Shown in pieces: positions 1-64,000 of a stretch of 64,000 bases of DNA; position 1 is the first letter of the stretch; each line of letters begins with the position of its first letter. A program made the position numbers and the translations under genes. The notes under the pieces were generated by a model. That model did not search any database and was not told the DNA's origin. It saw only the letters and a program-made list of their open reading frames with translations. Source of the DNA: Lysobacter sp. CFH 32150 (GTDB taxonomy: Bacteria > Pseudomonadota > Gammaproteobacteria > Xanthomonadales > Xanthomonadaceae); the NCBI RefSeq assembly GCF_022758295.1, contig NZ_JALDWJ010000002.1, positions 62,001 through 126,000 of the forward strand, given 5' to 3'.

Positions 1-41
1 GCCAACGTGGCGTCGGCATCCTGCATGGGTTCGTTGGTCAT
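1..41 (-). CDS. grpE: N-terminal fragment, probably GrpE
   Basis: A start codon at 41 on the minus strand opens a frame (M-T-N-E-P-M-Q-D-A-D-A...) that runs off the window edge. It lies 57 nt downstream of the hrcA stop on the same strand, where grpE sits in the hrcA-grpE-dnaK heat-shock cluster of many proteobacteria. The residues visible are acidic, as is usual for GrpE N-termini, but too few for family recognition, so the name rests on gene order. Confidence 0.45.
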   Translation of the reverse strand, partial: MTNEPMQDADATL

Positions 42-98
42 TCTTCCAGCATCCATCCGCGGCCACCGTGCCGCCCTGGGGACTGGTATTAGGGCCTG

Positions 99-1160
99 CT
101 ACCCGTCTTTCAAGGCCGGCGCCTTCAGGGCCGCCCCGAGGACATCCGCCGCCGCCTGTACCACCGGGATGATCCTGTCGTAGGCCATGCGGGTCGGCCC
201 GATCACGCCCAACACGCCCAGCACCTGGCCGCCGGCCATGTATGGGGCCGTCACCAGTGAAACGCCTTCGAGCGGCGCCAGCCCGGTCTCTTCGCCAATG
301 AAAATGCGCACGCCGGGCGCGCGCAGGGTGCGTTCCAGCAACTGCAGGATCTCGCGTTTACGGGCGAAGGCTTCGAACAGTTCGCGGAGGCGGTCGAGAT
401 CGGACAGCTCCTGCACCCCCATCAGTCGGGTCTGCCCGGCCAGCACCATGTCGTCGCCGGCGGGGGCCAGGGCTTGCTCGGCCAGCTCGACCGTATGCGC
501 CAGCAGGATTTCCATCTCGCTACGCGCTGCCTGCAACTCACGCACGAGGGTGGTGCGGATCTCGGACAACGGCAGACCGGCGAAATGATGGTTGAGGTAA
601 TTGGCGACTCGCTCGAGTTCGCCGGCGTCGTAGGCGCGGCGGGTCTGGATGATCCGGTTCTGCACATCGTTGTCGGCGAACACCAGGATCGCCAGCACCC
701 GCTGTGCGTCCAGCGGCACGAAATCGATATGACGGAACGCGAACTGCTCCCGCCGCGGCACGCTGACTACCCCGACGAAATGGGTCATCGCCGACAGAAG
801 TTCCGACGCGCTGCCGAGCAACGCCTGGGTACCGGACCCCGCCGGCAACTCGTGCTTCAGTCGCGCCAGCTCACCTTCCGGCAGTGGCCGCACCTGCAAC
901 AGGGAATCGACGAACACCCGGTACCCCTGCGCAGTGGGTATCCGCCCGGCCGAGGTATGTGGCGAGCTGAGCAGGCCAACGTCTTCGAGGTCGGCGAGGA
1001 TGTTGCGGATCGTCGCCGGACTGACGTCGAGGCCTGCATGTTTGGCCAATGTCTGCGACCCGACCGGTTCACCGTCGCGGATATAACGCGCGATCAGCGT
1101 GCGCAGCAGCTGACGAGCGCGGGGGTCCAAGGGCTTGTCGTCGGCGAAGACACGGCTCAT
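99..1160 (-). CDS. hrcA: Heat-inducible transcription repressor HrcA
   Basis: HrcA represses groE and dnaK operons by binding CIRCE inverted repeats and is kept active by GroEL. The 353-residue product has the usual length. An N-terminal winged helix (about residues 12-80, with the LDVSPATIRNILADLEDVGLL recognition segment and HTSAGRIPT) precedes the GAF-like dimerisation core and the C-terminal IFIGEE and GVLGVIGPTRMAY motifs of the family. It is divergent from recN with 76 nt between starts and is followed by a probable grpE. No CIRCE element is visible upstream of hrcA, so its operators would be elsewhere, for example before groE. Confidence 0.96.
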   Translation of the reverse strand: MSRVFADDKPLDPRARQLLRTLIARYIRDGEPVGSQTLAKHAGLDVSPATIRNILADLEDVGLLSSPHTSAGRIPTAQGYRVFVDSLLQVRPLPEGELARLKHELPAGSGTQALLGSASELLSAMTHFVGVVSVPRREQFAFRHIDFVPLDAQRVLAILVFADNDVQNRIIQTRRAYDAGELERVANYLNHHFAGLPLSEIRTTLVRELQAARSEMEILLAHTVELAEQALAPAGDDMVLAGQTRLMGVQELSDLDRLRELFEAFARKREILQLLERTLRAPGVRIFIGEETGLAPLEGVSLVTAPYMAGGQVLGVLGVIGPTRMAYDRIIPVVQAAADVLGAALKAPALKDG

Positions 1161-1166
1161 GCACCG

Positions 1167-1195
1167 GATATAAGCCCCCGGGGCATCGCACGCAA
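1167..1195 (-). promoter_or_regulatory. Candidate sigma-70 promoter of hrcA
   Basis: On the minus strand a TTGCGT (1195-1190) and a TATATC (1172-1167) are separated by 17 bp. The expected transcription start falls on or within 1-2 nt of the hrcA ATG, which would make the mRNA leaderless, and no Shine-Dalgarno sequence is evident. This is a reading by eye; a heat-shock sigma promoter was looked for and not recognised. Confidence 0.3.
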
Positions 1196-1236
1196 GCGCT
1201 TGGTCGTTTCACCGCGGCACGGCACAATCGCTGCGC

Positions 1237-2919
1237 ATGCTGACCCATCTCGCCATCAAGGACTTCGCCGTCGTGCGCGCGGCTGAACTGGATTTCGGCC
1301 CTGGTTTGACCGTGATTTCCGGCGAAACCGGTGCCGGCAAGTCCCTGCTGGTCGACGCGCTTGGCTTCCTTTCCGGCTCGCGCGCCGACAGTGGCGTGGT
1401 GCGCCATGGTGCTGAACGCGCGGAACTGATCGCACTATTCGACCTGAGCGACGCTCCGGATGCGCTGGCGTGGCTGCGCGAACAGGAGCTCGACGACGGC
1501 ACGCTCGAAGACGGCATGGGTTGCCAACTGCGCCGCACGATCCGCGCCGATGGCGGCTCCAAGGCCTGGATCAACGGCCGCCCGGTGACGCTGGGCCAGC
1601 TCGGTGACCTCGCCGAGCGCCTGGTCGAAATCCATGGCCAGCACGAGCACCAGGCCCTGCTGTCGAAGGCTAGCCAGCTCGCCCTGCTCGATGCCTACGG
1701 CCGTCACGAAGCCGAACTGGCCGCAGTGCGCACCGCTGCGCAGGCCTGGAATGTCCTGCTGCGCGAACGCGACACGCTATCGCGCCAAGGCGACGTCTCC
1801 GAACGCATCACCTGGCTCGAACACCAGTTGGCCGAACTCGAACGCGAGGACCTGGAACCGGCATCCATCGCCGACCTCGTCGCCACGCACCGCCGCCATG
1901 GCCATTCCGCCGCACTGATCGCCGCCTGCGACGACGCATTCGCCCGCCTCGGTGGCGACGAAGCGCCGTCGCTGTCGCGACAGCTGCAGCAGGTCCGCAA
2001 TGAACTGGCCAAGCAGGCCGAACACGAACCTCGGTTGGGTGAAGTCGATGCCATGCTCGATGCCGCTGCGATCCAGCTCGATGAAGCCATCGCCTTGCTG
2101 GAACGCGTGCGTGCCGACCTCGACCTCGATCCCTCGGCGTTCGAACAACTGGAACATCGCCTCGGCCGCCTCCACGACCTCGCCCGTAAGCACCGGGTCG
2201 CACCGGACGCATTGGCCACGCAGCGCGATGCATTGGCTGCAGAACTCGAAATCCTGCGCAGTGCCGGCGAACGCGTGCACGTGCTCGACCTCGAGATCGC
2301 AACTGCCACGTCCGCATGGCGCAAGGCCGCCAATGCACTCGGGACAGCGCGACGCAAGGCCGCTGCCTCGCTCTCCGCAAGCACCACCACACTGATCACC
2401 GAGCTTGGCATGGGCGGCGGTCGCTTCGAGGTCGCGCTTGAACCGAACGAAGGCGATCGCCCGGACCCGCAAGGCAGCGAGCGCGTCGAATTCCTAGTCG
2501 CTGCGAACCTTGGGCAACCACCGCGACCGTTGCGCAAAGTCGCCTCCGGCGGCGAACTGTCCCGCATTTCGCTGGCCATCGAAGTCGCTGCATTGGGCCT
2601 CGACGCGGTGCCGACGATGGTCTTCGATGAAGTCGATTCCGGCATCGGCGGCGCAGTCGCCGAGATCGTCGGGCAGAAGCTGCGTGCACTCGGCAGCAAA
2701 CGCCAAGCGCTTTGCGTGACCCATCTGCCGCAGGTCGCGGCGCAGGGCCACGCGCATTACCGCGTCAGCAAGGCCGCCAACGATGGCGTTACCCAGAGCG
2801 CAGTGCATGCGCTGAGCGCCAAGGAACGCGAGGAAGAACTGGCGCGGATGCTGGGCGGCGTGGAATTGACGCGCGAAGCCCGCGCGGCGGCGAAGCGTTT
2901 GCTCAGCGACGTCACCTAG
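1237..2919 (+). CDS. recN: DNA repair protein RecN
   Basis: RecN is an SMC-like ATPase acting early in RecA-dependent double-strand break repair. The 560-residue protein has a Walker A motif GETGAGKS (residues 29-36), a long central alpha-helical/coiled-coil region, and the C-terminal ABC half with signature KVASGGELSRISLAI, Walker B TMVFDEVDSGIGG and the D-loop/H-loop segment CVTHLPQVAAQGHAHY. It starts 76 nt from divergent hrcA, the usual neighbour. No clear LexA operator was seen in the short intergenic region. Confidence 0.97.
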   Translation: MLTHLAIKDFAVVRAAELDFGPGLTVISGETGAGKSLLVDALGFLSGSRADSGVVRHGAERAELIALFDLSDAPDALAWLREQELDDGTLEDGMGCQLRRTIRADGGSKAWINGRPVTLGQLGDLAERLVEIHGQHEHQALLSKASQLALLDAYGRHEAELAAVRTAAQAWNVLLRERDTLSRQGDVSERITWLEHQLAELEREDLEPASIADLVATHRRHGHSAALIAACDDAFARLGGDEAPSLSRQLQQVRNELAKQAEHEPRLGEVDAMLDAAAIQLDEAIALLERVRADLDLDPSAFEQLEHRLGRLHDLARKHRVAPDALATQRDALAAELEILRSAGERVHVLDLEIATATSAWRKAANALGTARRKAAASLSASTTTLITELGMGGGRFEVALEPNEGDRPDPQGSERVEFLVAANLGQPPRPLRKVASGGELSRISLAIEVAALGLDAVPTMVFDEVDSGIGGAVAEIVGQKLRALGSKRQALCVTHLPQVAAQGHAHYRVSKAANDGVTQSAVHALSAKEREEELARMLGGVELTREARAAAKRLLSDVT

Positions 2920-2947
2920 GACGCCCAGGCAGCAGGAGAAAAGCGCG

Positions 2948-3333
2948 ATGGAAACGGTCACGCATAACCCCAGGGCCGGGATCTATCCGGCGACACCCGA
3001 TTATGTCCACGCTCTGGAGGTCCGCAGTCCCGAACGTCTGCTGTTCGTGAGCGGCACGATGGGCCTGGATGAACACGGAGCCGCCGGCAAAACCTGGACG
3101 ACCAGCTACAGCTGATCTGGTCGAATATCCGCACCATACTTTCCAGCGCCGGCATGACGACCGAGAACATCGTGCGACTCACCAGCTATCTACGCGATCC
3201 CGCTTTTGCAGAAGCCAATGCGCTCGCACGGACACAGGCACTCGGCGAGCGCCGGATCCCGACGACCGCAATCGTCGTCCAGACTTTGTCGACGGATTGG
3301 CTCGTCGAGATCGAAATCGTTGCCGCCGCCTGA
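2948..3333 (+). pseudogene. RidA-family (YjgF/UK114) gene with a frameshift
   Basis: From ATG 2948 the frame encodes a RidA-like start (AGIYPATPDYVHALEV, LLFVSGTMGLDEHG) and stops at a TGA at 3113. The rest of the fold (LDDQLQLIWSNIRTILSSAG, RLTSYLRD, IPTTAIVVQTL, VEIEIVAA) continues in another frame to TGA 3331. The two halves rejoin if one A is restored to the AAAA run at 3089-3092, so one base appears lost in a homopolymer. Intact members of this family are about 128 residues, matching the repaired length. It could be a true pseudogene, a sequencing error or a phase-variable run. An intact RidA paralogue lies at 38513. Confidence 0.8.
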
Positions 3334-3357
3334 CGCCTGACGGAACAAGGAGCAACG

Positions 3358-3759
3358 TCAGCGCTTCTTGCGTACGTACAACACCAGTGCGTGCTCCTCG
3401 ATCTCGTAGCCGTGCTTGGCGGCGACCTCGCGCTGCAATTTCTCGATCTCGCTGCTCTGGAACTCGATCACCTTGCCGGTGTCGATGTCGACCATGTGGT
3501 CATGGTGGTCGCCACGGTCCAGCTCGTACACCGCATGGCCGCCTTCGAAGTTGTGCTTGAGTACCAGGCCCGCTGCCTCGAATTGGGTCAGCACCCGGTA
3601 TACCGTGGCCAGGCCAATCTCGTCACCGTGCTCCAGCAGCGCACGATAGATGTCCTCGGCCGTCATGTGCCGCGGCTTGGTCTGCTCGAGGAGCTCGAGG
3701 ACCCGCATCCGTGGATGGGTGACCTTGAGCCCGGCCTTGCGTAGATCCTGCGATTCCAT
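3358..3759 (-). CDS. fur: Ferric uptake regulator Fur
   Basis: Fur binds Fe(II) and represses iron-acquisition genes. The start at 3759 (MESQDLRKAGLKVTHPRMRVLELL) gives 133 residues, typical for proteobacterial Fur; upstream codons in the same frame do not match the family. Visible are the winged-helix DNA-binding half with HMTAEDIYRALLE and IGLATVYRVLTQFEAAGL, then HNFEGGHAVYELDRGDHHDHMVD with the clustered His/Asp/Glu metal ligands. The gene lacks the usual C-terminal CxxC zinc site; the only dyad-like end is LYVRKKR, as in several gammaproteobacterial Fur proteins. It is divergent from bamE, an arrangement conserved in Xanthomonas and Pseudomonas. Confidence 0.95.
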   Translation of the reverse strand: MESQDLRKAGLKVTHPRMRVLELLEQTKPRHMTAEDIYRALLEHGDEIGLATVYRVLTQFEAAGLVLKHNFEGGHAVYELDRGDHHDHMVDIDTGKVIEFQSSEIEKLQREVAAKHGYEIEEHALVLYVRKKR

Positions 3760-3898
3760 CGTCGCTCCTGCCACATCAGGGGCCCGACAACAGCGGATTA
3801 ACGCCCTGGTGAAATCCGGGCGGACGCGCTGCGCTGCGCCGTCGCGGGCCGAGGGCTTCAGTGTATCATCGCGGCACTCTCCGCCTGTGTGGAAACCG

Positions 3899-4285
3899 AT
3901 GCGCAAGCTGCTCCTGACCCTCGCCCTCGCCGCTGTCACTGCCGGTTGCGGCGTGCTGTACCGCCAGCCGATCCACCAGGGCAACCTGTTGGAGAAAGCG
4001 AACGTCGAGCAGTTGCAGCAAGGCATGGACAAGCGCCAGGTGATGGTGCTGCTGGGTTCGCCGTCGATCGCCGATCCGTTCCACCATGAGCGCTGGGATT
4101 ACGCCGCAAGCCAACGCACCGGCCGGACCGGCAAGACCGAAGTGAAGAACCTGACGTTGTGGTTCGAAGGCGAAACTCTCGCCCGCTGGGAAGGCGAGTA
4201 TTTTCCGGAACAGGACCAGGAACTGGCGCAGCAAATGCGCAAGTTCGGCAACCTGCCCAAGGACAAGAAGAAAGGCGGCCGCTAG
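3899..4285 (+). CDS. bamE: Outer-membrane assembly lipoprotein BamE (OmlA/SmpA)
   Basis: BamE is the small lipoprotein subunit of the BAM complex that inserts beta-barrel proteins. The 128-residue product has a lipoprotein signal ending AAVTAGC (lipid-bearing Cys near residue 17), then the BamE motifs YRQPIHQGN, LEKANVEQLQQGMDKRQVMVLLGSP and DPFHHERWDY. The Lys-rich tail KDKKKGG is common in the order. It is divergent from fur across 139 nt. Its last 4 nt overlap the convergent rnfH gene. Confidence 0.95.
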   Translation: MRKLLLTLALAAVTAGCGVLYRQPIHQGNLLEKANVEQLQQGMDKRQVMVLLGSPSIADPFHHERWDYAASQRTGRTGKTEVKNLTLWFEGETLARWEGEYFPEQDQELAQQMRKFGNLPKDKKKGGR

Positions 4286-4548
4286 GGCCTCGCTTTCCTA
4301 TCGGCGGCGCGCCAACGCCGCGCATCTTTGGGATCGGCCACCAACGGCCGGAGCAATTCGATCCGATCGCCGTCGTGCAACAGTTGCGCCGTATCGCAGC
4401 GCAAGCCGTGAATCGCATAGGCGACGATCCCGTCGGGCAACGAGAGCCCGCTTCGCGCCAGCGCATCAGCGACAGTCGCGCCTTCGGGCAGGTCCAGCAG
4501 CACCGCCTTGAATCGCCGCGGCCACGCCAGCACGACTTCGACTTTCAC
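4282..4548 (-). CDS. rnfH: RnfH family ubiquitin-fold protein
   Basis: An 88-residue protein of the RnfH (UPF0125) family: [11 protein letters not shown] at the start, VADALARSGL, GIVAYAIHG and GDRIELLRPLVADPKDARR near the end, where the family signature lies. RnfH has a beta-grasp fold; its biochemical role is not settled. It overlaps the ratA stop by 4 nt, so the two are probably co-transcribed, the ratA-rnfH order being widespread in gammaproteobacteria. Confidence 0.92.
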   Translation of the reverse strand: MKVEVVLAWPRRFKAVLLDLPEGATVADALARSGLSLPDGIVAYAIHGLRCDTAQLLHDGDRIELLRPLVADPKDARRWRAADRKARP

Positions 4549-4976
4549 TCGACGCCTCGATCGGCGACGCGCACGAAGTCATCGACCATGCGATCCGCCA
4601 GCCCCTGGAAACCGAGCGCGAACGCCGGCCCCAGGAGCCTATTGTTCGGTTCAAACTCCAAGGTGAGCGTTACCTTGCACGCCGATTCGTCCAGCGCATG
4701 GAACTGCCAGCGCCCGGACAGCCGCTTGAACGGGCCATCCTTGAGCTGCATGTCGATGTGGTGCGGCGGCGACAGCGTGTTTTCGGTGGTGAACCAAGTG
4801 CGCAGCGCGCCCAGGCCCAGGTCGAGGCGCGCGACCACCCGCTCGTCGCTGGTTTCCAGTACCACGGCCGAGTCGCACCAGTCGAAGCGCCGTGGATAGG
4901 CGGCGATGTCGTTGACCAGCGCGAACATGCGCGCGGCGGAGTGTTCGACCAGTGCGGAGCGGCGAATCGTGGGCAT
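4545..4976 (-). CDS. ratA: RatA-like START/coenzyme Q-binding protein
   Basis: A 143-residue protein of the SRPBCC superfamily, RatA/Coq10 group. It starts [30 protein letters not shown] and carries WCDSAVV, FTTENTL and [20 protein letters not shown]. In E. coli RatA is reported to block 70S ribosome formation, and related Coq10 proteins bind ubiquinone; both roles are known for the family and neither is shown here. An upstream in-frame ATG at 5018 would add residues encoded by the adjacent inverted repeat and is rejected. It is divergent from smpB. Confidence 0.9.
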
Positions 4977-4979
4977 CGT

Positions 4980-5158
4980 GGGTGTGTCAGCGCATCCCGA
5001 GTAGGTCGCGTTGCCCATGCGCGCTCGCCAGGCAAGGCGTGCGCCGCAGCGCCGTAGTTATTCTACGGCCAAGGCGCGCAACGCAGCCTGGCGAGCACGC
5101 ATGGGCAACCCTTCGGGGACGGAACGTCGCGGCCTACTCGGGATGCGCTGGCACGCCC
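4980..5158. repeat. Large imperfect inverted repeat between ratA and smpB
   Basis: The left arm from about 4980 to 5033 (including CAGCGCATCCCGAGTAGG at 4988 and TTGCCCATGCGCGCTCGCC at 5011) matches, in reverse complement, the right arm from about 5083 to 5158 with only a few mismatches. The centre is a small hairpin GCCGTAG-TTATT-CTACGGC. The outer arms of about 50 bp flank a less symmetric core. The element fills almost all of the divergent ratA/smpB promoter region, so it must be transcribed into one or both leaders or contain their promoters. It resembles a dispersed palindromic (MITE-like) element, but its copy number cannot be seen here. Confidence 0.85.
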
Positions 5159-5197
5159 TCGTATCGCTACACGTCCGCTTCGGCGAGAATGGACAGC

Positions 5198-5692
5198 ATG
5201 AGCAAGAAGGCCAGTAAGGATAAGGGAAACGGCGGTGGAACGATCGCGCTCAACAAGCGCGCGCGCCATGAATACCACCTCGAGCAGAAATTCGAGGCGG
5301 GCCTGGCCCTGCAGGGGTGGGAACTGAAGGCGATCCGCGCGGGCCGCGCCAATATCGGTGAGAGCTATGCCGTGGTGAAAAGCGGCGAACTGTTCCTGTT
5401 CGGCGCACAGATCACCCCGCTGATCTCAGCCTCGTCCCACGTCATCGCCGACGCCCAGCGCACCCGCAAGCTGCTGCTGCACAAACACGAGATCGACGAA
5501 CTGATCGGTCGCGTGCAGCGCGATGGCTACACCCTGGTACCGACCGCGCTGTACTGGAAGGCGAACAAGGTCAAAGCCGAGCTGGCGCTGGCCAAGGGCA
5601 AACAGACGCACGACAAGCGCGACGCCAGCAAGGAACGCGACTGGAACCGTGAGAAGCAGCGGTTGCTGCGGCGGCACAACAAGGACGCGTGA
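5198..5692 (+). CDS. smpB: SsrA-binding protein SmpB
   Basis: SmpB binds the tRNA-like domain of tmRNA and brings it to stalled ribosomes for trans-translation. The 164-residue protein has the OB-fold motifs [38 protein letters not shown] and [18 protein letters not shown], then the basic tail [23 protein letters not shown] 5198 is chosen; ATG 5189 would add three residues. The tmRNA gene lies 2 kb downstream beyond a convergent sensor-kinase gene. Confidence 0.97.
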
Positions 5693-5696
5693 GACG

Positions 5697-7586
5697 CTAT
5701 TCCCCGCTCTCTGCTGGCAAGCTGAAGTAGAAGGCCGCACCCTCGCCTTCCTGGCCCTCCGCGCGGATCGTGCCGCCATGGCGCTCGACGATGCGCTTGA
5801 CGGAGGCCAGGCCGATGCCGTCGCCGACGAATCCGGTGTCGTCGTGCAGGCGCTGGAACGGGCGGAACAGCTTGTCGGCATAAGCCTCGTTGAAGCCTGC
5901 GCCGTTGTCGCGAACGAAAAACTCGCCAGCCAGGTTCGCCGCGAATTCGATCTGCGCATCATCGCGGCTGCGGGTGAACTTCCAGGCATTGCCGATCAGG
6001 TTCTGCAGCAGGCTGCGCACCAGCACCGGATCACCCGTCGCCCGCAGACCGGATCCGATATCGACCGCGACCTCCCGTCCGGGCTCGCCGGCATGCAATT
6101 CTTCAACGATCTCGGTGGCGATCCGGCTCAGGTCGAGCGGTTCCAATTTGAGTTCGCTGCGACCGAGTCGCGACAACTTCAGCAGGGCATCGATCAATTC
6201 GCCCATCCGCGAGGCGGCGTTACGCACGCGTCCCAGGTAATCGCGCCCGGTCTCGTCGAGTATGGCAGCGTAACGTTCACCCAATACGCCGCTGAAGCCC
6301 TCTATTGCGCGCAACGGCGCGCGCAGGTCGTGCGAGACGCTATAGGCGAAGGATTCGAGTTCGCGATTGGCTTCACTCAACTCGCGCGTGCGCACTGCCA
6401 CCCGTGCTTCCAGGCTGCGATTGAGCGCGAGCACGTGCGCTTCGCTTCGGCGATGCGCGGCGGTCATGCGCGCGGCGATCCGTTGCGCGCGCGCCTCCGT
6501 GAGCGCCATCGACCAGGCAATGCCGAACAACAACAGCGACGCGAACAAACCGACCACCAGCGTGTTGCGCAACGCGGCGATGGCCGGCGCCGCCACAGGT
6601 TCCGGGCCAGAGACGAAATCGAAACGCCAGCGCCGGCCATAGTGCTCGGTGGTCAAGCTATGCGCGAAGGCGTGATGGCCGTTCTGTTCGAAACCGGGGT
6701 CGGCATACAACAGCTCCGGCTTGGCCTCGGTGATGTCGTACAAGCGAAAATGCAGTTCACGCCGCATCGGGCGCAATGCGACTTCGACGTAGCGGTTCAC
6801 GCGGAACGGCACATAGACCCAGCCCTGCATCGACATTCGCCGCGCCCTGATCGAGCTTGGCGCATCGCCAGCGCGGTAGACCGGCGCATAGATCAGCAAC
6901 CCGGCCACATCGCGATCGGCGTCCTGCAGCAAGCGCACGCGGCCGCTCATGCGCAACGTACCAGTGTCGCGTGCGGCGTCCATCGCTGCACGACGCACAG
7001 GCTCGCTGTACATATCGAAGCCGAGTGCACTGATGTTCTCGGCTGTCCTCGGTTCCAGGTACAGAATCGGGCCGTATTGCGCCCGGATGCCGCGCGGCCA
7101 TACGTTGAACAGGCCATAGCCAGCGGCGCGGCTTTCCAGTTGCAGCCGCTCCAATCCATGCGGCGTGACGTATGCGGCGAACCCCAACCCGGTCAATGCC
7201 GGAAATCGTTGCGGCAACTCCAGGCCGTCGACGAACGCCCGCCATTGCAGAGGACTCGGCCGCGCCACCGTCGCGAACAATGCGACGCCGCCACGAACGG
7301 TGAGTTCGTAGTTCACCAGCCGTTGCTGTAGCAAATCAACGGTTTCCCGCGTCGCCGCCTCGAATTCCGCTTGCGACGCCGCCAGCTCGCGCTCGCGCGC
7401 AGCGCGCCACGACAGCACCACGAGCAGCAGCGAACACACCAGCACGACCAATGCCAGGACAAAACCGGTCCTGCCTGGCCGCCGAGGCGCGACCTCCTGC
7501 GCTGGCTCGCGACCCGGTTCGACCGGCTCCATCTCGCGCTCGATAGTGGGCGAAGGCGGCGACATCCGACCAAGCATAGCCTGCAC
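5697..7586 (-). CDS. Orphan sensor histidine kinase with CHASE domain
   Basis: A 629-residue membrane kinase. A Pro/Glu-rich cytoplasmic start precedes TM1 (about 42-60), a periplasmic CHASE-type region (about 75-335, with GVALFATV, FPALTGLGFAAYV and GLLIYAPVY), TM2 (about 341-361), a coiled stretch, and the HisKA H-box SVSHDLRAPLR with phospho-acceptor His419. The ATPase domain has N box NLIGNAWKF (529-537), G1 DNGAGF (560-565) and G2 GDGIGLASV (588-596). All kinase motifs are intact. No response regulator is adjacent. CHASE domains sense small extracellular ligands, so the signal is unknown. Confidence 0.9.
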   Translation of the reverse strand: MQAMLGRMSPPSPTIEREMEPVEPGREPAQEVAPRRPGRTGFVLALVVLVCSLLLVVLSWRAARERELAASQAEFEAATRETVDLLQQRLVNYELTVRGGVALFATVARPSPLQWRAFVDGLELPQRFPALTGLGFAAYVTPHGLERLQLESRAAGYGLFNVWPRGIRAQYGPILYLEPRTAENISALGFDMYSEPVRRAAMDAARDTGTLRMSGRVRLLQDADRDVAGLLIYAPVYRAGDAPSSIRARRMSMQGWVYVPFRVNRYVEVALRPMRRELHFRLYDITEAKPELLYADPGFEQNGHHAFAHSLTTEHYGRRWRFDFVSGPEPVAAPAIAALRNTLVVGLFASLLLFGIAWSMALTEARAQRIAARMTAAHRRSEAHVLALNRSLEARVAVRTRELSEANRELESFAYSVSHDLRAPLRAIEGFSGVLGERYAAILDETGRDYLGRVRNAASRMGELIDALLKLSRLGRSELKLEPLDLSRIATEIVEELHAGEPGREVAVDIGSGLRATGDPVLVRSLLQNLIGNAWKFTRSRDDAQIEFAANLAGEFFVRDNGAGFNEAYADKLFRPFQRLHDDTGFVGDGIGLASVKRIVERHGGTIRAEGQEGEGAAFYFSLPAESGE

Positions 7587-7635
7587 TGTGAATAGCCGGC
7601 ACCATGAATCGCCGCTGGCCGTGACGGCCCTCCGG

Positions 7636-7664
7636 CTTGTGCGCGCCGGATCGGCCCCTATACT
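7636..7664 (+). promoter_or_regulatory. Candidate promoter of ssrA
   Basis: CTTGTG (7636-7641) and TATACT (7659-7664) are 17 bp apart, a fair sigma-70 match. Transcription would begin near 7671, leaving about 20 nt of leader to be removed by RNase P at the mature tmRNA 5' end. Confidence 0.5.
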
Positions 7665-7691
7665 GACCGAGTCGGCGACATCGACATTCCC

Positions 7692-8046
7692 GGGGGTGCA
7701 CCTGGCTTCGACGGGGGTTGCGAAATCGTCTGGCGCATGCCGAGGGGGCAGCTTTCCTCGTTAATCCAGCCGCAAAACCTCAGACGCCAACGACGACGTC
7801 TACGCTCTCGCCGCTTAAGGCGTAAGCCCCGAACCCACTTGTGCCTGTGCTCGTGGATGTAGGGTCATCATCACAGGATCGGCCGTGGCGGCGACCCGTC
7901 AACCACGGCTCCAATAAAGCGGGTGTGTCCTGCGGTGTGCCTCGCACGTCGTGTTGCCGCAGGACGAGACCAAACGGCGAGCTAAGCATGTAGTGCCGGA
8001 GATGGAGTGCCTTCGGACGGGGGTTCGATTCCCCCCACCTCCACCA
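7692..8046 (+). ncRNA. ssrA: Transfer-messenger RNA (tmRNA)
   Basis: tmRNA rescues stalled ribosomes with SmpB. The 5' end GGGGGTG pairs with CACCTCC before the discriminator A and encoded CCA, forming the acceptor stem. A T-arm (GGGTTCGATTCCC) and the 5' CTTCGACGGG segment are present. The tag reading frame runs from GCC 7786 to TAA 7816-7818 and encodes ANDDVYALAA, ending in the usual LAA degron. At about 355 nt it is a one-piece tmRNA of normal length. Its last 15 nt form the left end of an island. Confidence 0.97.
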
Positions 8047-8047
8047 T
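8032..8047 (+). other. attL-like site in the tmRNA 3' end
   Basis: The 16-bp sequence CCCCCACCTCCACCAT covers the tmRNA 3' end and is repeated exactly at 14277. The 3' end of ssrA is a classic integration target for tyrosine-recombinase islands and phages, and integration leaves such a direct repeat while keeping the tmRNA gene intact. Confidence 0.7.
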
Positions 8048-8073
8048 TTCAAGTTCCAAAGCTGTCAATAGAG

Positions 8074-8114
8074 GCCGGAATCCTTAGTAAAAAAGGGGTT
8101 TCGGCTTTTTTTTT
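8074..8114 (+). terminator. Rho-independent terminator after ssrA
   Basis: A 10-bp stem (GCCGGAATCC with GGGGTTTCGGC, counting G-U pairs) is followed by nine T residues. It lies within the island, so present-day ssrA transcription probably ends here. Confidence 0.75.
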
Positions 8115-8235
8115 GCGATGCCGCCCGATGCGGGCCTTCGCCATACGACGGTAAACATCGTCGCCCAGTGAGCTTTCCACCTTGGCCTAGAGACCCGATG
8201 TTTCCCGTTGCTGATATGGACGTCAGGGAATTCCA

Positions 8236-11200
8236 ATGTCTCGAATCATTCGAAGCGCAAGGATGGTGCTCGTTAGCGCCTGTCTGTTTATTACGACTCA
8301 GGCGCTGGCCGCGTCGCCGGTTTCTAAACCAACCATCGTTGACACGTCAACGACCATCATTGGTGCTGACGGTACGATCACTAAAGCCAAGGCGCGCGCG
8401 ACCTCCTCCGCTCGATCGAGTTTGCATTCCGAAGCGGTTGCTAGTCCACAGCCAGGCGAAATCACGGCCTGCCTCTCGGCTGGGGCTTGGGACAATTGCA
8501 TGACCGATACCCAAATGGCCACCACTGACTGGGGCATGGGGTACAACATCTTGCTGGACGGGGTGACGCCGTTCTACCGCGTTGAATGGACACAACTGGA
8601 TGGGACCGTATATCGATTCAGGAATTTCTACTTGGATGACGATTTATGCCCCGCTCCGACGCCAGAAAACCCGACCAACTACTACTTGGACTACAACGGC
8701 CCCTTTGCCGGCGATGAGCTCTGCTGGCCCGAGGGAAGCTGGCAATCGTGGTGGGTCTACCCACACAAGGCGGGCAGCTACAAGTTTCGCGGATATATTA
8801 ATTCCTATCCCAGCGAGCCTTTGAGTAATGACGTCGGCACGGTAGTGCCCGGCACACTTCGAATCGCCTCAGGCAGCGGACAGTCGGTCCCCGCAACTGA
8901 GTGGGCCCTGGGACCTCTCACAATTTCCATTTCTGACTTCAGGGGTAATCCGGTTTCATATCCCATCGAAACCAGCTCCACTACCAACCGCTTTGCTTTC
9001 ACCATCGCAGGGCCCACCAATTCGACAGGAGCCCTAGCCGATCCGTCCGCCGTGACTCCGGGCGCAAGCGGCTCTGCGAGCGCACGGCTACGCACCGGCG
9101 ACAAGATTGGCCAGTACAACGTGTCCGTAACATCCGAGGACGCGACGCCATTGAGTACGCCAGCGATATTGTTCGCCGTGTCTCGACGGCCGCCCGATGA
9201 CAACAAAGACAAGGAAGAAGGCAACGGCGAAGACTGCTCAGTTGCCGACCCGATCACCATCGGTATAGGGAACAGCTTCCAGCAGGAAACCGATTACGCC
9301 CGCACCGGTCTTTCGATTCTGGAGTTCGAGCGTTCCTACAATGCGCTCGGCTCCAAGTCCAAGTTGATGGGTAACTACTGGACGACAACCTTCGATCGAG
9401 CGGTGCTACCGCCCGCGATCGCAGGTGAGCCGACACGGGTGCGACGTCCTGACGGCCGAGTCATCCCGTTCACTCTGCAAGGCGGCCAGTACATGCCCCT
9501 GCGACCATATTTCCACGGCGTCCTCAGGGCCAATGGAAGCGGCTGGCAGTACGTCACGGAAGACAACACGACGGAAAGCTACGACTCGCAAGGCAAATGG
9601 ACCACGATTACCGATGCCACGGGACGCACGCTAACAGCTACGTACAGCAGCAAACCTTGGCTTACCAAGGTGACGGCCAATACCGGTGAGTCGCTGACGT
9701 TCGCGTACAACACCTACGGTCAGATCATCAGCGCAACCGATCACAGCGGCCGGGTCTGGACCTATACCTACAACGCATGGGCGAACCTTACCCAACTCAA
9801 GGATCCGGACGGGGTCTACCACACCTACCACTACGAATCGCCGTACAGCCCATACCTGCTCACGGGCATTAGTGTCGGACGTAACGCCACGCCCCAGGCC
9901 AGCGAGCGCTACGTTACTTGGACATTCGATGCGAACGGGCGTGCAATCTCAAACTATTTCACCGGTGGACTGAAGCGCTACGACATCAGTTACAACGACA
10001 TCACTGGAGAGCGCACCGTCACGGACGCTTTGTCGAATCAGGCCCTTTTCCAGACCAGAACGCTCAACGGGCGGGGCTTCGTGGACGCGGTTGTTGGCCC
10101 TGGTTTTTCAACCTGTGGGTTCGCCGATTCCGAGATCCAACGCGACCTCAACATGAATGTCACGCTCCGCACCGCATTCGGGCGCGCGACACAGTTCGGC
10201 AACTACGATTCGAAGGGCCAGTTCGGTTTCATGATCGAGGCCGCAGGGAAGTCTACAGCGCGCCGCTCGGACTACACCTACGATCCGCGCTTTATCCACA
10301 AGCCCACCTCGATCAGCCAGCCCTCGGTGTCAGCAGGCCAGATCAAGGTGACGCAGCGTGCTTATGATGCAGCGGGCAACGTGATTCAGGAATCGGTCTC
10401 TGGCTTCCGGCCAGATGGAACGCCGATCTCACGCGGTGTGACGCTCCAGTACAACGGTCCCTATGGCCAACTCTCGCAGATCGATGGGCCGCGCACTGAT
10501 GTCTCGGATATCACGCGCCTTGAGTATCACGCCACCACCAAGCGCTTGCTGCGGATCACAGACCCCAACGGCATCCAGCTTCGCAACAACATCACGTATA
10601 CCGCAACCGGACAAGTTGCCTCTGAAGATCGGCCGAACGGCCTGCATCTGACGTATACGTATTACCCGGGTACCGACTTGCTGAAGTCGGTAACGGAGGC
10701 TGGAACAGGCAGCACACGCACAACCACCTGGACCTACAACGACCGACGCTGGGTGACAGCGCTGTCTTTTAGTGATGGCATCAACACAGACATCGCAACC
10801 AACTTTGAATACAACGCCGCCGGCGATATAACGAAAGTGTGGTCTCCGGGCGCGGGCGCAATCAGTTACACATTGGACGCGGCTGGTAACCGCAAGAAGG
10901 AATCGTATCTCGAGGACTATGCGGGCACAGAGCGTCGCTGGGTTCAACGAACCTTCGATGCGTACGGGCGCACCAAGGACCTGATCAATGCGGACAATCA
11001 GTCTCAGTACGTTGTCCATCCCGAGGGCACGCTTACGAGCAGCATCGATGGACGGAACAACACAACGTCTTACACCTACGACGATTTCAAGCGCCTCACG
11101 CAGACACTGCTGCCAGGGCAGGTCGCAACCTCGTATGGGTATGACGCTCAAGATCGGCTTATAAGTGTCACCGATGGCAATCAAGCCACCACGGCCCTGC

Positions 11201-13551
11201 TCTACGACGACCTGGGCAATCGCATCCGCCTGGAAAGTCCGGACACCGGAATTACCACCTTCGCGCACGATGCCGCGGGAAATGTCATCGGATCTACTGA
11301 TGCGCTGGGGCAAGCGACGGCCTATACCTATGATGCAGGCAACCGCCTTAAGACCGTCGACCGCGTCGGTACTGCTGACGACGAGTCGTACACCTTCGAC
11401 ACCTGTGTCAATGGGTCAGGTCGGCTCTGTATCGCAACCAACGGTATTGGCGACTTCGTTCGATATGACTATGACGTGCTTGGCCGTGCCGCCAAGCAGA
11501 CCACCAACGCGGGCGTCGTCAGCTACCAGCATGATGCCGCAGGCAATATCACCGAGATCACTTACCCCTCGCAGCGCAAGGTTCGATACGTCTACAACGG
11601 GGGCAGCCAGGTGACCAATGTAACGGTCATCGATGGTGGTAATTCTTATGCCCTGGCGCGCAACATCTCGCACCTTCCCTTCGGTCCTGCCAGGAGCTGG
11701 ATCTACGGCAACGGGCTCAGCGAAACCCGGCAATACGACCTGCAGTATCGACCGGTGACGTTCAACGCCGGCGGACGCTCTGCGGTCAGCTATGGGAGCT
11801 ATGACGGCGACAGCAACCCAACCCAGCGCACGCTCAACGGCGACTCGCAGGCTTTGACGTACGACGCCCAGGCACGGCTGGATACAGCTTCCGGTGCGTT
11901 TGGCACACGCGACTATGGCTACGACGCCGTCGGCAATCGCACCAGCTTGAGTGCCGATGGCCAGACGACGTCGTATGCCTACCAACCACAATCCAATCGC
12001 CTGCTTTCGGACACGCAATGGAGTTACACGCACGATCCCAATGGCAACGAAACCAGACGGCAAGCACTCGACGGCCATGGCTGGGACCTAACCTATACGG
12101 CCAACAACCGCCTGATGGGTGTTACCGATCTGGAGAGCCCGGTCACACTCTTGGGGGCGTACCGCTACAACGCCCTTGGGCAACGCACCCTCAAGAGCAC
12201 GCCGTACGGCGACACACGGTTCGTTTACGGCCCTTCCGGAGAGTTACTGGCGGAACTGTTACCTGATGGCAGCGTGACTCAGGAGTACGTGTACCTCGAT
12301 GGCGCGCCGATCGCCCTTCTGGGAGCGCCAGCAGCACCGGCCGCGCCGTTCGGCGTCGATCAGACCATCGACAATCCCGCGAGCGATGCGGCCTGCTCGG
12401 TCAAGCGTGCATCCGAGGCCATCAATGGCAACTACCTGCTCTGCCCTCGCACCGGTTCCAGCTTCCAATTGGAATGGCCTTGGGAGCCGCCCTATACCGG
12501 TGACTACGACCTCTACATCCGATGGGCGTGGACATCCGACTCACAGTGCTATGAATTCCGGTTTGTCACCTTCCCGACATGCGTCGGTGCCGGCGCTGCG
12601 GCAGGCACATGGGTATCGCTGGGCCGCCATCACCTGGTCGCAGGCACGCGGGATCCTATGCTCAGCACCCAGGCCAATAGCTGGAACAACCTCAGCCTGA
12701 AGATGGATGCGATCCGCTATGTGCTGGCGTACAAGGATGTGACTGACCGGGACTACAAGTATGTACATACCGATGCCCTCGGCACACCGCAGCGGGCGAC
12801 CGACAAGCTCGGTACGGTGGTCTGGCAGGCGAGCTACGATCCGTTCGGTGCTGCAGTCATCGACGATGATCCCGATGGCGACAGCGTCCATCAAGCCCTG
12901 AATCTGCGCTTCCCTGGCCAGTACTACGATGCCGAGACTGGGCTGCATTACAACTATTTTCGCGATTACGATGCGCGGCTAGGCCGCTACCTGGAGGCTG
13001 ACCCGATCGGCCTCCAAGGCGGACTAAATCTCTATGCTTACGCCGACGGCAATCCGGTTGCTACAGTCGACCCCCAAGGGCTTTGGAGCGCCAGTCCCGG
13101 GCAGAATTATGGTCCGATGTACTCCAATAACCCGGATCGAAGCGTCTATGTCGCTCCTGCCGGATACATCCGCTACAAGCGAGGCGATAACACGATCATT
13201 CCCGCCCCTGGATTGCATGGCAACATCCTGTGCCTGCAACTCTGTCTTGGTCTGCAGTTGACAATCACAGGCGGGAGCGAAGGTGCGCCCTATCATGCTG
13301 GGCGCAACCACCCTGCAGGAAAGGCGTGCGATTTCGGATGCAACTCGAACCCTGCCCTGTGCAAAATCCCCAATGGCACGGTCACGGATTGTGCCGCCAG
13401 ATGTGGCTTCACCAACGGAATGCGCCACGCACCAGATCACTGGCATCTGTCAACTGCGCCCGGCGACAGGGTGCCCTCAATACTTCCGCCGCCGCCGGCG
13501 CTCCCGTTCGGAGATGGCCCGATTGTTCCTCTTCGTTTCCCCCCGCCCTGA
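8236..13551 (+). CDS. Exported RHS/YD-repeat protein with M15-like peptidase tip
   Basis: A 1771-residue protein. ATG 8236 follows an AGGGA ribosome site and opens a Sec signal peptide ending near ALAAS. Residues about 25-330 are an N-terminal exported region. Next comes the SVADPITIGIGN segment that precedes RHS shells, then many YD repeats (YDAAGN, YTYDAGNRL, YGYDAVGNR). Residues about 1369-1500 interrupt the core with a Trp-rich golvesin/carbohydrate-binding-like insert. The RHS core resumes at YKYVHTDALG and ends YLEADPIGLQGGLNLYAYADGNPV...DPQGLW. The last 150 residues carry HPAGKACD and DHWH, matching the M15 (VanY-type) zinc site H-x-x-G-x-A-x-D plus H-x-H (His1692, Asp1699, His1737), and are Cys-rich as expected outside the cytoplasm. 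A peptidoglycan-peptidase toxin is inferred. Confidence 0.88.
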   Translation: MSRIIRSARMVLVSACLFITTQALAASPVSKPTIVDTSTTIIGADGTITKAKARATSSARSSLHSEAVASPQPGEITACLSAGAWDNCMTDTQMATTDWGMGYNILLDGVTPFYRVEWTQLDGTVYRFRNFYLDDDLCPAPTPENPTNYYLDYNGPFAGDELCWPEGSWQSWWVYPHKAGSYKFRGYINSYPSEPLSNDVGTVVPGTLRIASGSGQSVPATEWALGPLTISISDFRGNPVSYPIETSSTTNRFAFTIAGPTNSTGALADPSAVTPGASGSASARLRTGDKIGQYNVSVTSEDATPLSTPAILFAVSRRPPDDNKDKEEGNGEDCSVADPITIGIGNSFQQETDYARTGLSILEFERSYNALGSKSKLMGNYWTTTFDRAVLPPAIAGEPTRVRRPDGRVIPFTLQGGQYMPLRPYFHGVLRANGSGWQYVTEDNTTESYDSQGKWTTITDATGRTLTATYSSKPWLTKVTANTGESLTFAYNTYGQIISATDHSGRVWTYTYNAWANLTQLKDPDGVYHTYHYESPYSPYLLTGISVGRNATPQASERYVTWTFDANGRAISNYFTGGLKRYDISYNDITGERTVTDALSNQALFQTRTLNGRGFVDAVVGPGFSTCGFADSEIQRDLNMNVTLRTAFGRATQFGNYDSKGQFGFMIEAAGKSTARRSDYTYDPRFIHKPTSISQPSVSAGQIKVTQRAYDAAGNVIQESVSGFRPDGTPISRGVTLQYNGPYGQLSQIDGPRTDVSDITRLEYHATTKRLLRITDPNGIQLRNNITYTATGQVASEDRPNGLHLTYTYYPGTDLLKSVTEAGTGSTRTTTWTYNDRRWVTALSFSDGINTDIATNFEYNAAGDITKVWSPGAGAISYTLDAAGNRKKESYLEDYAGTERRWVQRTFDAYGRTKDLINADNQSQYVVHPEGTLTSSIDGRNNTTSYTYDDFKRLTQTLLPGQVATSYGYDAQDRLISVTDGNQATTALLYDDLGNRIRLESPDTGITTFAHDAAGNVIGSTDALGQATAYTYDAGNRLKTVDRVGTADDESYTFDTCVNGSGRLCIATNGIGDFVRYDYDVLGRAAKQTTNAGVVSYQHDAAGNITEITYPSQRKVRYVYNGGSQVTNVTVIDGGNSYALARNISHLPFGPARSWIYGNGLSETRQYDLQYRPVTFNAGGRSAVSYGSYDGDSNPTQRTLNGDSQALTYDAQARLDTASGAFGTRDYGYDAVGNRTSLSADGQTTSYAYQPQSNRLLSDTQWSYTHDPNGNETRRQALDGHGWDLTYTANNRLMGVTDLESPVTLLGAYRYNALGQRTLKSTPYGDTRFVYGPSGELLAELLPDGSVTQEYVYLDGAPIALLGAPAAPAAPFGVDQTIDNPASDAACSVKRASEAINGNYLLCPRTGSSFQLEWPWEPPYTGDYDLYIRWAWTSDSQCYEFRFVTFPTCVGAGAAAGTWVSLGRHHLVAGTRDPMLSTQANSWNNLSLKMDAIRYVLAYKDVTDRDYKYVHTDALGTPQRATDKLGTVVWQASYDPFGAAVIDDDPDGDSVHQALNLRFPGQYYDAETGLHYNYFRDYDARLGRYLEADPIGLQGGLNLYAYADGNPVATVDPQGLWSASPGQNYGPMYSNNPDRSVYVAPAGYIRYKRGDNTIIPAPGLHGNILCLQLCLGLQLTITGGSEGAPYHAGRNHPAGKACDFGCNSNPALCKIPNGTVTDCAARCGFTNGMRHAPDHWHLSTAPGDRVPSILPPPPALPFGDGPIVPLRFPPP

Positions 13552-13587
13552 AATTGCCCATTTCGCGCCAGTCGTTCTGGAGGACCT

Positions 13588-14130
13588 ATGCGTCTGACAA
13601 ATCTGCTCTTTGTGCTGGCTTCCTTAGGTCCCTGCCTAGGTGTGCAGGCCGAGGGCGTCGAAGATCCCGCTATGAACCCGGAAGCCGTGCTTAAGAAGGA
13701 CTATGCGGACAAACGCTATTGGCCGTCGGGACAAGGCCTTCGGGAGAGAATCGAGTTCTGCGGAGGAGATTGGTGCCAGGAAGTACTGATGGAGCGACCA
13801 GAAACTTCGCAGAAGCAGGCATGGGATGCCGCCTTTCTAATGTTCTATTTCTTCGATGCGAATGAAGGATTTCGGTCGCGGCGTAGCGCCACTGCAACGC
13901 GGCTGTTGGATCGGTATTCCAAGAGTTGCGTTTCAGGCGCCCCTGAGAGCAGAGCATCTTGTATTCTTCAGAAACTGCAGTCTGCACATAAGCTTAAGTA
14001 CCGAAGGGTTCAGTACGATGTTGGCTACCGCTGTTACAGCGAGTTTGATGCTGCGCCGCCTCACTTCACGAATCGAGGCGCATGTCGTCGAATCAAGGCG
14101 TCTCCCTCTAAGAATGCCGACACCCGGTAA
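13588..14130 (+). CDS. Exported protein, candidate immunity to the RHS tip
   Basis: A 180-residue protein of no recognised family, with a signal peptide (RLTNLLFVLASLGPCLGVQAE) and six or more Cys in the mature part. GGAGG stands 8 nt before the ATG and the gene begins 36 nt after the RHS stop, so it is likely co-transcribed. A small gene directly behind an RHS variable tip is normally its immunity gene. Export fits a toxin that acts on peptidoglycan in the periplasm. The function is inferred only from position and export; a lysozyme-inhibitor-like or accessory role is possible. Confidence 0.6.
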   Translation: MRLTNLLFVLASLGPCLGVQAEGVEDPAMNPEAVLKKDYADKRYWPSGQGLRERIEFCGGDWCQEVLMERPETSQKQAWDAAFLMFYFFDANEGFRSRRSATATRLLDRYSKSCVSGAPESRASCILQKLQSAHKLKYRRVQYDVGYRCYSEFDAAPPHFTNRGACRRIKASPSKNADTR

Positions 14131-14276
14131 CGCGTCTTGTGGCAAGGCGGGCCTCAGATTTCCAAGGCGAGAGGCACCTGAAGCCGATCACCGCTGACGG
14201 TAACTCTGACGGTACGCGGTAAGGCAACGCGATAGCGATCTGCGCAAAACGTACGTTGCAGCACACAATTCAGTAG

Positions 14277-14292
14277 CCCCCACCTCCACCAT
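14277..14292 (+). other. attR-like direct repeat of the tmRNA 3' end
   Basis: An exact copy of CCCCCACCTCCACCAT from the tmRNA terminus, 6.2 kb downstream. It is immediately followed by a strong terminator, which was probably the original ssrA terminator before insertion. The 146 nt between the upstream gene and this site show no coding signal. Confidence 0.7.
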
Positions 14293-14297
14293 CACCA

Positions 14298-14331
14298 GAA
14301 AACGGGCCGCGGAAGCGGCCCGTTTTCTTTT
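14298..14331 (+). terminator. Rho-independent terminator beside attR
   Basis: A symmetric stem (AAAACGGGCCGC, loop GGAA, GCGGCCCGTTTT) followed by CTTTTG. It lies at the distance from the att core expected of an ssrA terminator. Confidence 0.75.
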
Positions 14332-14407
14332 GTGGCATGACCAACGGCCATGCCGCGCTCACGCGGCTCAGGCTATGTTGGCGACCCCGACACCGTGGAG
14401 CAACCCT

Positions 14408-16486
14408 ATGCAGCGCCTTGGATGGATCCTTGCCACCGCCCTCCTCTGCAGTTGCAAGGCAGAACCACCACCCGACCAGGCGACGCCTGCGGCCGCAACG
14501 GAGCAGCCCATTCAATCCGGCGTTGATCTCGTCGGCATCGACAAATCGGTGAAACCGGGCGACGACTTCGATGCCTACGCCAACGGTGGCTGGCGTAAGG
14601 CGACCGCCATTCCCGAAGACCGTTCAGGCACTGGCAGCTTCGTGGTGCTGGTGGAGTTGGCGGAAAAACGGAACTCCGAACTGCTCCAATCGCTGGAAGC
14701 GGCCAAGCCGGCCGCCGGCAGCGACGAGCGCAAGATCGCCGATTACTACGCCGCGTACATGGACGAGGCCGGTATCGAGCAACGCGGCCTGCAACCGCTG
14801 CAACCTGAACTTGCAAAAATCGAAGCGATCGCCTCCTCGAGCGACCTTGCCCGCGTGCTTGGCAGCACCGTGCGTGCCGATACCGATCCTCTCAACTCCA
14901 CCAACTTCTACACCGACAAGCTGTTCGGCGTGTTCGTTGCGCAAGGCCTCCAAGATCCGGAGCACTACGTCGCCACCCTGATGCAAGGCGGCCTAGGCAT
15001 GCCCGACCGCGAGTACTACCTGTCGTCCGACAAGGAAATGGCGGACGCGCGACAGAAGTACGAGGCTTACATCGCTACGTTGCTGGAGACCGCGGGCATC
15101 GCCGATGCGGAAGCGAAGGCGAAGGCCATCGTCGCGCTCGAAACCAAGATCGCGAAGGCCCACGCACCGGTCGTCGATTCGCAGAACGTGCACAAGGCCA
15201 ACAATCCATGGGCGACCGCGGATTTCGCGACGAAGGCGCCGGGCATCGACTGGGCCACGTTCTTTGACGCTGCGGGCCTCGGCTCACAGCAGACCATCGT
15301 GGCTTGGCAACCGGGCGCGATCAGCGGCATCGCCAGCGTGGTCGGCAACGAACCGCTGCAGGCCTGGAAGGACTACCTTACCTTCCACGCCATCAACCAC
15401 AGCGCCGCTTTGCTGCCCAAGGCCTATGCCGATCTCCGCTTCGGCTTCTACGGCACCACGCTGCAAGGCACACCGAAGCAGCGCGATCGCTGGAAGCGTG
15501 CGCTCGACGCCACCAATGGCGCGCTCGGCGACGCGGTCGGCAAGCTCTATGCGGAGAAGTTCTTCCCGGCCTCGTCCAAGGCCAAGGTCGAGGAGATGGT
15601 GCAGAACATCCTCGCAGCGTTCGGTGAGCGCGTGGATTCGCTGGAGTGGATGACCGCCGAGACCAAGGCCAAGGCCAAGGAGAAGGCAAAGACGATGCGC
15701 GTCAGCGTCGGCTACCCGGACACCTGGCGCAACTACGCGGCGCTGGAGATCCGTGCCGATGACGCGCTCGGTAACCGCCTGCGCGCGGAACTGTACGAGT
15801 ACAAACACCAACTGGCCAAGCTGGGCAAGCCGGTGGATCGTGGTGAGTGGTGGATGACGCCTCAGACCGTCAACGCCGTGCAGTTGCCGCTGCAGAATGC
15901 AATGAACTTCCCGGCGGCGATCCTGGAAGCGCCGTTCTTCGACCCCAAGGCGGATCCGGCCGCGAACTATGGCGCGATTGGCGCGGTGATCGGCCATGAA
16001 GTTAGCCACGGCTTCGACGACACCGGCGCGGAGTTCGATGCCCAGGGCCGCCTCGCCAACTGGTGGACGCCCGAAGACGCCAAGCACTTCAAGGAGTCCA
16101 CAAAGAAACTCGCCGATCAGTACAGCGCGTATGAAGCCCTGCCGGGCCTGCACCTCAATGGCGTGCAGACATCGGGCGAGAACATCGCCGACGTTTCCGG
16201 CTTGGCAATCGCGTACATGGCGTACAGGAAGTCGCTCGGCGGTAAGGAAGCGCCGGTGATCGATGGCCTGACCGGCGACCAGCGCTTCTTCCTCGCCTAC
16301 GCTCAGGCCTGGCGCAGCAAAATCCGCGACGCCGCGCTGCGCCAGCGCGTGCTTACCGACGGCCACGCTCCGGCCAACTTCCGCGCCCAGACGGTGCGCA
16401 ATATCGATGCCTGGTACGAAGCGTACGACGCCAAGCCGGGCGATGCGCTCTACCTCGCGCCCGAGGCGCGCGTGAAGATCTGGTAA
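14408..16486 (+). CDS. M13-family zinc metallopeptidase lipoprotein
   Basis: A 692-residue neprilysin/PepO-type endopeptidase. ATG 14408 opens a lipoprotein signal (LATALLCSC, lipid Cys16). An earlier in-frame ATG at 14330 lies in the terminator and is rejected. The N-terminal M13 half starts DKSVKPGDDFDAYANGGWRK. The catalytic part has IGHEVSHGF with HExxH at 530-534 and the third zinc ligand in ENIADVSG (Glu591). The C-terminal DAWYEAYDAKPGDALYLAPEARVKIW is typical. Such enzymes cleave short peptides in the periplasm. It stands alone, convergent with an OmpA-family gene across a shared terminator. Confidence 0.95.
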   Translation: MQRLGWILATALLCSCKAEPPPDQATPAAATEQPIQSGVDLVGIDKSVKPGDDFDAYANGGWRKATAIPEDRSGTGSFVVLVELAEKRNSELLQSLEAAKPAAGSDERKIADYYAAYMDEAGIEQRGLQPLQPELAKIEAIASSSDLARVLGSTVRADTDPLNSTNFYTDKLFGVFVAQGLQDPEHYVATLMQGGLGMPDREYYLSSDKEMADARQKYEAYIATLLETAGIADAEAKAKAIVALETKIAKAHAPVVDSQNVHKANNPWATADFATKAPGIDWATFFDAAGLGSQQTIVAWQPGAISGIASVVGNEPLQAWKDYLTFHAINHSAALLPKAYADLRFGFYGTTLQGTPKQRDRWKRALDATNGALGDAVGKLYAEKFFPASSKAKVEEMVQNILAAFGERVDSLEWMTAETKAKAKEKAKTMRVSVGYPDTWRNYAALEIRADDALGNRLRAELYEYKHQLAKLGKPVDRGEWWMTPQTVNAVQLPLQNAMNFPAAILEAPFFDPKADPAANYGAIGAVIGHEVSHGFDDTGAEFDAQGRLANWWTPEDAKHFKESTKKLADQYSAYEALPGLHLNGVQTSGENIADVSGLAIAYMAYRKSLGGKEAPVIDGLTGDQRFFLAYAQAWRSKIRDAALRQRVLTDGHAPANFRAQTVRNIDAWYEAYDAKPGDALYLAPEARVKIW

Positions 16487-16510
16487 CAGCAGGAACTTCC
16501 GCGAAATAAG

Positions 16511-16546
16511 AAAAACGGGCCGCTTATGCGGCCCGTTCTCTTTTTG
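16511..16546. terminator. Bidirectional rho-independent terminator
   Basis: The stem ACGGGCCGC-TTAT-GCGGCCCGT (16515-16536) has A-rich sequence on its left and T-rich sequence on its right, so it can stop both the M13 peptidase transcript and the convergent OmpA-family transcript. Confidence 0.8.
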
Positions 16547-16561
16547 CCGTGAATTGAAGAC

Positions 16562-17236
16562 TTAGCTGCGTACGGGTACCAGCGTGATTTCGACGCGGCG
16601 ATTCTGCGCTCGACCGGACTCGGTCTCATTGCTGGCGACCGGACGGCTCTCGCCGGCACCGACCACGATCATGCGCTGGCTCATCACGCCGTGCGAACCG
16701 AGGTAACCGGCGACCGAGTTGGCACGGCGCTCGGACAGGGCCTGGTTGTAGGCATCGGTGCCGACGCTGTCGGTGTGGCCCGCCACTTCGACCACGGTCT
16801 GGTTGTATTCGGTCAACGTGCGCGCGACGTTGTCGAGCACGGGCAGGAACTGCGGCTTCAGATCGGAACGATCGAAGTCGAACGTGATGTTGCTCGGCAT
16901 GTTGAGGGTGATGTTGTCGCCGTTGCGGACGACATCGACACCGGTGCCGGCCATGCGCTGGCGCAACGCGGCTTCCTGACGGTCCTGGTAGGCGCCGATC
17001 GCACCACCGGCGAGTCCACCGACGCCTGCACCGACGAGTGCGCGCTGGCGACGCTCGGTGGCGTCATCGCCGCTCAACAGGCCGGCGACGGCACCGGCGA
17101 CGGCACCGATGATCGCGCCACGCTGGGTGCGGTTGGGGTCGTCCGGCGCATTGGTCTGGCCGGTATAAGTGGCGCAGCTGGACACCAGCAGCGAGATGCT
17201 CATCGCCGCAAGGCCAACCTTCAGTTGCATTTTCAT
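16562..17236 (-). CDS. OmpA-family lipoprotein (YiaD-like)
   Basis: A 224-residue protein with a lipoprotein signal (SISLLVSSC, lipid Cys21), a Gly-rich zipper region (GAIIGAVAGAVAGLLSG and GAGVGGLAGGAIGAY, about 42-83) and a C-terminal OmpA peptidoglycan-binding domain (about 110-222, with FDFDRSDLKP, VEVAGHTDSVG and LSERRANSVAGYL). It would tether the outer membrane to peptidoglycan. It is a single-gene unit ending at the shared terminator. Confidence 0.93.
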   Translation of the reverse strand: MKMQLKVGLAAMSISLLVSSCATYTGQTNAPDDPNRTQRGAIIGAVAGAVAGLLSGDDATERRQRALVGAGVGGLAGGAIGAYQDRQEAALRQRMAGTGVDVVRNGDNITLNMPSNITFDFDRSDLKPQFLPVLDNVARTLTEYNQTVVEVAGHTDSVGTDAYNQALSERRANSVAGYLGSHGVMSQRMIVVGAGESRPVASNETESGRAQNRRVEITLVPVRS

Positions 17237-17378
17237 GGTGCATCTCCTTGTCGCAGGGATAGTAATGATCCGTCAACGGACCTGAATAGGCCGCGACAAG
17301 GTAAGCACGGAGATGTCAGTGATGGGTGACGACCGCAGGCTTGCGTTTAGCCTGCGGTTGGAATGCCTCGTCGAGTCA

Positions 17379-18863
17379 TCAACTGGTCAGGAATGCGATC
17401 GCTTCCTGCGTCTGCTCCGGCAGCAATGCTTCGGCGGCGAACGAATCGAACGTCTTGTCCCAATCTCCCATCAGCGCCAGGTACAAGAGCTTGTCGAATT
17501 CGCTGCCGAAACGCCGGATCACGGCGTCCGGATCAGGGATCAACTTGGCGTCGGCGATCATGCCGAAATGCACGCGACCGTTATAACTGAAGATGGAAAT
17601 GCCCACGCCCATCGAACCGGTCTGCGGCACCCAGAACATCATTTCGCGCAATGCGCATCCGGCCAGGTACAACGTCTGCGAGGGTCCCGGGACATTCGTC
17701 GCCACCACGCTCGCCTTGCGGCTGAAGAGTTCCAACGCCAGCCCTTGCAGTGCCGGCGGCGCCATTCCAAGAGCAGCCAAAACACCAAATGTAACAATAG
17801 CTTGTCGTGAATTTTTAATGTTATTCATGCACGCAGCGACGCGTTCGACCCGACGGATCGGATTGCTTTCGCCGACCGGGAGATCAAGGAACACCAGACC
17901 GAAGTGATTGCCGAGTTTCTTCGCGTGCTCCAGCGGGCGCAGGTTGACCGGAACGGTGGCGCGGATGGTCAGGCCATCGACGCGATCGCCACGCTCGAGC
18001 ATGTATTCGCGCAGGGCGCCGGCAGCCGTCGCCATGAGCACATCGTTGACCGTGCAGTCGCAGGCGCGACCAACGGCTTTCACTTCTTCCAGATCGAGTG
18101 GCTCAGCCCAGGCCACGCGCTTGCTCGTGCCGAGTTTGCCGCGCAGCAGCGACGGTGGATCATCCGCCAGTGACAGCGCGGTAATCAGCTCGCGGGCGAT
18201 CTCACCCCCTTCCTTGGCCAACACCGCGGCGAGGCTGGGATCGCGGTACATCTCCATGCCCTTCTCGACCACCTTGCTGCCAAGCTGCATGTACTTGTCG
18301 ACCGCGCCGACCCGTCGCGCCACCTCGGCACCGTCCTGCTTCAGCCACGCGCGCGTCAGGTCCTTGCCCTTGGTCGGTTCGCGCGTGGTATCGGTGAGCG
18401 ACAGCAACACCTGCACCAGCGCGATGCCATCGGCGTAGCAGTGGTGGATGCGGATGACCAGTGCAGACCCACCGTCATATCGCTCGATCAAGTGGAATTG
18501 CCACAACGGCCGCCCGGCATCGAGCGGCGTCGAGGCGAGCTGGCTGACCAGGCGTTCAAGTGCACGCTTGCCCCCACGCCCCGGCAGCGCGGTGAGTTGC
18601 ACGTGCCAGTCGAGGTCGAGGTCGTCGTCAGTCTGCCAAGACGCGCCGGCCGCCGTGTCCACCGCCTTCTGCTGGAAACGCGTGTAGGCGAGGAAGCGTT
18701 GCTTGATCAAACGGCGCAGGTCGATCACCGACATGGTCTCGGCGAACATCAATACCGCCGTGATCATCATCGGATTGGTCGGCTGCTCCATCCGCAACCA
18801 GGCGGTGTCCACCCGTGACATCGGTTCGCGACGAACGCGTTTGCGCGGTGCAGTGGCGGCCAT
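17379..18863 (-). CDS. Wax ester synthase/diacylglycerol acyltransferase (WS/DGAT)
   Basis: A 494-residue acyltransferase making wax esters or triacylglycerol from acyl-CoA. The catalytic HHxxxDG motif is intact (HHCYADG, 140-146), and PLWQFHLIE, NDVLMATAAGALR, VPVNLRP, NVPGPSQTLYLAG and GVGISIFSYNGRVHFG follow in family order. ATG 18863 is chosen because GGGAG lies 6 nt upstream. A stretch of about 60 bp inside the gene (17769-17828) is only about a third GC, with codons unlike its surroundings, yet the frame is preserved. No lipid-storage genes are adjacent. Confidence 0.92.
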   Translation of the reverse strand: MAATAPRKRVRREPMSRVDTAWLRMEQPTNPMMITAVLMFAETMSVIDLRRLIKQRFLAYTRFQQKAVDTAAGASWQTDDDLDLDWHVQLTALPGRGGKRALERLVSQLASTPLDAGRPLWQFHLIERYDGGSALVIRIHHCYADGIALVQVLLSLTDTTREPTKGKDLTRAWLKQDGAEVARRVGAVDKYMQLGSKVVEKGMEMYRDPSLAAVLAKEGGEIARELITALSLADDPPSLLRGKLGTSKRVAWAEPLDLEEVKAVGRACDCTVNDVLMATAAGALREYMLERGDRVDGLTIRATVPVNLRPLEHAKKLGNHFGLVFLDLPVGESNPIRRVERVAACMNNIKNSRQAIVTFGVLAALGMAPPALQGLALELFSRKASVVATNVPGPSQTLYLAGCALREMMFWVPQTGSMGVGISIFSYNGRVHFGMIADAKLIPDPDAVIRRFGSEFDKLLYLALMGDWDKTFDSFAAEALLPEQTQEAIAFLTS

Positions 18864-19227
18864 GCACATCTCCCGGAGTTCACGGCGAGTGAATCACGGG
18901 CGCGAGAACAGCGTCAATCGAAAGGCCGTATCGGCACGACCGACATCAGCTCCGCGAAAAAACGGGGCCGTTCTTAGATTCACCCTGGCCAAGCAGAAGA
19001 GGCGCACCCGATGAGCCCGCTGTGATGTGGGTGTCATTGGATCGCCTTCGGGTGGAATCCCGTGCCTCCGCCGTGACTGCCGCCGCGCCCTGCCTCACTC
19101 GCGCTTGACCTACGTCATAGCGCCAATGGACGCCCCGTCAGCGACGGCGTAGTCCGCTGGAAACCGGCGGTACCGACGTCGCGCACGCGCGACCGGCCAT
19201 CGGCTCCCCCAGATCAAGGAGTACGAC
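18864..19227. other. Intergenic region, no gene recognised
   Basis: A 364-nt gap between the divergent WS/DGAT gene and the surface-protein cluster. It must contain both promoters. I see no RNA gene, repeat or convincing terminator; a GTCGCG/CGCGAC dyad lies near 19174, and AAGGAG before 19228 is the ribosome site of the next gene. Confidence 0.5.
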
Positions 19228-20037
19228 ATGATCACGATTCCTGTCAGACGCAAATCAGTTGCAGCACCCGACCTCCCACAGCTGCCACGCGGCGTGGATG
19301 CAGACAGTCGCCGGCCCGGCCGTCGATGGACGCAGCCGATCGTGGGACTTGCCGCCGCAGTCACCTTGCTGGCGTCGTTCGCCGCCCTGCCCCAGGGGGG
19401 CGGCAAGCCGATCCAGTTCTCGAAGGCGCGGATCCTGATCGAACTGAACGACACAGCCCAGGACGCAGGCATCCAGATGTTGATCGACGGCGAGGGCTGG
19501 GAGGCACTGGAAGTGATTGGCCCCAACGGCCGCGGCACCATGCTGGAGATCGAGGCCAGCAGCAGCGTCGGTCTGATCGGCGTGACCGAACTGTTCTTCG
19601 AGAGCGCAGAGCCGTCGCTGCAGGATCTGCCACTGGAAGACCTGCTGGTACTGTTCCCCGCCGGCAAGTATCTGATCGAAGGCCGCACGGTCGAAGGCCA
19701 GCGCATGGTCGGCACCACGGTGTTGAGCCATGACATCCCTGCCGGCCCGCACGTCGTCACCCCAACCGCAGGCGGCATCACCGACCACAACAACACGGTC
19801 ATCGACTGGGATCCTGTGGCCGATCCTCCGGGCGGCAAGATCGGCGGCTACCAGGTGATTGTGGAGTTGCCGGAGCCGTTGCGGATCTTCAGCGTGGACC
19901 TGCCGGCCACGGTGACGGCGGTGAAGGTGCCGGCCCAATTCCTGCAGCCGGGCACCGATTACAAGTTCGAGGTGCTGGCGGTCACCAAGAGCCACAACCA
20001 GACGATCACCGAAAGCACGTTCTCGACCGCACCGTAA
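19228..20037 (+). CDS. Membrane-anchored protein with FN3-like C-terminus
   Basis: A 269-residue protein not matched to a named family. A 36-residue basic cytoplasmic start precedes one TM segment or uncleaved signal (about 37-54). The mature part has regular beta-strand spacing. The last 90 residues look like a fibronectin type III domain (NNTVIDWDPVAD, GGYQVIVELPE, QFLQPGTDYKFEVLAVTKSHNQTITES). AAGGAG lies before the ATG. It opens a cluster with a membrane LuxR-type regulator and an AlgE-like porin. A surface or periplasmic binding role is possible but not shown. Confidence 0.65.
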   Translation: MITIPVRRKSVAAPDLPQLPRGVDADSRRPGRRWTQPIVGLAAAVTLLASFAALPQGGGKPIQFSKARILIELNDTAQDAGIQMLIDGEGWEALEVIGPNGRGTMLEIEASSSVGLIGVTELFFESAEPSLQDLPLEDLLVLFPAGKYLIEGRTVEGQRMVGTTVLSHDIPAGPHVVTPTAGGITDHNNTVIDWDPVADPPGGKIGGYQVIVELPEPLRIFSVDLPATVTAVKVPAQFLQPGTDYKFEVLAVTKSHNQTITESTFSTAP

Positions 20038-20130
20038 TAACAGCGTGGGAGTACGCTTCAGCCTACTGCACTGCCCCATCCGGCGCGCCGCTGCCGGGTG
20101 GGGATCCCCACAAACTCGTGAGGCAACGCC

Positions 20131-20667
20131 ATGAACGAGCTGATCGATTTCCGAACCCGCGCCTGGGCCGCGGTCGCGGTGGTCGTGGGCCTCGTGTTGC
20201 TGATTGCGATTGACCTCATCGAAGAGCCGGACTCGAGCGCGCTGGACATCGTGTTGAACCTGCTCGAGATCGCGCCGGTGGTGATGACCAGCGTCGGCGT
20301 CGCGTTGCTGTTCCGGGTGGCGCTGCGCCAGCGGGAGGAAAACCTACAGGTGATCCACGACATCGAGATCGCCCGCGTGCAGGGGCAGCGTTGGCGCTCG
20401 GAAGCCCGCTCCTACCTAGATGGCCTGGGCCAGGCGATCGAAACGCAGTTCTCGCGCTGGAACCTGACCGAGGCGGAGCGCGAGGTGGCCCTGCTGCTGC
20501 TCAAGGGCCTCAGCACCAAGGAGGTCGCCCAGGTCCGCAGCGTCAGCGAGCGCACCGTCCGCGAGCAGGCGCGTTCGATCTACGCCAAGGCCGGCCTGAC
20601 CGGTCGTGCCGCGCTATCCGCGTTTTTCCTTGAAGACCTGCTCGCACCGATCGAAGGCCTGCAGTAG
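20131..20667 (+). CDS. Membrane-anchored LuxR-type regulator
   Basis: A 178-residue protein with two N-terminal TM helices (about 11-28 and 42-63), a short linker (65-110) and a C-terminal LuxR/GerE-type helix-turn-helix (112-168: LTEAEREVALLLLKGLSTKEVA, SERTVREQARSIYAKAGLTGRAAL). There is no receiver or autoinducer domain. DNA binding is expected while the protein stays at the inner membrane, a layout seen in some one-component membrane regulators. It lies between an FN3-like protein gene and an outer-membrane porin gene, which are the likely targets. Confidence 0.8.
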   Translation: MNELIDFRTRAWAAVAVVVGLVLLIAIDLIEEPDSSALDIVLNLLEIAPVVMTSVGVALLFRVALRQREENLQVIHDIEIARVQGQRWRSEARSYLDGLGQAIETQFSRWNLTEAEREVALLLLKGLSTKEVAQVRSVSERTVREQARSIYAKAGLTGRAALSAFFLEDLLAPIEGLQ

Positions 20668-20694
20668 CGAACGAACCCACCGGCAGGGGCATAC

Positions 20695-22218
20695 ATGTCT
20701 CGCAACGCGGCTCGCATCACGTCGTTGCCGCTCCTGCTGGGCGTGCTGGCGCTGGTGCCGGCGACACCAGCCTGGGCCTCGGACCAGGAACCCGCCGCCA
20801 CCGGATCGGAAGAACCCGGGGATACGGAAGACGATGCGCTACGCGAGCGACTGACCGAACGCGAGGACAAGCGGCGCCCACTTGAACCGTGGAGCGTGCA
20901 GGTTGCAGGGCGGCCGCTAATCGTCGGCGGCGAAATCGAGATCGTCCAGGACTCACTACGCCGATTTCCCGTCGACGATCCGGCGCGCCGGGTCAACCGC
21001 TCACTATCGGCGCAGGAGCTCGAAGTGGAGGCGTTCTACAGTCTGGGCAGGCCGCTGTCGCTGTTCGCGCAGGTGCGCACAGGCATTGAGGAAGTGCTGC
21101 GCCCGGACACCTCCGCTACGGTCTCAAATCGCTTCGTGGAACGCGGCGAGATGTGGCTCTACAGCGAGCACATCGCTGGTTCGAATCTGAGCCTCGATCT
21201 CGGCCGCCTCGACTTCGAGGACGATCGCCGCTGGTGGTGGGACGAGGAACTCGATGCGATCCGGGTGGAGTACGAGGCGGAGCGTTTCGATCTCGCGCTG
21301 GCATTTGCGCGCGAGCTGGCACCCAGCCGTTCCGATCGCGACTTCGTCGATCCGCAACATGATCGCGTGCACCGCGTGATCGCGGAGGCCTCATGGGGCT
21401 GGCGCCGGAATCATGTCCTGCAGCTGTTTGCCTTGCATCAGGACGACCGCTCGCATCGCGAGTTCCCTGGGCGGGTAGTCCAGCTCGATCGCGAGGACGA
21501 ATCGGACGCCCGTCTCACCTGGGTTGGTGCACGTCTGATGGGCGGGATCGATTTCGGCGCGCACGGGATGCTCGGCTATTGGCTCGATGCGGCTCAGGTG
21601 CGCGGCAAGGAGCACCTCGCCGAATTCGAGACGCTGGACTGGAACAGTTTTCCGGTGCAACAAAGCATTGTGGCGAGCGTCAGCCAGCAAGATGTGCGTG
21701 GCTGGGCGATGGACGCAGGCCTCAACTGGATTCTGCCGCTCGCGTGGGAGCCACGACTGATCGCCGGTATCGCGTTCGGCACGGGCGACCGGAATTCCGA
21801 CGACGGCGCCGACTACGCTTTCCGACAGACCGGCCTGCATGCCAATGAAGCCGGCTTCGGCGGCGTGCAGCGCTACGGCCACTATGGCGTCCTGCTCGAT
21901 CCGGAGTTGTCGAATCTTCAAGTGTTGACGTTCGGCGCGGGACTCACGCTGCTGCAATCAAGCTCGCTTGACCTGGTCCATCACCGCTACCGACTCGTTG
22001 AGCCTGCGACGTCGCTACGCGATGCGCGGCTGGATGTCGCACTCACCGGCACGCATCGCGAACTCGGCAGCGGTATCGATGCGGTGCTGGCACTGGAGGA
22101 ATGGGAGCGCTTCGAGTTCGAGTTCGTCGCTGCCGCATTCCGAGCCGGACCGGCGTTCGGATCGGCGGAAGGTTCGTGGAGCTATGGTGGTTTCCTCGCC
22201 CTTCGGATCGCCTTCTGA
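20695..22218 (+). CDS. Alginate-export-like (AlgE family) outer-membrane protein
   Basis: A 507-residue protein with a signal peptide ending ATPAWAS and a long run of alternating beta strands ending in an aromatic residue (LRIAF), as outer-membrane barrels do. The segments GGEIEIVQDSLRRFPVD, LSLDLGRLDFEDDRRWWWDEELDAIR and PRLIAGIAFGTGDRNSDDG resemble the alginate-export family. No alginate biosynthesis genes are present, so it may be a general or sugar-acid porin. It follows the membrane LuxR-type gene by 27 nt and is convergent with alr, 6 nt apart. Confidence 0.75.
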   Translation: MSRNAARITSLPLLLGVLALVPATPAWASDQEPAATGSEEPGDTEDDALRERLTEREDKRRPLEPWSVQVAGRPLIVGGEIEIVQDSLRRFPVDDPARRVNRSLSAQELEVEAFYSLGRPLSLFAQVRTGIEEVLRPDTSATVSNRFVERGEMWLYSEHIAGSNLSLDLGRLDFEDDRRWWWDEELDAIRVEYEAERFDLALAFARELAPSRSDRDFVDPQHDRVHRVIAEASWGWRRNHVLQLFALHQDDRSHREFPGRVVQLDREDESDARLTWVGARLMGGIDFGAHGMLGYWLDAAQVRGKEHLAEFETLDWNSFPVQQSIVASVSQQDVRGWAMDAGLNWILPLAWEPRLIAGIAFGTGDRNSDDGADYAFRQTGLHANEAGFGGVQRYGHYGVLLDPELSNLQVLTFGAGLTLLQSSSLDLVHHRYRLVEPATSLRDARLDVALTGTHRELGSGIDAVLALEEWERFEFEFVAAAFRAGPAFGSAEGSWSYGGFLALRIAF

Positions 22219-22224
22219 GAGCCG

Positions 22225-23307
22225 TCAGTCCTCGACGAAGCGCACCCGGCGGGTGATCGAGCACACCAGCTCGTAGCCTATGGTGTCCGCTGCCGCGCCG
22301 ATGGTTTCGACCGGTAGGCCCACGCCCCACAGCACTACCGGATCGCCAGGTTTGGCATCGGGCTGTGCGCGCAAATCGATCGTCATCAGGTCCATCGACA
22401 CGCGGCCGATGATGTTGGCGCGCTGACCATTGAGCAGCACCGGCGTGCCCGCCGGTGCATGGCGCGGATAGCCATCGCCGTAGCCGATCGCCGCGACGCC
22501 AACCGGCATGTCTTCGGGGCATTCCCAGGTCGCGGAATAGCCAATGCGCTCGCCCTTGCGGATGCGGTTGACCGCGATCAGGCGCGTGCTCAGCGTCATC
22601 GCCGGGCGCAGGCCAAAATCGGTGCCAGAGGTGCCATCAACCACCGAAATCCCATACAGCGCGCCGCCCGGCCGCACCCAATCGGCATGCGCGGCAGGCC
22701 AACCGAGCACGGCGGCCGAATTCGCCAGCGAACGCACGCCCGGCAAACCCGCCGTCGCTTCCGCGAACACATGCAACTGCTCGCGCGTCTGTGGCTTGTC
22801 GAATTCATCGGAACTGGCGAAGTGGTTCATCAGCACGATGTCATCGGCCACCGCCGGCATGGCCCACAATCGCGTGTGCGCTTCGCGTACGTACTCGGGT
22901 GCGAAACCGAGACGATGCATGCCGGTGTCGAGCTTGAGCCAGCAGCGAATCGGCTCCCCCGGTGGGGCCTGTTCCAACATCTCCAGCTGGGTGACATGGT
23001 GGACGACGGTTTCGACATTGAGCCGGCGCAGCTGTGACAGGTCGTCGGGCTCGTCGAAGCCGGAGAGCAACACGATCGGCTGCGACAACCCTGCAGCGCG
23101 AAGCCGCTCGGCATCGCTCAACGCCGCGACACCGAAGGCATCGGCACCCGTCAGCGCACGTGCGACGCGCTCGAGGCCATGGCCATAGCCGTCGGCCTTG
23201 ACCACCGCCATGACCCGGCTATTCGGCGCACGCTGGCGCACTTGCGAAAGGTTGTGACGCAACGCGTCGGTATGGATAGTGGCGGAGGTTGGGCGGGCCA
23301 TGGACAT
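22225..23307 (-). CDS. alr: Alanine racemase
   Basis: Makes D-alanine for peptidoglycan with PLP. The start at 23307 (MSMARPTSATIHTDALRHNL) gives 360 residues, the normal length; longer in-frame reading upstream is not Alr-like. The PLP lysine is in AVVKADGYGHG (Lys37). GYSATWE holds the second catalytic Tyr. SVDG-like KLDTGMHRLGF and GRVSMDLMTIDL are present. It is in the right context for catabolic or anabolic alr but has no dadA neighbour. Confidence 0.96.
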   Translation of the reverse strand: MSMARPTSATIHTDALRHNLSQVRQRAPNSRVMAVVKADGYGHGLERVARALTGADAFGVAALSDAERLRAAGLSQPIVLLSGFDEPDDLSQLRRLNVETVVHHVTQLEMLEQAPPGEPIRCWLKLDTGMHRLGFAPEYVREAHTRLWAMPAVADDIVLMNHFASSDEFDKPQTREQLHVFAEATAGLPGVRSLANSAAVLGWPAAHADWVRPGGALYGISVVDGTSGTDFGLRPAMTLSTRLIAVNRIRKGERIGYSATWECPEDMPVGVAAIGYGDGYPRHAPAGTPVLLNGQRANIIGRVSMDLMTIDLRAQPDAKPGDPVVLWGVGLPVETIGAAADTIGYELVCSITRRVRFVED

Positions 23308-23406
23308 AGTGTAACGGGCGTGCAAACCGGAACGCCGCAGACCCCGAGTTGCACGAGCCCGGATCCATGCATAGTCTGGAGCCCGCTCCAAGGAGGGAAT
23401 GCAACC

Positions 23407-24102
23407 ATGACCAAGGCTGGGTTGGGACGTCTGGCAAGCGCTACGCCGGTCCGCAAGTTTTTCACCGCATCGAGCGAAACCTGGCCGGGCAAGCCCTTCG
23501 CGATATCCAGCTCGCATCGGTCGCCGCTATCTCAGGCCCTCCTAACAGCCCTGCTCTGCCTCCCCATCTTCGGATGCCAGCACGCCATGTCTATGTCCAA
23601 TTCCGATAGCGGCGGTCACGTCGTTCGCAATGAATTCCCGCTGCGGTTTAAAGACCACAATTTCGAAGCCTATTGCTACGACACGATCGGCTGCTCGGTT
23701 CTTTACAACGACTTCTATCACGTCAAGCAGGAGCCCGATGAGGTTGCATCGCCGCCAAAAATGCAGAACTACAAGAAGTATTGGGGTGGCGCGCTTTATA
23801 TCGGCATCGATAATTTCCCCGAACCCGCAGTGGTCAAGTGGAAATCAAAGGACGGGGTGCCGCATGAAGCACAGGTTGATATCGGCAACATCTTCAAGGA
23901 CGAGCTGATCCTGCATAACGTCCCACAGGAAGAAATTCCAGTCGAAACCGCGGCGACCATCGGTGGTCCGGATGTCTTCCTCGAGGTTAACGACCGAACG
24001 ATCAACGTCTATATGAAGGCGATGATCGCCCTCAAGGACACCGCGACTAGGAAAAGCGACTTCCGCCAGGAAGTGATCTTGGCCTGGAGTCACACTTACT
24101 AA
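23407..24102 (+). CDS. Lipoprotein, candidate immunity protein for the adjacent effector
   Basis: A 231-residue protein of unknown family. ATG 23407 has GGAGGG 9-14 nt upstream. A 40-residue N-terminal stretch, unusually long, precedes a hydrophobic segment (LSQALLTALLCLP) and a lipobox-like IFGC (Cys57). The mature part is polar, with KDHNFEAYCYDTIGCSVLYN and WGGALYIGIDNFPEPAVVKWKSKDG. It ends 15 nt before the effector gene, so the two are an operon. Cognate immunity proteins of Xanthomonadales T4SS effectors are often lipoproteins encoded directly upstream, which is the basis for the call. Confidence 0.6.
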   Translation: MTKAGLGRLASATPVRKFFTASSETWPGKPFAISSSHRSPLSQALLTALLCLPIFGCQHAMSMSNSDSGGHVVRNEFPLRFKDHNFEAYCYDTIGCSVLYNDFYHVKQEPDEVASPPKMQNYKKYWGGALYIGIDNFPEPAVVKWKSKDGVPHEAQVDIGNIFKDELILHNVPQEEIPVETAATIGGPDVFLEVNDRTINVYMKAMIALKDTATRKSDFRQEVILAWSHTY

Positions 24103-24117
24103 GCCACGGAGGGCGCC

Positions 24118-25719
24118 ATGAGCAAGGAAAAGCACAAGCCCGGCAAGGACGGCATCCTCGAGGACGGAGTCGGCTACTACCCGGCAAACGCCCACGACAT
24201 GGCGACTTTCGAAACCGCCAAGCGCTCATTGGAGCACATGCGAGTTCCCGTTTTGAATCATGCGGGCAACCCGCACGAACGCCTGTTTGTGGCTGCCTTT
24301 GATGGCACAGGGAACGACGCCATCCGTAACCCGGAACACGCGACCAATGTGGGTGAAGTAAAAGACCAGCTTCAGGCACTGGAGCATAGCAGCAACAAAA
24401 GTATTCACGTCGGATATGTCGAAGGAATTGGCACGCAGCGAAACGTAGTCGTGCGCACGCTCGATGGTGGCATTGGCTTCACCTACGACGAGCGTATTGA
24501 AAAAATGTACGACCAATTCATCAGACAGGCTGCTGACTGGAAGAAGGAAGACCCGAACGCCGAAATCCACCTCGCCAACATCGGCTTCAGCCGTGGCGCA
24601 GAACAAGCGGCTGGTTTCGCGCGACTCGTGCATGAGCGCGGCATCCAGGACTGGACCGGCATCAAGAAAACGACCGATGAATCTGATCGGGCCGTCATCG
24701 AATACACCAAACCACCGTTGGTTCCACCCGGCCAGATTGCACAAGCTGTGGGTCTGTTCGATCCAGTCGGAACCGGCGAACCACGCAATCACGATCGTCG
24801 ATTACCACCTTCGGTGATCTCAGGCTTCCAGATCACCGCCGAAGACGAGCGCCGTGGGCTGTTCAAGTCCACCAGCATCATCGACCAGGGCATGACTGCA
24901 GATGGCCGTTTCCTTGCGGTGATGGTGGGTGGCGCACATTCCGATGTCGGCGGCGGTTATCACCGTAACGGATTGGCGATCCGATCCGGCAATCTGATGG
25001 TGGATTACCTCAACACGCTGAGCGATACCCCGTTCCTGCAGAAAAGGCCTGAACCGAGCGCACCAGGCATGAACGTGGTGCATCGCTCCGAAGAAGGCAT
25101 GCTGCTCTACCGGATATGGAACAAGGTAGACCGGCAACATCCGGGAGGCGTGGTTGAAACGCTGGCACCCGGCCAGGTGTGCCGCGTGGTCGCCGATTGC
25201 AGGAACGCCGAGCCACGTGATGAAGCGCTGGCAAGTCGCTTCGATTACGCAAAGGTCGCTATCGGCCCTGTGCCGCCGGAAACCAGGGTCGCCGATCTCC
25301 CGATCCGCACCGACGCCACCCAACCCGGACATCCCGACCACGCACTCCTGACCGAGAGCGTCGCTGCCGTCGGGCGGCTGGAAGCAAGCCTGCATCGAAC
25401 GCCTGACCTCTCCAGTGATCGCCTGGCGACCAGCGCAGCAGTTGCGGCCAAGCAAGCCAGCCTGCAGCACATCGACCACGTGGTACTTAGCGAGAAAGGC
25501 GATTACGCGTTTGCGGTCCAAGGCGACTTGAGCTCGCCGACCAAGCACTTGGCCCGGATCGATACCCAGACCGCCACGAACACGCCCGTCGACACCAGCC
25601 TCAGTCAACTCAATGCGCTGAATGAAGAACAGACGCGCGAGGTTGGTCGACAGGTGGCGCAGCAAGCGATCCAGCCGTCGCCACAGGAGCCGGCGCCGGT
25701 GCGTGCTATCGCGCGATAA
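24118..25719 (+). CDS. Putative T4SS antibacterial effector: DUF2235 phospholipase with XVIPCD
   Basis: A 533-residue protein. Residues about 55-330 form a Tle1/DUF2235-type alpha/beta hydrolase: FDGTGN (61-66), nucleophile elbow GFSRGA (Ser158), GLFDPVGTGEP (Asp215) and GGAHSDVGGGY (His274). The C-terminus (about 404-500) has HPDHALLTESVAAVGRLE, LATSAAVAAKQASLQHIDHVVLS, YAFAVQGD and a Gln-rich tail, the pattern of the XVIPCD domain that targets effectors to the killing T4SS of Xanthomonas and Stenotrophomonas. No signal peptide is present, as expected. It is paired with the lipoprotein gene 15 nt upstream. The T4SS itself is not in this window. Lipase activity and secretion are inferred from motifs. 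Confidence 0.82.
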   Translation: MSKEKHKPGKDGILEDGVGYYPANAHDMATFETAKRSLEHMRVPVLNHAGNPHERLFVAAFDGTGNDAIRNPEHATNVGEVKDQLQALEHSSNKSIHVGYVEGIGTQRNVVVRTLDGGIGFTYDERIEKMYDQFIRQAADWKKEDPNAEIHLANIGFSRGAEQAAGFARLVHERGIQDWTGIKKTTDESDRAVIEYTKPPLVPPGQIAQAVGLFDPVGTGEPRNHDRRLPPSVISGFQITAEDERRGLFKSTSIIDQGMTADGRFLAVMVGGAHSDVGGGYHRNGLAIRSGNLMVDYLNTLSDTPFLQKRPEPSAPGMNVVHRSEEGMLLYRIWNKVDRQHPGGVVETLAPGQVCRVVADCRNAEPRDEALASRFDYAKVAIGPVPPETRVADLPIRTDATQPGHPDHALLTESVAAVGRLEASLHRTPDLSSDRLATSAAVAAKQASLQHIDHVVLSEKGDYAFAVQGDLSSPTKHLARIDTQTATNTPVDTSLSQLNALNEEQTREVGRQVAQQAIQPSPQEPAPVRAIAR

Positions 25720-25784
25720 CCGAAGAACCCGGCATCGAGCATGGCTGGGCCGGCGTTTCACTTCGATCCATGCGGTTACTCGCC

Positions 25785-26225
25785 CTAGCTGCGGGTGAAC
25801 TCGACGAAGGCACCGAGTACGACATCCCAGCCGCCACCAGCGGGCAGGAATTTGTCGCGCACGTGGACGTTCTCGTGGCTCCAGTCGCGGTGTTCGAAGT
25901 ACATCCGGCAACCGCCGTGAGTGTCGTTGAAGCGCACCGCGACCTCTGTCGGGTGCTGCTTGTCCTGGGCGAGATGGAACGAGTGCACGAGTTCGATGCC
26001 GTGGACAAACGCACGGACTATGCCCCAGTCGTAGATGCTGCCGTCATGGCTTCGTTCGTAGATGCGTCCGCCGGCCTGCGGCTCGATCACGATCGTATCG
26101 AGCCCGTCATCGCCGTACGCGGTGAATCCGGCTGGCCACCAGTCACCGATGCGGAGCGCATAGCAAGTGAACGCATCGACGGCGCTCAGCGGCAGGTCGT
26201 ACTCGATCTTGATCGGCTCGATCAT
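25785..26225 (-). CDS. SRPBCC (AHSA1-like) domain protein
   Basis: A 146-residue protein with the AHSA1/START-like layout: IKIEYDLPLSAVDAFTCYALRIGDWWP at the start, GGRIYERSHDGSIYDWGIV in the middle and FLPAGGGWDVVLGAFVEFTR at the end. The fold forms a hydrophobic cavity; the ligand is unknown. It is convergent with the effector gene and followed by dnaB on the same strand. Confidence 0.8.
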   Translation of the reverse strand: MIEPIKIEYDLPLSAVDAFTCYALRIGDWWPAGFTAYGDDGLDTIVIEPQAGGRIYERSHDGSIYDWGIVRAFVHGIELVHSFHLAQDKQHPTEVAVRFNDTHGGCRMYFEHRDWSHENVHVRDKFLPAGGGWDVVLGAFVEFTRS

Positions 26226-26263
26226 TGCACTACTCCTGCCTTGTCGATGGTTCCCGACGCCCC

Positions 26264-27679
26264 TTACTCGAAGCTGCCAACCGAATCGTGGGCGAGATTG
26301 TCGAAACGGGTGTATTCGCCGAAGAACTTGAGCTTGATCGATCCGGTTGGGCCGTTACGCTGCTTGCCGATGATGACTTCGGCCAGGCCCTTATCCGGCG
26401 AGTTTTCCTTGTTGTAGTACTCGTCGCGATAGATGAAGACGATGACGTCGGCATCCTGCTCGATCGCGCCGGACTCGCGCAAGTCGGCCATCACAGGGCG
26501 CTTGTCGGTGCGGGTTTCCAGCGAGCGGTTGAGCTGCGACAGCGCAATCACCGGTACGTTGAGCTCCTTGGCCAGGCCCTTGAGCGAGCGCGAAATCTCG
26601 GAGATTTCGGTGGCGCGGTTCTCGCTGTTGCCGGGCACCGCCATCAGCTGCAGGTAGTCGATCACGATCAGGCCGAGGTCGTGCTCGCGCTTGAGCCGGC
26701 GCGCCTTGGCGCGCAGCACTTCTGGCGACAGTGCCGGGGTGTCGTCGATGAAGATCTTGGCATCACGCAACATGCGGATGGCGCCGGTGACGCGGCTCCA
26801 ATCCTCGTCTTCAAGCTGGCCATTGCGAAGTCGGGTTGCGTTGACGCGGCCGTTGGAGGAAATCAGGCGCAATGCCAGCTGGCTCGCCGACATTTCCATA
26901 GAGAACACCGCAACGGCCTTCTTCGACTTGATCGCAGCGTACTCGGCCATGTTCAGCGCAAGTGTGGTCTTACCCATCGCCGGGCGCGCGGCAAGGATCA
27001 GCAGGTCGGTCGGCTGTAGGCCGGCGGTCATCTCATCGAATTCGGTGTAGCCGGTCGGCAGGCCGGTGACGCTGCCACCACTCGCGTAGCGCGTCTGCAG
27101 GACATCGAATGCTTCCGACAGCGCCTTGGTGACCGGGGTGAAATCGGTGCGGCCGCGCGCACCGGCTTCGGCGATCGCGAACACGTCCTGCTCGGCCTTG
27201 GCCAGGATCTCGCCGCTGTCGCGGCCGTCAGGCTGGAAGCCATCATTGACGATACCGGTGCCGACTTCGATCAACTGCCGCAGCACCGCCTTGTCGCGGA
27301 CGATCTCCGCATACGCCGCGATGTTGGCCGCAGAGGGCGTGGTACTGGCGAGCTCGACTAGGTAGGCACCACCGGCGACCTGTTCGGCCAGGTTCATCGA
27401 CTCGAACCACTCGCCCAGCGTGACCGCGTCGTAAGGACGGTTCTTCTCGGCGAGTTCGCGGATGGCGCGGTAGATCAGTTGGTGGTCGCGGCGATAGAAG
27501 TCGCCGTCGACGAGTTGGTCGGCGATGCGATCGTAGGCGCTTGGATCCAGCATCAGGCCGCCGAGCACCGCCTGCTCGGCTTCGATGGATTGCGGTGGCA
27601 CGCGCAGCTGCTCGATGCGGCTGTCCGCACGGCTACTCAAAGCGTGGGGGTCGGCACGAAATCCCTGGCGTGCGCTCAT
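26264..27679 (-). CDS. dnaB: Replicative DNA helicase DnaB
   Basis: Hexameric 5'-3' helicase of the replication fork. The start at 27679 gives 471 residues, close to the usual length; ATG 27751 would add 24 residues and has a possible GAGG site. The N-terminal domain (PPQSIEAEQAVLGGLMLD) and the RecA-like domain with Walker A ARPAMGKTT (230-238), DYLQLM, SQLNRSLE and DLRESGAIEQDADVI are intact. No intein is present. It is downstream of rpsF-rpsR-rplI, a common gammaproteobacterial order. Confidence 0.97.
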   Translation of the reverse strand: MSARQGFRADPHALSSRADSRIEQLRVPPQSIEAEQAVLGGLMLDPSAYDRIADQLVDGDFYRRDHQLIYRAIRELAEKNRPYDAVTLGEWFESMNLAEQVAGGAYLVELASTTPSAANIAAYAEIVRDKAVLRQLIEVGTGIVNDGFQPDGRDSGEILAKAEQDVFAIAEAGARGRTDFTPVTKALSEAFDVLQTRYASGGSVTGLPTGYTEFDEMTAGLQPTDLLILAARPAMGKTTLALNMAEYAAIKSKKAVAVFSMEMSASQLALRLISSNGRVNATRLRNGQLEDEDWSRVTGAIRMLRDAKIFIDDTPALSPEVLRAKARRLKREHDLGLIVIDYLQLMAVPGNSENRATEISEISRSLKGLAKELNVPVIALSQLNRSLETRTDKRPVMADLRESGAIEQDADVIVFIYRDEYYNKENSPDKGLAEVIIGKQRNGPTGSIKLKFFGEYTRFDNLAHDSVGSFE

Positions 27680-27850
27680 CAGCGATGTAACTCCCCTGTC
27701 CGGATCGTCGATGCGATCCTGTTGTAGTTGTTGTTGAAGCAGACCGGTCATCCTAGTCGCCTCGCTGGCAGGGTGTTGCAGACAAGTCGTGGGAAATCCT
27801 GTGCATAACTTTTCCCAGAGACCCGTCTCACCCGCTGCGACGGCCCAACG

Positions 27851-27880
27851 AAAACGGGCGCCTCGCGGCGCCCGTTTCGT
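27851..27880 (-). terminator. Terminator after rplI
   Basis: On the minus strand GAAACGGGCGCC-GCGA-GGCGCCCGTTTTC forms a strong stem followed by GTTG, with only a short T tract inside the stem base. It would separate the ribosomal-protein transcript from dnaB, at least partly. Confidence 0.6.
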
Positions 27881-27899
27881 GTTGCGATGCAGTAGAGGC

Positions 27900-28352
27900 T
27901 TAAGCCGCTTCGGCCACCACGGTCACTTTGACCGTCGCTTCGATGTCGGCGTGCAGGTGCACGATGACGTCGAACTCGCCGATGTGGCGGATCGGGCCTT
28001 CGCCCATCACCACTTCCGACTTCTCGACCGGGTTGCCGGCCTTGGTCAGTGCTTCGGCGATATCGCGCGGGCCGACCGAGCCGTACAGCTTGCCTTCGGT
28101 CGAAGCGTTGGCGGCGATCGTGACGGTCGCACCTTCGAGGCGCGCCTGGCGGCCTTCGGCGCCTTCCAGCGAGGCCTTGGCCTTGGCTTCGTACTCGGCG
28201 CGCTTGGCTTCGAACTCGGCAAGGTTGGCAGCGGTGGCCGGCACGGCCTTGCCCTGCGGCACCAGGAAGTTGCGGCCATAGCCCGGCTTGACGTTGACCT
28301 TGTCGCCAAGGTTGCCGAGGTTGGTCACTTTCTGCAGGAGGATCAGTTCCAT
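27900..28352 (-). CDS. rplI: 50S ribosomal protein L9
   Basis: 150 residues, normal length. The N-terminal [36 protein letters not shown] is the L9 signature; a connecting helix and the C-terminal domain ending [21 protein letters not shown] follow. It is third in the rpsF-rpsR-rplI operon. Confidence 0.98.
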
Positions 28353-28432
28353 CGTATTACTCCGTATTCGTTAGCGGGCCGCAGCCCGCAACTGTTGGCT
28401 GTCCGAATGACAGGTGGGATGAGCCGCAACGC

Positions 28433-28663
28433 TTAGGCGTTGTGGTTATCCGTGTAGGGGATCAGCGCGAGGAAACGCGCGCGCTTGACGGCCGTCTGCA
28501 GCTGGCGCTGGTACTTCGACTTGGTGCCGGTGATGCGGCTCGGCACGATCTTGCCGGTCTCGGTCAGGTACTGGCGCAGGGTGTTGAGATCCTTGTAGTC
28601 GATCTCTTTCACGCCCTCGGCGGTGAATTTGCAGAATTTACGGCGGCGGAAGAACTTGGACAT
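28433..28663 (-). CDS. rpsR: 30S ribosomal protein S18
   Basis: 76 residues from ATG 28663, starting [17 protein letters not shown], the usual S18 start. An in-frame ATG at 28711 overlapping the rpsF stop would add 16 Lys/Ser-rich residues and is less likely. S18 pairs with S6 on the platform of the 30S subunit, and the two genes are adjacent here. Confidence 0.96.
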
Positions 28664-28707
28664 GGGTGCTTTCCCGGACTTGGTCTTGGACTTGGACGGT
28701 TTGAAGC

Positions 28708-29130
28708 TCATGCGGCTTCTGCTGTGTCGTCGGCGTCGGCGATACCAATCGCGCCTTCGTCTTCATCACGGCGACGGCGTTCACCGCGCTCGGGCTTGTC
28801 GCCCTTCTCGTCCTTGTTCTTCATGATCAGCGACTGGTCGGTCGCCGCGTCGTCGCGCTTCATCACCAGGTGACGGAGCACGGCGTCGTTGAAGCGGAAG
28901 CCGTCGACCAGTTCGTTGAGCACGTCCTGACCCGCTTCGATGTTGAGCAGCACGTAGTGGGCCTTGACCAGGTTCTCGATCGGGTACGCCAACTGGCGGC
29001 GGCCCCAGTCTTCGAGACGGTGAATCTTGCCGTTGCCGTTCTCGATCAGCGTCTTGTAACGCTCGATCATCGCCGGGACCTGTTCACTCTGGTCCGGATG
29101 GACCAGGAACACGATTTCGTAATGACGCAT
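28708..29130 (-). CDS. rpsF: 30S ribosomal protein S6
   Basis: 140 residues starting [19 protein letters not shown]. The body has [23 protein letters not shown] and [14 protein letters not shown], all standard for S6, followed by an extended charged tail rich in Glu, Asp and Arg. It is the first gene of the operon. In E. coli S6 with S18 feeds back on its own mRNA; such a leader was not examined in detail here. Confidence 0.97.
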
Positions 29131-29295
29131 TGTTGTTTCCTTGTGGATGCGGCCCGGCGTTCCTTGCGGAAGCAGGACCTGGCAGCTCCCCGTCACCCGG
29201 ACTGGACGCGGTGGAGCAAGGGTCTCCCACCGGAGCGGGAGCCGGAAAGTATGGCAGGTTCAAGGGCTTAGGTGCAAATCCGCCCTCCCCGGCCG

Positions 29296-31071
29296 TCAGC
29301 GGGCGGCGGGGGCCTGTTGCTGGGCGGTGATCCAGGCCGTGATGTGCTTTTCCAGCGCGTCCAGCGGCACCGAGCCGGTCTCCAGTACCGCGTCGTTGTA
29401 GGCACGCAGGTCGAAGTTCGCCCCCAGCTCGCGCTTGGCGCGGGCCCGCAGCTCGGAAATCTTCAGCTGACCGATCTTGTAGGCCAGGGCCTGGCCGGGC
29501 CAGGCGATGTAGCGATCGATTTCGTTGACGATGTCCTGGTCGGTCTTGGGCGCGTTGTCCTTGAAGTAGCCGATCGCCTGCTCACGGCTCCAGCCCTTGG
29601 CGTGCATGCCGGTGTCGACCACCAGCCGTACCGCGCGCCACATCTCGTAGGCGAGCTGGCCCATGCGGTCATAAGGATCGTCGTACAGGCCCATGTCGTA
29701 GCCGAGTTGCTCGGCGTAGAGGCCCCAGCCCTCGCCATAGGCGACGAAGTATGCGGTGCGGCGGAACATCGGCGCGTCCGGCAGTTCCAGTCCACGGGCG
29801 AACTGGAAGTGATGGCCCGGCACCGCCTCGTGGAGGGACAGCGCCATCATTTCCCAGGTTGGCCGCACCTCCGGCTTGTACAGGTTGACGTAGTAATAGC
29901 CGGCGCGGCTGCCGTCGGTGGCGCCGCCCTGGTAGTAGGCCGTGGTCGTGTCGGGCGCGATGTTGGCCGGGATCGGGCGCACGCCGTAGGGCAATCGAGG
30001 GATCGTCCTGAACGCCTTGACCAACTCCGGATCGATGCGTTTGGAAATCGCACGATAGGCCTCAAGCAGGGCCTCCGGCGACTTGTGGAAGAACTTCTGA
30101 TCCGTGCGCAGGAAGGTGAAGAATTCGCCCAGCGTGCCCTTGAAACCGACCTCATCCTTGATCTTCTCCATCGCCGCCCGAATGCGTGCGACTTCCTTCA
30201 GCCCGATGGCGTGTATCTCCTCGGCGCCAAGGTCGGTGGTGGTGAAGTAACCGGCCAGGAAGTCGTAATAGGCCTTGCCGTTCGGCAGGTCGGTGGCGGC
30301 GATCGTGGCGCGGGTTTTGGGTAGGTAATCGTCGTTGAAGAATGCCTGCAGCTTGCGGTAGGCCGGGACAATGCGTTCGGCGATCACCCGTCTTGCCTCG
30401 ACTTGCAGCGCAGCGCGCTCACCGACGGGAACGCTGTCGGCAAATTTCGCGAAAGGCTTATAGAAGGCGCTTTCAGTCGGATCATCGACGATCTGTGCGG
30501 CGATTTGCGCCGGCACCCGCTGCATCAGCACCCGCGGCGGCATGTAGCCGGCCTTCGTTCCTTCCTGCATCAGCGCGATGGTCTGGTCGATCACCACCGG
30601 CAATGCCTCCAACCGCTTGAGCCAGTCGCGGTAGTCCTGGACGCTGGCGAACGGCAGCACCTCGATGATGCCGTCCGCAGTCTGCACGCCACCCTGGTGG
30701 CCCATCGGCTGCAGATACTCGCGGAACTGCTGTCGTTCGACGCTGTGCTTCAGCTGCCACTCGAAGGTGTCGTAGTTGAGCTGATCGGCCGGCGACAACG
30801 CTGTGCGGTCGATCGTGAGCAGCTTTGCCAGTGCAGCCCGATCTTCGGCTTCGCGTTGTGCGATCGCATCCAGTGTGAGATCGGTCCAGCGGTCGTTGTA
30901 GCGATTGTCGCCGTTGTAGCTGGCGTTTTCAGGGCTTTCGCGCAGGCCGCGTTCCCATTCGTCGTCGAACAGCTGATGCAGGGTCTTCGCGGCATCTGTG
31001 TTCTGCGCGTACGCAGGCGCTACGGCGAAGGCCGCAACGGCGGCCGCGGCAAAGACGAGGGAACGGATCAT
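29296..31071 (-). CDS. DUF885 family exported peptidase-like protein
   Basis: 591 residues. A signal peptide ends APAYAQ. The DUF885 family is related to metallopeptidases, and the key motif LSLHEAVPGHHFQF (HExxPGHH) is intact, with AYGEGWGLYAEQLGYDMGLY supplying the downstream Glu. GYYYVNLYKPEVRP and LAYKIGQLKISELR are family motifs. It is likely a periplasmic zinc-dependent peptidase; the substrate is unknown. Confidence 0.88.
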   Translation of the reverse strand: MIRSLVFAAAAVAAFAVAPAYAQNTDAAKTLHQLFDDEWERGLRESPENASYNGDNRYNDRWTDLTLDAIAQREAEDRAALAKLLTIDRTALSPADQLNYDTFEWQLKHSVERQQFREYLQPMGHQGGVQTADGIIEVLPFASVQDYRDWLKRLEALPVVIDQTIALMQEGTKAGYMPPRVLMQRVPAQIAAQIVDDPTESAFYKPFAKFADSVPVGERAALQVEARRVIAERIVPAYRKLQAFFNDDYLPKTRATIAATDLPNGKAYYDFLAGYFTTTDLGAEEIHAIGLKEVARIRAAMEKIKDEVGFKGTLGEFFTFLRTDQKFFHKSPEALLEAYRAISKRIDPELVKAFRTIPRLPYGVRPIPANIAPDTTTAYYQGGATDGSRAGYYYVNLYKPEVRPTWEMMALSLHEAVPGHHFQFARGLELPDAPMFRRTAYFVAYGEGWGLYAEQLGYDMGLYDDPYDRMGQLAYEMWRAVRLVVDTGMHAKGWSREQAIGYFKDNAPKTDQDIVNEIDRYIAWPGQALAYKIGQLKISELRARAKRELGANFDLRAYNDAVLETGSVPLDALEKHITAWITAQQQAPAAR

Positions 31072-31151
31072 GGTCGGCTCCGGCGGGCGAACCGGGCGAG
31101 TCTAGCGTCCGATGCTTGGACCGCTACCGTGCCAAAGGCTGGTCGAAACCT

Positions 31152-31490
31152 TCAGGCCGCGTCGGCCTGGGTGGTGAAGCTCTCGCCGCAGCCGCATTCG
31201 CCGGCGACGTTCGGGTTGCGGAATACGAATTGTTCGTTCAAACCCTGCTTGAGGAAGTCGATCTCGGTGCCGTCGACCAGCGCCAGGCTGTCGGCATCGA
31301 CATGGATGCGTACGCCGTCCTGCTCGAACACGGTGTCGCCCTCGCGCGCTTCCTTCGCGAGATCGGCCACGTAGCCCCAGCCGGAGCAGCCGGTGCGTTT
31401 GACGCCAAAACGCAGGCCGATCGCGCCCGGCGTCTCGGCGAGATAGCCGCGAACGCGTGCAAGGGCAGCGGGAGCAAGGGTGACGGCCAT
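31152..31490 (-). CDS. IscA/SufA-family iron-sulfur carrier protein
   Basis: 112 residues from ATG 31490, starting [19 protein letters not shown]. The three conserved cysteines are present: Cys35 in RTGCSGWGY and Cys99/Cys101 in GECGCGESF, which hold an Fe-S cluster or iron. It is divergent from asnS and not in an isc or suf operon, so assignment among IscA, SufA and ErpA is left open. Confidence 0.88.
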
Positions 31491-31599
31491 GGCGACTCCA
31501 ATCGGATACGACCTTAATGATAGCCCGGACGCCGTAATGCAACCGGTCCGGTACACTTCGCGATTCAGAAATGTGCCCGCAGTGGCAAGGATTCAAGGC

Positions 31600-32999
<1,400 letters not shown>

Positions 33000-33000
<1 letters not shown>

Positions 33001-33302
33001 TGCTGCTGTTCTTTGCCCTGCTCTTCGTCGCCTTCGCCATCGCCGGTGCAACCGCGTTCGTGATCTTCTGGCCGCTGGCGTTGGTACACGTGCGCGATCG
33101 CCATCCGGATGTCGCCAAACAGCTCGGCGCCGGCGCCTTCCTCAAGCCATCGGCGCTGTCCTGGTTACTGCGCGGCAGCTACTACCAAGCACGCGATCCG
33201 CAACTGAGCGGTCTGGCAACACCCGCACGGATATCGTTGATTGTCATCCTCGCCGGCCTGGGCATGGCCTGCATCCTTTGGCTCTGGGCGATCGCGCCAT
33301 GA
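33000..33302 (+). CDS. Small two-TM membrane protein, unknown function
   Basis: A 100-residue protein with hydrophobic segments at about 2-28 and 76-98 and a polar loop containing RDRHPDVAKQLGAGAFLKPSALSWLLRG. Its start overlaps the asnS stop, so it is translationally coupled. No family is recognised. Confidence 0.75.
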
Positions 33303-33601
33303 ACGATGCGCACTACGAATGGTGGCTGGCCACGCTCGGCCGCACGCTCGTGTGGGCCCGCCTGCGCGTGCGCGAGGCCGGCACCGCTGAAGTCTTCGAC
33401 AGCGACGGCAACACGCTGGCCTATGACAGCGAAGACACGGCCCGCGCCGCGTTGATGGATGCAGAATTCGTCGCCTACGACGGCCTCGATGCCGAGGAAG
33501 CGCTGGATCGCGGCTTCAACCTCGACGAGATCGCACCACCACAGGGCGATGACGGCAGGCTGCGCGAGCGCATGATCCAGAAACTGCCGCCAAACGGTTG
33601 A
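33299..33601 (+). CDS. Small acidic protein, unknown function
   Basis: A 100-residue soluble protein (NDAHYEWWLATLGRTLVW at the start, many Asp/Glu in the second half, ending in a basic helix RLRERMIQKLPPN). Its start overlaps the stop of the two-TM gene (ATGA). Coupling to asnS and the membrane protein suggests a conserved trio, but no function is recognised. Confidence 0.75.
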   Translation: MNDAHYEWWLATLGRTLVWARLRVREAGTAEVFDSDGNTLAYDSEDTARAALMDAEFVAYDGLDAEEALDRGFNLDEIAPPQGDDGRLRERMIQKLPPNG

Positions 33602-33611
33602 GCAACGCTGC

Positions 33612-34241
33612 ATGTATCTGCCGCCGTCGTTCTCCGAGTCCGATCTCAGCGCCCTCGACGGCCTCGTTGCCCGCGACAACTTCATCACTCTGATCACCGT
33701 GCGTGATGCTGCTCCGGTCGTCAGCCACCTGCCGGTGCTGTACGCGCGCGACGGGGGGAAGGTCGAGCTGTGCGGGCATTGGGCGCGTCCGAACCCACAG
33801 GCCCGCCATGCCGGCCCCGCGCTGGCGATCCTGCATGGGCCGCATGCCTATGTATCGCCGGCCTGGTACACCGACAAGGAAGAAGGAGCACGTGTGCCGA
33901 CCTGGAACTATGTCGTCGCCCACCTGCATGGTGAATTGAGCACGTTCGGCGACGCCGATTCGCTGGCGGAACTCGTCACTGCGCTAAGCGACCAGCATGA
34001 AGCTGCGGTCGGCAGCGATTGGCATTTCGAGCCTGGGCGCGACGACCACGCCAGCCAGCTGCGCGGCATCATCGGTTTCCGCTTCCATGTCGAACGGATC
34101 GACATGAAGTTCAAGCTCAGCCAGAACCACCCGATCGCCAATCGGGTCGCGGTGGCCGAACGACTCGATGCATCCGATCGCGAACCCAGCCGCACTGTTG
34201 CTGCGCTGATGCGCGAACGCTTTCCCACTGGAGCCGACTGA
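33612..34241 (+). CDS. PaiB-like FMN-binding protein
   Basis: 209 residues of the PaiB (FMN-binding negative transcriptional regulator) family, with a split-barrel flavin fold. Seen are MYLPPSFSE, NFITLITV, VSHLPVL, GHWARPNPQ, ILHGPHAYVSPAWY, VPTWNYVVAHLHG and KFKLSQNHP near the end, which are diagnostic. In Bacillus PaiB affects protease gene expression. It begins 10 nt after the preceding gene and ends 1 nt before the next. Confidence 0.9.
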   Translation: MYLPPSFSESDLSALDGLVARDNFITLITVRDAAPVVSHLPVLYARDGGKVELCGHWARPNPQARHAGPALAILHGPHAYVSPAWYTDKEEGARVPTWNYVVAHLHGELSTFGDADSLAELVTALSDQHEAAVGSDWHFEPGRDDHASQLRGIIGFRFHVERIDMKFKLSQNHPIANRVAVAERLDASDREPSRTVAALMRERFPTGAD

Positions 34242-34242
34242 C

Positions 34243-35028
34243 ATGGACCTCAATCTCACCGGCAAGCACGCCCTGGTCTGCGGTGCCTCCGAGGGCATCG
34301 GCCGCGCCACCGCCCATGAACTCGCCCTGCTCGGCGCTGACGTCACCGTACTCGCGCGCCGTGCCGACGCCTTGCAGGAAGTCGTTGCCGCCCTACCCCA
34401 CAACGGCTCACAGCAGCACGGCTGGATCGCGGCCGATGTGTCGCAGCACGACGCGCTGCGCGCGCAAGTCGAAGCGCTCGCCGCCGGCAAACCGGTGCAT
34501 GTCGTCGTCAACAACACCGGTGGTCCACCCGGCGGGCCGGCACATACCGCCGATGCCACCGCCTTCCTCGATGCGTTCAACAAGCATCTGCTCGCCAACC
34601 AGACCATCGTCCAGGCCGTGTTGCCGGGCATGCGCGGCGCCAACTGGGGCCGTATCGTCAACGTGATCTCGACGTCGGTGAAGGAACCCATCGTCGGCCT
34701 CGGTGTGTCCAACACCATCCGCGGCGCGGTCGCGAGCTGGGCCAAGACCCTGTCGCGCGAACTGGCGCCGTTCGGCATCACCGTCAACAACGTGCTGCCC
34801 GGCTACACCGAGACCGGTCGCATCACCCAGATCATCCACGACCGCGCACAGACCTCGGGCCAGTCCGAGGCGGACATCATCGATGGCATGCGCAAGACCG
34901 TACCGGTGGGACGTTTCGCGCAACCGGCCGAGATCGGCGGCGTGATCGCGTTTTTGTGCTCACCGGCTGCCGGCTACGTCAATGGCGTCAGCCTCGCTAT
35001 CGATGGCGGGCGAATGCAATCGATCTGA
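34243..35028 (+). CDS. Divergent SDR-family protein lacking the catalytic Tyr/Lys
   Basis: 261 residues. The Rossmann start GASEGIG (14-20) and NNTGGPP (90-96) are clear, as is the catalytic-position Ser in VISTSV (Ser143). At the expected YxxxK spacing the residues are Ser156 and Arg160 (SNTIR), so the canonical Tyr and Lys are missing. Such SDRs form a recognisable subgroup of uncertain activity. It precedes the aminomuconate-semialdehyde dehydrogenase gene by 49 nt and may act in or beside that pathway. Confidence 0.85.
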   Translation: MDLNLTGKHALVCGASEGIGRATAHELALLGADVTVLARRADALQEVVAALPHNGSQQHGWIAADVSQHDALRAQVEALAAGKPVHVVVNNTGGPPGGPAHTADATAFLDAFNKHLLANQTIVQAVLPGMRGANWGRIVNVISTSVKEPIVGLGVSNTIRGAVASWAKTLSRELAPFGITVNNVLPGYTETGRITQIIHDRAQTSGQSEADIIDGMRKTVPVGRFAQPAEIGGVIAFLCSPAAGYVNGVSLAIDGGRMQSI

Positions 35029-35077
35029 ACCCCTCCATACGCTGACGCAGGCGTGACGCGCGCGTTAAGCTTGCAGG

Positions 35078-36505
35078 ATGCGTCTTACTCACTGGATCAA
35101 TGGCGAAGCACGCGAAGCGGCCAATGGCCGTTGGCGCGATGTCTTCGACCCTGCAACCGGGCAGGCTTACGCACAAGTCGCCGATGGCGATGCGCAGGAC
35201 GTCGATGCCGCGGTGGCTGCCGCCGAACGCGCCTTCCCTGCCTGGTCGGCATTACCCAACAGCGAACGTGCGCGCTGGCTGGAGAAACTCGCAGATGCGC
35301 TCGAAGCCAGGCTCGACGATTTCGCCCACGCCGAATCGCGCGATGGCGGCAAGCCGATCAAACTCGCACGCGAAGTCGAGATTCCGCGCGCGATCAGCAA
35401 CCTGCGTTTCTTCGCCCATGCCGCCACGCAATTCGCCAGCGAATCGCACCACGGCCAGGCCGGGCTGAACTACACACTGCGGCAGCCGCTTGGCGTGGTT
35501 GGCACGATCTCGCCCTGGAACCTGCCGCTCTACCTGTTCACATGGAAGATTGCTCCTGCATTGGCCGCCGGCAACACCGTCGTAGCCAAGCCGTCGGAAG
35601 TGACGCCGCACACCGCAACGATGCTCGGCGCGCTCGCTGCCGAAATAGGCTTCCCGAAAGGCGTGCTCAACATCGTGCATGGACTCGGGCCTGAAGTCGG
35701 GGAGCCGCTGGTCGTCCATCCCAAGGTCAAGGCGATTTCGTTCACCGGCAGCACCCTCGTCGGTCGCCGCATCGCCGGCCTCGCGGCGCCGCTGCTGAAG
35801 AAGTTGTCGCTGGAACTCGGCGGCAAGAATCCGACGCTCTTGTTCGCCGATAGCGACTGGAAAGCGAACCTCGACACCATCGTGCGTTCGGCATTCCAGA
35901 ACAGCGGCCAGATCTGCCTGTGTGGCTCACGCATCCTTGTCGAACGCAGTATCTACAACGCATTTCGCGACGCGCTGGTCGAGCGCGCGCTCGCATTGCG
36001 CGTCGGCGACCCGATCGACGAAGACAACCATCTCGGTCCGCTGGTATCGCAGGCACACCATGACAAAGTCGTCGCCGCCATTGCCCGCGCACGCGAAGAA
36101 GGCGGGTATGTGTGGTGCGGCGGCAATACGCTGGATCGTCCCGGCTGGTTCGTGGCACCAACCGTGATCGATGGCCTCGGCCCGGATTGCGCGAGCAACC
36201 GCGAGGAGATTTTCGGCCCGGTGGTGACCCTGCAGCCATTCGATTCCGACGGCGAAGCACTGCAATTGGCGAATGCCGGCGACTACGGACTCGCCGCATC
36301 GCTGTGGACGCGCGACCTCAATCGCGCCCATCGCTTCGCCGCGGAACTGCGCGCGGGCGTGATCTGGATCAACACCTGGCTGATGCGCGACCTGCGCACG
36401 CCGTTCGGCGGCATGGGCCAGTCCGGCCTCGGCCGCGAGGGTGGGACGGAGGCGCTGCGTTTCTTCACCGAGCCGCGCAATGTTTGCCTGGACCTGTCGC
36501 AATGA
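35078..36505 (+). CDS. Aldehyde dehydrogenase, probably 2-aminomuconate-6-semialdehyde dehydrogenase
   Basis: 475 residues. It has NAD-binding TISPWNLPLY, FTGSTLVG, the catalytic Glu in LELGGK (Glu246) and catalytic Cys280 in GQICLCGSR. It most resembles 2-hydroxymuconic/2-aminomuconic semialdehyde dehydrogenases. In a cluster with kynU, kmo, dioxygenase and ACMS decarboxylase it fits the oxidation of 2-aminomuconate semialdehyde to 2-aminomuconate. Its stop overlaps the next start (ATGA). Confidence 0.9.
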   Translation: MRLTHWINGEAREAANGRWRDVFDPATGQAYAQVADGDAQDVDAAVAAAERAFPAWSALPNSERARWLEKLADALEARLDDFAHAESRDGGKPIKLAREVEIPRAISNLRFFAHAATQFASESHHGQAGLNYTLRQPLGVVGTISPWNLPLYLFTWKIAPALAAGNTVVAKPSEVTPHTATMLGALAAEIGFPKGVLNIVHGLGPEVGEPLVVHPKVKAISFTGSTLVGRRIAGLAAPLLKKLSLELGGKNPTLLFADSDWKANLDTIVRSAFQNSGQICLCGSRILVERSIYNAFRDALVERALALRVGDPIDEDNHLGPLVSQAHHDKVVAAIARAREEGGYVWCGGNTLDRPGWFVAPTVIDGLGPDCASNREEIFGPVVTLQPFDSDGEALQLANAGDYGLAASLWTRDLNRAHRFAAELRAGVIWINTWLMRDLRTPFGGMGQSGLGREGGTEALRFFTEPRNVCLDLSQ

Positions 36506-37854
36506 CTCCGGGCTCTGCCGCGACTTGGTGCTTTCTCGCGATTGCGATTGCAATTTCTGCAACGCCTCCTGCCCTCTCCCAATCCATGGCTTGGGGCAAT
36601 ATCCGCATCGCCACCTTCTTCAGTCGCTTCAGCGCCAAACCCGATCATTTTTCGAAATTCCTGTACGCACGCAACGTTCAGACAGGCAAGGAAAAACACT
36701 TCAAGCACGTTGTCGACCAGATGCTCGCCAGCGAACTGAGCATCCTCGGTCGCCCGAACGAGGCAAGCCGCTTGTTCCCTAGCGGGGCGTCACGCATGGC
36801 ACTGGATGCGCTGCCTAACAAGGACAGTTTCATTGCGGTATCCGCGGCCGACTACATCCTGAAAGAAGCGGCAACCCGGCAAGTCGTCATGGTGAACGAG
36901 GCGCATCATCGTCCGCAGACGCGCCTGCTGACCTTGGCATTGCTGCCGAAAATGCGGGCCATCGGTTACACCCATTTCGCGGCGGAAGCCGTGGACGCCG
37001 GTGACGCTGCGCTCGCAACACGCGGGTATCCAATCGAGAAAACCGGCTTCTATATCGGCGAGCCGATATATGGGGAAATCATCCGAGAAGCGTTGCGACT
37101 GGGTTACGTGGTCGTTCCTTACGAGCCGGCCAGCGAGGCCGGCACCACCGCACAGGACCGTGAGACGGGCCAGGCTGCGCATCTGAGCGAGCGAGTCTTC
37201 AAATCGAATCCGAACGCCAAGCTTTTCGTCCATGCCGGCTATGCGCATATCGACAAGTCCCCAGGACAGTTGCCGGATGACGCCAGGCCGATGGCGCTCG
37301 AGTTCAACAGGCTCACCGGCATCGTTCCCTTGAGCGTTGACCAGACCACACTCGAATACGGCAGCGCCACGGACACAACGTCCGCTTATCACCATCTGCT
37401 CGGAGAATTCGCTGTCACCAGCCCGACCGTTCTCGTGTCGCGCGCAACGCAGAAAGCCTGGTCTTTCCGCACTACGTATCACGATGTCACCGTTCTGCTG
37501 CCGACACCGTCAGATGACCTCCGCCCACGCTGGCTCGACCTCGAAGGCAAACGCCAAGCCGTCGCCGTCGGCCCGTCGGCATGCTTGCAACGGTTGCCTT
37601 GCCTGATCGAGGCACGGTATGCCGCCGAAGCCGTCGATGCCGTTCCCGCGGATCAGTTCGTGGTGCTCAGTGCGGATGAACTGGAAACTCCGTTGTATCT
37701 CGCACCCGGCAAATACCGGATCAGGCTGCGTGGAAATGATGGCAATACTGTTTCCAGCCGCAATCTGGAGGTCGCGCCGCGCCCCCGTGCTGCAGAGTCG
37801 GGACAATCAAGCGAAAATAATGTTCCCCGGCACGGAGTCACTGAGCCTGCATGA
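36502..37854 (+). CDS. Exported ChaN/EreA-like protein
   Basis: 450 residues. The signal peptide ends PPALSQS. The core has VVMVNEAHHRPQTRLLTLALLPKM, HFAAEAVDAGD and KLFVHAGYAHIDKSP, resembling the Glu-x-x-His pocket of the ChaN/TraB/erythromycin-esterase fold. The C-terminal 130 residues are a separate beta-rich part. It overlaps the dehydrogenase gene upstream and the carbonic-anhydrase gene downstream, both by ATGA. A periplasmic protein inside a cytoplasmic catabolic operon is unexpected. Function not assigned. Confidence 0.7.
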   Translation: MTPGSAATWCFLAIAIAISATPPALSQSMAWGNIRIATFFSRFSAKPDHFSKFLYARNVQTGKEKHFKHVVDQMLASELSILGRPNEASRLFPSGASRMALDALPNKDSFIAVSAADYILKEAATRQVVMVNEAHHRPQTRLLTLALLPKMRAIGYTHFAAEAVDAGDAALATRGYPIEKTGFYIGEPIYGEIIREALRLGYVVVPYEPASEAGTTAQDRETGQAAHLSERVFKSNPNAKLFVHAGYAHIDKSPGQLPDDARPMALEFNRLTGIVPLSVDQTTLEYGSATDTTSAYHHLLGEFAVTSPTVLVSRATQKAWSFRTTYHDVTVLLPTPSDDLRPRWLDLEGKRQAVAVGPSACLQRLPCLIEARYAAEAVDAVPADQFVVLSADELETPLYLAPGKYRIRLRGNDGNTVSSRNLEVAPRPRAAESGQSSENNVPRHGVTEPA

Positions 37855-38516
37855 GCACTCTCGACGACCTGCTTAGCAACAACCGCGACTGGGCCGACCG
37901 CATCAGGCAGGAGGATCCCGGCTTCTTCAAGCGCCTGTCAAAGCAACAGTCGCCGAAGTACCTATGGATCGGCTGCTCGGACTCGCGCGTGCCGGCCAAC
38001 CAGATTCTTGGGCTGGACCCGGGCGAAGTTTTCGTTCATCGCAACATCGCCAACGTGGTGGTGCACGCGGACCTCAACTGCCTGTCGGTGATCCAGTTCG
38101 CCGTGGACCTGCTCAAGGTCGAGCACATCCTTGTCGTCGGACACTATGGTTGCAGCGGCGTTCACGCCAGCCTGACCGGAAGCCGCATCGGCCTGGCCGA
38201 CAACTGGTTGCGCCATGTCGGCGACGTGGCGCAGAAGCACATGGCGTTGCTGGAGGAAGTCGAACTCGACTCGTTGCGGCATGCGCGCCTGTGCGAACTC
38301 AACGCGATCGAACAGGTCGTCAACGTCTGCCAGACGACGGTGCTGCAGGATGCATGGGCACGTGGACAACAACTGTCCGTGCACGGCTGGGTCTACAGCC
38401 TGCACGACGGTCGCGTGCGCAACATGGGCATGGACGTCGCGTCGCCGGAGCAGTTGGCCGGAGCCTACGAAACTGCACTGGCTCGCCTGAGTGGACGCCC
38501 GGGAGCTGATGTATGA
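37851..38516 (+). CDS. Beta-class carbonic anhydrase
   Basis: 221 residues interconverting CO2 and bicarbonate. Zinc ligands Cys42 (WIGCSDSRVP, with Asp44-Arg46 dyad), His98 and Cys101 (VVGHYGCSGV) are intact. FVHRNIANVV and GWVYSLHDGRV are family motifs. It is inserted by start/stop overlaps between the exported gene and the deaminase gene. Since ACMS decarboxylase in the same operon releases CO2, a role in hydrating that CO2 is plausible but inferred. Confidence 0.95.
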   Translation: MSTLDDLLSNNRDWADRIRQEDPGFFKRLSKQQSPKYLWIGCSDSRVPANQILGLDPGEVFVHRNIANVVVHADLNCLSVIQFAVDLLKVEHILVVGHYGCSGVHASLTGSRIGLADNWLRHVGDVAQKHMALLEEVELDSLRHARLCELNAIEQVVNVCQTTVLQDAWARGQQLSVHGWVYSLHDGRVRNMGMDVASPEQLAGAYETALARLSGRPGADV

Positions 38517-38938
38517 GCGATGCCATCCAGACCGGGAGTGCACCCAAGCCAGTAGGCATCTACCCACATGCGCGCCGTGTCGACAAATTGCTGTTCCTGT
38601 CCGGCATCGGCCCACGCGATCCGGCGACCAACGCGATCGTCGGTAATGAATATTTTGCCGATGGCCGCGTGCGCCATTACGACATCGTGGCGCAGGCGCG
38701 CGCGGTGTTCGCCAATGTGCGCGCCGTGCTCGAAGCCAGCGGCGCGCGATGGGAGGACCTGGTCGACGTGACTGTGTATCTCACCGACATGTCCCGTGAC
38801 TTCAAGGCCTACAACGCAGTCTGGGCCGAACATTTCCCCGACACCGCGACGGCGCCTTGTCGCACCACTCTCGGTATCACTGCACTCCCGACGCCGATCG
38901 CGATCGAATTGAAGTGCATCGCCGTGGTGAAGGAGTAA
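38513..38938 (+). CDS. RidA-family deaminase, probably 2-aminomuconate deaminase
   Basis: 141 residues of the YjgF/RidA fold: [70 protein letters not shown]. Members in kynurenine/nitrobenzoate clusters deaminate 2-aminomuconate to 4-oxalocrotonate plus ammonia, and the position between dehydrogenase and dioxygenase genes supports this. The start overlaps the carbonic anhydrase stop. Confidence 0.88.
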
Positions 38939-38943
38939 CTACC

Positions 38944-39474
38944 ATGCTACCCGCCCCATTCAATCTCCAGGCGTGGATCGACGAGCACCGTCACCTGCTG
39001 AAGCCGCCAGTCGGCAACAAGTGCGTCTTCAACGGCGACTTCATCGTGATGGTGGTCGGCGGTCCCAACCAGCGCACTGACTACCACTGGGATGAAGGCC
39101 CTGAATGGTTTTACCAACTCGAGGGCGAGATGGTGCTGCGTATCCAAGAGGACGGTGCGGTGCGCGATATCCCCATACGCGCTGGCGAAACTCTCCTGCT
39201 GCCGCCACGCGTGCCGCATTCGCCGCAGCGCATGCCCGACTCCATCGGCCTGGTCATCGAACGCAAGCGCTTGGCGCACGAGGACGACGGGCTGCTGTGG
39301 TTCTGCGAGCGCTGCAATACCAAACTCTACGAAGAGTTCTTCCATCTGGTCGATGTCGAAAAGGATTTCCTCGCGGTGTTCGATCGGTTCTACGCTTCGC
39401 CCGAACACCGCACGTGCAAGCATTGCGGGCATCTCAATCCGGCCCCGGCCAAGTACGTGACGCCGGAAGCCTGA
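38944..39474 (+). CDS. 3-hydroxyanthranilate 3,4-dioxygenase
   Basis: 176-residue cupin that opens the ring of 3-hydroxyanthranilate to ACMS. Iron ligands His48 and Glu54 ([12 protein letters not shown]) and His92 (VPHSPQ) match the bacterial enzyme. The extra rubredoxin-like iron site CERC (121-124) and CKHC (158-161), typical of bacterial members, is present. It follows the deaminase gene by 5 nt and precedes the decarboxylase gene by 4 nt. Known symbols are haaO or nbaC. Confidence 0.96.
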
Positions 39475-39478
39475 CCGC

Positions 39479-40489
39479 ATGCTCAAGATCGACACCCACG
39501 CTCATTACCTGCCCCGCGACTGGCCCGATCTCGCCGCGAAGTACGGCGATATCCGCTTCCCGGTGATCCACCACGGCGACGACGGGCGCCATCGCATCTA
39601 CAAGGATGGCAAGTTCTTCCGCGAGATCTGGCCCAAGACCTGGGATCCGCACGAGCGCATCGCCGACTACGCGCGCTTCGGCGTGCAGGTGCAGGTGATC
39701 AGCACGGTGCCGGTGATGTTCAGTTACTGGGCCAAGCCGCACCACGCGCTGGAGTTGCACCAGTCGCTCAACGATCACATGGCCGAAACGTGTCGCGAGC
39801 ACCCACGGCATTACGCGGGCATCGGCACGGTTCCGATGCAGTCCCCGTCGCTGGCCGTGCGTGAACTCGAGCGCTGCATGGACCAGCTCAACCTGCAGGG
39901 CGTGCAGATCGGTTCGCACATCGGCGAATGGAACCTCGATGCGCCGGAGCTGTTCGAGTTTTTCGAGGCCGCAAGCGAACTCGGCGCGGCAATCCTGGTG
40001 CATCCCTGGGACATGATGGGTGCCGAATCGATGCCGAAATATTGGCTGCCGTGGCTCGTCGGCATGCCGGCGGAGCAGTCGCGCGCGGCGTGTTGCCTGA
40101 TCTTCGGCGGCGTGCTGGAACGCCTGCCGAAACTGAAGGTGTGCCTGGCGCATGGTGGCGGCAGCTTCCCCTACACCATCGGCCGCATCGAACACGGCTT
40201 CAACATGCGTCCGGACCTGGTCGCCACCGACAATTTCCGCAATCCGCGCGATTACCTCTCGCGCCTGTATTTCGATTCGTGGGTGGCCGACGAACGCGCA
40301 TTGCGCTACCTGATCGACACGTGCGATGTGTCGCGGGTCATGCTCGGTACCGACTACCCGTTCCCACTCGGTGAACAGCAGCCCGGTGCCGGTATCGCCG
40401 CGCTGCAATTGAATCCCGCCGAGCAGGCGCGCCTCTATCACGGCACCGCGCTGGAATGGCTCGGATTGTCCGCCAATCGCTTCCAGTGA
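39479..40489 (+). CDS. 2-amino-3-carboxymuconate-6-semialdehyde decarboxylase (ACMSD)
   Basis: 336-residue amidohydrolase-fold decarboxylase diverting ACMS from quinolinate/NAD synthesis to 2-aminomuconate semialdehyde with release of CO2. Metal ligands are visible: His7 and His9 (DTHAHYLP), His175 (ILVHPWD), Asp292 (MLGTDYPFP), plus active-site His225 (LAHGGGSFP). Length and motifs match bacterial NbaD. Confidence 0.96.
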   Translation: MLKIDTHAHYLPRDWPDLAAKYGDIRFPVIHHGDDGRHRIYKDGKFFREIWPKTWDPHERIADYARFGVQVQVISTVPVMFSYWAKPHHALELHQSLNDHMAETCREHPRHYAGIGTVPMQSPSLAVRELERCMDQLNLQGVQIGSHIGEWNLDAPELFEFFEAASELGAAILVHPWDMMGAESMPKYWLPWLVGMPAEQSRAACCLIFGGVLERLPKLKVCLAHGGGSFPYTIGRIEHGFNMRPDLVATDNFRNPRDYLSRLYFDSWVADERALRYLIDTCDVSRVMLGTDYPFPLGEQQPGAGIAALQLNPAEQARLYHGTALEWLGLSANRFQ

Positions 40490-40493
40490 CCCG

Positions 40494-41783
40494 ATGACCG
40501 ACCTCTTCAGCGACGCCTACGCGCAAGCGCAAGACGCCACCGATCCGCTGCGCGAGTTGCGCAACGAATTCCACATTCCGTTGCACGACGGCCACGGCAT
40601 GCCGGAAGAACAGGCCTACTTCTGCGGCAACTCGCTCGGCCTGCAGCCCAAGGGCGCGCGGGCGATGGTCGAAGAGGTGCTGGACAAGTGGGCACGCGAT
40701 GCCGTCGAGGGCCACTTCCTCGAACCGGCGCCCTGGATGCCGTACCACGAATTGGTGCGCGAGCAGCTGGCGACCGTGGTCGGTGCGCAGCCATCCGAAG
40801 TGGTGGCGATGAATTCGCTGACTGCGAACCTGCACCTGATGATGGTCAGTTTCTATCGACCCACACGCGAGCGTCCGGCGATCCTGATGGAAGCCGGCGC
40901 GTTTCCGTCCGACCACCATGCGCTCGAATCGCAGGTGCGCTTCCACGGCTTCGATCCGGCGACTGACCTGATCGAACTGGAAGCCGACGAAGCAGATGGC
41001 ACGATCTCGATGCAGGCCATCGAGCGCGCGATCGCCAAGCATGGCCAACGCCTGGCTTTGATCGCATGGCCCGGGGTGCAGTACCGCACCGGTCAGGCTT
41101 TCGATCTCAAGGAAATCGCGCGCCTGGGACACGCCGCCGGCGCCATTGTCGGCTTCGACCTCGCGCATGCCGTCGGCAATCTACCGCTGCAACTGCACGA
41201 CAGCGATGCCGATTTCGCGGTGTGGTGCCATTACAAATACATGAACTCGGGACCAGGCGCGGTCGGCGGCTGTTTCGTGCACGCGCGCCACGCACGGACC
41301 GATCGCCCGCGTTTCGCCGGCTGGTGGGGCCACGATCAGGCCACGCGCTTCCGGATGGGTCCGGAGTTCGTACCGACGCCGGGCGCCGACGGCTGGCAGC
41401 TCAGCAACCCCCCGATCCTCGGCCTCGCGCCGCTGCGTGCTTCGCTCGATCTGTTCGGACGCGCCGGCATGATGGCGCTGCGCGAAAAATCGCTGCGGCT
41501 TACCGGTTATCTCGAGGCAGTGATCCGCGAACGCTTGGCCGATACGTTGCAGATCGTGACCCCACGCGAACCGGAACGCCGCGGCGCGCAGTTGTCGTTG
41601 CGCGTCATCGGTGGACGCGAGCGTGGCCGAGCCCTGTTTGAATTCCTGGCCTCGCAGGGCGTGCTCGGCGATTGGCGCGAACCCGACGTGATCCGGATCT
41701 CCCCCGCCCCCCTCTACAACACCCACACCGACGTGCTGCGCTTCGCGCGCACGGTCGAAGCCTGGCGCGGAGCATCGGCATGA
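40494..41783 (+). CDS. kynU: Kynureninase
   Basis: 429-residue PLP enzyme cleaving 3-hydroxykynurenine to 3-hydroxyanthranilate and alanine. The N-terminal FCGNSLGLQPKG and the PLP Lys248 in WCHYKYMNSGPGAVGG are diagnostic, and FDLAHAVGN holds the PLP-binding Asp. The start of kmo overlaps its stop. The D-/L-alanine formed gives a loose link to alanine metabolism only. Confidence 0.97.
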   Translation: MTDLFSDAYAQAQDATDPLRELRNEFHIPLHDGHGMPEEQAYFCGNSLGLQPKGARAMVEEVLDKWARDAVEGHFLEPAPWMPYHELVREQLATVVGAQPSEVVAMNSLTANLHLMMVSFYRPTRERPAILMEAGAFPSDHHALESQVRFHGFDPATDLIELEADEADGTISMQAIERAIAKHGQRLALIAWPGVQYRTGQAFDLKEIARLGHAAGAIVGFDLAHAVGNLPLQLHDSDADFAVWCHYKYMNSGPGAVGGCFVHARHARTDRPRFAGWWGHDQATRFRMGPEFVPTPGADGWQLSNPPILGLAPLRASLDLFGRAGMMALREKSLRLTGYLEAVIRERLADTLQIVTPREPERRGAQLSLRVIGGRERGRALFEFLASQGVLGDWREPDVIRISPAPLYNTHTDVLRFARTVEAWRGASA

Positions 41784-43132
41784 CCTCGCGCCATCTCACC
41801 ATCGTCGGCGCGGGCCTTGCCGGCGCCCTGCTCGCCACCCTGCTCGCCAAGCGCGGTTGGCAGGTCGATGTGTTCGAACGCCGCGGCGATCCACGCGTGC
41901 TCGGCTACGCCGGCGGACGCTCGATCAACCTGGCCCTGGCCGAACGCGGCCTGCACGCGTTGCGCAACGCCGACGCGGACGCAGCGGTGCTCGACAAGGC
42001 GGTGATGATGCGCGGTCGCATGGTCCACTTCCTTGACGGCAGCCAGCAGTTGCAACGTTACGGACGCGACGATTCGGAAGTCATCTGGTCGATCAGTCGT
42101 GGCGAGCTGAACCTCACGCTGATCGACGCAGCCGAAGCTGCCGGCGCCCGCCTGCACTTCGACCGACGCCTCGATCACGTCGACTTCGACCGCGGTATCG
42201 CCCATTTCCTCGGTGACGGCGCCTCGCATCCGCATGCTTTCACGGCGTTGGTCGGTGCCGACGGCGCAGGCTCCGCCCTGCGATCCGAAATGGGCAAGTG
42301 CACACCGCTCGGCGAGCGCACGGAGTTCCTCGGTCACGGTTACAAGGAACTGGAGATCCCGCCCACCATCGATGGCGATTTCCAACTCGAGGCGAACGCC
42401 CTGCACATCTGGCCGCGTGGCGGCTACATGTGCATCGCCCTGCCCAACGACGAGCGCACCTTCACTGTCACGCTGTTCCTGCCCAACGAAGGCGATCCAA
42501 GCTTCGAGACGATCCAGGACGGCGCCGATGCGCGCGCCCTGTTTGCCCGCGACTTCGCCGATGCGCTGCCGCTGATCCCCGAGCTCGAATCGGACTTCGA
42601 GAACAATCCGACCGGCACGCTCGCGACGTTGTACCTGGAGCGCTGGCACCTCGATGGCCGCGCGGTGCTGCTCGGCGACGCCGCGCATGCGATGGTGCCG
42701 TTCCACGGCCAGGGCATGAACTGCGCGTTCGAGGATTGCGTCGCACTGGCCAACCACCTCGACGGCGATGGCGACCTCGAAACTGCATTCGCCGCCTTCG
42801 AGGCCGAACGTCGACCGAACGCGTTGGCGATCCAGGCGATGGCACTCGAGAACTACCTGGAGATGCGTGCGCGCGTCGACGATGCCGATTTCCTGCTGCA
42901 ACGCGCCCTGGAGCGGCAACTAGCCGAGCGCCATCCTGGCCGTTTCGCACCGCGCTACGCGATGGTGACCTTCCGCCGCCTGCCCTATGCCACCGCCTTC
43001 GAGCGTGGCCGCGTGCAACGGGAATTGCTGGTCGAGGCCACCCGCGGCCGCGACTCGCTCGACGGCATCGACTGGGCATGGCTGGATGCGGAGGTCGAGC
43101 GGCGCCTGTCGCCGCTGGCCAGCGAAGCCTGA
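41780..43132 (+). CDS. kmo: Kynurenine 3-monooxygenase
   Basis: 450-residue FAD enzyme hydroxylating kynurenine with NADPH and O2. It has the dinucleotide motif IVGAGLAGALLA, GGRSINLALAERGLHAL, the substrate-side HGYKELEIPP and the second FAD motif GDAAHAMVPFHGQGMN, all Kmo-specific. It overlaps kynU by ATGA. The pathway set here starts at kynurenine; kynA and kynB are not in the window. Confidence 0.97.
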   Translation: MTSRHLTIVGAGLAGALLATLLAKRGWQVDVFERRGDPRVLGYAGGRSINLALAERGLHALRNADADAAVLDKAVMMRGRMVHFLDGSQQLQRYGRDDSEVIWSISRGELNLTLIDAAEAAGARLHFDRRLDHVDFDRGIAHFLGDGASHPHAFTALVGADGAGSALRSEMGKCTPLGERTEFLGHGYKELEIPPTIDGDFQLEANALHIWPRGGYMCIALPNDERTFTVTLFLPNEGDPSFETIQDGADARALFARDFADALPLIPELESDFENNPTGTLATLYLERWHLDGRAVLLGDAAHAMVPFHGQGMNCAFEDCVALANHLDGDGDLETAFAAFEAERRPNALAIQAMALENYLEMRARVDDADFLLQRALERQLAERHPGRFAPRYAMVTFRRLPYATAFERGRVQRELLVEATRGRDSLDGIDWAWLDAEVERRLSPLASEA

Positions 43133-43197
43133 GACCTGTCGCAACTGGCGAGACGCCCGTGGCGCATGCTGCGATCACCACCCCCTTGTGAGCCACG

Positions 43198-44640
43198 ATG
43201 CCGGCCAGCTTCCTGTTCTACGACCTGGAAACCTTCGGTAGCGATCCGCGCACGTCGCGCATCGCCCAGTTCGCTGCCATCCGCACCGACGCCGAACTGA
43301 ACCAGGTCGACGAACCGATCAGCCTGTTCGTCCAGCCTGCCGACGACCTGCTGCCCTCGCCTGTCGCCACGCTGATCACCGGCATCTCCCCGCAGCAGGC
43401 ACTGCGCGACGGCATCAACGAAGCGGAAGCCTTCGCCCGCATCTTCGACGAGATGGCGCGACCGGAAACCTGTGCGCTCGGCTACAACTCGCTGCGTTTC
43501 GACGATGAATTCACCCGCTACGGCTTCTTCCGCAACTTCTACGATGCCTACGAACGCGAGTGGCGCGGCGGCAACAGCCGCTGGGACCTGCTCGACGTGA
43601 TGCGGCTGGCGCATGCGCTACGCCCGGAAGGTATCGAATGGCCGCAACGCGAAGATGGCGCGACCTCTTTCAAGCTGGAGCACCTCGCGCAGGCCAACGG
43701 CGTTCGCGAAGGCGACGCGCACGAAGCGCTGTCGGATGTGCGCGCACTGATCGGCCTGGCGCGCAGGCTTAGGGCGGCGCAGCCGAAATTGTGGGACTAC
43801 GCACTGCGTCTGCGCGACAAGCGCTATGCCGCGCAGTTGATCGATGTGGTGGCCATGACGCCGGTACTGCACGTGTCCCAACGATATCCTGCGTCGCGAT
43901 TGTGCGCAGCCGCCGTGTTGCCGTTGGCACGGCACCCGCGTGTCGACAACCGGGTCATCGTATTCGACCTCGATAGCGAGCCTGATGCCTTGCTCGACCT
44001 CGACGCCGAAGATATCGCCGACCGCCTCTACACGCCTATCGCCGACCTGCCCGAAGGCGAGACGCGGATTCCACTCAAGGAAGTACATCTCAGCAAATGT
44101 CCGGCCCTGGTGGCCTGGGATCACCTGCGCGAAGCCGATTTCACCCGTTTGCTGATCGATCCGGCGACAGTGGAGCGTCGCGCCGTGCGCCTGCGCGAGG
44201 CGGGCCCTGCACTCGTCGAGAAAGTGCGCCGCGTGTATGCCAGCGATCGGGTGCGCGAACCAGCCGATGTCGACGCCTCGCTTTACGATGGCTTCATCGG
44301 CGATGGCGACAAGCGCAAGTTCGCCGCGGTGCGTTCGATCCCGCCAAACGCGCTCGCCGGGCACGAATTCCACTTCCAGGACGCGCGGTTACCTGAGCTG
44401 TTGTTCCGCTATCGCGCCCGCAATTGGCCGCACACGCTGGACACCGCTGAACGCCAGCGCTGGGACGACTACCGCCGGTTGCGACTAGGCCAGGAATCGG
44501 GTTTGTCCGAACTGAGTTTCGACGGCTTCCGTACCGAGCTGGCCGCACTGCGCGTGACCCATGCCGGCGATGGCGGCAAACTGGCCTTGCTCGACCAGCT
44601 CGAAGGCTGGGGCCGCGACATCGAAGCGAGCCTGCGATGA
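43198..44640 (+). CDS. sbcB: Exodeoxyribonuclease I
   Basis: 480-residue 3'-5' single-strand DNA exonuclease. The DEDDh catalytic start FLFYDLETFGSDPRTSRIAQFA (Asp9, Glu11), GYNSLRFDDEFTRYGFFRNFYD and HEALSDVRALIGLARRL are intact, followed by the SH3-like and C-terminal regions (NWPHTLD...RWDDYRRLRL). It follows kmo by 65 nt. Confidence 0.96.
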   Translation: MPASFLFYDLETFGSDPRTSRIAQFAAIRTDAELNQVDEPISLFVQPADDLLPSPVATLITGISPQQALRDGINEAEAFARIFDEMARPETCALGYNSLRFDDEFTRYGFFRNFYDAYEREWRGGNSRWDLLDVMRLAHALRPEGIEWPQREDGATSFKLEHLAQANGVREGDAHEALSDVRALIGLARRLRAAQPKLWDYALRLRDKRYAAQLIDVVAMTPVLHVSQRYPASRLCAAAVLPLARHPRVDNRVIVFDLDSEPDALLDLDAEDIADRLYTPIADLPEGETRIPLKEVHLSKCPALVAWDHLREADFTRLLIDPATVERRAVRLREAGPALVEKVRRVYASDRVREPADVDASLYDGFIGDGDKRKFAAVRSIPPNALAGHEFHFQDARLPELLFRYRARNWPHTLDTAERQRWDDYRRLRLGQESGLSELSFDGFRTELAALRVTHAGDGGKLALLDQLEGWGRDIEASLR

Positions 44641-45323
44641 CTACCTACTTCACCGATGCCAGCTTCAAGTTTCTGCGCGGACTGGCGCGCCATAACAATC
44701 GCGAATGGTTCCTCGCGCACAAGGGCGACTACGACACGCACGTGCGCCAGCCGTTCCAGAGACTGTTGACCGACTTGCAGCCGCACCTTGCGGAAATCAG
44801 CACGCACTACCGCGCCGATCCCAAGCCGGTCGGCGGTTCGATGTTCCGCATCCAGCGCGACACCCGCTTCGCCAACGACAAGACGCCGTACAAGTCGTGG
44901 CAAGGCGCGCGCCTGTTCCACGAGCGCGGGCGCCAGGTCGAAGCCCCCTCGTTCTACCTCCACCTGCAAGCCGGCAACTGTTTCATCGGCGCCGGGCTGT
45001 GGCATCCGGAATCGGCGACGCAGCGCAGGCTGCGGCAGTTCATCTTCGATAATCCCGGCAGCTGGAAAGCTGCGGCGCATGCGCCGGCCTTCAGGCGCCG
45101 ATTCGATCTCGACGATGAGGAGAAGCTGGTGCGGCCCCCGCGCGGGTTCCCGGCGGAGTTCGAGTTCATCGACGATCTCAAGCGCAAGAACTTCGTGGCC
45201 TTCCGCGCCATTGACGACAGCGTGATGCTTGGCCCGAAGCTGCGGCAGTCGCTCGCAAGCGATCTCGCCGGCCTCGCGCCGTTCGTCGATTACCTCTGCG
45301 CCGCGCTCGACCTGGAGTTCTGA
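44637..45323 (+). CDS. DUF2461 family protein
   Basis: 228 residues with the DUF2461/TIGR02453 motifs FLRGLARHNNREWFLAHKGDYD, FRIQRDTRFANDKTPYKSWQGARLFH, SFYLHLQAGNCFIGAGLWHPE and the ending FVDYLCAALDLEF. Function unknown. It overlaps the sbcB stop (ATGA) and closes the long co-directional run. Confidence 0.9.
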   Translation: MTTYFTDASFKFLRGLARHNNREWFLAHKGDYDTHVRQPFQRLLTDLQPHLAEISTHYRADPKPVGGSMFRIQRDTRFANDKTPYKSWQGARLFHERGRQVEAPSFYLHLQAGNCFIGAGLWHPESATQRRLRQFIFDNPGSWKAAAHAPAFRRRFDLDDEEKLVRPPRGFPAEFEFIDDLKRKNFVAFRAIDDSVMLGPKLRQSLASDLAGLAPFVDYLCAALDLEF

Positions 45324-45420
45324 CTCGCCAATAGGTTCGCGGGCGTCAGGCGCCCGGGCTGGGCCTGGATCAGCTCGATGCGTCCACCGGCATTGCCGTT
45401 TCGTGACCTGGCACAGGCTC

Positions 45421-45462
45421 CATGCCGCACCGCGGCATGACATACCCGTACGTATGGGTATG
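45421..45462. repeat. Two adjacent palindromes
   Basis: CATGCCGC-ACC-GCGGCATG (45421-45439) is a perfect 8-bp stem, and 2 nt on a near-palindrome CATACCCGTACG/TATGGGTATG (45441-45462) follows. Neither has a T-run. They lie 96 nt before the exported hydrolase gene and could be a terminator, an mRNA structure or an operator pair. Confidence 0.6.
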
Positions 45463-45557
45463 CTCCGCGGCGATGCGTTGGTCATGGACGACGCAGGCAT
45501 ACCTTTCCGCGGCAACGCCGTGAGGGTGAAGCCGCGCAGAAGTCGGGGGAAACAAAC

Positions 45558-46436
45558 GTGCGAAATCTGGCTTGCAGCCTGCTTCTTGCAGGCATATCCC
45601 TGGCTGTCATAGCGCCTTGTGCGATGGCAGCCGATGTCACCGGTGTGGCATTCGTACACGGCACCGGCAGTCAAACCAACGCCTACCAGGATTACTGGCA
45701 ACCCAAGATGGTCGACTCCGTACGCCAGGGGCTGGCCAATACGGCGAACTACACCGTCATCAACTGCGATTTCACCCAGTACATGTGGGACAGCCGCGCT
45801 GCCGGTTGCCTGGCAACACAGCTGAGCGACTTCATCAGCAGCAAGGGCATCACCCGCCTGATCGTGCTGACCCATTCCAACGGCGGCAACGTGATGCGCT
45901 GGATCCTGTCGAACCCGACCTGGGACAGCCGCTACCCGAACATCATCAGCAAGGTCGTGCGCGTCAACGCGTTGGCGCCCTCTTCCGGCGGCACACCGCT
46001 GGCCGATGCGGTGATCAATGGCAATGTGTTCGAAACGTCACTGGGCTGGCTGCTCGGCTACAAGTCCGACGCGGTGCGCCAGCAGCAGGTCAGCTGGATG
46101 GCCTACTACAACGCCAACTACCTGTACGGCACCGGTGGCCGTCCGGCATTGCCCAGGACGTTCCGCAGCGTGGTCGGCACCGACGTCGACTCGGCGATCT
46201 GGGATTCGGATAGCTACTGCGGTGGCTACGCCGAGAACGTGGGCCTCGAGACCACGCAGAACTGGCTCGCCAGCTGCTCCGACGGTTTCCTCAACTGCAC
46301 CAGCCAATCGGCCGCGGGCACCGTCTGGTTCCAGGACAAGAGCCGCATGGCCGGCAGCGAACCGCTGAGCCACAACCAGAGCCGTCGCGCCTGCTTCGGC
46401 CTGGACACCATCCTCCGCAACGATCTCAACCTCTGA
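45558..46436 (+). CDS. Exported alpha/beta-hydrolase (lipase/esterase-like)
   Basis: 292 residues. The signal peptide ends PCAMAAD. GVAFVHGTG (29-37) is an oxyanion-loop motif, and THSNGGNVM holds the likely nucleophile Ser107, an S-N-G-G form of the nucleophile elbow. The mature protein has several Cys. It is 9 nt upstream of the DUF4785 gene, so the two are likely co-expressed. The substrate is unknown. Confidence 0.75.
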   Translation: MRNLACSLLLAGISLAVIAPCAMAADVTGVAFVHGTGSQTNAYQDYWQPKMVDSVRQGLANTANYTVINCDFTQYMWDSRAAGCLATQLSDFISSKGITRLIVLTHSNGGNVMRWILSNPTWDSRYPNIISKVVRVNALAPSSGGTPLADAVINGNVFETSLGWLLGYKSDAVRQQQVSWMAYYNANYLYGTGGRPALPRTFRSVVGTDVDSAIWDSDSYCGGYAENVGLETTQNWLASCSDGFLNCTSQSAAGTVWFQDKSRMAGSEPLSHNQSRRACFGLDTILRNDLNL

Positions 46437-46445
46437 GGGCCGGCC

Positions 46446-47621
46446 ATGCGCACATTCGTTTTCACCGCGCTCGCCGCGGCTTCGATCACTGCAGCATCGT
46501 TCGCAGCGCTTGCCGCCCAACCACTATTGCCCCCGAGTCACAACGACCAGATCCCGACACGACTTGTGTCGCTTCCTGCTCCGATCGGCCAGTTCGAACA
46601 TGCGCCGGTGTCGTTTTCATGGGCACTCGATCCCCTCGCATCGCTAACGACACCAGAAACGCATGTCGCCGAGAGCCGCGAATACTGGCAAACCGTCGAT
46701 GGCGCCGAGTTGGCTCGCGGGATCGACCTCACGTTGACCGCACCGGGCGCCGTCATCCGCGTCAGCCCTGGTCACAGCGCGGCGCGACTCAAACCCGTGG
46801 ATGTCCGCATGCACGGCAACGGCAAGGCGGTGCGCCTGGAACAGGCCGCGGGCGACGCAGAGCTGCAAGCGGCCGGGATGGACATCGATCCGGGCTCGGT
46901 GGTGGTCAAGCTCGCTCCCGAACACCCTGGCGGCCGCTATCAGTTGCATGTGGACAACGCCGAAGGGCGCTATGTCGTGCACGTATTCGAACCGGATAGC
47001 GACATGGTGCTGCGTGCCCGCGCGGACCGCAGCCACGCGCTAAGCGGCGAAACCATTGCAGTCGACATCGCCATGACGCGCGGCGGCCGCGCTATCGCCA
47101 CACAAGCTGAAGCCCTGCTCGTCGCACCCGATGGCAGCAGCCGACCGGTGACCGTGGCCAAGGGCAGCGACGGCAATGCGTCAGCGCGCGTGCGGCTTCC
47201 CGCGAAGATCGGCAACACACCGGGATTGTGGGAACTGCAGGTGTTCGCCAACGGCGAAGGTGTATCGCGCGATGCACGCACCGCATTCGCGGTGGCCGCA
47301 CCGACTGCACGCTTCAAGGGCGACTACGCTTTCGATACGCAGGCACTGCGCGTGGCACTGCCGATCGAAGCCGGCTCCGCGGGGCGTTACGAAGCCCGCG
47401 GCACGCTCTACGCTTCCGGTCCGGATCGCGTGCTGCGACCGATTGCACAGGCACACGCTGCGGCGTGGTTTGAACGCGGCGGCGGGATGCTGGTGCTGGA
47501 TTTCGATCACAGCCATGTTCCGTCCGGCTACGGCGCGCCGTTCGAGATCCGGCAACTACAACTGCATGACCAGGCACGCCTCGCGCCGCTGGAAACGCGT
47601 GAGCGTGGCGCTCGCTTCTGA
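46446..47621 (+). CDS. Exported DUF4785-like protein
   Basis: 391 residues with a signal peptide (ASFAALAAQ). It has beta-sandwich-like regions: an N-terminal unit containing LTLTAPGAVIRVSPGHSAARL and two Ig-like parts (GETIAVDIAMTRGGRAI, GLWELQVFANGEGV). It resembles the DUF4785 family of secreted proteins in Legionella and Lysobacter-type bacteria; this is from memory of the pattern, not a search. A terminator follows directly. Confidence 0.65.
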   Translation: MRTFVFTALAAASITAASFAALAAQPLLPPSHNDQIPTRLVSLPAPIGQFEHAPVSFSWALDPLASLTTPETHVAESREYWQTVDGAELARGIDLTLTAPGAVIRVSPGHSAARLKPVDVRMHGNGKAVRLEQAAGDAELQAAGMDIDPGSVVVKLAPEHPGGRYQLHVDNAEGRYVVHVFEPDSDMVLRARADRSHALSGETIAVDIAMTRGGRAIATQAEALLVAPDGSSRPVTVAKGSDGNASARVRLPAKIGNTPGLWELQVFANGEGVSRDARTAFAVAAPTARFKGDYAFDTQALRVALPIEAGSAGRYEARGTLYASGPDRVLRPIAQAHAAAWFERGGGMLVLDFDHSHVPSGYGAPFEIRQLQLHDQARLAPLETRERGARF

Positions 47622-47643
47622 CCTGAGCATCGTTGTGCCCCTC

Positions 47644-47670
47644 GGCCGGGCCCCGCCCGGCCTTTTTTTT
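47644..47670 (+). terminator. Rho-independent terminator
   Basis: GGCCGGG and CCCGGCC pair around a short C-rich loop, followed by eight T residues. It ends the hydrolase-DUF4785 transcript. Confidence 0.85.
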
Positions 47671-47722
47671 CCGCGCCTGCAACAAGCTAAGCTCACACCA
47701 TCGACGCAACCGGACGATTCCG

Positions 47723-48283
47723 ATGAAGAAGTGGCTGTCGTTGTTCTTGGTCGTCATCATCGCGCTCGCCGCGTATGTCGGCGCTGGTCCCTACCTCACC
47801 GTGCGCGCGATCCGTACCGCGGTGAAGGAACAGAACACCGCCGCGCTGGCGAAACAGATCGATTTCCCCGCGCTGCGCGCCAGCCTAAAGGCGCAACTGC
47901 TCGACGCGCTGGTGCGCGAGGCTGGAGCCGACGTGCAGGCCAACCCGATTGGCGCATTCGCCTTGAGCATGGCCACGGGCGTGATCAACGGCACTGTCGA
48001 TGCGATGGTGACTCCCGTCGGACTGGCCGGCGTGATGGAAGGCCGCCGCCTGTGGCGCAACACCCGCGACAGCTTCAATCGCCCGCAAGTCGACGCGAAC
48101 GGCGAGCCGCTTCCTGTCCCCGAACCATTGCACGACGCGCGCTACCGTTACGAATCGTTATCGCGCTTCACCGCCACCATCCAAGACGACTCCGGCAAGC
48201 CCATCGTCTTCGTGCTGCGGCGCAATGGCTTGCAATGGAAACTGGCCGACATCCGCCTTCCGATGAACGGCAACACGCATTGA
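47723..48283 (+). CDS. DUF2939 family protein
   Basis: 186 residues with one N-terminal TM (KKWLSLFLVVIIALAAYVG). Next is GPYLTVRAIRTAVKEQNTAALAKQIDFPALRASLKAQL, a DUF2939 signature, and the ending VFVLRRNGLQWKLADIRLP. Likely inner-membrane anchored, periplasmic; function unknown. Confidence 0.85.
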   Translation: MKKWLSLFLVVIIALAAYVGAGPYLTVRAIRTAVKEQNTAALAKQIDFPALRASLKAQLLDALVREAGADVQANPIGAFALSMATGVINGTVDAMVTPVGLAGVMEGRRLWRNTRDSFNRPQVDANGEPLPVPEPLHDARYRYESLSRFTATIQDDSGKPIVFVLRRNGLQWKLADIRLPMNGNTH

Positions 48284-48376
48284 CGGACTCGTAATCTCCC
48301 CAAGCGCATTGTCCGGGAGAGAGGCTGCTGCCAGGATTGAACCTCTTGCGCCCAGCTCGACATATACCAGTACCTG

Positions 48377-48400
48377 GTCCGGGGACAGCTGTCCCCGGAC
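48377..48400. repeat. Perfect 24-bp palindrome
   Basis: GTCCGGGGACAG and CTGTCCCCGGAC are exact reverse complements with no loop, 24 nt before the CHRD gene start. It can be a dimeric-regulator operator or a mobile REP-like palindrome. Transcribed, it would fold and affect translation of the next gene. Confidence 0.85.
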
Positions 48401-48423
48401 AGTAGACGCGCGAGGAATCCGTC

Positions 48424-48942
48424 ATGAAACGCATTGGCATGTTGTCGCTTGCTGCACTGCTGTTGCCGCTCGCCCCTGCCCAGGCAGAAGACGCGGCCTT
48501 CAAGGGAGTGCTCGTCGGCAGCCAGGAGGTGCCCGCTGTTCTGACCGCAGCCAGCGGCGGCTTCCGCGCCTGGCTCAGTCCCGACGGCACATCGCTGCAA
48601 TACGAGCTGGCCTATGACGGTCTAGAAAGCAGCGTCTCCCAGGCGCATATCCATATCGGCCAGGGTGGTGCGAATGGCGGCGTCGCAGTGTGGCTATGTT
48701 CCAACCTAGCCAGCCCGCCGACGCCAGCGGGCGTGCAGGCGTGCCCGGCACCGCCGGCGCACATCAGTGGCGTGATCACTGCAGCCGATGTCGTAGGTCC
48801 CGTGTCACAAGGCGTTTCGCCCAACGAGTTCGACGCCCTCGTGACTGCCCTGAGACGTGGTCTCGCCTATGCCAACGTGCACACGAGCACTTCACCCGGC
48901 GGCGAAATCCGCAGTCAACTCGATCATAGCGGCCACAACTGA
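48424..48942 (+). CDS. CHRD domain exported protein
   Basis: 172 residues. A signal peptide ends LAPAQAED. The CHRD domain (about 24-167) has FKGVLVGSQEVPAV, YELAYDGLESSVSQAHIHIGQ, and RRGLAYANVHTSTSPGGEIRSQL with the His-rich pattern. Function of bacterial members is unknown. Three or more Cys are present in the mature part. Confidence 0.9.
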   Translation: MKRIGMLSLAALLLPLAPAQAEDAAFKGVLVGSQEVPAVLTAASGGFRAWLSPDGTSLQYELAYDGLESSVSQAHIHIGQGGANGGVAVWLCSNLASPPTPAGVQACPAPPAHISGVITAADVVGPVSQGVSPNEFDALVTALRRGLAYANVHTSTSPGGEIRSQLDHSGHN

Positions 48943-48973
48943 GGGACCGCGAAACTCTGTCAACGGCCGGCTG

Positions 48974-49885
48974 TCAGCGGCTGTTCGACACGCCATGCGG
49001 CACATGCCCGGCCGCCACGTGTTGCCGGGCCGAGTCGATGTTGTGCAACGAATCGTCGAAGAAGATGTCGGCACCGAAGGCTTCAAGGAATGGACCCTTC
49101 GGCCTTCCTCCCAGGAATAGCGCTTCGTCCAACCGCACGCCCCATTCGCGCAGAGTGAGGATCACGCGCTTGTGCGCAGGCGCTGAGCGTGCGGTGACGA
49201 GCGCCGTGCGAATCGGCGCATCGTCCCCCGCCGGAAACGCTTCCTGCAAACGGTGCAGCGCATCGAGGAAGCCGCGGAACGGCCCGCCCGAAAGCGGCAC
49301 GCCATCGCGCGCGACTTCGTGGTCGTGGAACGCGGCGATGCCCTGCTCCTGCGCCACCCGTTCGCCTTCGTCACCAAAGATCACCGCGTCGCCGTCGAAT
49401 GCGATGCGCAACTGATCGTGGCGTTGCAATGCAGCTTTCGCGGGGAGGATCGTCGCCGCCGCAACGCCATGCTCGAGCGCCCGCCGCACCGATTCCGGAT
49501 TCGCCGACAGGAACAGCTGCGCCCCGAACGGTTTGATGTATGGCCACGTCGGCGCACCCGAGGTGAAGGTCGCGCGGGAAATCGCCAGGCCGTGATGCTG
49601 GATCGAATTGAAGGTGCGCAGCCCGGTGTCGGAAGAATTGCGCGACAGCAGGATGACTTCCACCCGTGGCGCATCCGCCGGCGCACCTGCGTTCAACGCC
49701 AGTAACTTGCGGACCAGCGGGAAGGCGATTCCCGGCGCCAAAGGATCGTTTTCGTGCTCGCGCTGGAACGCACTGAAGGCCTCGACACCCTCGCGTTCGT
49801 ACAGATCGTGGCTGTGCTCGAGATCGAAGAGTGCGCGCGAAGTGATCGCAACGATCAGGGGTTGGGATTGGGTGACGGATTCCAT
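48974..49885 (-). CDS. Cytosolic 5'-nucleotidase-like protein
   Basis: 303 residues from ATG 49885, of the 5'-nucleotidase (NT5C1-related, PF06189-type) family. It has VAITSRALFDLEHSHDLYEREG with the catalytic-position Asp, IILLSRNSSDTGLRTFNSIQHHGL, RIAFDGDAVIFGDEGE and DIFFDDSLHNIDSA, all HAD-like. It would dephosphorylate nucleoside monophosphates. A longer in-frame reading upstream has no family match. Confidence 0.9.
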   Translation of the reverse strand: MESVTQSQPLIVAITSRALFDLEHSHDLYEREGVEAFSAFQREHENDPLAPGIAFPLVRKLLALNAGAPADAPRVEVILLSRNSSDTGLRTFNSIQHHGLAISRATFTSGAPTWPYIKPFGAQLFLSANPESVRRALEHGVAAATILPAKAALQRHDQLRIAFDGDAVIFGDEGERVAQEQGIAAFHDHEVARDGVPLSGGPFRGFLDALHRLQEAFPAGDDAPIRTALVTARSAPAHKRVILTLREWGVRLDEALFLGGRPKGPFLEAFGADIFFDDSLHNIDSARQHVAAGHVPHGVSNSR

Positions 49886-50020
49886 GTGCCCAGTATCGGA
49901 CAGGCGGGTCGCTGGGCGTGAGACGCGCACACGGAATTGGCTCCAATGCACACCAGCAATTGTCTGTCCGTCGGTTCTTGACGGTGCATCCCTTGGCCTG
50001 TATATATCCACTAAGTTATC

Positions 50021-50034
50021 TAACCTTGTGGTTA
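50021..50034. promoter_or_regulatory. Candidate ArsR operator
   Basis: TAACC-TTGT-GGTTA, a perfect 5-bp inverted repeat with a 4-bp spacer, ends 6 nt before the GTG start of the ArsR gene, where an autorepressor of this family would bind. AT-rich sequence (TATATAT at 50001) just upstream could be the -10 region. Confidence 0.45.
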
Positions 50035-50040
50035 TAGAAA

Positions 50041-50415
50041 GTGCAATCCCATCATCTCGACGCCACCTTCGCGGCCCTCGCCGACCCTACGCGCCGCGCG
50101 ATCCTGGCCCGGCTCTCGACAGGCGAAGCCACCGTGATGGAGCTGGCCGAGCCGTTCGCGATGAGCCAACCGGCGATCTCGAAACACCTGAAGGTGCTCG
50201 AGCGCGCGGGCCTGATCTCGCGTGGCCGCGATGCGCAGCGACGACCTTGCCGGATCGAAGCCGCACCACTCGAGGAAGCCAACGGCTGGCTGGAGCGCTA
50301 TCGCCAGATCTGGGAGCACAACTACCAGCGCCTCGATGCCCTGCTCGATGAGTTGAAGGCAGGGAAGAAGCAGAACCCTCCACAACGCAAGAAACGCCAA
50401 GGAGCACCTCGATGA
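50041..50415 (+). CDS. ArsR-family transcriptional regulator
   Basis: 124 residues starting at GTG 50041 (QSHHLDATFAALADPTRRAILARLSTGEATVMEL). The winged helix has MSQPAISKHLKVLERAGLISRGRDAQRRPCRI. There is no metal-binding Cys pair; this is the subgroup partnered with SRPBCC/AHSA1 genes, in which the ligand is usually unknown. The next gene overlaps its stop (ATGA). It heads a five-gene run. Confidence 0.92.
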   Translation: MQSHHLDATFAALADPTRRAILARLSTGEATVMELAEPFAMSQPAISKHLKVLERAGLISRGRDAQRRPCRIEAAPLEEANGWLERYRQIWEHNYQRLDALLDELKAGKKQNPPQRKKRQGAPR

Positions 50416-50897
50416 ACGACATTGCCCGCACCCTGCAAGTCACCACGCCCAGCGATCGCGAGATCCTCATGACCCGCGCCCTTGATGCGCCGCGCGAATT
50501 GGTCTGGGACGCTTTCACCAAGCCGGAGCTGGTCAAGCGCTGGTTGCTCGGACCGCCAGGCTGGACGATGCCGGTCTGCGAAATCGACCTGCGTGTTGGC
50601 GGCCCTTACCGCTTCGTGTGGCGCAAGGACGACGGCGTCGAGATGGGGATGGGCGGCGTCCATCGCGAAATCAAAAAGCCCGAACGCCTCATCCGCACCG
50701 AATTGTTCGACCAGGACTGGACCGGTGGCGAAACGGTGGCAACAGTGGTCTTCAACGAACGCAACGGCAGCACCATCGTCGACATCACGGTGCTCTATTC
50801 ATCGAAGGAAGCCCGCGACGGCGCGCTCGCCAGCGGCATGAAGGAAGGCATGGCGGCTGGCTACGACCGATTGGAAGAACTGCTGGAAACCGTCTGA
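50412..50897 (+). CDS. SRPBCC (AHSA1) family protein
   Basis: 161 residues: REILMTRALDAPRELVWDAFTKPELVKRWLLGPPGW, GGPYRFVWRKDDG, ETVATVVFNERNG and a C-terminal SGMKEGMAAGYDRLEELL helix are characteristic. Translationally coupled to the ArsR gene. Likely binds a small hydrophobic ligand. Confidence 0.92.
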   Translation: MNDIARTLQVTTPSDREILMTRALDAPRELVWDAFTKPELVKRWLLGPPGWTMPVCEIDLRVGGPYRFVWRKDDGVEMGMGGVHREIKKPERLIRTELFDQDWTGGETVATVVFNERNGSTIVDITVLYSSKEARDGALASGMKEGMAAGYDRLEELLETV

Positions 50898-50933
50898 TTC
50901 GTTCCGCAACACATCCAATGCAAGGGAGACCGC

Positions 50934-51362
50934 ATGAACGCCCAAACAACACACACGAGTCCTGGAAACCTGTTGCGAAGCATCGGCGCTGTGTTGTTGG
51001 GCTTTTTAGCGACCGCCGTGCTTTCGCTCGGCACCGACCAGTTGCTGCACGTCCTCAAGTTCTATCCGCCCTGGGGACAACCGATGTACGACCCGGTGCA
51101 GAACTTCACGGCACTGGCCTACCGCTGCGTCTTCGCCGTGATGGGCGGTTACATCACGGCCCGATTCGCGCCACGCAACCCGATGCGCCATGTGCTGGTC
51201 CTGGCCGTCATCGGATTGATCATGGGCACGGCCGGTGCCATCGCCACGATCCCCATGAACCTCGGTCCCGCCTGGTATCCGATCGCGCTCGCACTCACCG
51301 CCCTGCCCTGCGTCTGGCTCGGTGGCGTGCTGCATCGCAGACAGCAAAGCCGAACCGGCTGA
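50934..51362 (+). CDS. Four-TM membrane protein, unknown function
   Basis: 142 residues with hydrophobic segments at about 14-35, 56-76, 86-107 and 113-131. GRFAP-like YITARFAPRNPMRH lies between segments 2 and 3. Small membrane proteins of this kind often accompany ArsR-AHSA1 pairs. Function unknown. Confidence 0.8.
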   Translation: MNAQTTHTSPGNLLRSIGAVLLGFLATAVLSLGTDQLLHVLKFYPPWGQPMYDPVQNFTALAYRCVFAVMGGYITARFAPRNPMRHVLVLAVIGLIMGTAGAIATIPMNLGPAWYPIALALTALPCVWLGGVLHRRQQSRTG

Positions 51363-51410
51363 CGTCCACCCACTTACTGACGACATGCCATCAACAAAGG
51401 AGGACATCCC

Positions 51411-51872
51411 ATGCTCGATACCCCACAGATCACCCAGACCTCGGCGCAATCGGCCGCCATCATCCGCCTCACCATTCCGCGCGAGGAAATGCCCCATGTC
51501 ATGGGTCCGGCGATCGGCGAGTTGATGGCCACCATTGCTGCGCAAGGCATCGCCCCGGCTGGGCCGTTGTTCTCGCATCATCTGACGATGCCGTCTGACA
51601 CCTTCGACTTCGAAGTCGGCGTTCCCATTGCAGCGCCTGTGAACCCTGTCGGACGCGTGCAACCAGGCCAGTTGCCCGCCGTGAAAGTCGCGCGGACGGT
51701 CTACCACGGTGGATACGAAGGATTAGGTTCGGCATGGGGCGAGTTCATGGGCTGGATCGCCGAGAATGGACACACGCCGGCGCCGAACCTTTGGGAATGC
51801 TACGTCGCAGGTCCGGAGTCGAGCCCGGATCCTGCCAACTGGCGCACTGAGCTCAACCGCCCGCTGGCTTGA
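51411..51872 (+). CDS. GyrI-like small-molecule-binding protein
   Basis: 153 residues of the effector-binding/GyrI-like fold: AAIIRLTIPREEMPHVMGPAIGELMATIAAQGI, DFEVGVPIAAPV, GQLPAVKVARTVYHGGYEGLGSAWGEFMGWI and LWECYVAGPESSPDPANWRTEL. Stand-alone forms bind or hydrolyse small molecules. AAAGGAGG precedes the start. Confidence 0.85.
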   Translation: MLDTPQITQTSAQSAAIIRLTIPREEMPHVMGPAIGELMATIAAQGIAPAGPLFSHHLTMPSDTFDFEVGVPIAAPVNPVGRVQPGQLPAVKVARTVYHGGYEGLGSAWGEFMGWIAENGHTPAPNLWECYVAGPESSPDPANWRTELNRPLA

Positions 51873-51925
51873 ACCCGCACGGTTCTGCGTCGTCACTCCA
51901 TCTTTCTGCAATGGAAGCCATTGGG

Positions 51926-52708
51926 ATGAAGAGCACTGCGACCAAGGCGACGAAGAAGCAAACACAAAGCCGCAACACCTCCACCGCGCCCGAACGCCCG
52001 GTGGAGGAGCAGGTGCAAGAAGCGCTGAAGTGGCTCAAACGCAATGCCACCAAGGCCACGCTTGATGGCATGGCGCGCTATGCCATCCCTTCAGACAAGG
52101 CACTGGGCGTGTCGATGTCGACGATCCAGAAGCTGGCCAAACAGCTCGGACGCAACCACGCCCTCGCCGCGGCACTCTGGGAGACCGACGTCTACGAAGC
52201 CCGCACGCTGGCCGCGTACGTCGAGGAACCTGACAAGGTCACGGCCGCACAGATGGACCGCTGGTGCCGCGACTTCGACAACTGGGCGATCTGCGACACC
52301 TTGTGCTTTGCGTTGTTCGACCGCACGCCGCATGCCTGGCAGAAGGTCGCGCAGTGGAGCGACAAGCGCGCCGAGTACGTCAAACGCGCGGCATTCGCGC
52401 TGCTGTGGGGCCTCACCGTCCATGACAAGCGCGCCAGCGACGAACAGTTCGCCCAGGGCCTGCTCTACATCGAACGCGCCGCCACCGACGACCGACACTT
52501 CGTCAAGAAATCCGTGAACATGGCCTTGCGTGCGACCGGGAAACGCAACGCCGCGCTGAATGCCGCTGCAGTGGCGGTGGCCCGGCGTCTTGTCGCCTCA
52601 CCGCATGCCTCGGCGCAATGGATTGGCAAGGACGCGCTGCGCGAACTCACCAGCGCGTCGGTGACCAGCAGATTGAAGGCGCGACCTCGCGCTGTGCGCG
52701 CGACGTGA
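51926..52708 (+). CDS. AlkD-like DNA alkylation repair protein (HEAT-like)
   Basis: 260 residues. A Lys/Thr-rich start precedes helical repeats: LKWLKRNATKATLDGMARYAIPS, GVSMSTIQKLAKQLGRNHALAAALWETDVYEAR, MDRWCRDFDNWAICDTLC, FVKKSVNMALRATGKRN. This matches the AlkD-type DNA alkylation repair family, glycosylases for bulky alkyl bases. ATG 51926 has GGAAG upstream; ATG 51911 is an alternative. Last of the ArsR-headed run. Confidence 0.88.
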   Translation: MKSTATKATKKQTQSRNTSTAPERPVEEQVQEALKWLKRNATKATLDGMARYAIPSDKALGVSMSTIQKLAKQLGRNHALAAALWETDVYEARTLAAYVEEPDKVTAAQMDRWCRDFDNWAICDTLCFALFDRTPHAWQKVAQWSDKRAEYVKRAAFALLWGLTVHDKRASDEQFAQGLLYIERAATDDRHFVKKSVNMALRATGKRNAALNAAAVAVARRLVASPHASAQWIGKDALRELTSASVTSRLKARPRAVRAT

Positions 52709-52713
52709 GGGCT

Positions 52714-52778
52714 GTAGGGTGGGCTTTAGCCCACCGAATGGAAGAAACAAAAAGCTGGTGGGCTAAAGCCCACCCTAC
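52714..52778. repeat. GTAG-type REP hairpin
   Basis: GTAGGGTGGGCTTTAGCCCACC and its inverted copy ending CTAC surround a short A-rich middle. A nearly identical unit is at 58444. Such GTAG palindromes are dispersed in Stenotrophomonas and relatives and are associated with RAYT transposases. It lies between convergent genes and may also act as a terminator-like stem. Confidence 0.88.
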
Positions 52779-52793
52779 GAGGATCCGACCTCT

Positions 52794-54041
52794 TCAGTCA
52801 GCGATGCGACGGAACACCAGCGTGCCGTTGGTGCCGCCGAACCCGAAACTGTTCGACATCACCGTGTCGACTTCGCGCTGCACGCTTTCGCGCAGGATCG
52901 GGAAGCCTTCGGCGCGCGGATCCAGCGTCTCGATATTCGCCGAGCCGGCGAGGAACCCGTCGCGCAGCATCAGCAGGCAATAAATCGCTTCCTGCACGCT
53001 GGCGGCGCCGAGCGAGTGGCCGCTGAGCGCCTTGGTCGAGGACAGCGGCGGTATTTCATCGCCGAAGACGGTCCGCACCGATTCCAGCTCGACGATGTCG
53101 CCCAGCGGCGTCGAAGTGCCATGGGTATTGAGGTAATCGATCTTGCCCACGCCGCCGCCCTGCCCGTCGATGCCGGCCAGCGCCATCTGCATGCAGCGCA
53201 CCGCGCCTTCGCCGGAGGGCGCGACCATGTCGACACCATCGGAGGTCACGCCATAGCCGACGAGTTCGGCGAGGATGTGCGCGCCACGTGCCTTCGCGTG
53301 TTCGTACTCCTCCAGCACCAGCATGCCAGCACCGCCGGCAATGACGAAGCCGTCGCGACCCGCGTCGTACGGCCGCGACGCGGACTGCGGCGTGTCGTTG
53401 TGGTGCGTCGACAAAGCGCCCATCGCATCGAACTGTGCGGTCATGCCCCAGTGCGCTTCCTCGCCGCCGCCGGCGAACATCACGTCCTGCACGCCGTGAC
53501 GAATCATGTCCGCCGCCGCACCGATGCAGTGCGCCGAGGTCGCGCAGGCCGCGGAAATCGAATAGCTGACGCCGCGCAAACCGAACGACGTGGCGAGCGT
53601 CGCCGATACCGTCGATGACATCGTACGCGGCACCATGTACGGCCCGACCTTGCGCACGCCCTTGTTGCGCAGCAAGTCGCCAGTCTCGATCTGCCATTGC
53701 GGCGAGCCGCCGCCGGAACCCGCGATCAACCCGGTGCGCGGATGGCTGACGGTCTCGGCATCGAGCCCTGCCATCGCGATCGCATCGTGCATCGCGACAT
53801 AGCTGTACGCGGCGGCATCGCCCATAAAGCGCTTGAGCTTGCGGTCGATCTGCGCTTCGAGATCGATGTCTGGCACGCCGGCGACCTGGCTGCGCAGGCC
53901 GAGTTCCGCGTAATCGGGACGATGGGTAATGCCTGCGCGGCCGGCGCGCAGCGACGCGGACACGCTGTCCAGGTCGTTGCCGAGGCACGACACGATGCCC
54001 ATGCCGGTGACGACGACGCGCCGGTTCGTTGCGTGAGGCAT
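52794..54041 (-). CDS. fabB: 3-oxoacyl-[acyl-carrier-protein] synthase I
   Basis: 415-residue condensing enzyme that elongates unsaturated acyl-ACPs. The Cys-His-His triad is visible: Cys166 ([10 protein letters not shown]), His307 (NTHGTSTP) and His342 ([11 protein letters not shown]). ATG 54041 is 2 nt from the fabA stop. The fabA-fabB pair is the anaerobic unsaturated fatty acid route. Confidence 0.96.
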
Positions 54042-54043
54042 GC

Positions 54044-54562
54044 TCAGAAGCCCTCGGTGGAAGTGAACAGGCCGACGCGCAGGTCGTTGGCAACGTAGAT
54101 CTCGCGGCCGTCGACCAGGGTGCGGCCATCGGCGATGACCAGGGCCAGTTTGCCCCGCATCACCCGGCGGATGTCGATCTCGTAGCTGACCAGCTTCGCG
54201 TCGGGCATCACCTGCCCGCTGAATTTCACCTGGCCGACGCCCAATGCACGACCGCGCCCAGGCTCGCCGAGCCACGGCAGGTAGAAACCCGCCAACTGCC
54301 ACATCGCATCGACGCCGAGGCAGCCCGGCATCACCGGGTCGCCGATGAAATGGCAGGCGAAGAACCAGAGGTCCGGTGTGATGTCGAGCTCGGCGCGGAT
54401 GACGCCCTTGTTGTACTGCCCGCCTTCGCTGGCGATATGGGTGATGCGGTCGAACATCAGCATCGGCGGCGCCGGCAGTCGTGCGTTACCTGGGCCGAAC
54501 ATTTCGCCACGGGCGCAGGCGAGCAACTGTTCGCGGTCGAGTGAAGCAGGACGTATCGTCAT
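54044..54562 (-). CDS. fabA: 3-hydroxydecanoyl-ACP dehydratase/isomerase
   Basis: 172 residues, normal length. The hot-dog fold active site has His71 in [17 protein letters not shown] and Asp85 in GVDAMWQL. Makes the cis-3-decenoyl-ACP precursor. Directly followed by fabB, forming a two-gene operon. Confidence 0.97.
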
Positions 54563-54677
54563 GTCGCAGTCGTTGGGAAAAACAGCGCCCATTCTGGGGC
54601 ATCGGGCTGCACCCGTCTCCTGTACGCCGGCGCAGGTTCCTGAAGATTTAACTGGCACGCGTGGGGAAGACCTGCAT

Positions 54678-56099
54678 TCAGCCATCGCCGGCCGTCGCAG
54701 CTAGCTTCCCCAGCGTGACCACGGCCGAGTCGATGCGTGCGTCCAGCGGATGGCCGCAGTTCAACCGCAGGCAATGGCCGAAGCCGCGAATGGCGGAGAA
54801 CATCGGTCCGGGCGCGATGCTGATGCCCAAGTGTGATGCCCGTCGCTGCAGCCGCAAGGCGTCGGTCCCCTCGGGCAATTCGATCCACAGGAAATAGCCG
54901 CCCGCCGGCCGCGTCACCCGCGTGCCCTTGGGGAAGGCGCGTGCGATCACCGCGATGTACTGCTCCTGCTGCGCGGCCAGCGTCTTGCGCAGGCGCCGCA
55001 GATGGCGGTCGAAGCCGCCGCGTTCGAGATAGCGCGCCAGCGCGATCTGCGTCGGCACGTTGGTGTTGAGTGTGGAAGTCAGCTTGCGACGCGCGATCTC
55101 CTGCGCGTACCGGCCGGCGGCGACCCAGCCAATGCGGTAACCCGGTGCAAGACTCTTCGAAAACGACGAGCAATGCATCACCAGGCCATCGCGGTCGAAA
55201 GCCTTCGCTGGCAGCGCACGCTTGTCGGCGTAGTGCAGCTCGGCATAGACGTCGTCCTCTATCAACGGAATGCCGTGCCGCGCCAACAACGCGACGAGCG
55301 CGCGCTTGCGCTCCTCGGGCATCGTGCTGCCGAGCGGATTCTGGAAGGTGGGCATCAGCCAGCACGCACGCGGCGCGTGGCGCGCGATCGCCGCTTCGAT
55401 CGCGTCCAGATCGATGCCTTCACGCGGATGCGTGGGCACTTCGATCGCACGCAGGCCGCTGCGCTCCAGCGATTGCAGCGTGGCGTAGAAACACGGCGAT
55501 TCCACCAGCACGGCATCGCCAGGCTGGGTCACTGCGGCAACGCACAGGTTCAGCGCCTCGAACGCGCCGTTGGTGATGACGATTTCATCCACGCCGACTT
55601 CCATGCCATCGATCAAGTACCGCAACGCAATCTGACGTCGCAGTGCAGCGTTGCCGGGCGTGAGATCGTCGACCGTGCTCCACGGATCGAGGTTCACCGC
55701 GGCCGTGGCGAGTGCGCGCCCGATCCGATCGAGCGGAAACAGCAGCGGACTCATGAAGGCGGAGCCCAGCGGCACCACGTCGCGCACCATCGCCGACTGC
55801 AGCACCTCGAACACCAGTTGGCTGACATCGACCTCGCGCGATTCGCCGTCCGGTCGCGATGCCACCTCGGGTTCCGGGGGCAACGGCGGCGGCGCGCGCA
55901 TCACGTAGTAGCCGGAGCGTGCGCGCGACTGCACCAGTCCCCGCGCCTCCAGCAGGTAGTAAGCCTGGAAGACGGTAGCCGGGCTGAGCTTGCGCGCCGC
56001 ACTGGCCTGCCGCACAGATGGCAGGCGATCGCCGGGCTTCAGCACGCCGGCCTGGATCGAGCGTGCGATGTCGTCGGCCAGAGCCTGATAGCGCTTCAC
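54678..56099 (-). CDS. MocR-type regulator (GntR HTH plus aminotransferase domain)
   Basis: 473 residues. The N-terminal GntR winged helix (about 1-68: [57 protein letters not shown]) joins a fold-type I aminotransferase with PLP Lys315 ([14 protein letters not shown]) and [20 protein letters not shown]. MocR regulators use PLP as ligand. Two direct repeats lie in the divergent region upstream, the usual operator type of this family. Target likely the adjacent membrane-protein genes or another PLP-linked gene. Confidence 0.93.
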
Positions 56100-56148
56100 G
56101 TGGGCGACCTCTCCCCCGCCAGACCGGCGTGTAGTGAGTCCGCCGTCT

Positions 56149-56200
56149 GAACTGATATGGTTTTTTTACCTGATTCTGATTCTAGGCGAACTGATCTGGT
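56149..56200. promoter_or_regulatory. Candidate MocR operator: direct repeats
   Basis: GAACTGATATGGT (56149-56161) and GAACTGATCTGGT (56188-56200), 12 of 13 identical and 39 bp apart, flank a T7 run and lie between the divergent regulator and membrane-protein genes. The spacing is close to four helical turns. Confidence 0.5.
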
Positions 56201-56248
56201 CGGCCTAGCATGGCGGCATCGCAACTCGCCGCTCCCAAAGGGTTTCCC

Positions 56249-56593
56249 ATGAACCCGCAAGTCGAATTCAACCTCGCCCTGATCCTGTTCATTCCCTGGT
56301 TCTCGATCCTCGCCGTCCTGTTCTGGGCCTATCCGCGTGCACCGCGCGGACCGGCACGAGCGTTGTTAGACACCACCAGCCTGATCGTGGCCCTCATCGC
56401 CGCCGTCATCGGCATGCACTGGAGCATGGTGAACGCCGACCCGCAGTTCGGCCCGATGTGGAAGCAGGTGCTCGCGACCTCAGTCGCCTACGGCCTGTTC
56501 CTGCTGGCGATGACCGTGGCCCTGCTCATCCGTCGGAGATGGCTAGCGACAGGCGGGACACCTATTTCTTCGTCGCAGGCATCGCCCTCATGA
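56249..56593 (+). CDS. Small membrane protein, three TM
   Basis: 114 residues with hydrophobic segments at about 8-26, 42-60 and 75-94, and ATG 56249 preceded by a weak AAAGGG. No family recognised. Its stop overlaps the DUF2909 start (ATGA). It is divergent from the MocR-type regulator, so it may be a target. Confidence 0.75.
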   Translation: MNPQVEFNLALILFIPWFSILAVLFWAYPRAPRGPARALLDTTSLIVALIAAVIGMHWSMVNADPQFGPMWKQVLATSVAYGLFLLAMTVALLIRRRWLATGGTPISSSQASPS

Positions 56594-56796
56594 AAACCTT
56601 GTTCATCGTCGCCTTCCTCGGGTTGATCATCTACAACCTCGGCGCCGGCCTCTACTACATGCTCGTCGACAAGGGCACGACCAAGCGCACGGTGAACGCG
56701 TTGACGCGCCGCATCGCGCTGTCGGTGCTGTTGATCCTGCTGGTCATTGCCGGCATTGCCACCGGCATCATCGAGCCGCACGGCCTGAGCGCCTGA
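56590..56796 (+). CDS. DUF2909-like twin-TM protein
   Basis: 68 residues: MKTLFIVAFLGLIIYNLGAGLYYMLVDKG then KRTVNALTRRIALSVLLILLVIAGIATGII, a pattern of the DUF2909 twin-transmembrane family, often near cytochrome c oxidase genes in other bacteria. No such genes are here. Overlaps the preceding gene. Confidence 0.8.
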   Translation: MKTLFIVAFLGLIIYNLGAGLYYMLVDKGTTKRTVNALTRRIALSVLLILLVIAGIATGIIEPHGLSA

Positions 56797-56802
56797 CTTC
56801 TG

Positions 56803-56823
56803 AAAGGGGACGGAGGTAATTAA
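56803..56823 (-). repeat. REP copy, inverted, upstream of RAYT
   Basis: AAAGGGGACGGAGGTAATT, the reverse complement of the REP core CCTCCGTCCCCTTTG seen six more times after the transposase. With the copy at 57605 it flanks the RAYT as an inverted pair. Confidence 0.9.
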
Positions 56824-56915
56824 GCGGCAAATTCCTACCCGACCATCTCCCCGCTACTGACAGCGCCATTGCTTGCCGTGTACCAGGCTGATCGAGACAT
56901 CCTTCTCGATTCGCC

Positions 56916-57608
56916 ATGCCACGCCAACCACGGCTCGAGTTACCCGGTACGCCAATGCACGTCACCCAGCGTGGCGTAAACCGTTGCGCGATCTTCATCG
57001 ACGACGATGACCGTCGCCATTTCAAGCGTTTGCTGCGCGAAGCCTGCTGCAAGTACGGCATCGCCGTCCATGCGTTTGTGCTGATGGACAATCATGTCCA
57101 CTTGCTTCTGAGTGCCCAACGCCTAGGCGCCGTCTCGCTAGCAATGCGCATGGCCGGTCAGGCCTACGTCCAAGCATTCAACATCCGGCATGGCCGCTGC
57201 GGGACGCTCTGGCAAGGCCGCTTCAAGTCCTCCTTGGTCGACTCGGAGCGCTACCTGCTGACTGTCATCCGCTACATCGAACTCAATCCCGTGCGCGCCG
57301 CCATGGTCTCCACGCCTGAGGCATTCCCTTGGTCGAGTGTCCACACACACCTTGGAACGACCTGCGATCCACTGCTGTCGCCGCATCCCGTCTATCTCGC
57401 ACTTGGCGCCGACATCTCCACGCGTGCCTCGGCGTATCGACAGTGGCTTGCTGCCGGAACTTCGGAGCAAGACCTAGCCAACATTCGCCGCCATCTGGTT
57501 CAGGAGCGCGTGCTCGGAGACGAACGTTTCCAGCAGATGGTTGCGAAGACCTTGAATCGTCCAACTACGGTCAGACCCAGAGGAAGGCAGAGCAAAGAGA
57601 CTGGTTAA
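56916..57608 (+). CDS. REP-associated tyrosine transposase (RAYT)
   Basis: 230 residues of the IS200-type Y1 transposase superfamily: PRLELPGTPMHVTQRGVNRCAIF, DDRRHFKRLLREAC, HAFVLMDNHVHLLLS with the HUH-like HVH motif, QAFNIRHGRCGTLWQGRFKSSLV and YLLTVIRYIELNPVRAAMV. The catalytic Tyr candidate is in RYLLTVIRYIELNP. It appears intact. Flanking inverted REP sequences (56803 and 57605) make a likely RAYT unit. Its stop TAA overlaps the 3' REP. Confidence 0.93.
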   Translation: MPRQPRLELPGTPMHVTQRGVNRCAIFIDDDDRRHFKRLLREACCKYGIAVHAFVLMDNHVHLLLSAQRLGAVSLAMRMAGQAYVQAFNIRHGRCGTLWQGRFKSSLVDSERYLLTVIRYIELNPVRAAMVSTPEAFPWSSVHTHLGTTCDPLLSPHPVYLALGADISTRASAYRQWLAAGTSEQDLANIRRHLVQERVLGDERFQQMVAKTLNRPTTVRPRGRQSKETG

Positions 57609-57626
57609 TTACCTCCGTCCCCTTTG
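57605..57626 (+). repeat. REP copy at RAYT 3' end
   Basis: TTAATTACCTCCGTCCCCTT begins within the RAYT stop region. Same core as copies at 57726, 57876, 58053, 58172 and 58534. Confidence 0.9.
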
Positions 57627-57725
57627 TTCCCGGTCCCACAAACGACAAGACCCGCGATTGCGGGCCTTGTGCTTCATGGGTCAGCTAATTGTTCTCTGAC
57701 CCCTATTTTGCCTTATGGAGCCGGC

Positions 57726-57747
57726 TTAATTGCCTCCGTCCCCTTTG
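57726..57747 (+). repeat. REP copy, TTAATTGCCTCC variant
   Basis: Core GCCTCCGTCCCCTTTG; one base differs from the copy at 57605 (G for A after TTAATT). Confidence 0.88.
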
Positions 57748-57752
57748 ATTCG

Positions 57753-57830
57753 GTGAAGAAGAACGAACCGCCCGGAACCCGGGCGCGACGATAGTTGGAC
57801 ATGTCCGGATCGTGCGCAACCCGCAGCACC
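57753..57830 (-). pseudogene. Fragment A of a second RAYT
   Basis: 78 nt nearly identical (one difference) to 58286-58363; on the minus strand it encodes the MSNYRRARVPGGSFFFT start of a RAYT and its upstream leader. It is cut on the left by a REP copy, leaving no function. Confidence 0.8.
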
Positions 57831-57875
57831 TTCTCCGTCCCCTTTGGTCCCGCCATTGTGCTTTATGGGATCGGA

Positions 57876-57897
57876 TTAATTGCCTCCGTCCCCTTTG
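57876..57897 (+). repeat. REP copy, TTAATTGCCTCC variant
   Basis: Core GCCTCCGTCCCCTTTG. A partial copy (CTCCGTCCCCTTTGGTCC) lies just before it at 57833-57850. Confidence 0.88.
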
Positions 57898-57901
57898 TCC
57901 C

Positions 57902-58074
57902 CCGGAACTTCGGAGCAAGACCTAGCCAACATTCGCCGCCATCTGGTTCAGGAGCGCGTGCTCGGAGACGAACGCTTCCAGCAGATGGTTGCGAAGACCT
58001 TGAATCGACCAACTTGGGTCAGGCCCAGGGGAAGGCAGAGCAGAGAGACTGGTTAATTACCTCCGTCCCCTTTG
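57902..58074 (+). pseudogene. First duplicated copy of RAYT 3' end with REP
   Basis: 173 nt matching 57454-57626 of the intact RAYT with only a handful of substitutions, ending in the REP copy at 58053-58074. It encodes the last 50 or so residues of the transposase but no start or catalytic part. Confidence 0.9.
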
Positions 58075-58079
58075 GTCCT

Positions 58080-58193
58080 CTCGGAGACGAACGTTTTCAG
58101 CAGATGGTTGCGAAGACCTTGAATAGCCCAACCACGGTCAGACCCAGGGGAAGGCAGTGCAAAGAGACTGGTTAATTACCTCCGTCCCCTTTG
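58080..58193 (+). pseudogene. Second duplicated copy of RAYT 3' end with REP
   Basis: 114 nt matching 57513-57626, ending in the REP copy at 58172-58193. Shorter than the first duplicate, so the array is nested: all units share the same right end but differ at the left. Confidence 0.9.
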
Positions 58194-58194
58194 G

Positions 58195-58335
58195 TCCTAG
58201 TTTCGCCTGCGCCGCGCGGAACGCCGCACGCAAGTCGTCGATGCGATCAATCAATAGCGACGAACGTCGCTCGGCCAGCGCCACAGTGAAGAAGAACGAA
58301 CCGCCCGGAACCCGAGCGCGACGATAGTTGGACAT
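58195..58335 (-). pseudogene. Fragment B of a second RAYT (N-terminal)
   Basis: From ATG 58335 the minus strand encodes MSNYRRARVPGGSFFFTVAL and then RRSSLLIDRIDDLRAAFRAAQAKLG, the N-terminus of a RAYT of a different group from the intact one. The homology stops abruptly at the REP copy at 58193, after which the frame is REP-derived. Confidence 0.82.
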
Positions 58336-58443
58336 GTCCGGATCGTGCGCAACCCGCAGCACCGTCGCCATAGGTGCACAGCGCAACCTTGCATAGGAAT
58401 CGCCCGACATCACAGGCAACCCCGTGCACCGAACCCTTCCCTC

Positions 58444-58506
58444 GTAGGGTGGGCTTTAGCCCACCGAATGGAAGAACAAAGATGGTGGGCTAAAAGCCCA
58501 CCCTAC
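58444..58506. repeat. GTAG-type REP hairpin, second copy
   Basis: GTAGGGTGGGCTTTAGCCCACC, spacer with GGAAGAACAAAGAT, then GGTGGGCTAAAAGCCCACC and CTAC. Nearly the same as 52714-52778. It may be the target REP type of fragment B or of another RAYT elsewhere. Confidence 0.88.
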
Positions 58507-58533
58507 GGGGCCTTGTGCGTTATGGGATTCGGT

Positions 58534-58555
58534 TTAATTGCCTCCGTCCCCTTTG
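58534..58555 (+). repeat. REP copy, TTAATTGCCTCC variant
   Basis: Last visible REP of the array, 10 nt from the small membrane-protein gene. Confidence 0.88.
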
Positions 58556-58564
58556 ATCTCCGAT

Positions 58565-58753
58565 CTAGCGATTCTTATCTCTGTTTTTGTAGAGAAGGTA
58601 TACGCCAATTCCGATCAGTCCAATGCTGACTACGTATGCATATTCACCGAGCACAATTGGCGCGCCTGGCGCGAGTCGCTTATCCGCGCGGATGATTGCC
58701 ATGATGCCAAGCACGATTAATGCCCACCCCAGACTCGGATTATTAGTTTTCAT
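58565..58753 (-). CDS. 62-residue two-TM protein, candidate immunity to the RHS tip
   Basis: ATG 58753 overlaps the RHS stop by 11 nt (ATGAAAACTAA), so it is translationally coupled. TM segments are at about 9-22 and 38-56; the product is basic at the end (YKNRDKNR). Position right after an RHS tip and membrane location suggest an immunity protein against a membrane-acting toxin. No family recognised; role inferred from context. Confidence 0.6.
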   Translation of the reverse strand: MKTNNPSLGWALIVLGIMAIIRADKRLAPGAPIVLGEYAYVVSIGLIGIGVYLLYKNRDKNR

Positions 58754-61700
58754 CAAGCCGATCTCGAATTTCTTCCGCAAAAGCACCGGCGGCCAAGCCT
58801 TGGGGTGTTGCTGCTGGGGACTCCACTCCTGTTAAGCCCTCGACGGTCTCTGTAGCAACATCGCTAGCCTGCTCCATCCTTACTTCTGACCCCAAGAAGC
58901 TGGTCACCGCAGGATTAGTTAAGACGTTCGTGACCACATTGGAAACCCTCGCTGCAACAGCCTGCGCAGCTTCCCCGACTTTGGTAGCAACAACCTTCCC
59001 AGCTTCCGCTGTCTTTGTGAGCACCGTATCCCTAGCTTTTACTAGCATGCCTTCGGCCGCAGTCGCAGCTTTGTTGGCTAAATTGGCTAGGCCTGTAGCG
59101 GCACCAGTCTCGACAGCAACAGCAGGCGCAGCGCCCAAGGCGGCCGAACCGCCTACAAACCCCATCACCATTCGCCCATCGTGCCCACGAATCTGGTCAG
59201 CTCGAACCATTGCCGGATCACGCATGCTTACCGGGATCGGGCACGGCAAGAATCCCCAACCGGTCGAACAACGTCCATCAGGGTCCTTGAATCTGTACGG
59301 GTTGTTGTTGGCGTACCAATAGCGATTGAAGTTCCCGCCGGTATTGCCATCCGCCGTGACCGGATCGACGCTCAAGAACCGTCCGATGCCGGGGTCGTAA
59401 TAGCGCTGCTGCATATACGTCAGCCCCGTCGCCGCATCCTCCACATGCCCGGTGTAGCCGGGACCATCGTGGACCGGGCGATTTAGCACCTTGCCGTAGG
59501 GCTCGTACTCACTGCGTTCCAGTACAACGCGGCTGGCATCGGTCACCGCCACCGGACTGCCCAGCGCATCGGTGTGTTGGTACTTCACCACATGGTTGTT
59601 CGTCCCGATCGGCGTCTCGCGCGTGGCCACCAGGCTGCCGCCCAAATAGAAATGGGCGTATTGCTTGCTCTTGCGGGAATCCTGCTGGTAGCGCAGCACA
59701 CCGCCCATATCGTATTGCGACAGGATGTTGCCGTTGGCATACCCCGGCGCCCAGGCCAGCGCCCGACGTCCATGACCGTCGTAGCGATAATGTTCCTTGC
59801 CGGTGACGATCCGCAGGCGATTGCCGAAGTCGAAGTCGTAGTTCTGGCCGTTCTTGTTGTCCAGATTGCCCTGCAGGTCGTAGCCCAGGCCGATCACGCT
59901 GGCGCCGGAGCAACTCGTGGTCTTGACGTTGGTGAGTCGCCAAGCCGCGTCGTAGCAGTAGTAGTGATCCCGCGCGGCAGTCCCGCCGACATGGACGCGG
60001 GTCAGGTTGTCCAGCACGTCGTATTCGTAACTGGCACCCTCGCTGCCGAACATCGGCGAGGTGGTGGTGGTGGTCTTGAGCCGGTCCAGCCCGTCGTAGG
60101 TCATCGTGCGATTGCCCCACGCTCCAGCCAGACCATCGCTGATCGCGGCGACATTGCCGTTCTCGTCGAAGTCATAGCTGTCGTCCAACGTCGAAGTACC
60201 GCCGTACGCATCCTTGCTGCGGTCAGGCAACTGCCGCGTGTTCTGAGCCAGCGTGTGAACGATGCCATTGCCATAGGTGAACTGGGCGATGGCGCCGTTC
60301 GGGTGGTAGCTGACGCCGGTGGCGTAGGTCCCTGCCTTGGTCGGTTGGCCCAGGGCATTAGGCGCATAGTCCACCGTAACGTTGTTGGGGTAGACGTGCG
60401 ATGCCAGGTTGCCGTTGCCGTCGTAGCCATAGCCCAGACCCCACGTGTACCACTCGGGCTGACTGATCGATTCGCCTTGTCCATCTAGCAGCCGGCGTCG
60501 GTTGTAGTGATAGGCGTTGATCACCGGCACGCCGTTGTTGGTGGCGTTGTACGTGGTGATCTGGTCGGGCTTGCTATCCGGGGTATAGGTCCAGACCTGA
60601 TTGCCGACGCCATCCGGGAAGCTCAGCGTTTTCAGCCGATTGCGGGCGTCGTAGGTCCGGTCGGCGCGACGTCCGGTGGTATCGATGGTGCAATCAGTAG
60701 TGTTGGACCAGGGCAACCCGGCGGCAGACCAGGCGAGATTGCCAGCCGCGTCGTAGCCCATCGCGGTCGTGCCGGTCTCCAACTCGACGCGCTTGCACAG
60801 TTGCTGGTTGGCGTCATAGACGTAGTAGCGGCCGTTCCAGACTGAACTGTCGGCATTGCCCCGTACGAGAGTGGTGGGTTTGCCGAACACATCCCGATAG
60901 ACCGTGGTGCGCGCGCCTTCCGGGAGGAGCATGACCCTCGGCAAGTCTTGCGTCGGCTGGTCGTAGACGTAGTACGACGTAGTGGTCGCATGACCCCGTG
61001 GGTTCGTGACGCGGGTCTGGAAGCCAGTCAGATATTCGGTCGTGCTGGCCAGTACGCCCAGTTCGGAATCCTGCTCGACGCGAGTGACGCGATCGAGGGA
61101 GTCGTACGTGGTGCGCGAGCCCTGCGTGACGGTCGCGTAATCGGTAAGGCTGCGCAGCGGGTACGACTGGAATACAGGATGACCGCCCGCGTCATAGCGC
61201 GTCACGCTCACGCTGCGGGTGTTGGCTGCATCGGCACTGTCGTAACTTTCCGTCACGAGCGGCCGCCACATCGCATCGAAATAGGACACCTTGCGTGCAT
61301 TGCCGGTGCTGACGATCTGTTTCCAATGCCCGCCCGCAATACCGTATTCGCTCGTGAGTACCGGCGCGAACGTTCGCGTGGTTTGAGCCCACTTGGACGT
61401 ATCGCAAACGTCGTTCTCCACCGGCGCCGTTTCAGATGGATGGGTAATGTTGGCCAGACGACCCATCGCGTCGTAGCCGTAGCACGTCCTGTAGCCGTTC
61501 TCGTCCTCAGCCCATTCGATCCAGCCAAGCGGGTTGGCATGCGCCGACACACTGGCACCGGTAGGCTGATCAGGCGTGGCCGGATACTGGATGAGTTCCG
61601 GAATGCCACGGTTCCAGACCGAGAAGGTCGTGGTGTAGTTGCGGCCGTCGGTGAGCTGCCTGAGCGTCCCGTCCGTGTAATAAGCCGCGCTGTGTTGCAG

Positions 61701-63695
61701 TTTGTTGAAGCTGTAGCTGGCCGTCGGCAATGCGGTGATGGCGTGATAGTCGGTCCGTGAAACCTCGATGCCATCGGTGGTCAGCTTCTTGACCTGGCCG
61801 AGCACCCATTTGCTGGTGTTGTGCTCGTACTCGGTGACATTGGTCTGCGTGTAACCCAGCGAACTCGCTCGGGTCACGCTCAACGGGTTGGCGAATTGGT
61901 CGAAGCTGTAAACGCCGTTTGTTTGATTGGCCTGCCAGGTGAACGTCGTCCCCTGCTGGGTGATCTGGCGCTGGATGCTGGGCGTCAGTTTTTCAGCAGA
62001 ATGATCCCCTCGCAGATAGGGGCTTCGACCCACTTGGCTCGGGTAGGCCTGGTTCGTGGGGTCTAGTAGGTAGGTCGTGGTTTCGGTCTTGAGAATGCTG
62101 GTCAGTGCGCTGCCCGTTTCGACTTTCAGTAGCTTGCCGTCGGTGTCCCGATACTTGTTGCCGAAGGTGTAGCGCACGAAGTCGCCGGGGCCGGTCACTT
62201 CCACCGTCTTGGTCGCCACGCAGCCGCTGGTGCAATCCTCGGCCCAGCTATTGTTCGGCGGGCCGTAGGTATAGCTCCATTGCGCCACGGGCAACCCGGG
62301 GCCGCTGATCGTCTTCTGGATCAGGCCGACCGTGTCGAAGTAGAACGGATTGTGTGCATAGTCTGCTGCGCCGTAGGGATCCGGCTTGATGCACACCTTG
62401 GGCACGTAGGACCGACCGTGCAGCTTGGACTGGAACCGGAACTCGCCGACTGCCCCGGAGGGATGAGTGATGGTGCCAGTGTAGATCGGCTGCGTGGCAC
62501 CGGAACTAGGTTGCTCGCAGAACGCGACAATGTTCTGGTTGGGCTGAGGTGAGGTGTAGGCCTGACGCACCGTCCCGAAATTGATCAACCATTTCGACGT
62601 GTCCGGCAATTCCACCTCACTCAGTCCGCTGCTATATCTATAGATCCAAGTGCGCGTGTCGTCTGACACCGACGCAATGTCCCCGTCGGTGTTGTAGCCC
62701 AGCGTCAATTGGCGTCCATCATTCGCGGCGATCGTCGTGAGCCGCCACGGATGGGTGGCGTCATAGGTGTAGGTGACATAGTTGCCGAACCGGTCTTCGA
62801 CCCGCGTCGGCAGGATCCAAACCTCCATGCGGGTCAGGCTGGTTTTGTCGCCTACTGGCGCCATAGTTGTGACTTGGTCGGAACTGGTGGCATCGGTGGT
62901 GCTGGTGGTCGACTCGCCCGACTCGCTGAGCGCTTGGACTGGGCCCTTCTCTTTCACGATCGTCGAAGCTTCTCGACTGGCGAACCAATCGAACCAGTAC
63001 CGTGTGCCGTCCGGCGAAATTGCAAGGAACGCTTCGCCCGGCACGCCGTTGGCGGTGTTGGGCAGGCACGAGAAATACCACTGGTTGTTGGTGACCCACT
63101 CATAGGTCTTGCCATCGGTGGGCTGATGCGGGTTCGACGTTCCGACGCTCAGCATCTCCTGATCGCCAACGCCTGGGATGTAGGCGTTGTACCCGTGCCA
63201 GTACTCACTGGCCTCCCAAAGCCCTCCAAAAGACCCGGTCGCAACCAGCGGTTCCCGCAAACCTCCAGCAGAACAACGGAGGTTCGGGTCGCCTTGGCCG
63301 TTCCTGACCTGCCAACCACCGTTACTGTCGTAGGCCGCAGTGCTGAAAACAGCATGCAAATGCGGGATGTCCAACTCCCAGTCCGCGAACATGCCGTCCG
63401 CCGACATGAGGTTGTTAACCGCCTCCATGTCCCGGCTCTGGACCACAAATCGCCGTCCTACGGCCACTGGCAGGGAACTGTTGCCTGGCAGGCTCACGTC
63501 CGTGGCCGAGAACGTCGTCGCACCGGTGTAGAAGCTTGTTTGATCGCCGAACAGGTTCGGACCCAGGGCCCCGACTGCTTCGGCGGACTTGATTGTCTTG
63601 CCATATTCCTCGGGGATCGTGACTTGGCCCCAGGCCGGAGCAACCAGGACAGCACACACCAGCAGCGCACCTGCGCCGCGAACCATAAACTTCAT
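58743..63695 (-). CDS. Exported RHS/YD-repeat protein with Ala-rich tip
   Basis: 1650 residues from ATG 63695, chosen because AGGGG lies 7 nt upstream and a Sec signal follows (LLVCAVLVAPAWGQ). The N-terminal third (VGRRFVVQSRDMEAVNNL, WYFSCLPNTANGVPGEAFLAISPDGTRYWFD) is unlike that of the RHS protein at 8236. Then come YD repeats (YGYDAMGRLANITHP, YDAAGNLAWS, YGYDGNGNLASH) and the core end VKYQHTDALGSPVAVTD, GRFLSVDPVTADGN, NPYRFKDPDGR. The last 175 residues are a different tip: Ala/Val-rich amphipathic helices (GFVGGSAALGAAPAVAVETGAA, ARDTVLTKTAEAGKVVATKVGEAAQAVA), with no catalytic motif. Membrane disruption is a possible action. Confidence 0.85.
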   Translation of the reverse strand: MKFMVRGAGALLVCAVLVAPAWGQVTIPEEYGKTIKSAEAVGALGPNLFGDQTSFYTGATTFSATDVSLPGNSSLPVAVGRRFVVQSRDMEAVNNLMSADGMFADWELDIPHLHAVFSTAAYDSNGGWQVRNGQGDPNLRCSAGGLREPLVATGSFGGLWEASEYWHGYNAYIPGVGDQEMLSVGTSNPHQPTDGKTYEWVTNNQWYFSCLPNTANGVPGEAFLAISPDGTRYWFDWFASREASTIVKEKGPVQALSESGESTTSTTDATSSDQVTTMAPVGDKTSLTRMEVWILPTRVEDRFGNYVTYTYDATHPWRLTTIAANDGRQLTLGYNTDGDIASVSDDTRTWIYRYSSGLSEVELPDTSKWLINFGTVRQAYTSPQPNQNIVAFCEQPSSGATQPIYTGTITHPSGAVGEFRFQSKLHGRSYVPKVCIKPDPYGAADYAHNPFYFDTVGLIQKTISGPGLPVAQWSYTYGPPNNSWAEDCTSGCVATKTVEVTGPGDFVRYTFGNKYRDTDGKLLKVETGSALTSILKTETTTYLLDPTNQAYPSQVGRSPYLRGDHSAEKLTPSIQRQITQQGTTFTWQANQTNGVYSFDQFANPLSVTRASSLGYTQTNVTEYEHNTSKWVLGQVKKLTTDGIEVSRTDYHAITALPTASYSFNKLQHSAAYYTDGTLRQLTDGRNYTTTFSVWNRGIPELIQYPATPDQPTGASVSAHANPLGWIEWAEDENGYRTCYGYDAMGRLANITHPSETAPVENDVCDTSKWAQTTRTFAPVLTSEYGIAGGHWKQIVSTGNARKVSYFDAMWRPLVTESYDSADAANTRSVSVTRYDAGGHPVFQSYPLRSLTDYATVTQGSRTTYDSLDRVTRVEQDSELGVLASTTEYLTGFQTRVTNPRGHATTTSYYVYDQPTQDLPRVMLLPEGARTTVYRDVFGKPTTLVRGNADSSVWNGRYYVYDANQQLCKRVELETGTTAMGYDAAGNLAWSAAGLPWSNTTDCTIDTTGRRADRTYDARNRLKTLSFPDGVGNQVWTYTPDSKPDQITTYNATNNGVPVINAYHYNRRRLLDGQGESISQPEWYTWGLGYGYDGNGNLASHVYPNNVTVDYAPNALGQPTKAGTYATGVSYHPNGAIAQFTYGNGIVHTLAQNTRQLPDRSKDAYGGTSTLDDSYDFDENGNVAAISDGLAGAWGNRTMTYDGLDRLKTTTTTSPMFGSEGASYEYDVLDNLTRVHVGGTAARDHYYCYDAAWRLTNVKTTSCSGASVIGLGYDLQGNLDNKNGQNYDFDFGNRLRIVTGKEHYRYDGHGRRALAWAPGYANGNILSQYDMGGVLRYQQDSRKSKQYAHFYLGGSLVATRETPIGTNNHVVKYQHTDALGSPVAVTDASRVVLERSEYEPYGKVLNRPVHDGPGYTGHVEDAATGLTYMQQRYYDPGIGRFLSVDPVTADGNTGGNFNRYWYANNNPYRFKDPDGRCSTGWGFLPCPIPVSMRDPAMVRADQIRGHDGRMVMGFVGGSAALGAAPAVAVETGAATGLANLANKAATAAEGMLVKARDTVLTKTAEAGKVVATKVGEAAQAVAARVSNVVTNVLTNPAVTSFLGSEVRMEQASDVATETVEGLTGVESPAATPQGLAAGAFAEEIRDRLDEN

Positions 63696-64000
63696 GCATC
63701 CCCTTTCCTTTTTATGGCCCGCCGCATTGCACGGCGATGCCCTACCCACCAGCTTGGCATTGTACCGGCCGGGTCAAGTGACATGTCTTTGCAGGGACGA
63801 ACGGCCTGTTCACATAGCGCCACTCATCACCTCGGCGGCGAACGCCGCACGGCGGGAGTCCGATTCCTTGCTGAAGGCAGCAAGGAGATCTAAAGCTCGT
63901 TGTAAGGACGAGGTCGTCCGCAGGTAACCGCGTAGGGAATATCGACACCACAAACAATAAACCCCTGTTAAAACAGGGGCTTGAGTACACATGTAGCGGA
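63696..64000. other. Upstream region of the second RHS gene
   Basis: 305 nt. On the minus strand TTGACC and TACAAT occur near 63770-63785 but at unsuitable spacing, so no firm promoter is called. A hairpin at 63962-63979 is listed separately. No other gene is seen. Confidence 0.5.
63950..63980 (-). terminator. Candidate terminator of a gene beyond the window
   Basis: CCCCTGTT-AA-AACAGGGG (perfect 8-bp stem) followed, on the minus strand, by TTTATTGTTT. It would end a leftward transcript arriving from beyond base 64000. Confidence 0.6.

Follow-up and report, generated by a model that had tools for sequence, protein, structure and literature searches.

The window analysed here is a 64,000-nt stretch of the genome of Lysobacter sp. 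CFH 32150, in which two open reading frames of 1771 and 180 codons follow each other on the forward strand with a gap of 36 nt and a ribosome-binding-like GGAGG just before the second ATG (Table 1). These coordinates agree with those of the initial annotation, which had described an exported RHS protein with an M15-type peptidase tip and an exported partner. In addition to the domains listed in Table 1, the longer protein scores 155 bits with RHS_repeat and 43.8 bits with RHS in Pfam (the latter at residues 1509–1541), as well as 88.1 bits with Rhs_assc_core in NCBIfam, in a match that runs to residue 1616; all three lie above their cut-offs. The RHS core ends with DPQGL (residues 1612–1616), and the 155 residues that follow it form the C-terminal tip. 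The Pfam search found neither a PAAR nor any other leader domain in the 1771 residues, the absence of PAAR having already been annotated. An insert had also been placed at residues 1369–1500, and it is indeed present: Golvesin_C is its best Pfam match, and the surrounding region (residues 1361–1510) is 53% identical to that of a related RHS protein at locus L052. Since the insert is conserved in this relative, it belongs to the scaffold; that it may bind a sugar is a guess.

Both proteins appear to carry Sec signal peptides, as the initial annotation had it. The RHS protein starts with a basic n-region, a hydrophobic core and an ALA-A cleavage site, giving MSRIIRSARMVLVSACLFITTQALA as the signal peptide with A as the first residue after cleavage, and the 180-residue protein starts with MRLTNLLFVLASLGPCLGVQA, cleaved before E; both signals and cleavage points were read by eye, no predictor being used. 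The 180-residue protein had been called unrelated to named families, and neither it nor the tip matches any family in Pfam, NCBIfam, PHROG or PADLOC. AlphaFold models it as a small mixed alpha/beta protein (pLDDT 75.8, pTM 0.72), and a fold search of the PDB with this model returned nothing at E < 0.15.

Table 1. Coordinates, strand and supporting evidence of the features in and around the RHS gene.
Feature	Position	Strand	Evidence
RHS polymorphic toxin gene (well-supported reading), 1771 aa	8236..13551	+	ORF; DUF6531, RHS_repeat, RHS (Pfam) and Rhs_assc_core (NCBIfam) above cut-offs
Putative Sec signal peptide of the RHS protein, residues 1–25	8236..8310	+	sequence reading
DUF6531 domain, residues 338–412	9247..9471	+	Pfam 40.7 bits, cut-off 24.1
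Insert weakly similar to Golvesin_C, residues 1392–1494	12409..12717	+	Pfam 19.2 bits, below cut-off 31.6
RHS core end, residues 1509–1616, scaffold/tip boundary	12760..13083	+	Pfam, NCBIfam; L052 identity stops about here
C-terminal tip, residues 1617–1771, proposed M15-type zinc peptidase toxin	13084..13551	+	motif; displaced homologs in L036 and L038
HPAGKACD, proposed zinc ligands His1692 and Asp1699	13309..13332	+	HxxGxAxD motif of M15
DHWH, with Asp1734 (proposed catalytic residue) and His1737 (proposed zinc ligand)	13435..13446	+	D-x2-H spacing as in T5 endolysin D130/H133
Predicted cognate exported immunity gene, 180 aa	13588..14130	+	five homologs that stay intact where the tip has decayed or is missing
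Putative signal peptide of the 180-aa protein, residues 1–21	13588..13650	+	sequence reading; hydrophobic N-termini in homologs

Relatives of the scaffold, the tip and the partner gene

Relatives of the scaffold were sought with the N-terminal region of the RHS protein in 297 genomes of the family, and three of these, this one included, were found to carry it. The RHS protein at L052 (4527–9899) is 58% identical across residues 101–1616 and then continues into an unrelated tip, followed by an ORF for a 62-residue predicted membrane protein rather than a homolog of the 180-residue protein. A polymorphic toxin is by definition one in which the same stalk carries a different tip and is followed by a different downstream gene. 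As L052 combines a shared scaffold with another tip and another downstream gene, the tip is, on this comparison, exchangeable, and the polymorphic-toxin reading of the RHS gene is well supported. Comparison with the relatives described here and below shows a conserved scaffold (signal, DUF6531, RHS repeats, insert and core to DPQGL) with an exchangeable tip, and a next gene that forms a cassette with the tip. Searching other genomes for different tips had been proposed by the initial annotation, and L052 supplies one.

The 180-residue protein has five homologs in the same family sample (L035–L039; 44–50% identity). Close homologs, all of them with a hydrophobic, signal-like N-terminal stretch and six invariant Cys, thus occur in six of the 297 genomes, this one included; wide occurrence of the small gene away from RHS genes, which had been named beforehand as an observation that would speak against the pair, is not what we find. 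A weak match at L044 was rejected as a further relative, as no ORF corresponds to it.

The surroundings of these homologs are informative. At L036, the live RHS gene is intact and ends in a different tip; behind it come an orphan piece of RHS core joined to the same tip as here (64–76% identical, frameshifted), and then an intact homolog of the 180-residue gene. The decayed tip keeps the zinc ligands and five of the seven Cys of the present tip, and the orphan core ends are 82–93% identical in DNA to those of the live RHS gene, a degree of similarity that fits displacement through homologous recombination. The RHS gene of L038 is likewise intact and differs in its tip, and behind it a 25-residue remnant of the present tip precedes an intact small gene. 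The L037 locus (Lysobacter sp. yr284) aligns with L038 on both sides and lacks the 6.6-kb RHS block while keeping the small gene; L039, whose flank is related to that of L038, also keeps the small gene and has no RHS gene, and the homolog at L035 lies within an RHS array. Tips that are lost or decayed beside intact partner genes form the orphan-immunity pattern, so we read the partner as an immunity gene. Judged by this genomic association, the gene directly downstream of the tip would be its cognate immunity gene, and the 180-residue protein is very probably the antidote of the tip. The swapped tip of L052, the displaced and decayed tip copies beside intact partner copies and the restricted distribution of the partner together bear out the earlier description of an RHS toxin with an exported partner. 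A separate observation at L038 (4925–6181) is that two tandem small ORFs, 70% identical in DNA, follow the intact RHS gene; they probably arose by duplication of an immunity gene against the tip that this RHS gene now carries.

Two papers (PMC2935791, PMC10539506) describe displaced Rhs core–tip modules behind a live rhs gene, with orphan immunity genes retained. L036–L038 resemble these cases, which are enterobacterial or T6SS-linked as described there, whereas the present ones come from Xanthomonadaceae and combine an exported RHS protein with an exported immunity protein.

Relatives of the tip itself are scarce. Searches with it gave no match in genome contigs or plasmids; a phage match and the PDB sequence matches were at chance level, and so were class-wide matches of the tip core (E 1e-3 to 1e-2), with HxxGxAxD in none of the loci checked. 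A weak match at L045 was discarded because its frame lacks the motif. The L036 pseudogene is the sole other relative of the tip found here that has the active site.

The putative zinc site of the tip

The initial annotation had recognized in the tip the zinc-site layout of M15 peptidases in a Cys-rich context. Both observations hold: His1692, Asp1699, Asp1734, Trp1736 and His1737 are present at the expected places, and the tip has seven Cys in its 155 residues compared to 12 in the approximately 1590 residues of the scaffold. The signal-like N-termini and the Cys of tip and partner fit an oxidising compartment, so their target is probably periplasmic. As in VanY, VanX and T5 endolysin, HxxGxAxD is followed by [DE]-x-W-H. 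In T5 endolysin, zinc is bound by H66, D73 and H133, and D130 is catalytic (PMC10487532); the tip has the same H-x6-D spacing as this enzyme and, from the general base to the last zinc ligand, the same D-x2-H spacing. Shuffling the tip 400,000 times never produced the combined motif HxxGxAxD...[DE]xWH, and among the compared ORFs, a set enriched for VanY loci, it occurs in VanY/M15 proteins and in the RHS gene only.

Profile comparisons point the same way with weak scores. Alignment of the tip to VanY proteins of the family by hhalign covered both motif regions and scored higher than 99 of 100 shuffles. With a combined M15 HMM built from 40 M15 proteins, the tip surpassed 19,978 of 20,000 shuffles (top 0.1–0.2%) in a match located at the zinc motif, its 3.1 bits being insignificant in absolute terms. 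None of the Pfam M15 profiles (PF02557, PF08291 and PF13539) matched the tip, even with E values as high as 1 allowed, and a set of M15_3 proteins gave none by hhalign or HMM comparison. An AlphaFold model of the tip alone, which the initial annotation had wanted inspected at the zinc site, is unusable (pLDDT 31 from a 4-row alignment) because the tip has too few relatives. The proposed M15 assignment is thus borne out at the level of the motif. The tip also departs from known M15 peptidases in being short, Cys-rich, fused to an RHS protein and accompanied by an immunity gene. On the strength of the motif, we consider it likely to be an M15-type zinc peptidase.

VanY-like sequences are found elsewhere in the same genome: a 2291-residue ORF (L115, 1255–8130, minus strand) has a VanY domain (410–542) together with DUF7800 and PhoD-like regions. 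This ORF is non-RHS, and a 2311-residue frame with a VanY match in this genome was likewise set aside because it does not encode an RHS protein.

Alternative readings, delivery and mechanism

The reading that we favour, and regard as probable, is that of an RHS polymorphic toxin exported by Sec and encoded beside its immunity gene, in which the tip would be an M15-type zinc peptidoglycan peptidase. The main challenge to it concerns the tip alone: the locus could be a true RHS toxin/immunity cassette with some other Cys-rich periplasmic toxin as its tip, the H/D/W/H cluster being a structural zinc site or a coincidence. The silent M15 profiles, the weak HMM scores and the unusable model are what such a tip would leave us with, and the spacing from the Asp to the last His is 38, shorter than the 48–60 of the T5 and RB49 enzymes. 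The M15_3 member L071, however, has about the same spacing as the tip, and neither the absence of the full motif from the shuffles nor the rank that the combined HMM gives the tip, precisely at that motif, is readily put down to coincidence. We therefore hold another kind of toxin to be unlikely, albeit worth keeping in mind.

Far less probable are two readings that change the role or the route of the whole protein. The RHS protein could be a self-directed cell-wall or surface protein serving growth, adhesion or predation, with the small gene encoding an accessory factor; it is exported, no T6SS sheath gene is found in the genome, and each of the 40 family genomes tested, among them the present one, has housekeeping peptidases of the VanY family. 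A scaffold as rare as this one, which moreover carries a replaced tip at L052, fits such a role poorly, and an accessory factor would hardly be kept where its tip or any RHS gene is missing, as it would lack its enzyme; we regard this reading as very unlikely. Even less credible is the idea that a contractile injection system, be it a T6SS or an extracellular one, delivers the RHS protein as its effector. Most studied Rhs toxins do travel by T6SS, but the present protein has a signal peptide and no PAAR domain, and TssC (VipB), the T6SS sheath protein, is absent from the 99.86%-complete genome in a search in which the E. coli control was positive. Of the two marks of a T6SS Rhs effector, PAAR is missing from the protein and a T6SS, as judged by TssC, from the genome, whereas those of the Sec/T2SS class are found: an N-terminal signal, read by eye, and no dedicated secretion leader domain in the Pfam search. 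As the genome has no T6SS sheath gene, delivery would start with Sec.

For the Sec-exported toxin, the following mechanism can be envisaged. The RHS part would form a shell around the tip, and the protein would be exported by Sec and reach the surface or the medium by a non-T6SS step. The tip may be set free where the core ends, like the tips of other Rhs proteins, enter the periplasm of a competitor and fold there with disulfides. Its zinc ligands would be His1692, Asp1699 and His1737; using Asp1734 as the general base, it would cut peptidoglycan peptides as a D,D-carboxypeptidase or an L,D-endopeptidase. The exported 180-residue protein would remain in the periplasm of the producer and block the tip.

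Known systems and further observations

Zhang et al. 2012 (PMC3482391) list RHS toxins with signal peptides under 'T2SS/Sec-dependent'; the tips in their catalogue that act on peptidoglycan include a thiol L,D-peptidase. The present pair shares with the Sec/T2SS class described there a signal peptide, RHS repeats, an exchangeable C-terminal tip and a downstream immunity gene; it differs in that M15 is not named in the text of the catalogue that was searched, and that its tip and immunity protein match no named family. M15 modules have been reported in T6SS effectors, namely Tpe14 of A. baumannii (PMC6833914), LysM1 of Neisseria (PMC10210955) and the WHIX effectors (PMC12135965). These likewise use an M15-type domain as an antibacterial peptidoglycan hydrolase, a role that is predicted here, but they are delivered by T6SS and have LysM, WHIX or VgrG partners, in contrast to the Sec export, the RHS scaffold and the lack of a T6SS sheath gene in our case. 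For a lipocone-linked polymorphic toxin system, a VanY-related domain has also been suggested to serve as the tip, coupled to an immunity protein (PMC12419801), a similar idea in a different system, which we liken to the RHS tip by description only. M15 antibacterial effectors on T6SS carriers and a VanY-like polymorphic tip are thus already known; we found no report of this RHS tip or of the 180-residue immunity family.

Exported RHS toxins of Gram-negative bacteria that do without a T6SS have been little studied with regard to their passage through the outer membrane and their targets. The present pair opens such questions to tests in laboratory strains, since its target is predicted to be peptidoglycan, its active site can be mutated and its antidote is defined. 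The antidote family is new, and it appears to extend into integron cassettes, the cargo of which is mostly unexplained. Weak matches to the 180-residue protein were found in four exported proteins of 151 residues encoded in Xanthomonadaceae (L040, 3519–3971; L041, 4095–4547; L042, 10854–11306; L043, 4402–4852), which keep C58, C63, C114 and C125 and align with the family by hhalign (92.5%, E 4.8e-7). In L040–L042, nearly identical attC-like sites border the ORF on both sides, and 36 core-like sites occur in L041, which identifies these relatives as single-gene integron cassettes. The 180-residue gene might thus represent a new disulfide-stabilised periplasmic immunity family against M15-type cell-wall toxins, the distant relatives of which circulate in Xanthomonadaceae as such cassettes and offer portable protection against exported RHS toxins; we put this forward tentatively, as a possibility that we hold to be less likely than not.

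The tmRNA gene ssrA lies upstream of the RHS gene (7692–8046), and its last 14 nt (8033–8046) have a single further exact copy in the window, which directly follows the immunity gene (14278–14291; chance expectation about 0.01). We rejected an island inserted at ssrA as the origin of the RHS pair: what follows the true ssrA is similar to the native terminator of this gene in relatives, so that the repeat is not a clean attachment site, and inspection of the stretch between the two 14-nt copies revealed no integrase-like gene. A second RHS ORF of 1668 residues occupies 58743–63749 on the minus strand of the window, with RHS_repeat and RHS above the Pfam cut-offs. Its N-terminus is signal-like and its tip hydrophobic; the gene immediately downstream (about 58565–58750) encodes a small protein predicted to lie in the membrane, and the two genes are a candidate for a second toxin–immunity pair.
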